In this document: one piece after another, positions 1 through 34,074 of the stretch | How the letters are laid out: each line of letters starts with the position of its first letter | How positions within the stretch are numbered: position 1 is the first letter of the stretch | Assembly (NCBI GenBank): GCA_022616235.1 | Contig: JAKEFC010000215.1 | Location: 1-34,074, forward strand | Origin: Planctomycetota bacterium | GTDB taxonomy: Bacteria > Planctomycetota > UBA8108 > UBA1146 > JAKEFC01 | Direction: 5' to 3' | Length of the DNA: 34,074 nt | Made by a program: the position numbers and the translations under genes | The notes under the pieces: model-generated | Seen by the model: the letters and a program-made list of their open reading frames with translations, nothing else | What the model was told of the DNA's origin: nothing | Databases searched by the model: none

Positions 1-34
1 AGCCTGCTACCGAGTAGCCTGCTACCGAGTAGCC
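1..34. repeat. 15-bp tandem repeat at window edge
   Basis: The unit AGCCTGCTACCGAGT occurs twice in a row and is followed by a third partial copy (AGCC). The array may continue to the left of the window. It lies in sequence with no recognisable gene, and its function is unknown. Confidence 0.75.
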
Positions 35-610
35 ATTACGTACGGAAGGGCCACCTTGGGTAGAAAACTCCAAAGCGGAACTGCCGGTGTCGATTCCCAT
101 TCCGGCCTCGCCTTCTGCCTCGAGCCCGCCCCTCTTGGCGCCGACCAGCCCCACGAACTTCAAGGGCCGGCGACACGGCGAGAGAGCGTCTCAACGCTAT
201 AGGGGAGGGAAGGTGGAGTCAACAACGAGGTGGGGTCGGCCGTAGGCAAAGCTGGCCGCCGGCGTGTCTTAGCGACATGTCGGCGGCTCCGAGAGGGCGC
301 TCTTACAAGGCGATCGGCATGAAAACGGCGGGGTCTGTCCTTCTCCTCGTTTGTCACGCGCGTCGCACGGCTTCATGCGGCTTCCCGCGATCTAGCGGCG
401 CGCGGGCCTCCAGGTCCAGACCCCGCCTGGGGCGTAGCCCCCCAATCACGTTTACAGCGACACTCGACCCGCAAGCGCCATGCCCTGGAAGGAGTGCGGG
501 AACGAAATTTGTAAGTCGCTGTCCTGGAACCATTAACGGGCGTGCGCTTCGGGCTCTTTTCACGCGCCGTACGGATTCTGTGAATGGGATGCGCCGGGTC
601 GCCCATACGA
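35..610. other. Long intergenic stretch, no gene recognised
   Basis: Short open frames exist on both strands but none has a convincing Shine-Dalgarno site, a family motif or a plausible protein composition. I see no tRNA-like cloverleaf and no transposase remnant. The left neighbour is outside the window, so this may be the downstream or upstream region of that gene. Confidence 0.5.
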
Positions 611-637
611 CTGAGAAATGAACTTCCCACATTTCAG
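611..637 (-). terminator. Weak hairpin downstream of msrBA
   Basis: CTGAGAAATG and CATTTCAG form an imperfect stem with a two-base bulge, about 35 nt past the stop codon of the minus-strand methionine sulfoxide reductase gene. No clear T-run follows, so a terminator role is tentative. Confidence 0.25.
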
Positions 638-671
638 CGCTTGGGTTGGAGGTGCTTCAAGACTCTGAGCG

Positions 672-1901
672 CTAGCGCGGCTCGCGGCCTCCCGGGCCTT
701 TGGAGCGGAGCCGATCGGGAAACTTCTGTCGCACCTTGTCCAGTTTCGGCAGGGCGACCGCGCGCACGTAGCCCTGATTCGGGTTGTTGCAGACGAAGTT
801 CTGGTGCCCGCTCTCGGCCGGGTAGAACGCTTCGAGAGGCTCCAGGGTCGTCACGATCCTCCCCGAACGAGCCCCGGCGGCGGAGCTTTTCTGCAAGAAC
901 TTCTCGGCCGCAGTTTTCTCCGCGTCGTTCGCGTAGAAAATCGCCGAGCGGTATTGCGTGCCGTGATCGTTGCCCTGCCGATTCAGCGTCGTCGGGTCGT
1001 GGGTCGCGAAGTGAACCTCGAGTAATTCCTCGAACGAGATCTTGGTAGGGTCGTAGGTGATCTGCACCGCCTCGGCGTGGCCGGTGTCGCCGCCGCACAC
1101 GGCTTCGTAGTTCGCGTCTTCCTTCTTGCCGCCGGCATAGCCGGAGATGGCATCGATGACGCCCTCCAACTCCTCGAACACCGCTTCCACGCACCAGAAA
1201 CAGCCGCCGGCGAACACGGCTTGCGCGATGCGGCCGGCTGGCGGCGCGTTGCCGCGCGCATCCAGCTCGGCGAGGCTGCGGATCTCTTCGCGGCGCGTGA
1301 AGGCCAACGACTCCGAGTTCAGGCAATAGCGGAGGCCCGTCGGCCGCGGCCCATCCTGAAACACGTGGCCGAGGTGCGCATCGCAGCGCGTGCAAAGGAT
1401 CTCCGTGCGGACCATGCCATGCGTGGCATCGCCCTTCTCGGTGATGTTCTCCTTGCAGATGGGTCTAAAGAAGCTCGGCCAGCCAGTGCCGGAATCGAAT
1501 TTGCCGTCGGAGGAGAAGAGCGGCAGGGAGCAGCACACGCACGCGTAGACGCCCTCTTGCTTGTTGTCTAGCAGGGTGCCGCAGAACGGCCGTTCCGTTC
1601 CTTTGCCGCGCGCGATCGCGTATTGAGACCCCGTGAGCTGGGCGCGCCATTCTTCGTCGCTCTTCACGACTCTGGCCGCTCGAACTGGGCCGGAGAGCAC
1701 GCCCTCCGCCGTGAACAAACGCACGAGCACTTGCATGGCTTCTCCTTCGGGACCGTTCGCTGCCAACCTTGCCGCGGCATCGTTCGATGGCGCTCCTTGA
1801 CCGTCGATCGGCTGCGTCCGCGGATCGCGCGGGGAGCCGGAATCGGCCCCAAAGCAACCGTAGGCGCCAAGACAAATGCAGGCGGCGGCGAGAGCGCGCA
1901 T
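672..1901 (-). CDS. msrBA: Bifunctional methionine sulfoxide reductase, MsrB-MsrA order, probably exported
   Basis: Repairs oxidised methionine; MsrA acts on the S- and MsrB on the R-sulfoxide. From the ATG at 1901 the product is 409 aa. MsrB comes first, with zinc pairs CVCC (about 121-124) and CTRC (about 170-173) and the catalytic Cys in RYCLNSESL (about 193). MsrA follows, with its hallmark GCFWC (catalytic Cys about 234). The first 16 residues ([16 protein letters not shown]) look like a short signal with a weak lipobox, so a lipoprotein or exported enzyme is likely. A TTG or GTG up to 51 nt further upstream could extend the N-terminus and give a more normal signal length. The start context has GGGAAGA just before ATG. 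The gene stands alone, downstream of and in the same direction as the kinase gene but 158 bp away. MsrB before MsrA is one of the two known fusion orders. Confidence 0.95.
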
Positions 1902-2059
1902 TCTTCCCGGTTGCTTCACCGTCTCCAACCTCTCCCTATCACGGATCCACACAACGAAAAGACAGCCGTGAGTCAGATTCCGCTTCGCCCCCCGCGGTTA
2001 CCGGGCACTGCTTCCGTGGCCTCGCGCCTCCCGCGCGGCGGCGCAAGACTCGGCGCGGC

Positions 2060-5000
2060 TCAGCTCAACTCCAGCTTGGCGAGCAGATTGTGGAGTTGGC
2101 GCCGGCTCAAGCCGAGCATCGCGGCAGTGCGGCTTCGATTCCAGGCGTGCCGCTCCAGACATTCGAGGAGAAATCGCCGTTGAAAGCTCCGCATGGCTTC
2201 CCGCCAAGGTGCCCCTTCGATGGCGGCGGCAACCGCCGCTTCCGCCGCTATTCCTTGCTGGTCCGGCGCGGTTCCCTCGGGGAGCGCGACCGCCTCGGTG
2301 ACGCTGCGGAGGCGGAGGAGGAGCCAGCGGAGCACGAGATTGGAGAGTTCGCGGATGTTGCCGGGCCATGGGTAGGCGCTGAGCCGCGCAAGGGCAGCCG
2401 GCTCGATGGTTGGAATCGGAAGCTGCAGGCGCGCCGCGTGCCATTCGCAGTGGCTCGCGATCAGCGCTGGAATCTCTTCCGTCCGCGCGCGCAGCGGCGG
2501 TACCTCGATCGCGATGCCTTGGAGGCGATAGAACAGGTCCGCGCGCAGCCGCCCGGCAGAGAGCGCGTGCTGCGGCGTGCTGCGGCAGGTGGCCATGATG
2601 CGGAGGTCGACGCGGACCAAGTCGCCGCTTCCGAGCGGGCGGAATGCGCGCTCCTCGAGCACGCGGAGCAACTTGCCCTGGACCTCGAGCGGCACTTCGT
2701 CGACTTGATCGAGCACCAACGTTCCGCCGTCGATGTGCCGGAGCAGTCCCGCGCGCTCCTTCTCCGCGCCGGTAAACGCACCGGCGCGATATCCGAACAG
2801 CTCCGCCTCGAAGAGCGCCGCGGGGAGCGCCGAGCAGTTCTCGATGTGGCACGGCTTCGCCGCACGCGAGCTGCGGGCATGAACGCGGCGCGCGAGCGTG
2901 TCCTTGCCCGTCCCGCTCTCGCCATGGATGAACACGGGCAGGTCGCTTTGTGCCCAGCGCGACAAGTTGCGCTCGATCTCCTGCATCGCCGGCGCCGCGG
3001 CGATCCACTTCGCGTGGTCTCCCGGCGCCGGACCGGCGCCGCGGCCGCCCTTCGTGCGCTCTTCCAACGCGAGCCGCTGCGTCAGCATTTCGGTGCGCAC
3101 GCGCTCTCTGTCCGCGAGGCGCTGCTCGCGAAGTCGATCCAGCTCCAATCGGAGTCCGCGCAGCTCGCGCTCCTTTTCGTCTCCCGCCGACTTCGCGATC
3201 ACGGGCAGCGCGCGGGAAGTCAAGCCGGCGATCTCCTCGCGGCTCAGCACGGGCGCCGCGGCTCCAGCCTGCGCTTCGAAGATCGCGACGGTCTCCGGCG
3301 CGCCGCTCCAAAGCGGCAGGGAGACCCTGAGCGCGCTGCCAGCGGCGGCAGCGGGGGCGCCCGCGGCCTCCGCGCGCGCGACGACGATCGCGGCTCCCGC
3401 GGGATCCACGACGATGCGCGCCGCGCGCGCTCCCGAACGCGCGAGCGCCTGCTCGAGTGCGGCTTCGATGTCGGCATCCGGTTCGAGCGAGCCTCCGTCA
3501 TCCGGCGCGGCGCTCGCGCCGGCGTCGCGATTCCAGCGCGCGAGGGGAACCCCGAGCCGATCTTCCAGCGCCCGCAGCCCCTCCCCATCGAAGCGCCGCA
3601 GCATCGCCCGCGCGAAAACCCCCGCGCCTTCCGGGAGCGGCAGTCGAAACCGCGCGGCGTGCTCCGCGTAGAGCGTGAGAGCGGCGAGCGCCTCTTCGCG
3701 CAGGCCGTGACCGCGTGCGGCGTGATAGAGAGCGCACGTCTGTTCGAGCGTCTCCCTTGCCGGGGGCGCAGCGCGCAGCTCCACGCGCAGGCGCTCCCAT
3801 TGCAACGGCACTCGCGCGAGTGCGGGAGTCCCCACGGAACGCGCCCATTCCACCGCGCGCGCGAGCAATGCGCGCGCTCTCGCTTCGCGGCCCCGCGCGG
3901 CGAGCACGCTCGCCATGCCGCCGATCGCTCGGCATACGTAATGGATGTTGCCGCTGCGGATGCCGTCCCGGCTCGCGCGCGCCCAGGCTGCGAGCGCCGC
4001 TTGTTGGTCGCCGAAGTGGCGATGAACCTCGCCGAGAAACGCGTGGGTCATCGAGGTGAGGCGACGGCCGTCCCCCGGCGCCGCGGTCGCGAGGGCTAGC
4101 TCGAGGAGCCGCTGGCCTTCCCGGTAGCGCCCGCGCCGCACCAGCGCGGCACCGAGCGCGAAACGGCCATGGCGAATCAACTCGGGATTGCGCATGGCGC
4201 GCGCAATGCGCAAAGCGCGAAGGCGATGCGCGTACGCGGAGGCGGGATCGCCCAAGAGCAGATAGATCTCGCCGAGATTGCGCTCGATGCCGAAGACCGT
4301 GCCGTCGTCATGCAGCCGCTCCGCGTCTCTCTTCGCGCGGTGGAGCCTGCGTAGCGCGAGGAGGAGTGCGCCTCGCTCGCGATAGATCGTGCCGACGCCG
4401 AGCCCGATGTGCGGGAGCAGCCGCCAGTTGCCTCCGCGCCGCACTTCGCGCTCGAGCCGCTCGTAGCACTCGAGCGCCGCGTCGACCTTGCCCGCGCGGT
4501 AGAGGACCGCGGCGAGGTTTCCTCGCAGCGCCTGCATCTCAGAGCGATGGTCCCGCGCATGCCGGGAGATCTCTCCGTAGCGTAGCGCGAGGCGCAGGCG
4601 ATACTCGGCGTGCGCGAGGTCGCCGAGCGCTCGGTCCGCGAGCGCGAGCCCGCCCAGCGACGCCACGACGGTGCCGCTCTCGCGCTCGCCGCCGCGCCGG
4701 GCCGCGGCGAGCGCGGCGCGGAATGCCGCCGCCGCCCGCTCGTGCTGGCCGAGCTGCAAGAGTAGGCGCGCAAAACGCTGCGTGACGGCGGGAGAGGCGT
4801 CGCGCGCAGCCGCCAGGCCGCCGGCGCCGTTCCCGTCCAACTCGCGCACGACGGCTTCGGCACGCGAGCGTTCTCCGCACGCGAGCGCGACGCGCGCCGC
4901 CTCGATCGCGAGGTCGATGCGCTCGACCGGATCCTGCATCGACGCGGCGGACGCGCGGAAGAACTCGAGCGCCGGCGTCAAGGCGCCGCAATCCGCGAGC

Positions 5001-7018
5001 AGCCGCGCGATGTCTGCCGCCGCCGGCGCGGGCACGGCGCCCGGGTCCGGCGCGAGCACGCTCAGCCGATCGAACGCCTCCGCGAAGCGTCCCTCGCGCC
5101 AGAGCGCCCGCAGGAGCAGCCACTCCATTTCTGGGAATCGGTCCGCGAAGCACGCCGCGAACTGCGCGAGCGCGCGCCAGCGCTGCTCCTTGCTGAGGCG
5201 CTCTCCGAGCGCGACGATCTCATCGCGCTCCACGGGCAGTTGCGCGGAGGAGCGCAAGCAGACGGGCGCCCAATCGCGCTCGCGGCTCGCGGTTCCTTCC
5301 CACGCCTGCGCGAGCGCGAGCAGGCGGTCGCGAGTGGGACTCGCCGATGCCGGCGCGCGCGGCGCGAGCGGGTGCACGACGATCTCGGGGTGCACCCCTT
5401 CGAGGAGCGGGGCACGATCGCCGGCTGCCGCCATTTCGCGGAAGAACTTCGCGCGCGTCCAACCGAGCGCTGAGATGAGCGCCGAGACGGGCGCTGGCGC
5501 AGGGAGCGTGCAGAGCAATGCGGCGAGATCGGGGGCGAGCGTCGCCGCGCGGCAGGTGGCGGCGAGAGCCGCACCGGCGCCGCTCAACTCCACGATGCGC
5601 CGCGGAATGCCTGCGCCGGCATTCGCTACGCGCTGCATTTCCGCCGCCGTCGCCGGCGCTCGCGCGCACTCCTCGGCGAGCGCCAGGGACGAGGAGAAAT
5701 CGATGGGGCCGAGGCGGCGCCGTTCGACGGCGAACCCCGCCCGCTCGAGCTCCGCGTCCAATCCGGCGAGAGCCTTGCCGTCGGAAGCCGCATCGATCGC
5801 GATCAGCGCGCGCGGCGGCGAATCGGCTCCGGGCCCGGCCCGCTTCAGCCAGCGCACGAGCGAGCGCGCCTGGCCCTCGCTTCGCGCCAGGTAACCATCG
5901 ACGAAGATGGCGCTGTAGCGTGCGCTACCGAGCTGCGGCGCGGCGTCGCCGCCGCCACGCGCCGCGCGCGGAGCGAGCGGCGGGTCGCCTTCGAGCACGA
6001 GGACGGTGGAACCGCGCACTTGCGCCGAGCGGGCGAGCGCGCGCAGGACGCGGCTCTTGCCGATGCCGGCGTGTCCTTCGAGCAAGAGCGCGCGCGGTAC
6101 CGCGGGGCCGGATTCGAGACACCAAGCTTCGAGCGAGCGGAGCGCGTCCGCACGGCCGACGAGCGCCGGAACGAATTCGCCCTGCGCGATCTCGATCCTT
6201 GCGGGGGGGAGGCGCGCGAGGAGTGCGCGAGCATCGCGGGGCCGGTCGGCGGGATCTGGCGCGAGACATTCGCCAAGGAGCGCGAGCAGCGCTTGCGGCG
6301 GACGGAGCGCGACTTGTTCGAGGACGCGGCGGCGATCTCCGCCGAGGTGCCAATCGCGCCATTCTGCCGCGCTCGCGCACGCCATCGGAAGTCCGCCGCA
6401 GAAGACTTCGAGACAGGAGATGGCGAGCGCGTAGAGGTCGGTGTTGCGCCCCGGCTTGCCGGCGCCCCAAAGCTCCGGGGCGGCATACGCCGGAGTCCCC
6501 GCGTGCACGGCGCTCGTGTCGTCCAAGCGCGCCGCGTGCCCGAGATCGATGATGCGCACTCCCAGCGCCGGGGCGGCCGCGAACAGGATGTGGCGCGGTT
6601 TCAGATCGCCGTGCCGATAACCTGCATCGTTCAAGTAGGCGAGGACCTCGCAAGTCTCTCGGAGGAGCGCGAAGAACAAGTCCCACGAGAAGGGCGCGGG
6701 CAGCGCGGTGAGCGGCGCGCCCGCGAAATATGCGGTGGTGAGGAAGCGCGCGCCGGAACCGGGGAGGACGCCGGCGTCGAATACCTGCGCGAGGGAACGG
6801 TGCCGGAGCCCGGCGAGCTTCTGGAATTCCGCGGGGGCTCCCGCGGAGGCGCCGCGGAACACCTTGAGCGCCGCGAGCCTGCCATCGCGCCTGAGGTCTT
6901 CTACCAGCCAAACGTCCGCTTCGCCCCCGGACTCGAGCGAAGCGAGCACGCGAAAGCTCGCGCCAAGATCGGGCGTCGCGGCCGGTTTCAATGAGGCTGG
7001 ATTCGCAGCTCGGATCAT
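2060..7018 (-). CDS. Giant Ser/Thr kinase, NTPase, TPR and sigma-54 activator fusion
   Basis: About 1652 aa from the ATG at 7018; a TTG at 7090 would add 24 residues, and neither has a clear ribosome site. Domain order by eye: kinase (about 22-270, Lys in LAALKVF about 52, catalytic loop HGDLKPRHIL with Asp about 138, DLG instead of DFG, TPAYAAPE activation segment); NTPase with Walker A GHAGIGKS (about 315-322); a long alpha-helical TPR region; a GAF-like stretch and coiled coil; sigma-54 AAA+ (GESGTGKD about 1366-1373, intact GAFTGA about 1413-1418, arginine finger region LRADLFYRL, WPGNIREL); and a C-terminal Fis-type helix-turn-helix. This predicts a cytoplasmic signal protein that activates RpoN-dependent promoters. 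Oddities: the kinase HxDxxxxN motif ends in His rather than Asn, and the AAA+ Walker B reads LDQ where activators normally have LDE. Its targets are unknown. Confidence 0.9.
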   Translation of the reverse strand: MIRAANPASLKPAATPDLGASFRVLASLESGGEADVWLVEDLRRDGRLAALKVFRGASAGAPAEFQKLAGLRHRSLAQVFDAGVLPGSGARFLTTAYFAGAPLTALPAPFSWDLFFALLRETCEVLAYLNDAGYRHGDLKPRHILFAAAPALGVRIIDLGHAARLDDTSAVHAGTPAYAAPELWGAGKPGRNTDLYALAISCLEVFCGGLPMACASAAEWRDWHLGGDRRRVLEQVALRPPQALLALLGECLAPDPADRPRDARALLARLPPARIEIAQGEFVPALVGRADALRSLEAWCLESGPAVPRALLLEGHAGIGKSRVLRALARSAQVRGSTVLVLEGDPPLAPRAARGGGDAAPQLGSARYSAIFVDGYLARSEGQARSLVRWLKRAGPGADSPPRALIAIDAASDGKALAGLDAELERAGFAVERRRLGPIDFSSSLALAEECARAPATAAEMQRVANAGAGIPRRIVELSGAGAALAATCRAATLAPDLAALLCTLPAPAPVSALISALGWTRAKFFREMAAAGDRAPLLEGVHPEIVVHPLAPRAPASASPTRDRLLALAQAWEGTASRERDWAPVCLRSSAQLPVERDEIVALGERLSKEQRWRALAQFAACFADRFPEMEWLLLRALWREGRFAEAFDRLSVLAPDPGAVPAPAAADIARLLADCGALTPALEFFRASAASMQDPVERIDLAIEAARVALACGERSRAEAVVRELDGNGAGGLAAARDASPAVTQRFARLLLQLGQHERAAAAFRAALAAARRGGERESGTVVASLGGLALADRALGDLAHAEYRLRLALRYGEISRHARDHRSEMQALRGNLAAVLYRAGKVDAALECYERLEREVRRGGNWRLLPHIGLGVGTIYRERGALLLALRRLHRAKRDAERLHDDGTVFGIERNLGEIYLLLGDPASAYAHRLRALRIARAMRNPELIRHGRFALGAALVRRGRYREGQRLLELALATAAPGDGRRLTSMTHAFLGEVHRHFGDQQAALAAWARASRDGIRSGNIHYVCRAIGGMASVLAARGREARARALLARAVEWARSVGTPALARVPLQWERLRVELRAAPPARETLEQTCALYHAARGHGLREEALAALTLYAEHAARFRLPLPEGAGVFARAMLRRFDGEGLRALEDRLGVPLARWNRDAGASAAPDDGGSLEPDADIEAALEQALARSGARAARIVVDPAGAAIVVARAEAAGAPAAAAGSALRVSLPLWSGAPETVAIFEAQAGAAAPVLSREEIAGLTSRALPVIAKSAGDEKERELRGLRLELDRLREQRLADRERVRTEMLTQRLALEERTKGGRGAGPAPGDHAKWIAAAPAMQEIERNLSRWAQSDLPVFIHGESGTGKDTLARRVHARSSRAAKPCHIENCSALPAALFEAELFGYRAGAFTGAEKERAGLLRHIDGGTLVLDQVDEVPLEVQGKLLRVLEERAFRPLGSGDLVRVDLRIMATCRSTPQHALSAGRLRADLFYRLQGIAIEVPPLRARTEEIPALIASHCEWHAARLQLPIPTIEPAALARLSAYPWPGNIRELSNLVLRWLLLRLRSVTEAVALPEGTAPDQQGIAAEAAVAAAIEGAPWREAMRSFQRRFLLECLERHAWNRSRTAAMLGLSRRQLHNLLAKLELS

Positions 7019-7110
7019 GGCGCCGAAAATTGCCGTTCGCTCGCTCGCTGCCTCGAGCGCCGACGGATCATCGGCCTCGATCGGCTGCAAGCCGGACAGG
7101 GCGTGCGGGT

Positions 7111-7139
7111 TTGTCCCAGCCCCCGTCTAGGGTTATGCT
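7111..7139 (+). promoter_or_regulatory. Candidate sigma-70 promoter for the FapA-like gene
   Basis: TTGTCC, a 17-nt spacer and TATGCT lie about 70 nt before the ATG at 7211. Each box matches the consensus at four of six positions. The intergenic region is divergent, and a TATAAA (minus strand, 7174-7169) could serve the kinase gene in the other direction. Confidence 0.35.
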
Positions 7140-7210
7140 TCGATGATAGAGTGTAGCGTCGCGCATAGTTTATAGGCCCATCGATCCGGCGGATTTCGCA
7201 GGCCAATTCC

Positions 7211-8647
7211 ATGCAAGAGCTGCTGCAGCGCATCTCCATCGAGCGCGCATCCGACGGCATGCAGGCATCCATCCGCCCGCTGTGCGGGATCGGCGACCTT
7301 GCGCCGAGTGTGGATGAGATTTGTAACCTATTGCAATCCTGCGGGATCCGCCACGGACTCTCCGAGGAGCAGATCTCGCAATTCCTCGCGGCCTGGAAGC
7401 GTGGAGAGCTGGCGGGCTCGTGGGTCATCGCGCGAGGCACTCCGCCGGTCGCCGCGATTCCCAGCATCGTCCGGCGGCTCGATCCCGCGCGGCGGAGCGG
7501 ACGCAACGCCGTGGAACTGCTCCCGCTCTACGTGCGCAAGGGCGAGGCCGTCCTCTACCGCGAAGAGGGCGAGCCTGGAGTGCCGGGGCGAGACGTGGGT
7601 GGTGCGGCGGTGCCGCCTCCCGGCGCGGACCAGATCGTCGTTCCCGGGGAGGGGATCGCGGAAGAGGGACAGGTTTGGCGCGCGACCGAGAGCGGATTCC
7701 TCTGGCAGGAAGGCGGCAAGATCTCGATCGGCGCGACGCTCCGGCATCGCCAGGATCTGCCTCCCGGAGATTATCATTGGCCCGGCGACGCGCGCATCTC
7801 GGGGGGGATCCCCCGCAATACGAGGCTGCGGCTCGAGGGCAGCCTCTTTCTCGGCGGGGACGTCGGCGATGCGGTCACGATCGAGGCGGATGGCGACGTG
7901 CACATAGGCGGCGTGATCGAGGGTGGCAAGACGACGCGCGTCGAAGCGAGCGGCGACATCCGCGCCGGCGAGGTGCATCACGCCGCGCTGCTCGCGGTGG
8001 GAGACATCTACGTCGCCGGCGGCTGCCTCCATGCGTCCTGCCGCTGCCGCGGCAAGTTCATCGCGGAAGCTTCGCGCGGCCGCTTGGTCGGCGGGCGCGT
8101 CGAGGCCGTCAGCGGCGCCGCGCTGCAAGAAGTGGGGGACCCGCAGGGGGTGCGCACGCTCGTCACGGTCGGGCGCGCGCGCTGGATCGAGGAAGAGATC
8201 CAGACCCTCGATCAAGAGCAGCGGCGGTGGGTGGCATACACCGCGCGCCTCGTCAAGGAATACGAGGAACGCTTCGCTCCGATCCTCGCGGATCGCGCCC
8301 GCATCTATCGACTCCCCGAGGCGGAGCGGATGGAATTCGAGGAAGCGCGCGAGGAGGTATTGCGCGAGCAAGCGCGGATCGAATCCAGGATCGCGGAGCT
8401 GCGCACTTTGAAGGAGCGCCTTGCGGAAGCGCGGCCGCGCGACAAGCACGCCGTGATTCGCATCGAGCGCGCGCATCGCGATTGCCTCTTCGCGATCGCG
8501 GACAAGACTTTCGAAGTGACGAAGCCGCTCGTCGAATCGCTCGTGCTCAGCGTCTCGACGCAGACGCGAAGAATCCTTCCGATCCCTCTCGCCGTATACG
8601 ACTCTTCCGACATGGCGAATCCGAGCACCAATCCCGTGGAGGCGTGA
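7211..8647 (+). CDS. FapA/DUF342 family polymer-forming protein
   Basis: 478 aa, cytoplasmic by composition. The N-terminal third has an alpha/beta region. Then comes a run of short glycine-rich beta repeats (ADGDVHIGGVI, ASGDIRAGEV, AVGDIYVAGG, about 225-275) typical of the right-handed beta-helix of the FapA/DUF342 family. A charged helical coiled coil (about 320-430) and a short tail follow. The family is widespread and is linked in some bacteria to membrane or surface regulation, but no single biochemical role can be assigned here. The start is the ATG at 7211; the upstream SD is weak. It is divergent from the kinase/sigma-54 activator, which may or may not be functionally linked. A 117-nt gap separates it from the sugar genes. 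Confidence 0.85.
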   Translation: MQELLQRISIERASDGMQASIRPLCGIGDLAPSVDEICNLLQSCGIRHGLSEEQISQFLAAWKRGELAGSWVIARGTPPVAAIPSIVRRLDPARRSGRNAVELLPLYVRKGEAVLYREEGEPGVPGRDVGGAAVPPPGADQIVVPGEGIAEEGQVWRATESGFLWQEGGKISIGATLRHRQDLPPGDYHWPGDARISGGIPRNTRLRLEGSLFLGGDVGDAVTIEADGDVHIGGVIEGGKTTRVEASGDIRAGEVHHAALLAVGDIYVAGGCLHASCRCRGKFIAEASRGRLVGGRVEAVSGAALQEVGDPQGVRTLVTVGRARWIEEEIQTLDQEQRRWVAYTARLVKEYEERFAPILADRARIYRLPEAERMEFEEAREEVLREQARIESRIAELRTLKERLAEARPRDKHAVIRIERAHRDCLFAIADKTFEVTKPLVESLVLSVSTQTRRILPIPLAVYDSSDMANPSTNPVEA

Positions 8648-8663
8648 CGCCGCGCGCCGCGCA

Positions 8664-10650
<1,987 letters not shown>

Positions 10651-10663
10651 GCGCGAGCCGGCG

Positions 10664-11866
10664 TCAGCGCCCAACGCGCGCCGGATAGATCACGAGCTGC
10701 TCGTGGCGGCGCGGGTTTTCGAGCGGCGCGAGGAACGGGATTCGATGAAGTCCGATGCCGAGCACGATCCCGATCGACGCGAGCGACGTGAGCAGCGATG
10801 AGCCGCCGAAGCTGATGAAGGGCAGCGTGATGCCCGTCACGGGCGCGAGCCCGGTGGCGATGGCGAGATTCATGAGCGTTTGCGACGCGAGCTGAACGGT
10901 GATACCGATCGCGACGAGGCGTCCGAAGGGCTCCCGCGTGCGGTAGGCGATGCCTGCGCATGAGAGATAGAGCATCGCGAACAGCATCGTGACCAGGATC
11001 GTGCCGGCGAGCCCCCATTCCTCGCCGATGATTCCGAAGATGAAATCGTTGTGCTTTTCCGGCAGCCGGTTGCGGACGTTCTGCGGACCCTGCCCGAGCC
11101 CCTTCCCGAACAGGCCGCCCGAGCCGATCGCAATCAGAGACTGGTTCGGTTGGTAGGCTTCGTTCATCGCGTACTCGGGCGCTTTGCGGTCGAAGAAAGC
11201 GAGGATGCGATTCTTCTGGTAGCCGCGGAGCCCGACATCCGCGAACAATGCCGCGCACAAGACGAGGAGCGCGCACGCGACTCCCGCTCCCGCGTAGGAG
11301 GCGACCCGCTTCGTCGATGCGCCTCCGACCCACAGCATCGCGAGCAACACGGGGGGAAACGCGAGCGCGGTGCCGAGATCCGGCTGCGCGGCAATGAGGA
11401 GCGCTGGGATTCCGGTGATGAGTAGGGGACGCAAGTGCTCCCCGGCGTTCGCCGCACGCAGCGTCGGCTTCAGCGCGCGTGCGAGCAACAGGATCGTGAA
11501 GAGCTTCATCAATTCCGCGGGCTGCAGAGCGAATCCGGGAAGCTCGAACCAGGAGCTTGGCTTACCGCCGCCTCCTCCCAACTTGACGGCGAAGAGCGCG
11601 CAGAGGAGCGCGATGCCGAAGCCGTAGAGCGGGAGCGCCCACTCCTCGAGCGTGCGATAGCGCACGCCGACCAAGAATACGAACACGGCGAGGCCGATCG
11701 CCACGCGAATCAAGTGGCGCTCCGCGGTCGGACTCGGAAAGCCCTGCGCGCTCCCGCCGGTGGTGGAGTGGACGAAGAGGCAGCCGATCGCGAGCAGCGC
11801 GAAGAGCGCGATGATCAAGGTGAGGAACGGCAGGCGCCCGATCGATTGGAGCAAGAAGCGGTTCAT
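10664..11866 (-). CDS. rodA: RodA, SEDS peptidoglycan glycosyltransferase
   Basis: 400 aa integral membrane protein with about ten hydrophobic segments. It polymerises lipid II glycan strands during cell elongation in partnership with PBP2. The SEDS signature is clear: YQPNQSLIAIGSGGLFGKGL, LPEKHNDFIFGIIGEEWG, then a C-terminal TLPFISFGGSSLL. In the PEKH motif, Asn replaces the common Thr before the conserved Asp. The ATG at 11866 overlaps the stop codon of the PBP2 gene (ATGA), so the pair is translationally coupled. A longer open frame running upstream of this ATG is only a shadow of the PBP2 gene. Confidence 0.95.
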   Translation of the reverse strand: MNRFLLQSIGRLPFLTLIIALFALLAIGCLFVHSTTGGSAQGFPSPTAERHLIRVAIGLAVFVFLVGVRYRTLEEWALPLYGFGIALLCALFAVKLGGGGGKPSSWFELPGFALQPAELMKLFTILLLARALKPTLRAANAGEHLRPLLITGIPALLIAAQPDLGTALAFPPVLLAMLWVGGASTKRVASYAGAGVACALLVLCAALFADVGLRGYQKNRILAFFDRKAPEYAMNEAYQPNQSLIAIGSGGLFGKGLGQGPQNVRNRLPEKHNDFIFGIIGEEWGLAGTILVTMLFAMLYLSCAGIAYRTREPFGRLVAIGITVQLASQTLMNLAIATGLAPVTGITLPFISFGGSSLLTSLASIGIVLGIGLHRIPFLAPLENPRRHEQLVIYPARVGR

Positions 11867-14121
11867 CGCGCGTCGCTCCGCCGCTCCGAATCGAAGCGGT
11901 AGCCGCGCTCCGCTTCGAGCCACTCGAGCGCACGGGCGGCGATCGGCCCCGCGGCGTCGCCTCCGTGCAGGGACGTGTGCTCTACTTCGACGACGAACAC
12001 GATCTCGGGCGCCTTGACCGGAGCGAAGCCGGCGATCCAGGCCAGATTCGAAGTCGCGCCGTTCGAGGTCCACTCCGCGGTGCCGGTCTTCGCCGCGCAG
12101 GCGAAGTCGTGAAGGCCGATCGCCGAATCGCTCGCGGTGCCGTATTCCACGGCCTCCACCATCCCCGCAATCACCGCTTCGATCGAGTCCTCGCCGAAGT
12201 CCAGCCGCTCGGCATCCGCGCGCCGCTCCGCGACGAGGATCGACGGGACCGGCGCGGCGCCGCGGTTCGCGAGGGCGCAGAAGAAGCGGAAGAGCTGCAG
12301 CGGCGTGGCGGCGAAGCGACCCTGTCCGATGGCGGCGAGTTCCGGCCACGCCGCGGGCAGGATCCCCGCTCGTTCCCCGACCAGCTCGATGCCGGTGGGG
12401 GCGCCGAAGCCGTAGCCGGCGAGGATCCCTCGGATGCGATCGCTGCCGAGGCGCTTGCCGCCGAGGTGGTAGAAGAAACAATTGCAAGAGCGCGCGAGGG
12501 CCTCCGAGACTTCCAGCGTGAGCGGCAGGCGCGCGTTGTGGTTGTTGCAGCGAAGTTGGGTGGGAAAGCGCGGATCGTAGACACCGTTGCACGTGTAAGG
12601 CGTGCCGCGCTCGATGACTCCCGCGTCCAGGGCGCCGAGGGCGAATACGACCTTGATCGTGGAACCGGGGGGAAGCTCGGCTTGCGCGGGGCGGTTGAGG
12701 AGCGGCGAGAGGTGGCGGATCGCCTCGAAGCGCTCCCAGTCGCGATGCAACGTCGCGGGGTCGTAGCCGGGCACCGTGATCCACGCGAAGATCTCGCCCG
12801 TCTCCGGCACGCCGACGAGCATGCTGCCGGCGACCACACCTTGTTCCGCGAACACGCCGTGCAGGTACTCGGAAAACGCGAGATCGATGGAGAGCGTCAC
12901 ATCCTGCCCGGGGATCGGAGCCTCGCCGTCGCGAGGCACGCCGACCGGAACCTCGAAAGCATCGAGTTCCTGCTGTACTGCGCCCGCGATTCCGTGCAGC
13001 CGCGCTTCGAATGCGGCTTCGACGCCGCGTGCTCCGATGTAGTCGCCCCAGAGATAACCTTCGCCGCGCAGGTCTCGAAAGGTGTAGAGGTCGCGAAGGC
13101 GCGGCAGATCCCGCGACCCGCCGCGCCTTTCATCGAGGATGATCAATGCCGCGGCGGCGGCTTCCGCGCCCTGCGCGGCGGCGGCTTCCGCACGCTCCTC
13201 CTCCGCTTCGACCCTGCGCGCGACGGGCTCCACGAATCCGACGAGGTTGCCGATCGCCTCCGTGCGCCGGTATTCTCGCCGCAGCGACTCTCGCACGCGG
13301 ATTCCCGGATACCGCTCCGGGTGGCTGACGACGTCGGCGACGAGATCGAAAGGAATCGCGCCGGGGCGGAGAGCGGCGGGAAGCTCCAGGAGGAGATCGC
13401 GCTTCATGTCGAGGGCGCGCTGGCGCGCGTCGCGATCGGTCAAGGCGCGGGCGCGGGAGAGGCGCGCCGCAATGCCGGTTGGAGCGCCGCGCGCCGGCGG
13501 GGCGCCGCCGAACAGGGAGCCGGCCGGAAGAGCGAGTCTGCGCTCGATGCGCCGCGTCCCCGCCTCGCCGGCGTAGAGGACATCGGGCTCGATCCAGATG
13601 GTTCCTCCCTCCTGGTCCACCGCGACCGAGATCCCCGGAACGCGGCCGTAGCTCGGCAGTTTCTTGAGCCAGCGCGCCAAGTGATGCGCGAGCGGCGGCT
13701 CGAGTTCGGAGATCCAGGGGTGGGGCGGGATCGAGACTCCGCTGCCCAAGCGCTCGCGGTAGAGGCCGCGCAAGCGATCGAGGGATTCTTCGAGGAGGGC
13801 GGCGGGGAAGTCGCGGGCGAGCCCGCCGTCCCAGGCGCGGATGGCGCGAGCGATTTGCGCGGCGACGCGGCCCACGTCATCGATGCCGCCCAGCGTATAG
13901 ACAAAGAAGTGTTGCGGGAGGTCCTGCGCGAGCACTTCCCCGGCGCGCGCGAGGATGTGCCCGCGCGGGGCGGGCAGGTAGCGCAATGGACAGCGGTGCG
14001 TCTCTTCGCGCGCCGCGTATTCGTGCCACTGGAAGCCTTGCAGCCACGTCAAGCGGAGCGCGATGGCGCTGAACCCGAAGAGAAGGCCCGCGATGAGCCA
14101 GACGATACGGCTGCGCGCCAA
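11863..14121 (-). CDS. mrdA: Penicillin-binding protein 2, elongasome transpeptidase
   Basis: 752 aa. Cross-links peptidoglycan during elongation, anchored in the inner membrane. A single N-terminal helix (IVWLIAGLLFGFSAIALRL) is followed by a pedestal domain and the transpeptidase, with SxxK in PPGSTIKVV, SxN in ARSCNCFFYHLG and KTG in AAKTGTAEW. The TTG at 14121 is taken as start because GGAGGGG sits seven bases upstream; the frame stays open another 66 nt to a TTG without an SD. It is longer than the typical 600-650 residues: the pedestal carries an alanine/glutamate-rich stretch (around residues 310-330) and other insertions. Its place between mreD and rodA identifies it as the elongation PBP rather than FtsI. 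Confidence 0.93.
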   Translation of the reverse strand: MARSRIVWLIAGLLFGFSAIALRLTWLQGFQWHEYAAREETHRCPLRYLPAPRGHILARAGEVLAQDLPQHFFVYTLGGIDDVGRVAAQIARAIRAWDGGLARDFPAALLEESLDRLRGLYRERLGSGVSIPPHPWISELEPPLAHHLARWLKKLPSYGRVPGISVAVDQEGGTIWIEPDVLYAGEAGTRRIERRLALPAGSLFGGAPPARGAPTGIAARLSRARALTDRDARQRALDMKRDLLLELPAALRPGAIPFDLVADVVSHPERYPGIRVRESLRREYRRTEAIGNLVGFVEPVARRVEAEEERAEAAAAQGAEAAAAALIILDERRGGSRDLPRLRDLYTFRDLRGEGYLWGDYIGARGVEAAFEARLHGIAGAVQQELDAFEVPVGVPRDGEAPIPGQDVTLSIDLAFSEYLHGVFAEQGVVAGSMLVGVPETGEIFAWITVPGYDPATLHRDWERFEAIRHLSPLLNRPAQAELPPGSTIKVVFALGALDAGVIERGTPYTCNGVYDPRFPTQLRCNNHNARLPLTLEVSEALARSCNCFFYHLGGKRLGSDRIRGILAGYGFGAPTGIELVGERAGILPAAWPELAAIGQGRFAATPLQLFRFFCALANRGAAPVPSILVAERRADAERLDFGEDSIEAVIAGMVEAVEYGTASDSAIGLHDFACAAKTGTAEWTSNGATSNLAWIAGFAPVKAPEIVFVVEVEHTSLHGGDAAGPIAARALEWLEAERGYRFDSERRSDAR

Positions 14122-14131
14122 TCGATCCCCT

Positions 14132-14174
14132 CCATGCCGTTCGAAGCATGCCTTTCGAAGCGGGCCGTTCCGAA
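14132..14174 (-). repeat. Three degenerate 14-15 bp repeats upstream of PBP2
   Basis: On the minus strand TTCGGAACGGCCCGC, TTCGAAAGGCATGC and TTCGAACGGCATGG lie head to tail immediately before the PBP2 ribosome site. The first overlaps a 21-nt palindrome (14161-14181) with ten-base arms around a single C. The cluster could be an operator or an RNA structure controlling PBP2-RodA. Only the repeat pattern is observed. Confidence 0.5.
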
Positions 14175-14251
14175 CGGCCCGCGGCAACGCGCGCGGCTTC
14201 CCCTGGCAATACCTTGCAGCCTACCCCGCCGGCGCAGGCGGGCGCCGCCGG

Positions 14252-14737
14252 CTACAACGGGTAGCGCACGCTCCGGAGCAGCGGTTTCGCCGCGTCCAGT
14301 ATAGGAAAGAGGAGGAGTGCGCTCAAGGAAGCGAGGACTCCGCCCCAAGCCGCGCTGCGTGCGAGCGTGAAGGAGATCGCGAAACTGGACATCCACGCTT
14401 CGATGAGGATCGCGGTGAAGGAGAGCAGAGCGAGCGATGCCGTGCGCGCATAGAAAGAGCGCAGATGCACGAAGGTCCTCGCGCCGAGCATCAACTCCGC
14501 GGCGGAGGCGAGAGGGAGCCATGGGATGAGGAGCGAAACGTCGTCATCCCAAGCGCGATACAACGCGACGAACAGCACGGCGAGGTGTATGCGCGGGCGC
14601 CGGTCGGAGATCGCCAGCCATAGGATGACGAGCAGCGGGAAATCGATAGAAGCGACTCCGAGTGCCAGCGCCGGGCGGTAGACCCAGTCGGTGGCCACGC
14701 CGAGGAAGAGCACGAGGACGAGCCAGAGCGGCTTCAT
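14252..14737 (-). CDS. mreD: MreD-like membrane protein
   Basis: 161 aa and strongly hydrophobic, with about five predicted membrane helices (from KPLWLVLVLFLGVATDWVY onward). MreD is poorly conserved, so the call rests on size, hydrophobicity and position between mreC and the PBP2 gene. It helps link cytoplasmic MreB to the periplasmic cell wall machinery. The ATG at 14737 overlaps the mreC stop codon (ATGA), so the two are coupled. A 130-bp gap with repeats separates it from the PBP2 gene. Confidence 0.75.
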   Translation of the reverse strand: MKPLWLVLVLFLGVATDWVYRPALALGVASIDFPLLVILWLAISDRRPRIHLAVLFVALYRAWDDDVSLLIPWLPLASAAELMLGARTFVHLRSFYARTASLALLSFTAILIEAWMSSFAISFTLARSAAWGGVLASLSALLLFPILDAAKPLLRSVRYPL

Positions 14738-15450
14738 GGCGTGCGATCCATTGCGGAAGTGGGCGCGCGCAGGACGAGCACCTGGTCAAAGAGGCGCGGT
14801 TCGCACGCGGTCGCGATACGCGATGAGAAGATTCCCCCATCCGGCTCGATCACGGTGCCGATCACGATTCCGCGGGGGAGAACGCCGTCCCCTCCCGCGG
14901 TGACGAGGAGCGCCCCCTCTTCCAGGCGAAATAGGGAGGCACGAACCTCGCTATGCAGCTCGCCAGGGCCCGGTCCGCCGCCCACGACCCCCTCCCCATC
15001 CCCGGCGGAGAGCCTGTAGCGCACGCGAAACGCGGGATCGTCGACCAGGATCACGGACGCGGATTCCTCTCCGGCTTCGTGGACGTAGCCGGTGAGTCCG
15101 CAATCGGAGATCACCCCCTGGCCTGCGGTTACGCCGTGCGCCGTGCCGGCGTCGATCGTCGCGAAACGGCGGCGCGGCGACGCGCTGCCCATGCCGATGA
15201 TCGTGGCAGTCAAGCCGGCGTAGCCGTCGAGCCTCTGCGGCGAGTAGGCGCCGAGGAGCGCGATCTGCTCTCGGAACGCGTTGTTCTCCGCGCGCAGCGT
15301 CTCGTTTTCTTGGCGGAGGAGCGCCGACTCATCGATGTCGGGTTGGGGGCGCTCCGACCCCCGAGGCAAGAGCAGACCGGCCGCCAAGAGGAGCGCCCAG
15401 GCGCCCAGCGCGATGAATGCGTTTCTCTGCCGTTCCCTCGCCACGCGCAC
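14734..15450 (-). CDS. mreC: Rod shape-determining protein MreC
   Basis: 238 aa. One N-terminal membrane helix (AFIALGAWALLLAAGLLLP, about 11-29) is followed by a short coiled coil (ESALLRQENETLRAENNAF, about 40-60) and beta-barrel domains with the MreC-like patterns GVTAGQGVISDCGLTGYV and VTAGGDGVLPRGIVIGTV. It scaffolds the elongasome in the periplasm. The start is the GTG at 15450, without a clear SD; no ATG fits. It is about 40 residues shorter than many homologues. It lies about 100 bp after mreB and overlaps mreD. Confidence 0.9.
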   Translation of the reverse strand: MRVARERQRNAFIALGAWALLLAAGLLLPRGSERPQPDIDESALLRQENETLRAENNAFREQIALLGAYSPQRLDGYAGLTATIIGMGSASPRRRFATIDAGTAHGVTAGQGVISDCGLTGYVHEAGEESASVILVDDPAFRVRYRLSAGDGEGVVGGGPGPGELHSEVRASLFRLEEGALLVTAGGDGVLPRGIVIGTVIEPDGGIFSSRIATACEPRLFDQVLVLRAPTSAMDRTP

Positions 15451-15549
15451 CGTTCACGCGAATCGGGGCGGCCGCGCCCTCGGTCGTGAACGAGCGGCGC
15501 GTTCGCGGGACTCGCTAGCTTTCCCCAGGTTCCCCGCGGCAGCTACGTC

Positions 15550-16704
15550 CTAATAGTCGTCGTCGATCGTGTCCAGGACCGAGGAATACTGGTCCAGCTT
15601 TTCGAGGAATACCTCGGTGCCGCGCGCGACGCAAGTCATCGGGTCATCGGCGACGCGAACCGGCAATCCGGTCGCTTCGCGGAGGAGTTGGTCGATGCCG
15701 CGCAAGAGAACGCCGCCCCCGCAGAGCACCATGCCGCGCTCGACGAGGTCCGCGGAGAGTTCTGGCGCCGTTTTCTCGAGGGTCTCCTTGACCCCTTCCA
15801 CGATGGTGTTCACGGGCTCGCGCAGACCCTCCCGGATCTCCTCGCTCGTGATCGTGACCGAGCGCGGCAGCCCGCCGATCAGATCGCGCCCGCGCACTTC
15901 CATCGTCATCTCCTGTTTGAGCGGGTAGGCGGAGCCGATCTCGATCTTCACGCGCTCCGCCGTGAGGTCTCCGAGCAGGATGTTGTAGGTCTTCTTCATG
16001 TATTGAATGATCGCCTCGTCCATGTGATCCCCGGCGACGCGGAGCGAAACGGAAGTGACGACGTCGGCGAGAGAGAGCACTGCGATCTCCGTGGTGCCGC
16101 CGCCGATGTCGACCACCATGTTCGCGACCGGCGACTCGATCGGCAGGCCGATGCCGAGGCCGGCCGCGCGCGGCTCCTCCACGAGATAGACCTTGCGCGC
16201 CCCGGCGCGTTCCGCGGAGTTGTAGACGGCGCGCTTCTCGACCGCCGTGATGCCGCTCGGTATGGCGATGACCACGCGCGGGCTGAAGAACCGCTTCCTG
16301 TTGTGCACCTTGGTAATGAAATAATTGAGCAGCGCTTCCGTGACGTCGAAGTCGGCGATCACTCCATGCTTGAGCGGGCGAATCGATTCGATGGAGCCCG
16401 GCGTGCGGCCGATCATCTCCTTGGCGACGCGTCCGACCGCGTTGCCGTTCAAGAGCACCTGATTGGTCCCAGCGCGCACGGCGACGACGGAGGGTTCGTT
16501 CAATACGATCCCCTTGCCGCGCACGCAGACGAGCGTGTTGGCGGTGCCGAGATCGATTCCCATGTCCGTGGAAAAGAGACCGAATGCGCGGTCGATGATG
16601 TTGAAGAGTGGAATCGTGTATGCGAGCAACGATGACCGTCCAGCGTACTTCGACGATGCGATGCCCACGGCGCGATGGGCGGCGCCAGAGCGAGTGCGAC
16701 GCAT
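15550..16704 (-). CDS. mreB: MreB, bacterial actin for cell shape
   Basis: Membrane-bound actin filament that organises lateral wall growth. Actin-fold motifs: phosphate 1 IDLGTANTLV, connecting region VVIAIPSGITAVEKRA, phosphate 2 VVDIGGGTTEIAVLSL, adenosine motif CGGGVLLRGID. 384 aa from the ATG at 16704, but the first 25 residues are unlike the family. A TTG at 16629 (start of LLAYTIPLFNIIDRAFGLFS) gives the more typical length, about 359 aa, and the hydrophobic N-terminus could be the membrane-binding helix. Neither start has a strong SD. A TATAAT box lies 84 nt before the ATG. First gene of the mreBCD-PBP2-rodA cluster. Confidence 0.97.
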   Translation of the reverse strand: MRRTRSGAAHRAVGIASSKYAGRSSLLAYTIPLFNIIDRAFGLFSTDMGIDLGTANTLVCVRGKGIVLNEPSVVAVRAGTNQVLLNGNAVGRVAKEMIGRTPGSIESIRPLKHGVIADFDVTEALLNYFITKVHNRKRFFSPRVVIAIPSGITAVEKRAVYNSAERAGARKVYLVEEPRAAGLGIGLPIESPVANMVVDIGGGTTEIAVLSLADVVTSVSLRVAGDHMDEAIIQYMKKTYNILLGDLTAERVKIEIGSAYPLKQEMTMEVRGRDLIGGLPRSVTITSEEIREGLREPVNTIVEGVKETLEKTAPELSADLVERGMVLCGGGVLLRGIDQLLREATGLPVRVADDPMTCVARGTEVFLEKLDQYSSVLDTIDDDY

Positions 16705-16787
16705 CCCGAGATTTGCGTATGAGGTCCCGACCGCTGGGGGACCGTCCCCCTGGAATTCCCCGACCAGTCCGATGCGGAGAGCGGCGC

Positions 16788-16816
16788 ATTATAGCCACGT
16801 TTTTGCCGCGGCCGAA
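16788..16816 (-). promoter_or_regulatory. Candidate promoter for mreB
   Basis: On the minus strand a perfect TATAAT (16793-16788) is followed by a GC-rich discriminator GCGCC. The -35 region is poor (TTCGGC at 17-nt spacing). The box lies 84 nt upstream of the mreB ATG. The same TATAATnCGCC arrangement recurs at two other minus-strand sites in this window. Confidence 0.5.
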
Positions 16817-16896
16817 AGGCTTCGCGCGAGATGAGCGAAGGAGATGGACGGGGCAGGCGCGCGGCGTCGCGACAAGCGTCGAGCCTGCCGCCGCTT

Positions 16897-17078
16897 AGAG
16901 CCTGTCCAAGAATCCGCTCCGTTGGCCAGTGACCTGAGCCAATTGGGGTCGAGCGAGAGGTGCGCTCACAAGGAGAACCCAAGAGCCGTAATGATGGAAG
17001 ATTACGGCGATGAGGTTCGACGCCGTGGGCGCGCCTCGCAGCCGACCGAAGCCAGGAGAGGTCTTTTGGATAGGCTCC
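16897..17078. mobile_element. 182-nt MITE-like or REP-like element with inverted ends
   Basis: The 24-nt ends (16897-16920 and 17055-17078) are inverted copies matching at 18 of 24 positions; both begin GAGCCT, then TCCAA. Inside is a perfect 8-bp stem (GCCGTAAT, 16985-16992, with ATTACGGC, 17001-17008). A 28-nt block at 17029-17056 recurs exactly at 22632-22659, beside rho. No open reading frame of note lies inside, so it is non-autonomous at best. It could equally be a REP-type sequence or a structured RNA. Confidence 0.5.
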
Positions 17079-17148
17079 TAGTGAGCGACGCGCCTTCCTA
17101 GTTCGAGGAATGGAGCCTCGCGCGGGCACGCAGCGATCCCGAGATGAC

Positions 17149-17195
17149 AGCAGGGGCCGGAAAGTGCGCTGCGCGCGCACCTTCTGGCCCCTGTT
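17149..17195 (-). terminator. Strong hairpin after the coiled-coil operon
   Basis: CAGGGGCC (17151-17158) pairs with GGCCCCTG (17186-17193). Inside it GAA pairs with TTC and GTGCGC with GCGCAC, around a five-base loop. The hairpin lies about 18 nt past the stop of the minus-strand 66-aa gene. No T-run follows, so it may be a non-canonical terminator or an mRNA 3'-end stabiliser. Confidence 0.5.
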
Positions 17196-17212
17196 CAGTA
17201 GGCTCGCTGCTC

Positions 17213-17413
17213 CTACTCCTTGACCTTGACGTGGGGTGCGAGCATTTTCGCGGAATAGACCTTGCCTGCATCCAAGATGTGATCGTCGTGCTTCAACTCC
17301 CGCAGCTCGAGGATGTTGAAGGTGATCGCCCCGATCAGGCAGAGCGCCGAGATCGCGAGGAGGCTCGTCGCCAGCGGGCTCGAAGGCTTTTTCTCGATGA
17401 TGTCCTGACTCAT
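17213..17413 (-). CDS. Small one-helix membrane protein
   Basis: 66 aa. A charged N-terminus (MSQDIIEKKPSSP) precedes one membrane helix (LATSLLAISALCLIGAITFNIL, about 14-35) and a short polar tail. AAGGAGG lies six bases before the ATG and overlaps the stop codon of the preceding gene, which ends only nine bases upstream; this is strong evidence that the small frame is real and co-translated. I recognise no family. The likely role is as a membrane partner of the upstream coiled-coil protein, which is inference from coupling only. Confidence 0.8.
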   Translation of the reverse strand: MSQDIIEKKPSSPLATSLLAISALCLIGAITFNILELRELKHDDHILDAGKVYSAKMLAPHVKVKE

Positions 17414-17422
17414 GGTGCCTCC

Positions 17423-18289
17423 TTAGTGGGACAGCCGAGTGGTGGCTTTGTCGCCGGTTTGCACCGGACCGCCTTGGAGGAAGACCACCTTGGCAGCCGA
17501 AAGGTCGGTCGTCACGCGCTCCACCTTGGCCTTGGCGACGAAGACATCGCCCCGGTAGATGGTGAGTTCGTGCCCTTCCTTGATCCCATCCTCGTCGCCG
17601 CAGGAGAGGATGACCACACTCGCATCATCCGGGCTCACCTTTACGACCTGCGCATCGATCGCCGGAGGGGGCTCGCTGACGATCAGATCGCCCATGCCGG
17701 CGCCCCAACGCTGTTTGGCGCGCTCGATGATCTCGATGGCGCCGTCGCGGTCGCGGGTGACCTCGGCGAGCTGCTTCTGGGTGTCGCCGAGCTGCTTCGC
17801 CGTCTGATTGAAATCGAGGGTGATGCGGGTCGCGGATTGCGTCGCCGCGATCGCTTCCTTCACCGCCGCGTCCGTCTGTTGGCGCAGCTCGTCGTTACGC
17901 TTCGTGAGGGCGTCCCGCTCTGCCGCGATCGCTTCGAGCGTGCGGGCGTTTTTCTCGTTCGTCGCCAGCTCGCGGTCATAGTTGGACTTGAGCGTTCGAT
18001 GTTCCAGATCCAACTGTTCTTTTGCGCTAGTGAGTGCGGCGTTTTGCACTTTCAGGTCATCGCGATGGCGCTCGAGCCCAGCCTTATCGGTCTCGAGGCT
18101 CGCGATCGACGAGTCGCGCTCGCGGATCGTTTCGGTGTATTTCGCAACCGCCTTGGACCACGCCTCAGACATGGTTTCGATTTCCGTTTTGTACGGCTTG
18201 CGCGTGCTGAAGAGGGCGGCGGACGATGCGAGGAAGCTCACGGACAAGAACAAGACGAACACGACGAACACCTTTGCCAGCGGACTCAT
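17423..18289 (-). CDS. Membrane-anchored coiled-coil protein with C-terminal beta domain
   Basis: 288 aa from the ATG at 18289, chosen because GGGAGGAG lies about six bases upstream; a longer frame begins 57 nt earlier without such a site. One N-terminal membrane helix (VFVVFVLFLSVSFLASSAALF, about 7-27) precedes a long heptad-rich coiled coil (about 40-190). The C-terminal domain (about 200-288) is predicted beta-rich (DAQVVKVSPDDASVVILSCG, GIKEGHELTIYRGDVFVAKA, GPVQTGDKATTRL), a pattern seen in secreted or envelope beta-barrel modules. Topology suggests a periplasmic coiled coil. No specific family or function recognised. Two-gene unit with the 66-aa protein; a strong promoter lies about 480 nt upstream. 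Confidence 0.9.
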   Translation of the reverse strand: MSPLAKVFVVFVLFLSVSFLASSAALFSTRKPYKTEIETMSEAWSKAVAKYTETIRERDSSIASLETDKAGLERHRDDLKVQNAALTSAKEQLDLEHRTLKSNYDRELATNEKNARTLEAIAAERDALTKRNDELRQQTDAAVKEAIAATQSATRITLDFNQTAKQLGDTQKQLAEVTRDRDGAIEIIERAKQRWGAGMGDLIVSEPPPAIDAQVVKVSPDDASVVILSCGDEDGIKEGHELTIYRGDVFVAKAKVERVTTDLSAAKVVFLQGGPVQTGDKATTRLSH

Positions 18290-18771
18290 GCCGGTTCTCC
18301 TCCCTTCCGAGGGGACGACGGAGCGCTCGTGTTCCGGAGCACCCACGAATCGTGAAAGCGACTAGGCGGTTCTATTCTCGAATCTCAGGACTGCCCATGA
18401 CGCGGGCAGCGATCGTTTGTCGAGGTGCAATTTCGATTGCAATGCTCTCGGCGCGGGACGCCAACCCCATTGGCGCTGATGCCCCCGTGCCCAAGTTCAT
18501 TGCAAGCGCCAGGTGGCGACTTACGGCGCACACGACGGACAATGGCTCTTGCGCAAGGCGATGGTACTCGGCGCTGTTGCTCGGCGACGTCTCTAAACGT
18601 TCCTGAACTGGATCGAAGCATCGCGTAGCGCCACTAGCGCCGATGCACGCGGCGATTGCCGCCAACTATCGCCAACCGCGCACGACCGACTTCCGCGATT
18701 GCACTTTCGCGCGTTGCTCTTGGAAACGGTCCTGCGACTTCTTTCCGAGGCAACAGTTGGCGAGTGGGGCG
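18290..18771 (-). other. Untranslated leader or unassigned region upstream of the coiled-coil operon
   Basis: If the promoter at 18772-18799 drives the coiled-coil operon, about 475 nt here would be transcribed but not translated. A 97-codon frame (18372-18665, minus) exists, but its third-position GC is only about 60 percent, well below neighbouring genes, and it has no SD. The region could hold a non-coding RNA; I recognise no known RNA family. Confidence 0.35.
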
Positions 18772-18799
18772 ATTATACAGGGGGCCGAAGTCAGGTCAA
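18772..18799 (-). promoter_or_regulatory. Strong candidate sigma-70 promoter
   Basis: Minus strand TTGACC, a 16-nt spacer and a perfect TATAAT, followed by a GC-rich CGCCC discriminator. This is the best promoter match in the window. It reads toward the coiled-coil operon 480 nt away, through a region with no convincing gene. Confidence 0.65.
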
Positions 18800-19004
18800 C
18801 CGCGGGGCGCCGCCGGCTGACGACGCGCCGCAAGCGGCAGCGTCCGCACCGGCGATTTTCCTGCCGGCGGCAGTGTGGAGTCGGTCGAGCCGAATGGCTA
18901 CGATCGCGCCCTTTTCCGCGCGTCCTCCGGTCGAAGAGGCGCTCCGAGCAGGGCGCGGACCCGAAACGACCTCGAGCTGGCGCTGAAGGTGGAGGGGATC
19001 GGCA

Positions 19005-19655
19005 TTGTTTACCGGGATCATCACGTGCACCGCCCGTATCGGGGGGTGGCAGGAGCGCGACGGGGGGTCGCGCCTCGCATTGGATTGGCCCGGAATGCAG
19101 CACGGCGCGGGGGTGGTGGGGGAGTGGTCCGAGCTCGCGGCCGGCGAGAGCATCGCGGTGAACGGTGTCTGCCTCACGCTCGCGGGCACAGGCGACGGGG
19201 GCCTCCAATTCGACGTGATCCCCGAGACGCTGCGAGCATCCGCGCTCGGCGACCTCGCCGCCGGCGCGGTCGTAAACCTGGAGCGCTCCTTGCGTCTCGG
19301 CGATCGCCTCGGGGGTCACATGGTGTTCGGCCACGTCGAGGGAATCGGCCGCCTGCGGCGCCGGAGCGATGAGCCAGGGCAGAGCGTGCTCGAGATCGAG
19401 CTGGAGCGCGGGGATGACATTCGCGTGCTGCCGAAGGGCGCGGTCACGGTCGATGGCGTGAGCCTCACGGTCGTGAGCGCGGCGCCGCGCGTGTTTACGG
19501 TGGCGCTCATTCCCTACACACTGGTCGCGACGAATCTCGGCGCGCGGCGCGCCGGCGATCGCGTCAATCTGGAGATGGATCCGATCGGCAAGTGGGTGTC
19601 CCACCTGCTCGAATCGGATCGCGCCGCGCGCGACGCGGAAGCTAGGAACCGATGA
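19005..19655 (+). CDS. ribE: Riboflavin synthase, alpha subunit
   Basis: Makes riboflavin by dismutation of two 6,7-dimethyl-8-ribityllumazine molecules in the cytoplasm. 216 aa, normal size, with the two internal lumazine-binding repeats: MFTGII at the N-terminus, SIAVNGVCLTLAG and VIPETLR in repeat one, then KGAVTVDGVSLTVV and VALIPYTLVATN in repeat two. GGHMVFGHVEGIG has Glu where Asp is usual. The start is a TTG with GGAGGGG ending eight bases upstream; no ATG fits the conserved MFTG. Its stop overlaps the gltX start (ATGA). No other riboflavin gene and no FMN riboswitch-like sequence is seen nearby. Confidence 0.94.
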   Translation: MFTGIITCTARIGGWQERDGGSRLALDWPGMQHGAGVVGEWSELAAGESIAVNGVCLTLAGTGDGGLQFDVIPETLRASALGDLAAGAVVNLERSLRLGDRLGGHMVFGHVEGIGRLRRRSDEPGQSVLEIELERGDDIRVLPKGAVTVDGVSLTVVSAAPRVFTVALIPYTLVATNLGARRAGDRVNLEMDPIGKWVSHLLESDRAARDAEARNR

Positions 19656-21112
19656 GCGAGCAGCCGCCCCGCGTGCGCATCGCGCCGAGCCCGACCGGAG
19701 ACCCGCACGTCGGGACCGCCTACGTCGCGCTCTTCAACAGCACGTTCGCGCGCGCGAACGGCGGCACCTTCCTCCTCCGCATCGACGACACGGATCGCAC
19801 GCGCTACCGGGCGGACTCGGAGCGAGCGATCATGGAGTCGTTGCGCTGGCTTGGAATCCGCTGGGACGAAGGTCCCGACGTGGGGGGGCCGCACGCGCCC
19901 TATCGCCAATCCGAGCGCGGCGACATCTACCGGCGCCGCGCCGAGGAGATGGTCGCGCGAGGCGCGGCCTATCGCTGCTTCTGCACGGCGGAGCGTCTGG
20001 AGCGAATGCGCGCCGCGCAGCGCGCGGACAAGCGCTTCGCCGGCTACGATCGCGCCTGCCGGGGGTTGTCCGCGGCGGAGGTGGAGCGACTTCGCGCGGA
20101 GGGGAAACCGCACGTGATTCGCCTGCTGGTCCCGCTCGACGGCAGCACGGCGGTTCACGACGAGCTGCACGGCCAAATCGTCGTCGCGAACGCCGAGATC
20201 GACGACCAAGTGCTCTTCAAGTCGGATGGATTTCCCACCTATCACCTCGCGAATTGCGCGGACGACATCGCCATGGGGATCACGCACGTCATTCGCGCGG
20301 AAGAATGGATCATCTCCACGCCGAAGCACGTGCTCATCTACCGGGCGCTCGGCGCGCCGCTGCCGCGCTTCTACCATGTGCCGCTCCTCCGGAACGCGGA
20401 CAAGTCGAAGATCTCGAAGCGCAAGAATCCGGTCTCGCTCGACTACTACCGGCGCCAAGGCTATCTCCCCGAAGCTCTCCTCAACTTCCTCGCGAACATG
20501 GGATGGGCCTCGCCGGAGGGCAAGGAGATCTTCGATCGCGAGCACTTCGCGCGCCACTTCCGCCCCGAGGATATCCACCTCGGCGGCCCCGTCTTCGACC
20601 TCGAGAAGCTGCGGTGGATGAACGGAGTCTATATCCGAGCGCTGCCGCCCGCGGAGCTGGTCGAGCGCTTGCGGAGCGAAGGGTTCCTGCCCGCGGCCGC
20701 GGACGCGGCGAGCGTCGGACGCGTGCTGCCCCTCGTCGCGGAGCGGCTCCATCTTCTCTCCGAATTCGAGGAGCTGACGCGCTTCTATTTCGCGGAGCCG
20801 GGGGCGATCGCGGTGGCCGAACTCGGTCCCTTGAAAGGGGGCGCGGCCGGCTGCGCGCGACTGCTCGCCGAGGCCGGAGCGGCGCTCGCACGGGTCGGGC
20901 GTTGGGAGGGGGGGGAGATCGAGCCCGTGCTCGAAACGGCGCGGGCCGCGCTCGCCGCTTCGAAGCCGGAGCTGTTCATGCCGCTTCGCCTCGCGCTCAC
21001 GGGTCGCAAGGACTCGCCGCCGATCCTCGAGGTGATGCAGGTCTTGGGGAAGGACAAGGTCCTCGCGCGCCTCGCGCTCGCCGCGCGAAGCCTCGCGGAG
21101 CCCTCATCGTGA
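19652..21112 (+). CDS. gltX: Glutamyl-tRNA synthetase
   Basis: Charges tRNA-Glu (possibly also tRNA-Gln) with glutamate. 486 aa, a typical bacterial length. Class I signatures: the HIGH-type motif in APSPTGDPHVGTAY near the N-terminus, RIDDTDRTR, the zinc-like cluster CFC with a later YDRAC, VIRAEEWIISTPKH, and the KMSKS-type loop KSKISKRKN. The C-terminal anticodon-binding domain ends GRKDSPPILEVMQVLGKDKV. The ATG at 19652 overlaps the riboflavin synthase stop (ATGA), indicating coupling. It converges on the GAPDH gene, 61 bp away, with only a weak six-base stem as a possible terminator. Confidence 0.97.
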   Translation: MSEQPPRVRIAPSPTGDPHVGTAYVALFNSTFARANGGTFLLRIDDTDRTRYRADSERAIMESLRWLGIRWDEGPDVGGPHAPYRQSERGDIYRRRAEEMVARGAAYRCFCTAERLERMRAAQRADKRFAGYDRACRGLSAAEVERLRAEGKPHVIRLLVPLDGSTAVHDELHGQIVVANAEIDDQVLFKSDGFPTYHLANCADDIAMGITHVIRAEEWIISTPKHVLIYRALGAPLPRFYHVPLLRNADKSKISKRKNPVSLDYYRRQGYLPEALLNFLANMGWASPEGKEIFDREHFARHFRPEDIHLGGPVFDLEKLRWMNGVYIRALPPAELVERLRSEGFLPAAADAASVGRVLPLVAERLHLLSEFEELTRFYFAEPGAIAVAELGPLKGGAAGCARLLAEAGAALARVGRWEGGEIEPVLETARAALAASKPELFMPLRLALTGRKDSPPILEVMQVLGKDKVLARLALAARSLAEPSS

Positions 21113-21173
21113 TAGTCCGAGACAATGAGCGGAGCGCGCCGGATTTGGGGCTAGGAAACGCCGTCCGGCAACG

Positions 21174-22451
21174 CTACTCGCGCAGCGACCAGCCGGAGGA
21201 CTTCGCGTCCACGAAGCGGTAGAACCCCGAGTCCTTGTTCAGGTTCAGGGTGCGGTCGGTGAGATCCATCGAAGCCGCGCCATCCGCGAAGCCGGTGACG
21301 GCGCGGATCGCATCTATGTTTTCCGGGATCACATCGGACTCCTGGTGCACCGCCATCTTCACGAACAGCTTGTTGTGGCCGTGGCGGTTGTAGATGCCGA
21401 CGGTCTGCTCCCAGACGCAGATGTCCATCATGTCGCCGCGGCTGTTCTGGCCGAGGTCGCGCGCGAAATCCATGATCTGCGCCGTCGAGATCATCTTGGC
21501 GCTGGAAGGGATCACACGGACGCGCCGCGTAGCGCGCAGCGCGTCGAGGACGCCCTCGACGTCGGTCTGATCCCGCATGTTGATCTGCAAGTCGTGCACG
21601 TGCATGAGCGTGGTCGGCACGACGTAGGCGGACGAAAAGACATCGATGTCCGGCATGACGCTGCGGACATCCGGACCGTGGTGCGAGGGCGCTTCGAGCG
21701 ACGGGATGATCGCGTTGATCGGGCCTTCCTTGTGATCGTTCGAGTCGGTGCCCCGGCGGATCAACGTCGCCGTGGCGAGCACCATCCGATAGCGCTGATG
21801 GATCGCGTGGAGCACGCGTACGAGCCCAGTCGTGTTGCAGGAAACGACGCGGACGTGGTCCTTGCCGACCGCCTGCTCGAAATTCGCTTGCGCGACGAAT
21901 GAGACGTCGCCGACGTTCGCCTTCTCGCCCCCTTGATAGATCGCCTTCTTGCGGAAGGACTGGTACATCGGCTTGTTGATCTTGCCGTAGGGCTTCGGCG
22001 TGCAGTCGACGACGACGTCGCAGGCCTCGAGCAAGTCGTCGATGCCGCCCGCCAGCTCGATCCCTTGTTCCTTGAATTTCTGCACGTTTTCGTCGAAGTC
22101 GCGCGGAGCGAGGTGGGCGTTCAGGTCGTTGATGCGCGAGATCACCTTGTCGGTGGCGACGCGCCGCTCGCCGAAGGGGAGATCGAGGATCTTCTGCATG
22201 TCGTCGATCGCCGCCTGGGTGTTCTCCTGATGCATGTTCTCGTAGGTCTGGTTGCGGCGGCGATAGGAGTAGGTATAGATCGGAACCTTGCGCAGCAAGT
22301 GCGCCGATTGGATCCGGTAGTTGTTCGTGTGCGCGCTAACGCCGACGAGTTCCATGTCCGGCTGCAAGAGGATGGCGTCGGCGACCCTCTTGCCGATCGT
22401 CCCGAGGCCGTTCACGGCGACTTTGATCTTGCGCCGGCTCCCTGAAGTCAT
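21174..22451 (-). CDS. Type II (archaeal-type) glyceraldehyde-3-phosphate dehydrogenase
   Basis: Oxidises glyceraldehyde-3-phosphate to 1,3-bisphosphoglycerate with NAD(P). 425 aa from the ATG at 22451 (AGAAGAG upstream). Unlike the common bacterial enzyme it follows the archaeal family throughout: VAVNGLGTIGKRVADAI, VVDCTP, IYQGGEKANVGDVSF, catalytic Cys in RVVSCNTTGLVR (about 205), KEGPINAIIP, SHHGPDVRSV (His about 258), YVVPTTLMHVHDLQI and AVHQESDVIPENIDAIRA. Archaeal versions are near 340 aa. The extra length is an insertion at about 61-120 (charged, helical, after VPIYTYSYRRR) and a C-terminal extension of about 30 residues. Stands alone between gltX (convergent) and rho. Confidence 0.93.
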   Translation of the reverse strand: MTSGSRRKIKVAVNGLGTIGKRVADAILLQPDMELVGVSAHTNNYRIQSAHLLRKVPIYTYSYRRRNQTYENMHQENTQAAIDDMQKILDLPFGERRVATDKVISRINDLNAHLAPRDFDENVQKFKEQGIELAGGIDDLLEACDVVVDCTPKPYGKINKPMYQSFRKKAIYQGGEKANVGDVSFVAQANFEQAVGKDHVRVVSCNTTGLVRVLHAIHQRYRMVLATATLIRRGTDSNDHKEGPINAIIPSLEAPSHHGPDVRSVMPDIDVFSSAYVVPTTLMHVHDLQINMRDQTDVEGVLDALRATRRVRVIPSSAKMISTAQIMDFARDLGQNSRGDMMDICVWEQTVGIYNRHGHNKLFVKMAVHQESDVIPENIDAIRAVTGFADGAASMDLTDRTLNLNKDSGFYRFVDAKSSGWSLRE

Positions 22452-22631
22452 CTTCGACTCTTCTAGCACTCGCCACTTTCGGCGAAGACGCGCGTAACGG
22501 CGCCGCTCTGGCTGAATCCGCGCGTCGCTCGCGCGAGCGATCGAAAGCCCAGTGGAAACCCAAACCGTAGCCAGCGGTGCGGCAACGCGCAAGGCATTCC
22601 TGGGCTCCCGCCCGCCCGTGCGACTTCACGC

Positions 22632-22659
22632 GCGCGCCTCGCAGCCGACCGAAGCCAGG
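22632..22659. repeat. Second copy of the 28-nt repeat block
   Basis: Identical over 28 nt to 17029-17056. Beyond the exact block both copies continue with GTCTT and, about ten bases on, GCTC. Upstream of this copy AACCCAA followed by CCGTA echoes the element near mreB, so this may be a diverged full copy filling the gap between the GAPDH start and the rho stop. Confidence 0.7.
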
Positions 22660-22678
22660 CGGCGTCTTGAAACGTGCT

Positions 22679-23877
<1,199 letters not shown>

Positions 23878-23881
<4 letters not shown>

Positions 23882-24039
23882 CGATCGGGCAAGCGCGCCG
23901 GCAACCGCGACACCCACGGCGAGGTGGCGCGCGGCGCGTGCCGCATCCCTCCATCCAACAAGTACGGTAGAACGGTTCTTGCAGCCTGCACGATGGGCCT
24001 TGCCGTCCGCGGCCCGGTGCAGATTTCGTAAAATTTCAT
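23878..24039 (-). CDS. Possible leader ORF coupled to rho
   Basis: A 53-codon frame (MKFYEICTGPRTARPIVQAA at its start) ends in TGA overlapping the proposed rho ATG. GGAAG lies just before its ATG, though closer than ideal. It has no recognisable domain. It could be a leader peptide through which ribosomes reach the poorly marked rho start, or an accidental frame that also continues upstream to 24201. Confidence 0.3.
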
Positions 24040-24519
24040 TCTTCCGGTGCGCGCTGCGCTCGAGTCCACGCGCCGTGTCGAATGGGCGGTGGGGGAGCGG
24101 CTGCCCGCAATGGATCGGAGCGCTTGCCCAAGAACGAGGCGCGCGCGTGTAGCGCTCGCCGTGCTGGACCTCGCTCCTCGCGCCGATCGATCGACCGACA
24201 TCGACCTAGTGCTTTGTATCTAGTGTCGATGCGTATCTAACGTCGATCGCGCCGGTACCGACCGCGGTGGCCGCATCGTGGCTCCCCTTCGGAAGGCCGG
24301 GATCGGCGTACCCCGAGGTCGTATTCATCAGTTCGCAGGAAGTGCGCTATTTCGTGCTCTCTCGAACGGACCCCGCTCGGAGGGCTTGCTTGCAAGGACC
24401 TCGACACGGCGGCGAGCGCCTCCGGCGGAGCAAGGCCGCTCGGAGTCGCTGCACTCTATGCTTTCGTCCGCCAACCGGAGAAACTATGGCCAGAGAAACT
24501 ACTGCCAGCCTCCATGCGC

Positions 24520-24560
24520 TCTAGTTCGGCGGTTCTAGTTCGGCGGCTCTAGTTCGGCTC
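24520..24560 (-). repeat. 14-bp tandem repeat in the rho leader
   Basis: Plus-strand unit TCTAGTTCGGCGG plus one variable base, repeated nearly three times. On the minus strand it gives GCCGAACTAGA repeats, which would be transcribed in the proposed rho leader. It is too short and spacer-less for a CRISPR array. It may be a regulatory RNA element or a slippage product. Confidence 0.7.
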
Positions 24561-24642
24561 TCGTTCTAAAGACCCGAATCCACAAACACGGCAGGTTCTG
24601 CGGGGGGTTCAGAGAGCGGCTTCGAACATGGTCACGGGGCGG

Positions 24643-24670
24643 ATTATAGCCGCCTTCCCGCAGCGTCCAA
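24643..24670 (-). promoter_or_regulatory. Candidate promoter for a long rho leader
   Basis: Minus strand TTGGAC, a 16-nt spacer and a perfect TATAAT, followed by CCGCC. It lies about 760 nt upstream of rho. No other convincing minus-strand gene intervenes. The same box also sits 50 nt upstream of the plus-strand aroDE start, so this is a divergent control region. Confidence 0.5.
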
Positions 24671-24698
24671 TCTCTTTTTCGGTTTTCGAAGGGTTTCC

Positions 24699-26291
24699 AT
24701 GAGCGGAATTTTCGACCCGCCTTGGATTGCAGTCGCAGCCAGCGCCGCGGAACTGGAGCGCGCACTCGCTGCTTGCGGCAAGAACGAAGGTGCCGCTGCA
24801 ACCGTTCGGTCCTCGGGCGGCGGCGGCGGCGCGGAGCCACGCCGGCCGATTGCCGGCGGCGTCGAGCTGCGCTTGGATCAGTGGCCGCATGCGGAGCGCG
24901 CGTCTGTGGAGCTTCGACGTGCGGCAGCCGCGGCGCGGGCGCGGGGATCGGAGTTGATCTTCGCGTGGCGGCGCGAGGAGCATGGCGAAGGCGGCGCGGA
25001 GGGCGCGCGCACGGATTTCGCGGCGGCGGCGGCGGCGGGGGACTTCGGTCCCTGTTGGCTCGATTTCGACGAAGGGGATCCGCTCCTCGCACGCTTTCTC
25101 GATCGCGGCAAGCGCGCCGCATCGACTCGCTGGATCGTGAGTGCGCATTTCGCGCGTCCTTGTTCCGACCGCGAAGTAGAGGCGAAGATCCGCGACTTGG
25201 CTTCGCGGCACCCCGATGGAATCAAGATCGTGCTCGAGGCCGAGCACGCTGCGGCGGCGATGGATCAGAGCGCGCGGCTACTCGCGGCGCGCCGCGGCGA
25301 AGCGATCACGATCTTCGCGCGCGGCCGCGAGGGGAGCGCTTCCCGGCTGGCCGCACTCGCGGCGAGTCCCGGGGCTTGGGGCTATGCGCGCGTGCGCGGC
25401 GCCGCGGGCACGGACCCGGGGCAACCGGCGATCGAGGCGCTCCTCGCGCGCTATGCGCTCGACCCGCGCGAGCCGCTGCCGATCCATTTCGCAGTGATCG
25501 GCGCCGAGGTGGCGCGAAGCCTCTCGCCCGGATTCCACAACGCACTGCTCCGGCGAAGCGGAGTTGCGTCGTTGTTCGCCGACATCTCGACGGGAGCGCC
25601 GCACTCGCTCCTCTCGGCGCCGCACGTCCCGCTTCGCGGACTCGCGGTAACGGCTCCTCACAAGACGTGGGCGCGCGGTGTCGCCGCGCCCGGCGATCAC
25701 GACGCGGCGAGATTCCCCGCGTGGAACACGCTGCGCCGCGAGCCGGATGGACGGTGGGTGGGCTTCAACACCGATGGCGCCGCCGCACTCGAGATCCTCG
25801 CCGACGCTGGGATCGCGAGCGTCGCACCGGTCGCGATCCTTGGGGCGGGCGGCGCCGCCCAGGGGATCTCTGCCGCGCTCCGCCACGCCGGCCATCCGGC
25901 GGCTTGCATCGCGCGCGGCGCCGCGGCAGCGGCGGCGAGCCATGCGCTCCGCGCGGCGCGCGTGCTCATCAATGCGACCGGCGCGGGGCGCGGCGCCGGG
26001 GACCCGCTCCCGAAAGATTGGTCCCTCGACGAGTTCCGCGGCGAACTCGCCATCGAGCTGGTCTACGACCCGCCCGTGACGGCATTTGCGCGGCGCATGG
26101 AGTCGGCCGGCATCGCGGTGCGCGGCGGACTCGAATTTTTCGCGCGTCAAGCGCGACTGCAAGCGCGGCTACTTTACGGCGCGGAAATCGACCACACGGC
26201 GGCGCGTGCCCTCGCGGAGAAAGCGCTCGCGGACCTCTGCGAAGACGCGAGCCCCGTGCAATCCGGCGCCGCGCGAAAATTTCCCGGTTAG
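24699..26291 (+). CDS. aroDE: Fused 3-dehydroquinate dehydratase (type I) and shikimate dehydrogenase
   Basis: Catalyses two successive steps of the shikimate pathway. 530 aa. The N-terminal half is a type I dehydroquinase: GGVELRLD (Glu about 56), the WRREEHGEGG loop, Schiff-base pair His about 150 (IVSAHFARP) and Lys about 176 (DGIKIVLE), and a PGQ loop (about 240). The C-terminal half is AroE: VARSLSPGFHN, VTAPHK (catalytic Lys about 322), AWNTL, GFNTDG (catalytic Asp about 359), NADP loop GAGGAAQGI and a C-terminal FFARQARLQ. The usual Asn of the NVT motif is Ala (LAVTAPHK). ATG at 24699 with AAGGG upstream. Fusions of this order are known from chlamydiae and plants. Only eight bases separate it from hen1. 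Confidence 0.92.
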   Translation: MSGIFDPPWIAVAASAAELERALAACGKNEGAAATVRSSGGGGGAEPRRPIAGGVELRLDQWPHAERASVELRRAAAAARARGSELIFAWRREEHGEGGAEGARTDFAAAAAAGDFGPCWLDFDEGDPLLARFLDRGKRAASTRWIVSAHFARPCSDREVEAKIRDLASRHPDGIKIVLEAEHAAAAMDQSARLLAARRGEAITIFARGREGSASRLAALAASPGAWGYARVRGAAGTDPGQPAIEALLARYALDPREPLPIHFAVIGAEVARSLSPGFHNALLRRSGVASLFADISTGAPHSLLSAPHVPLRGLAVTAPHKTWARGVAAPGDHDAARFPAWNTLRREPDGRWVGFNTDGAAALEILADAGIASVAPVAILGAGGAAQGISAALRHAGHPAACIARGAAAAAASHALRAARVLINATGAGRGAGDPLPKDWSLDEFRGELAIELVYDPPVTAFARRMESAGIAVRGGLEFFARQARLQARLLYGAEIDHTAARALAEKALADLCEDASPVQSGAARKFPG

Positions 26292-26299
26292 GAGCGCAG

Positions 26300-27766
26300 A
26301 TGCTGCTCACGTTGACGACGACCCACTCGCCTGCGACGGACCTCGGGCACTTACTCCGGAAGAACCCCGCGAATGCGCACACGTTCGAGCTGTCGTTCGG
26401 GAACGCGCATGTTTACTACCCCGAGGCGAGCCCAGAGCGGTGCATGGCCGCCCTGCTCGTAGAGGTCGATCCAGTGAGACTCGTGCGCAAGCGCGCTGGC
26501 GCGGCCGGCGAGGCGCGGCGGCTCGAAGAATACGTGAACGACCGTCCCTACGCGGCGTCGTCCTTTCTCAGTGTGGCGATCGCGCAAGTCTTCGGCAGCG
26601 CGCTCGCGGGACAGAGCAAGGAGCGCCCGGAGCTGGCGGCGCGGCCCATCCCGCTCGCCGCGACCTTGCCCGTGCTGCCTTGCCGCGGAGGCGAAGAGTT
26701 CGTCGCGAAGCTCTTCGCGCCGCTCGGGTATCGCGTGACCTCGGCGCGGCTGCCGCTCGATGCGCGGCACGCCGATTGGGGGGAGAGTCCCTATTGCCGC
26801 GTCACGTTGGAAGGGACCGTCACCTTGCAGCGTCTCTTGAGCCATCTGTACGTGCTCGTGCCGGTTCTCGACAACGACAAGCACTATTGGGTCGGCGACG
26901 ACGAGGTGAAGAAGCTGCTCCGGCGGGGGGCAGGGTGGCTGGCGGAGCACCCGGAACGGGAAGCGATCACGCTCCGCTACCTGAAGTATCAGCGCGGCTT
27001 GGTGAGCGATGCCCTGGCGCAGCTCGCGGATGAGAGCGACCCCGATCCGGATGCGACCGCGCGCGCGCAAGCCGAAGAGGAAGCGACCGTCGAGCGTACG
27101 CTGAGCCTGAACGAACAGCGACTCGGCACGGTGCTCGCGGCGCTCAAGGCGAGCGCCGCCCGCAGCGTGCTCGACCTCGGCTGTGGCGAAGGGCGCCTCT
27201 TGCGGATGCTGCTCAAGGAGCGACAGTTCACGCGGATCACGGGCGTCGATGTCTCGCAAATAGCGCTCGAACGCGCGGCGCGCACGCTGCGCTACGAGCG
27301 CATGCCGCCGCTCCAGAAGGAGCGCATCCGGCTCTTGCACGGCTCGCTCCTCTATCGCGATGCGAGGCTCGCCGGCTACGACGCCGCGGCCGTCGTCGAA
27401 GTGGTGGAGCACCTCGACTCCGCGCGGCTTGCCGCGTTCGAGCGCGTGCTCTTCGAGTTCGCGCGGCCGCGCAGCGTGGTGCTGACGACACCCAATCGCG
27501 AGTTCAACGCGACTTGGCCATCGTTGCCCGCCGGCAAGTTCCGCCATCGCGACCATCGCTTCGAGTGGACGCGCTCGGAATTCCGCGAGTGGGCCGCCGG
27601 GGTCGCCTCGCGGCGAGGTTACGCCGTGCGATTCCTCGCGGTCGGGCTTGAGGATCCCGAGCTGGGACCGCCCACGCAGATGGGCGTATTCACGAACACG
27701 GCGCCGGCGCCCGGCGCCGGCGCCCAGGAAGAAGCGCGGGGAATCTCCGAGGATCTCACCGCGTGA
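26300..27766 (+). CDS. hen1: Hen1, 3'-terminal RNA ribose 2'-O-methyltransferase
   Basis: 488 aa. Methylates the 2'-OH at the 3' end of broken RNA before ligation, so the repaired site resists renewed cleavage. The N-terminal half (about 1-265) matches the bacterial Hen1 region that binds and activates the Pnkp ligase. The C-terminal methyltransferase shows SAM motif VLDLGCGEGRLL (about 290-301), GVDVSQIALERA, and the metal-binding set E-x-x-E-H (Glu 367, Glu 370, His 371) with a later His (419, in FRHRDHRFEWTR), followed by the TTPNREFN motif in its proper place. The ATG at 26300 has AGGAG five bases upstream, overlapping the aroDE stop. Its stop overlaps the GTG of pnkp (GTGA), so the partners are translationally coupled. 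Confidence 0.95.
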   Translation: MLLTLTTTHSPATDLGHLLRKNPANAHTFELSFGNAHVYYPEASPERCMAALLVEVDPVRLVRKRAGAAGEARRLEEYVNDRPYAASSFLSVAIAQVFGSALAGQSKERPELAARPIPLAATLPVLPCRGGEEFVAKLFAPLGYRVTSARLPLDARHADWGESPYCRVTLEGTVTLQRLLSHLYVLVPVLDNDKHYWVGDDEVKKLLRRGAGWLAEHPEREAITLRYLKYQRGLVSDALAQLADESDPDPDATARAQAEEEATVERTLSLNEQRLGTVLAALKASAARSVLDLGCGEGRLLRMLLKERQFTRITGVDVSQIALERAARTLRYERMPPLQKERIRLLHGSLLYRDARLAGYDAAAVVEVVEHLDSARLAAFERVLFEFARPRSVVLTTPNREFNATWPSLPAGKFRHRDHRFEWTRSEFREWAAGVASRRGYAVRFLAVGLEDPELGPPTQMGVFTNTAPAPGAGAQEEARGISEDLTA

Positions 27767-30309
27767 CCACGATCAAGATCCCAGAGCTATCCTTCGTCGT
27801 CTTGGTCGGAGTTTCGGGCTCCGGCAAGAGCACGTTCGCTCGCCGCCACTTCAAGGAAACCGAGGTTCTGTCCTCCGACTTTTGCCGCGGGCTGGTGTCC
27901 GACGACGAGAACGATCAAGCCGCCACGGCGGAGGCCTTCGATCTCTTGCACTACATCGCCCGCAAACGGCTCGCGGCCGGCAAGCTGACCGTCATCGATG
28001 CCACCAACGTGCAAGCGGACTCGCGGAAGCCGCTCGTTGCGCTGGCGCGCGAGTTCCACTGTCTGCCGGTCGCCGTCGTCCTCGATGTCCCCGAGCGCGT
28101 GGCACACGAGCGGAATCGCACGCGGCCGGATCGGGCCTTCGGACCCCACGTGATTCGGCAGCAGGCGGCGCAGTTGCACCGCTCGCTGCGCAGGCTCGAG
28201 GCGGAGGGGTTTCGCCACGTATTCATCCTCCGCTCGCCGGACCAGATCGAGAGCGCGGCGGTCGAGCGGACGCCGCTCTGGAACAACCTGAGGCACGAGC
28301 GCGGACCGTTCGACATTGTCGGCGACGTGCACGGCTGCTTCGATGAGCTTCTGGAGCTGCTCCGCACCCTCGGCTGGCGCGTGAACGAAGCTGCGTGCGC
28401 CGTCGAGCCGCGGGCGGATCGCAAGCTGATATTTCTCGGCGACCTCGTCGATCGCGGGCCGCGCACGCCGGAGGTGCTGGAGCTTGTCATGAACTCGGTG
28501 GCGGCGGGGGCGGCGCTCTGCGTCCCCGGCAACCACGACATGAAGCTCATGCGCAAGCTCCGCGGCCGCGATGTGCAGATTACGCACGGACTCGCGGAGT
28601 CGTTGGCGCAGCTCGGCGATCGCACCGAGGAGTTTCGCGAACGGGTCGCGGCATTCCTCGATGACCTCGTGAGCCACTACGTGCTCGACGGCGGCAACCT
28701 CGTCGTCGCTCACGCCGGGTTGAAGGAGTCGATGCAGGGGCGAGGCTCCGGAGCCGTGCGCGAGTTCGCCCTTTACGGCGAGACCACCGGGGAGACGGAC
28801 GATTTCGGGCTCCCCGTCCGCTACGACTGGGCCGCCGAGTATCGCGGCCGCGCCATGGTCGTCTACGGACACACGCCGGTGCCCGACCCGGAGTGGCTGA
28901 ACCGCACGATCAACATCGACACGGGCTGCGTCTTCGGCGGGAAGCTGACCGCGCTTCGCTACCCCGAGCGGGAGCAGGTCTCCGTCGCGGCGCGACGCAC
29001 CTACGCCGAGCCGCGCAAACCGTTCCTCACGCCGGGGCTGCAAGCGCCCGCGCTTACCGCCCAACAGCGCCACGACGACGTGCTCGATCTCGAGGATGTG
29101 ATCGACAAGCGGATCGTAGCAACTCGCCTCCACGGCAACGTGACGGTTCGCGCGGAGAACGCGGCCGCGGCGCTCGAAGTGATGAGCCGCTTCGCTGTGA
29201 ATCCGAAGTGGCTCGTCTATCTGCCGCCCACGATGTCGCCGTGCGCGACGAGCCAGCAGCCGGCGCTGCTCGAGCATCCGGCGCAAGCGTTCGCGTACTA
29301 CCGGCAGGAAGGCGTGCCGCGCGTGGTGTGCGAGGAGAAGCATATGGGATCGCGCGCCGTGCTCCTCGTATGTCGCGACGATGAAGCTGCGCGAAAACGA
29401 TTCGGAGTGGTCGGAGAAGGCAGCGGCATCTGCTACACGCGCACTGGGCGGCGCTTTTTCGATGATGGGACGCTCGCGGCGAGTCTGCTCGAGCGCGTGC
29501 GCTGGGCGGCGAGTCGCGCGGGGCTTTGGGAGGAGCTGCGCACGGATTGGCTTTGCCTAGACTGCGAGATCATGCCGTGGTCTGCGAAGGGACAGGCGCT
29601 CATCGCCGGCCAATATGCGCCGGTAGGCGCGGCAGCGGCGGCGATTCTCGGCGCCGCGGAGGATTCTCTGCATGCGGCCGCCGCGCGCGGCATCGAAATT
29701 CAAGCTCTCCTGGCGCGAACGGTGAATCGGCGGCAAATGGCCGGAGACTACATTGCCGCCTACCGGCGCTACTGCTGGGCCGTGCGTTCCATCGAAGAAG
29801 TCCGGCTCGCGCCGTTCCATCTCCTCGCCGCGGAGGGCGGGGTCTTCACCGACCGCCCGCACGATTGGCACATGGAGACTCTCGCGCGGCTCGCGGGCGG
29901 TATCATCGTCGCGACTCCGTTTCGCGTCGTAGATGTCACCGACACGGAGAGCGAAGCCGCGGCGGTGCGCTGGTGGGAGGAGATCACCGAGCGCGGCGGC
30001 GAGGGGATGGTCGTGAAGCCGCGGGAGTTCACTTCCCGAGGCAAGCGCGGCCTCCTCCAGCCGGCGATCAAATGTCGCGGCCGCGAGTACCTGCGCATCA
30101 TCTACGGGCCCGAGTATTCGGCTCCCGAGAATCTCGAACGCCTGCGCTCGCGCGGACTGAGCGGGAAGCGGTCGCTCGCGCTCCGCGAGTTCGCGCTCGG
30201 CATCGAAGGGCTCGAGCGCTTCGTGCGCGGCGAGCCGCTCCGGCGCGTTCACGAGTGCGTCTTCGGCGTGCTCGCGCTCGAAAGCGAGCCGGTGGATCCG
30301 CGGCTGTAA
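27763..30309 (+). CDS. pnkp: Pnkp, polynucleotide kinase-phosphatase-ligase for RNA repair
   Basis: 848 aa, close to the usual length near 870. Three catalytic modules in order. 5' kinase: P-loop GVSGSGKST (16-24). Metallophosphoesterase removing 2',3'-cyclic or 3' phosphates: GDVHG (187-191), GDLVDRG (226-232), GNHD (256-259), VVAHAG (His 317), GHT (369-371). Adenylyltransferase/ligase: Lys 526 in EEKHMGS, EGMVVK (747-752), and AIKCRGREYLRI as motif V. With Hen1 it heals and seals tRNA-like breaks left by ribotoxins; the ligase needs Hen1 to act. GTG start, overlapping hen1. All key residues look intact. No RtcB or third ligase gene is present nearby. Confidence 0.96.
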   Translation: MTTIKIPELSFVVLVGVSGSGKSTFARRHFKETEVLSSDFCRGLVSDDENDQAATAEAFDLLHYIARKRLAAGKLTVIDATNVQADSRKPLVALAREFHCLPVAVVLDVPERVAHERNRTRPDRAFGPHVIRQQAAQLHRSLRRLEAEGFRHVFILRSPDQIESAAVERTPLWNNLRHERGPFDIVGDVHGCFDELLELLRTLGWRVNEAACAVEPRADRKLIFLGDLVDRGPRTPEVLELVMNSVAAGAALCVPGNHDMKLMRKLRGRDVQITHGLAESLAQLGDRTEEFRERVAAFLDDLVSHYVLDGGNLVVAHAGLKESMQGRGSGAVREFALYGETTGETDDFGLPVRYDWAAEYRGRAMVVYGHTPVPDPEWLNRTINIDTGCVFGGKLTALRYPEREQVSVAARRTYAEPRKPFLTPGLQAPALTAQQRHDDVLDLEDVIDKRIVATRLHGNVTVRAENAAAALEVMSRFAVNPKWLVYLPPTMSPCATSQQPALLEHPAQAFAYYRQEGVPRVVCEEKHMGSRAVLLVCRDDEAARKRFGVVGEGSGICYTRTGRRFFDDGTLAASLLERVRWAASRAGLWEELRTDWLCLDCEIMPWSAKGQALIAGQYAPVGAAAAAILGAAEDSLHAAAARGIEIQALLARTVNRRQMAGDYIAAYRRYCWAVRSIEEVRLAPFHLLAAEGGVFTDRPHDWHMETLARLAGGIIVATPFRVVDVTDTESEAAAVRWWEEITERGGEGMVVKPREFTSRGKRGLLQPAIKCRGREYLRIIYGPEYSAPENLERLRSRGLSGKRSLALREFALGIEGLERFVRGEPLRRVHECVFGVLALESEPVDPRL

Positions 30310-30380
30310 CGGGTAGAACCGCGGCGCGCACAGCGAACAACGAGCGGCGAAAGTCCAGGCAATGCGGCGTGAATCGTCTC

Positions 30381-30406
30381 GGCGGCTCGGTCGCCCTCGA
30401 ACCGCC
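30381..30406 (+). terminator. Hairpin after pnkp
   Basis: GGCGGCTCG (30381-30389) pairs with CGAACCGCC (30398-30406), nine base pairs with one wobble and an eight-base loop, 72 nt past the pnkp stop. TCTCCT follows, not a full T-run, so the terminator call is moderate. Confidence 0.4.
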
Positions 30407-30550
30407 TCTCCTAGGGATGTTCCGATAAGGTATATTATGATGAGTCGCCGCGGCGGGGGGGGATCGGCAGGGAATCTCGACCTTTGCGCCGTTTCTCGCG
30501 GTGATCTGACGTGAGCTTGGCTGGGCGGACCCGGTGACTCGGGACTTACT

Positions 30551-30901
30551 TCACTTCTTCGCGGGCTTCGCCGCCGGCTTGGCATCGCCTTTGGCGGCGG
30601 CCGGCTTCGGCGCGCCCTTCGCCGCGGCTGCGGGCTTGGCGCCGGCAGCGGCGCCGGCGGCCGCGGGAGCGGCTGCGGCCGCGCCGGCCTCGAGGACTGC
30701 GCCTTCCTCGGCTTTCTTTTCCTTCTTCTTCGCGCGCTTCTTCACGACCAGTACGCGCACCTTGGGCAGCCCGAATGGGCTCGTGTCGCCGGCCTTGAAC
30801 TTGCCGGACCTCGTCAATTCGGCGATGCGTTGAGCGCGGCTGAGGACGTTCTTCTGGCGCGTCATGGACGCGCGCAGGCGGAGGCTCTTGTCGACGGTCA
30901 T
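30551..30901 (-). CDS. Small basic protein of the PVC-superphylum family, with Ala/Lys/Pro tail
   Basis: 116 aa. The N-terminal 55 residues (MTVDKSLRLRASMTRQKNVL, then LSRAQRIAELTRSGKF, SPFGLPKVRVL) match a family of small basic proteins that I know only from Planctomycetota, Verrucomicrobiota and Chlamydiota (I believe TIGR04137); this cannot be searched here. The function is unproven; the charge suggests RNA or ribosome association. A lysine cluster (VVKKRAKKKEKKAEE) leads into a low-complexity tail of Ala, Lys, Pro and Gly (about 68-116), like histone-H1-type tails. ATG at 30901 with AAGGAA upstream. Monocistronic. Confidence 0.85.
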   Translation of the reverse strand: MTVDKSLRLRASMTRQKNVLSRAQRIAELTRSGKFKAGDTSPFGLPKVRVLVVKKRAKKKEKKAEEGAVLEAGAAAAAPAAAGAAAGAKPAAAAKGAPKPAAAKGDAKPAAKPAKK

Positions 30902-31375
30902 CGGGGTTCCTTAGCAAGTGAAGTCAGTGCACGCAAAGCGATGAAGATCGCGAAAGATAGCGGCTTTCTCTCATCGCCGCAAGATAGCGGCGGTATGAAC
31001 ACGGGTTGCTGTTCCGCGCTTGCCGCGCTGATCGGAATAGCCAGCACTTGCGGATGCGGTCCTTGTCGCCGGTCTTTGCGTCGGTGCGCGGCTCGTCCCA
31101 GAGGTGCTCGACCTTGGTGCATGGGAGCCGGTCTCGTACACCCAGAAACATCTGCGCCGAGGTCGGCGCGGTCCTCTGCGCTTCGGCGCCACCGGGCCGC
31201 GCGGTAGCACCTTCCGGGCTGAGTAGGGCGCGAGCCCTGCAACGGGCGATCTAACAGGAGCGTCCGAATGCGAACACAAGCCATGCGCTTGCGACAACTC
31301 TCGGGGGGGAACATCAGCGGGAACACCCTGGTGCGCAGAGGGGAGGACGCCCACGACCCCGAATCGGCTTGGACA
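30902..31375. other. Intergenic region with a possible gene remnant
   Basis: No complete gene is convincing. On the minus strand a frame from about 31151 to 30924 includes the protein-like segment KVEHLWDEPRTDAKTGDKDR with strongly GC-biased third positions, but it loses that character before its stop and has no SD. It may be a fragment of a lost gene. The last bases before 30902 carry the ribosome site of the small basic protein. Confidence 0.3.
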
Positions 31376-31840
31376 TCAGTCGACAGTGCACTTGCAAAGA
31401 AACTCGCTTAAAGTATCTGCGACGACTTCTACCTCTTCATCCGCGAGCGCATCTCCGGCAGCGATTGCCTCGTGCGGGATCCGCACAATCGCTGGGTCAT
31501 CTCGTTTGTCGTCAAGCCTCAAGAAATATGGATCGCCCGAGCCTTCCAGACATTGGCCAACGGGTAGGTAGCCTCTTTTCACAGCCGCGACGCCAGGATA
31601 GGCAACAGTAGTCTCCTCGACTATCTGAGCCGGCGTCATCCAGCGCATCTCCACCCCCATGCCTGAAGCGTCCTCAGCCTCGGAGAGCGAGAATCGCGTG
31701 CCGGCCAGTTTGAGCCTCCGGAAAGCTACCGTAAGCCATTCTGGTGCATTGATCGGGAGGGCACTTAGGCGATCTACTTCCTCGTCAGGTTGGACGGCTC
31801 CCGTAAGAGGCAATTCTGAGATTCTTTCTAAAACGCTCAT
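31376..31840 (-). CDS. SUKH (SMI1/KNR4-like) family protein, possible immunity protein
   Basis: 154 aa. The pattern GYLPVGQCLEGSGDPYFLRL followed by DPAIVRIPHEA and a C-terminal helix is typical of SUKH/SMI1-KNR4 proteins, many of which are immunity factors against secreted or contact-dependent nuclease toxins. The N-terminus has LPLTGAVQPDEEVDRLSALP and PEWLTVAFRRLK. AGGAGG lies eight bases before the ATG. The ATG overlaps the stop of an upstream broken frame (ATGA). Base composition is visibly lower in GC than neighbouring genes, suggesting acquisition by transfer. No intact toxin gene is nearby. Confidence 0.75.
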   Translation of the reverse strand: MSVLERISELPLTGAVQPDEEVDRLSALPINAPEWLTVAFRRLKLAGTRFSLSEAEDASGMGVEMRWMTPAQIVEETTVAYPGVAAVKRGYLPVGQCLEGSGDPYFLRLDDKRDDPAIVRIPHEAIAAGDALADEEVEVVADTLSEFLCKCTVD

Positions 31841-32192
31841 CGCTTGAGCCTCCTGCCGAGGGGTCCATCCACCGCGACAAGCCTGCTCGATCCGGGCTTC
31901 TCCCCTGGCTTAAGTTCCGCCCAATGCACACCCCGAAGGTGCACCAGTGCATGACCCTTCAGCTGATGGCACCGCCTTCATCGGGACAGTTCTGATCGTT
32001 GTCGGGCTCGCGAATCCAGCACATGCCCCAGGTGTCTGTCTAATCATCGCAGACCTCTCCAAGCATCTCCTGGACCGTGGAGGGCGGAGGAGGAAAACCG
32101 CCTTGGGCCAGCGCATGTCGCGGCCACGACGCCGCAGTGACGATGCAAAGGATGAGAAGAAGGCCGCTGGAGCAAGCAGGAAAACGACACAT
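31837..32192 (-). pseudogene. Broken gene for a small secreted protein upstream of the SUKH gene
   Basis: The ATG at 32192 has AGAGGAG upstream and begins a clear signal peptide (CSSGLLLILCIVTAAS, ending RHALA before QGGFPPPP). The frame hits TAG at 32040-32042 after 50 codons. In the same frame beyond it the sequence still reads like protein (TDTWGMCWIREPDNDQNCPD) to TGA at 31959. The neighbouring frame then continues plausibly (HALVHLRGVHWAELKPGEKP) to a TGA that overlaps the SUKH start. One nonsense change (a Trp TGG to TAG would explain it) and one missing base would account for the whole. Alternatively these are two or three tiny genes, or sequencing errors. No family recognised. Confidence 0.5.
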
Positions 32193-32341
32193 GGAAATAA
32201 CTCCTCTCAGGCCCATGGCGCGGCGCGCGGCGAGGGATCGGCGCAGGCGGCCGTTCATGGCGGGTAGGAATAATGTCCGGATGCGGTCGATGCAAGAAAA
32301 GACTTGGAGAGATTTCTGCCAAGTCTTGGCTCGGCGAGGAG

Positions 32342-33475
32342 CTACGCCTCAGCAGGTTCAAGCGTCGCGTCGAGGCGGCCGTGCTCGGCCGGTGCCGCCG
32401 GCGGCGCGTCGCGGCCCGCCCCGGCAGGAATCGCGAGCGGATTCGTGAGGGCCCAGAGGCGGCCGTTGCGGCGGATCTCGGCGCGATAGATGCCGGCCGG
32501 TGCGGCGGCGAGGTCGAGGCGATGGCCCCCCGCCCGCGCCGCGACTTGTCCAGAGCGCAGGATGCGAAGCTCGGTCTCGTCGCGCTCCGGCGCGCGCAAC
32601 GAGAGCGCGCCCCCGTGTGCATCGAAGCTCACGAGTCCGCGCTCCTCGTCGGGGCTGCAAAACACGTTCACGAAGCGGCCGGCGATGAGCGCGGCGCGCA
32701 ACGCGGCGGCATCGCGCGCGCAATCGCCGGTCGGCGGATCGCACCAGGCGAGCAGATTGTGCGTGCGGAAAAGCAGCTCGTAGGAAGGCGTCGCGATGCG
32801 GCCGCCGAAGAGCGAGCGCCGGTGCGCGTCGATGCCGATGAATCCGACGGCGGGCGCGGGCCGCGGCTGCTCGTTGAGCCAATCCCAACGCGCCAGCGTC
32901 CGCGGGTCGGGCTCGAAGGACAGCGCCAGCGGCCTCTGAAGTCGCCGGTGCAGATTCCATGGCCGCACCGACTCCGCCCATTCGACGAGGAAGGTCGCCA
33001 GCTCGATCCCGCAGACGCGCCGATCCCACGTGCGCCACGGCCGATTCCAGAGCGCAAGCCACGGGTTCAGGAAGCCGCGCGGATGCGGCACCCACGCGGT
33101 CGCGCCGGCGGCTTCCACCGCGGACAACAGGCGCTCCTGCGATCCCCGGCACTGGAGCCGCGCATCGCCCGCGAGACCGAGCGCAAGCAGATGGTTGTGG
33201 AAGGGCGATGGCGTCAGCTCGACGTCGGCGAGCACGAGGAGCCCCTGATCGTACCCCTCCGCTTCGCGCGCGCGGAGCGTGTTGTGGTCGGTGATCACCA
33301 CGAAGTCGAGCCCCGCGGCGAGCGCGGCGTCCACGGTGTCGCGGAGCGTCACTCCCCCATCGGAAAAACTCGTGTGGATGTGGAACGCGCCCCACAGCGG
33401 CGTGCGCGCGGGCGCGCCTTCGCGAGCGCCGCCGAACGCGCCTCGCTCCGCCCGCTCTCCATTGCTCTCGCTCAC
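32342..33475 (-). CDS. PHP-domain metal-dependent phosphoesterase-like protein
   Basis: 377 aa. PHP fold metal motifs: HIHTSFSDG (His about 32 and 34, Asp about 39), VITDHN (about 61-65), VELTP, VPHPRG, and GFIGIDAHRRS near residue 240. The C-terminal 100 residues look like a beta-sandwich (ELRILRSGQVAARAGG, GIYRAEIRRNGR), as in CehA/McbA-type proteins. It probably hydrolyses a phosphoester, but the substrate is unknown. The GTG at 33475 overlaps the upstream gene's stop (GTGA); the frame is open further upstream but only as a shadow of that gene. It follows a flippase-like membrane protein, hinting at a lipid or envelope substrate. Confidence 0.88.
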   Translation of the reverse strand: MSESNGERAERGAFGGAREGAPARTPLWGAFHIHTSFSDGGVTLRDTVDAALAAGLDFVVITDHNTLRAREAEGYDQGLLVLADVELTPSPFHNHLLALGLAGDARLQCRGSQERLLSAVEAAGATAWVPHPRGFLNPWLALWNRPWRTWDRRVCGIELATFLVEWAESVRPWNLHRRLQRPLALSFEPDPRTLARWDWLNEQPRPAPAVGFIGIDAHRRSLFGGRIATPSYELLFRTHNLLAWCDPPTGDCARDAAALRAALIAGRFVNVFCSPDEERGLVSFDAHGGALSLRAPERDETELRILRSGQVAARAGGHRLDLAAAPAGIYRAEIRRNGRLWALTNPLAIPAGAGRDAPPAAPAEHGRLDATLEPAEA

Positions 33476-34074
33476 CCTTGCGCGCCTTCGTTGCTTGTGG
33501 ACTTCATGGACGGATTCCCCTGCGCGTATGCCGATTCTACCGGCTCCGGCTCGCGATTCATCTCTTCGGTAGCGCGGGCGGCTTCCTCCAGCGCCTTCTT
33601 GCCGCGCACATAGAAATAGATTCCCCACGCCGCGCAGATCGCCATGAGGATTCGGTAGCAGAGCGCGACCTCCGCGCCATGCGTCGCCCCCATGCTGCTG
33701 AAGAGCGCCTTGTAGGCCCACTCCGCCACGCCGAGACCTCCCGGGGACACCGGCAGAGCGAATCCGAGTTGGCCGACGGGGATCAGGAAGAAATACTGAT
33801 CCGCGCGCGGGTACTCTCCGATCAGCGCCCGCGCGACGATCATGTGCGTCACGACGATGCCGGCTTGCGTCACCACCGACAGGAACAACGCGATGAGCAA
33901 CGCTCGCTTCTGCGTGCGGAGCTGCCAGATCGCGGCGGCGAGGCGCGCGAGGAATCGCCCCCCCGGTAGGCGCGCCGCGGCGCGCTCGATCCGCGCCTGC
34001 AGCGCGCGCGGCGCGAACAGTATGGTCACGCCGCCGAGTGCGATCACCCCCGCCGCCGCCGCGAGGGTCCAGAG
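33472..34074 (-). CDS. Flippase-like integral membrane protein (LPG synthase TM/AglD family), partial
   Basis: The frame is open to the window edge, so only the C-terminal 200 residues are visible. Several membrane helices are evident (ALLIALFLSVVTQAGIVVTH, YFFLIPVGQLGFALPV, YRILMAICAAWGIYFYV). The segment LPVSPGGLGVAEWAYKALF is the hallmark of the lysylphosphatidylglycerol synthase transmembrane region/AglD-like family, often associated with lipid or glycolipid translocation. The tail is charged and cytoplasmic-like. It overlaps the PHP gene by four bases. The N-terminus lies outside the window. Confidence 0.85.
   Translation of the reverse strand, partial: LWTLAAAAGVIALGGVTILFAPRALQARIERAAARLPGGRFLARLAAAIWQLRTQKRALLIALFLSVVTQAGIVVTHMIVARALIGEYPRADQYFFLIPVGQLGFALPVSPGGLGVAEWAYKALFSSMGATHGAEVALCYRILMAICAAWGIYFYVRGKKALEEAARATEEMNREPEPVESAYAQGNPSMKSTSNEGAQG

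Follow-up and report, generated by a model that had tools for sequence, protein, structure and literature searches.

A minus-strand gene in the window, by which we mean the whole stretch of 34,074 nucleotides analysed here, encodes a Ser/Thr kinase, a STAND-type P-loop NTPase, a TPR region, a sigma-54 AAA+ domain and a Fis-type HTH in one chain, with the two ATP-splitting positions of the AAA+ motor altered. Because the Walker B Glu and the sensor I Asn are replaced by Gln and Arg, the protein reads as a bEBP variant that would work like part of a bEBP and not as an ordinary member of the family. It may well be a signal-gated bEBP in which the AAA+ ring now serves as a latch on sigma-54 that binds ATP but is impaired in hydrolysing it, a reading that we regard as evenly balanced. 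ATP hydrolysis is regarded as essential for sigma-54 activation, and the corresponding Gln mutant of PspF, E108Q, is a laboratory tool for freezing intermediates. Natural E108Q-like proteins with GAFTGA would allow asking whether cells use engagement without turnover, and whether some subunits of bEBP rings are specialised for not hydrolysing ATP. In the open-licence papers searched, we found no description of a natural bEBP that has GAFTGA but lacks the Walker B Glu.

The gene is one uninterrupted frame spanning 2060-7090 of the window with zero stops, and an alternative TTG start at 7090 would extend the product to 1676 aa (Table 1). The open frame and the Pfam matches, including a Sigma54_activat score of 182.5 bits against a cut-off of 20.2, confirm the initial annotation, which had placed kinase, NTPase, TPR, AAA+ with GAFTGA and Fis HTH in a single chain. 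In an AlphaFold2 model covering the last 527 residues, the AAA+ core was modelled confidently (block pLDDT mostly 77-93) and its nearest solved structures in Foldseek were the sigma-54 activators FlrC, NtrC1 and ZraR, while the segment before it showed, at low confidence, a GAF-type helix-strand order followed by a long coiled-coil helix. The protein thus shares the AAA+ fold, GAFTGA-type loop, lid and Fis HTH with its best structural matches among the NtrC-family bEBPs (ZraR, FlrC, NtrC1, FleQ).

PknK-like proteins have the order kinase, P-loop NTPase, TPR; the window protein follows this order and, unlike them, ends in a sigma-54 AAA+ domain and a Fis HTH. The view that kinase and sigma-54 modules are normally separate proteins was not supported, as the 29 genomes of the class contain at least 31 ORFs that fuse the two, and one more occurs in Candidatus Hydrothermus; the novelty therefore lies in the missing catalytic residues, not in the architecture. 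Three same-class kinase-STAND-TPR-GAF-sigma54 fusions (L053, L054, L060) have the same domain order as the window protein and differ from it in their intact LDE and in a clear GAF domain, also seen in L130, where the window protein has LDQ and a weak GAF-like fold.

Table 1. Features of the activator gene and its divergent neighbours, in window coordinates; residue numbers are counted from the TTG at 7090.
Feature	Position	Strand	Basis or state
Whole gene	2060..7018	-	First ATG at 7018, 1652 aa
Ser/Thr kinase domain	6236..6958	-	Pfam PF00069 Pkinase, residues 85-285, 4.7e-16
Degenerate kinase Gly-rich loop	6911-6937	-	LESGGEADV, 1 of 3 glycines left
Kinase catalytic loop HGDLKPRHIL	6584-6613	-	Motif placed by coordinate
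Kinase DFG site, reads DLG (IIDLG)	6530-6553	-	Motif placed by coordinate
STAND-type P-loop NTPase, Walker A GHAGIGKS	5972..6163	-	AAA_16, residues 310-373, 6.8e-8
TPR region (MalT-like)	3701..4783 (span approximate)	-	TPR_12 (5.5e-18), TPR_MalT
Weak GAF-like fold, then coiled-coil helix	3053..3469	-	AlphaFold2 secondary-structure order, low pLDDT
Sigma-54 interaction AAA+ core	2507..3001	-	PF00158 Sigma54_activat, residues 1364-1528, 6.8e-54
AAA+ Walker A GESGTGKD	2900-2923	-	Intact
GAFTGA loop 1	2765..2782	-	Present, kept in orthologues
Walker B LDQ replacing LDE	2705..2713	-	CTC GAT CAA; Gln codon CAA
Altered sensor I RIMATCRS	2579..2602	-	PspF T148/N149 positions are Cys/Arg
Arg fingers LRADLFYRLQ	2519..2548	-	Both intact
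AAA+ lid (AAA_lid_14), residues 1534-1612	2255..2491	-	Pfam; carries sensor II Arg
Sensor II WPGNIREL	2345-2368	-	Arg retained
Fis-type HTH	2078..2194	-	HTH_8, residues 1633-1671, 3.7e-9, 36.6 bits vs cut-off 22
Divergent FapA-like beta-solenoid gene	7211..8647	+	Pfam; syntenic in G012 (blastp)
GDP-mannose 4,6-dehydratase	8756..9733	+	Pfam; syntenic in G012, 69% identity

The aligned NtrC-family bEBPs ZraR, NifA and FlrC read LDE in Walker B, whereas the window protein reads LDQ; additionally its sensor I is TCR in place of the ATN of ordinary activators, an alteration absent from the initial annotation and added by this analysis. The Walker B reading itself stood, as did the statement that the same change blocks hydrolysis in studied activators, since PspF E108Q retains less than 1% of wild-type ATPase activity (PMC4132715). 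That mutant binds ATP about 30-fold more tightly, forms constitutive hexamers without nucleotide, engages the sigma-54 holoenzyme via GAFTGA and holds or remodels sigma-54 polymerase (PMC4132715). Its transcription is GAFTGA-dependent, favours pre-melted DNA and proceeds at 100-fold lower ATP, while at normal ATP levels it performs poorly on duplex DNA; in crystals, Gln108 is still paired with N64 (PMC4132715). The window protein likewise has Gln where Walker B normally has Glu, along with an unaltered GAFTGA, Arg fingers and sensor II, and the equivalent of N64, the partner of E108, is retained both in it and in its two orthologues. Unlike PspF E108Q, which is engineered, has a wild-type sensor I and lacks N-terminal regulatory domains, it is a natural protein conserved in orthologues, with a changed sensor I and a large sensory module.

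Both orthologues belong to the same order and were found in the genomes G006 (L022/L131, LDQ) and G012 (L050/L132, LDH), so that the Walker B residue across the window protein and its only detectable orthologues is Q/Q/H. The close homologues thus lack the Glu as well, and the LDQ is not strain-specific. Sensor I is TLR in both, giving Walker B/sensor I states of Q/R and H/R, and the three proteins form a supported clade in the tree. Loop 1 is among the best-conserved stretches between orthologues (62-66%, compared with 23-26% in the linker), and the Fis HTH is 45-55% identical. A search with the STAND-TPR segment over 199 genomes of the phylum returned a single orthologue, and a whole-protein scan of genome contigs gave no match. 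The G012 gene appears to be split across two contigs, judging from matching ends and synteny: its kinase half (L051) adjoins a divergent FapA-like gene, a GDP-mannose 4,6-dehydratase and an epimerase, as in the window, with blastp identities of 42% for the kinase half, 34%, 69% and 41%, respectively. Since the nearest relatives have lost the ATP-splitting residues too, the altered motor is probably genuine and functional in design, as opposed to erroneous.

Exact DNA patterns located 235 GAFTGA...LDE sites and 10 GAFTGA...LD[Q/H/N/K] sites in the 29 genomes of the class, the latter mostly in long kinase/STAND/TPR activators; 363 further phylum genomes added four sites of the LD[Q/H/N/K] kind. 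Frames of at least 1300 aa hold six of these 10 class sites, with two others cut by contig ends; among the 235 LDE sites, 16 or more fall in such frames, a figure that is a lower bound. When a tighter LD[Q/H] pattern was run against 84,980 species genomes, it gave four matches only, namely the two orthologues, a 949-aa TPR-sigma54 protein in G066 followed by an LDE paralogue, and a protein of Candidatus Hydrothermus pacificus, which belongs to another phylum and is again a kinase-TPR-GAF-sigma54 fusion. At the G066 locus (L147), the LDQ gene (1408-3921) and the LDE TPR-sigma54 gene (4129-6975) lie on the same strand as a candidate hetero-ring pair.

On a tree of 83 AAA+ domains, 19 of which lack the Walker B Glu (N in nine, Q in four, H in two, and S, G, D and R in one each), the Walker B state changed at least nine times. 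The Walker A Lys, GAF[TS]GA with its G and F, the two Arg fingers and the Arg of sensor II are kept in all 19 non-Glu proteins, although the GAFTGA conservation is partly a product of selection because several of the 19 came from a pattern requiring that motif. The sensor I Asn, by comparison, is kept in 3/19 non-Glu and 45/64 Glu proteins (Fisher p 3e-5, uncorrected for relatedness). With the sensor I Asn lost in 16 of 19 (19 of 64 among the others) and the other motifs kept, the loss falls on the residues that cleave ATP and spares those for nucleotide binding, ring contacts and sigma-54 contact. Raw counts also tie the loss to long fused architectures (15/19 non-Glu versus 26/64 Glu, p 0.004), but this link is suggestive only, because the relation between Walker B loss and protein length was not significant on independent tree paths (median p 0.6) and homologue sampling was similarity-based and biased toward best matches. 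That hydrolysis-impaired sigma-54 activators arise recurrently in nature, with the AAA+ ring of kinase/STAND/TPR fusions repeatedly made into an ATP-binding latch on sigma-54 polymerase, and with upstream modules or a partner subunit taking over the step that uses energy or provides gating, is a tentative and rather doubtful generalisation.

Other Walker B variants were observed alongside these. The genome of the window protein also encodes a 354-aa AAA+-HTH activator that stands alone (L005, G000:C248:716-1696); it has LSG, with both acids gone, but GAFTGA, the Arg fingers and sensor II are intact. A kinase-sigma54 fusion (L113, G018:C26) has LDR and GAFSGA. The PspF-N64 switch position is Asp in seven of nine LDN domains (L058, L098, L099, L044, L148, L149 and L150, in two separate clades) versus 6/64 Glu domains, a pattern that looks like a swap of the acid to the other side of the glutamate switch.

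In the mechanism that we infer for the window protein, biochemistry and direction of regulation included, the kinase, STAND, TPR and GAF-like part would sense a signal and control ring assembly, while targeting to DNA would fall to the Fis HTH. Loaded with ATP, the ring would then engage sigma-54 via GAFTGA with very slow ATP turnover, as in PspF E108Q, and would hold or partly remodel sigma-54 polymerase in a persistent, low-ATP or poised form of activation, not act as a fast motor. We favour such an ATP-binding latch because of the E108Q-like state with N64 kept and because of the sensor I change, which should reduce hydrolysis further. Recent cryo-EM work links hydrolysis with the threading of the sigma-54 N terminus and emphasises that subunits are specialised (PMC12054792). 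The initial annotation had similarly proposed a protein holding sigma-54 polymerase without efficient hydrolysis, a part that is supported by analogy with PspF E108Q, unlike its alternative of a substitute acid and its view of the fusion as exceptional.

Against the latch, the sensor I of the PspF mutant is wild-type, so that the two proteins are not fully comparable, and the poor showing of E108Q on duplex DNA at ordinary ATP concentrations means that an LDQ ring acting alone may activate only weakly. The main rival to the latch, which we consider unlikely, is a hetero-oligomer in which the LDQ protein shares a ring with an LDE paralogue, contributing signal input and sigma-54 contact while the partner hydrolyses ATP. 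Linked WT/E108Q dimers of PspF retain activity, and their remodelling of duplex DNA is reported to resemble that of the wild type (PMC4132715); natural hetero-hexamers are known or proposed for HrpR/HrpS, VnfA paralogues and FleQ/FleT (PMC9542535). The source genome has many LDE activators, and in G066 the LDQ gene directly precedes an LDE paralogue. However, the window holds no adjacent paralogue, the N-terminal two thirds of the protein are bulky and the partner is only putative.

Less probable still is an ordinary activator with sufficient residual ATPase, in which other residues compensate for the Gln. The slow ATPase of E108Q rises about 4-fold upon promoter-complex binding (PMC4132715), and the motor residues outside Walker B and sensor I are intact, but sensor I is lost too and one orthologue has a His, which would be a poor general base here. 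The suggested takeover of catalysis by the Glu of QVDE is also unlikely, because 51 of 62 LDE activators have Asp or Glu in that column as well; the acid is thus nothing special and was most likely there before the Walker B Glu was lost. The two other LDQ proteins have Asn and Ser in this column.

We give little credence to the absence of any sigma-54 role, in which the AAA+ ring would be a scaffold used to bind DNA, to repress or to control sigma-70 transcription. Non-hydrolysing bEBPs at sigma-70 promoters exist, and VpsR and Rhodobacter capsulatus NtrC are reportedly independent of ATP hydrolysis (PMC10274813), as the window protein may be, but these lack the sigma-54 loop, whereas here every orthologue retains GAFTGA and loop 1 shows good conservation. 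No evident sigma-54 promoter lies nearby, as the divergent intergenic gap at 7019-7210 has no clear -24/-12 promoter (best score 10.7 of 14.9), and the genome-wide look for RpoN sites suggested by the initial annotation showed no excess of the strict motif TGGCACN5TTGCW (two matches versus one in the control); both results also count against the latch. In favour of the latch, RpoN itself occurs twice in the genome (two PF04552 matches), and one copy (L128) includes region I; the genes lie on G000:C202 (L128) and C225 (L127), the latter cut by the contig end. That the LDQ stems from faulty sequencing or assembly, or that the gene is decaying, is scarcely credible, for even though the metagenome assembly is 79.9% complete, the 1652-codon frame is intact, the locus is syntenic, and the Q and H of orthologues from separate assemblies practically refute a strain-specific error.

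The kinase module has changes of its own. Of the features of an active Hanks-type Ser/Thr kinase, the VAIK Lys (ALK), the catalytic HxD Asp (HGD) and the DFG Asp (DLG) are all present, whereas the catalytic-loop Asn and a regular Gly-rich loop are absent; the domain matches StkP/PknB structures. Mild changes such as HGD and DLG do not alone imply inactivity. The motifs HGDLKPRHIL and DLG were found as initially annotated; the catalytic-loop Asn-to-His replacement, which is the more telling change, is shared together with DLG by the orthologue, whose kinase half in G012 reads HGDLKPAH and DLG. The Gly-rich loop is LESGGEADV in the window protein versus LGAGSEGEV in the orthologue. Four other kinase-sigma54 fusions (L101, L103, L104, L111) lack both the catalytic Asp (HRN/HRA/HGN) and DFG (DP) and are by sequence clear pseudokinases, with the Walker B Glu retained (LFDE/FFDE).

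From the synteny of the divergent neighbours, we guess that the protein may control a surface-polymer operon. Downstream of the activator gene, on the same strand, lies a fused methionine sulfoxide reductase B-A gene (672-1952), and the window also carries a Hen1 and Pnkp (kinase-phosphatase-ligase) RNA-repair gene pair at 24722-30309.
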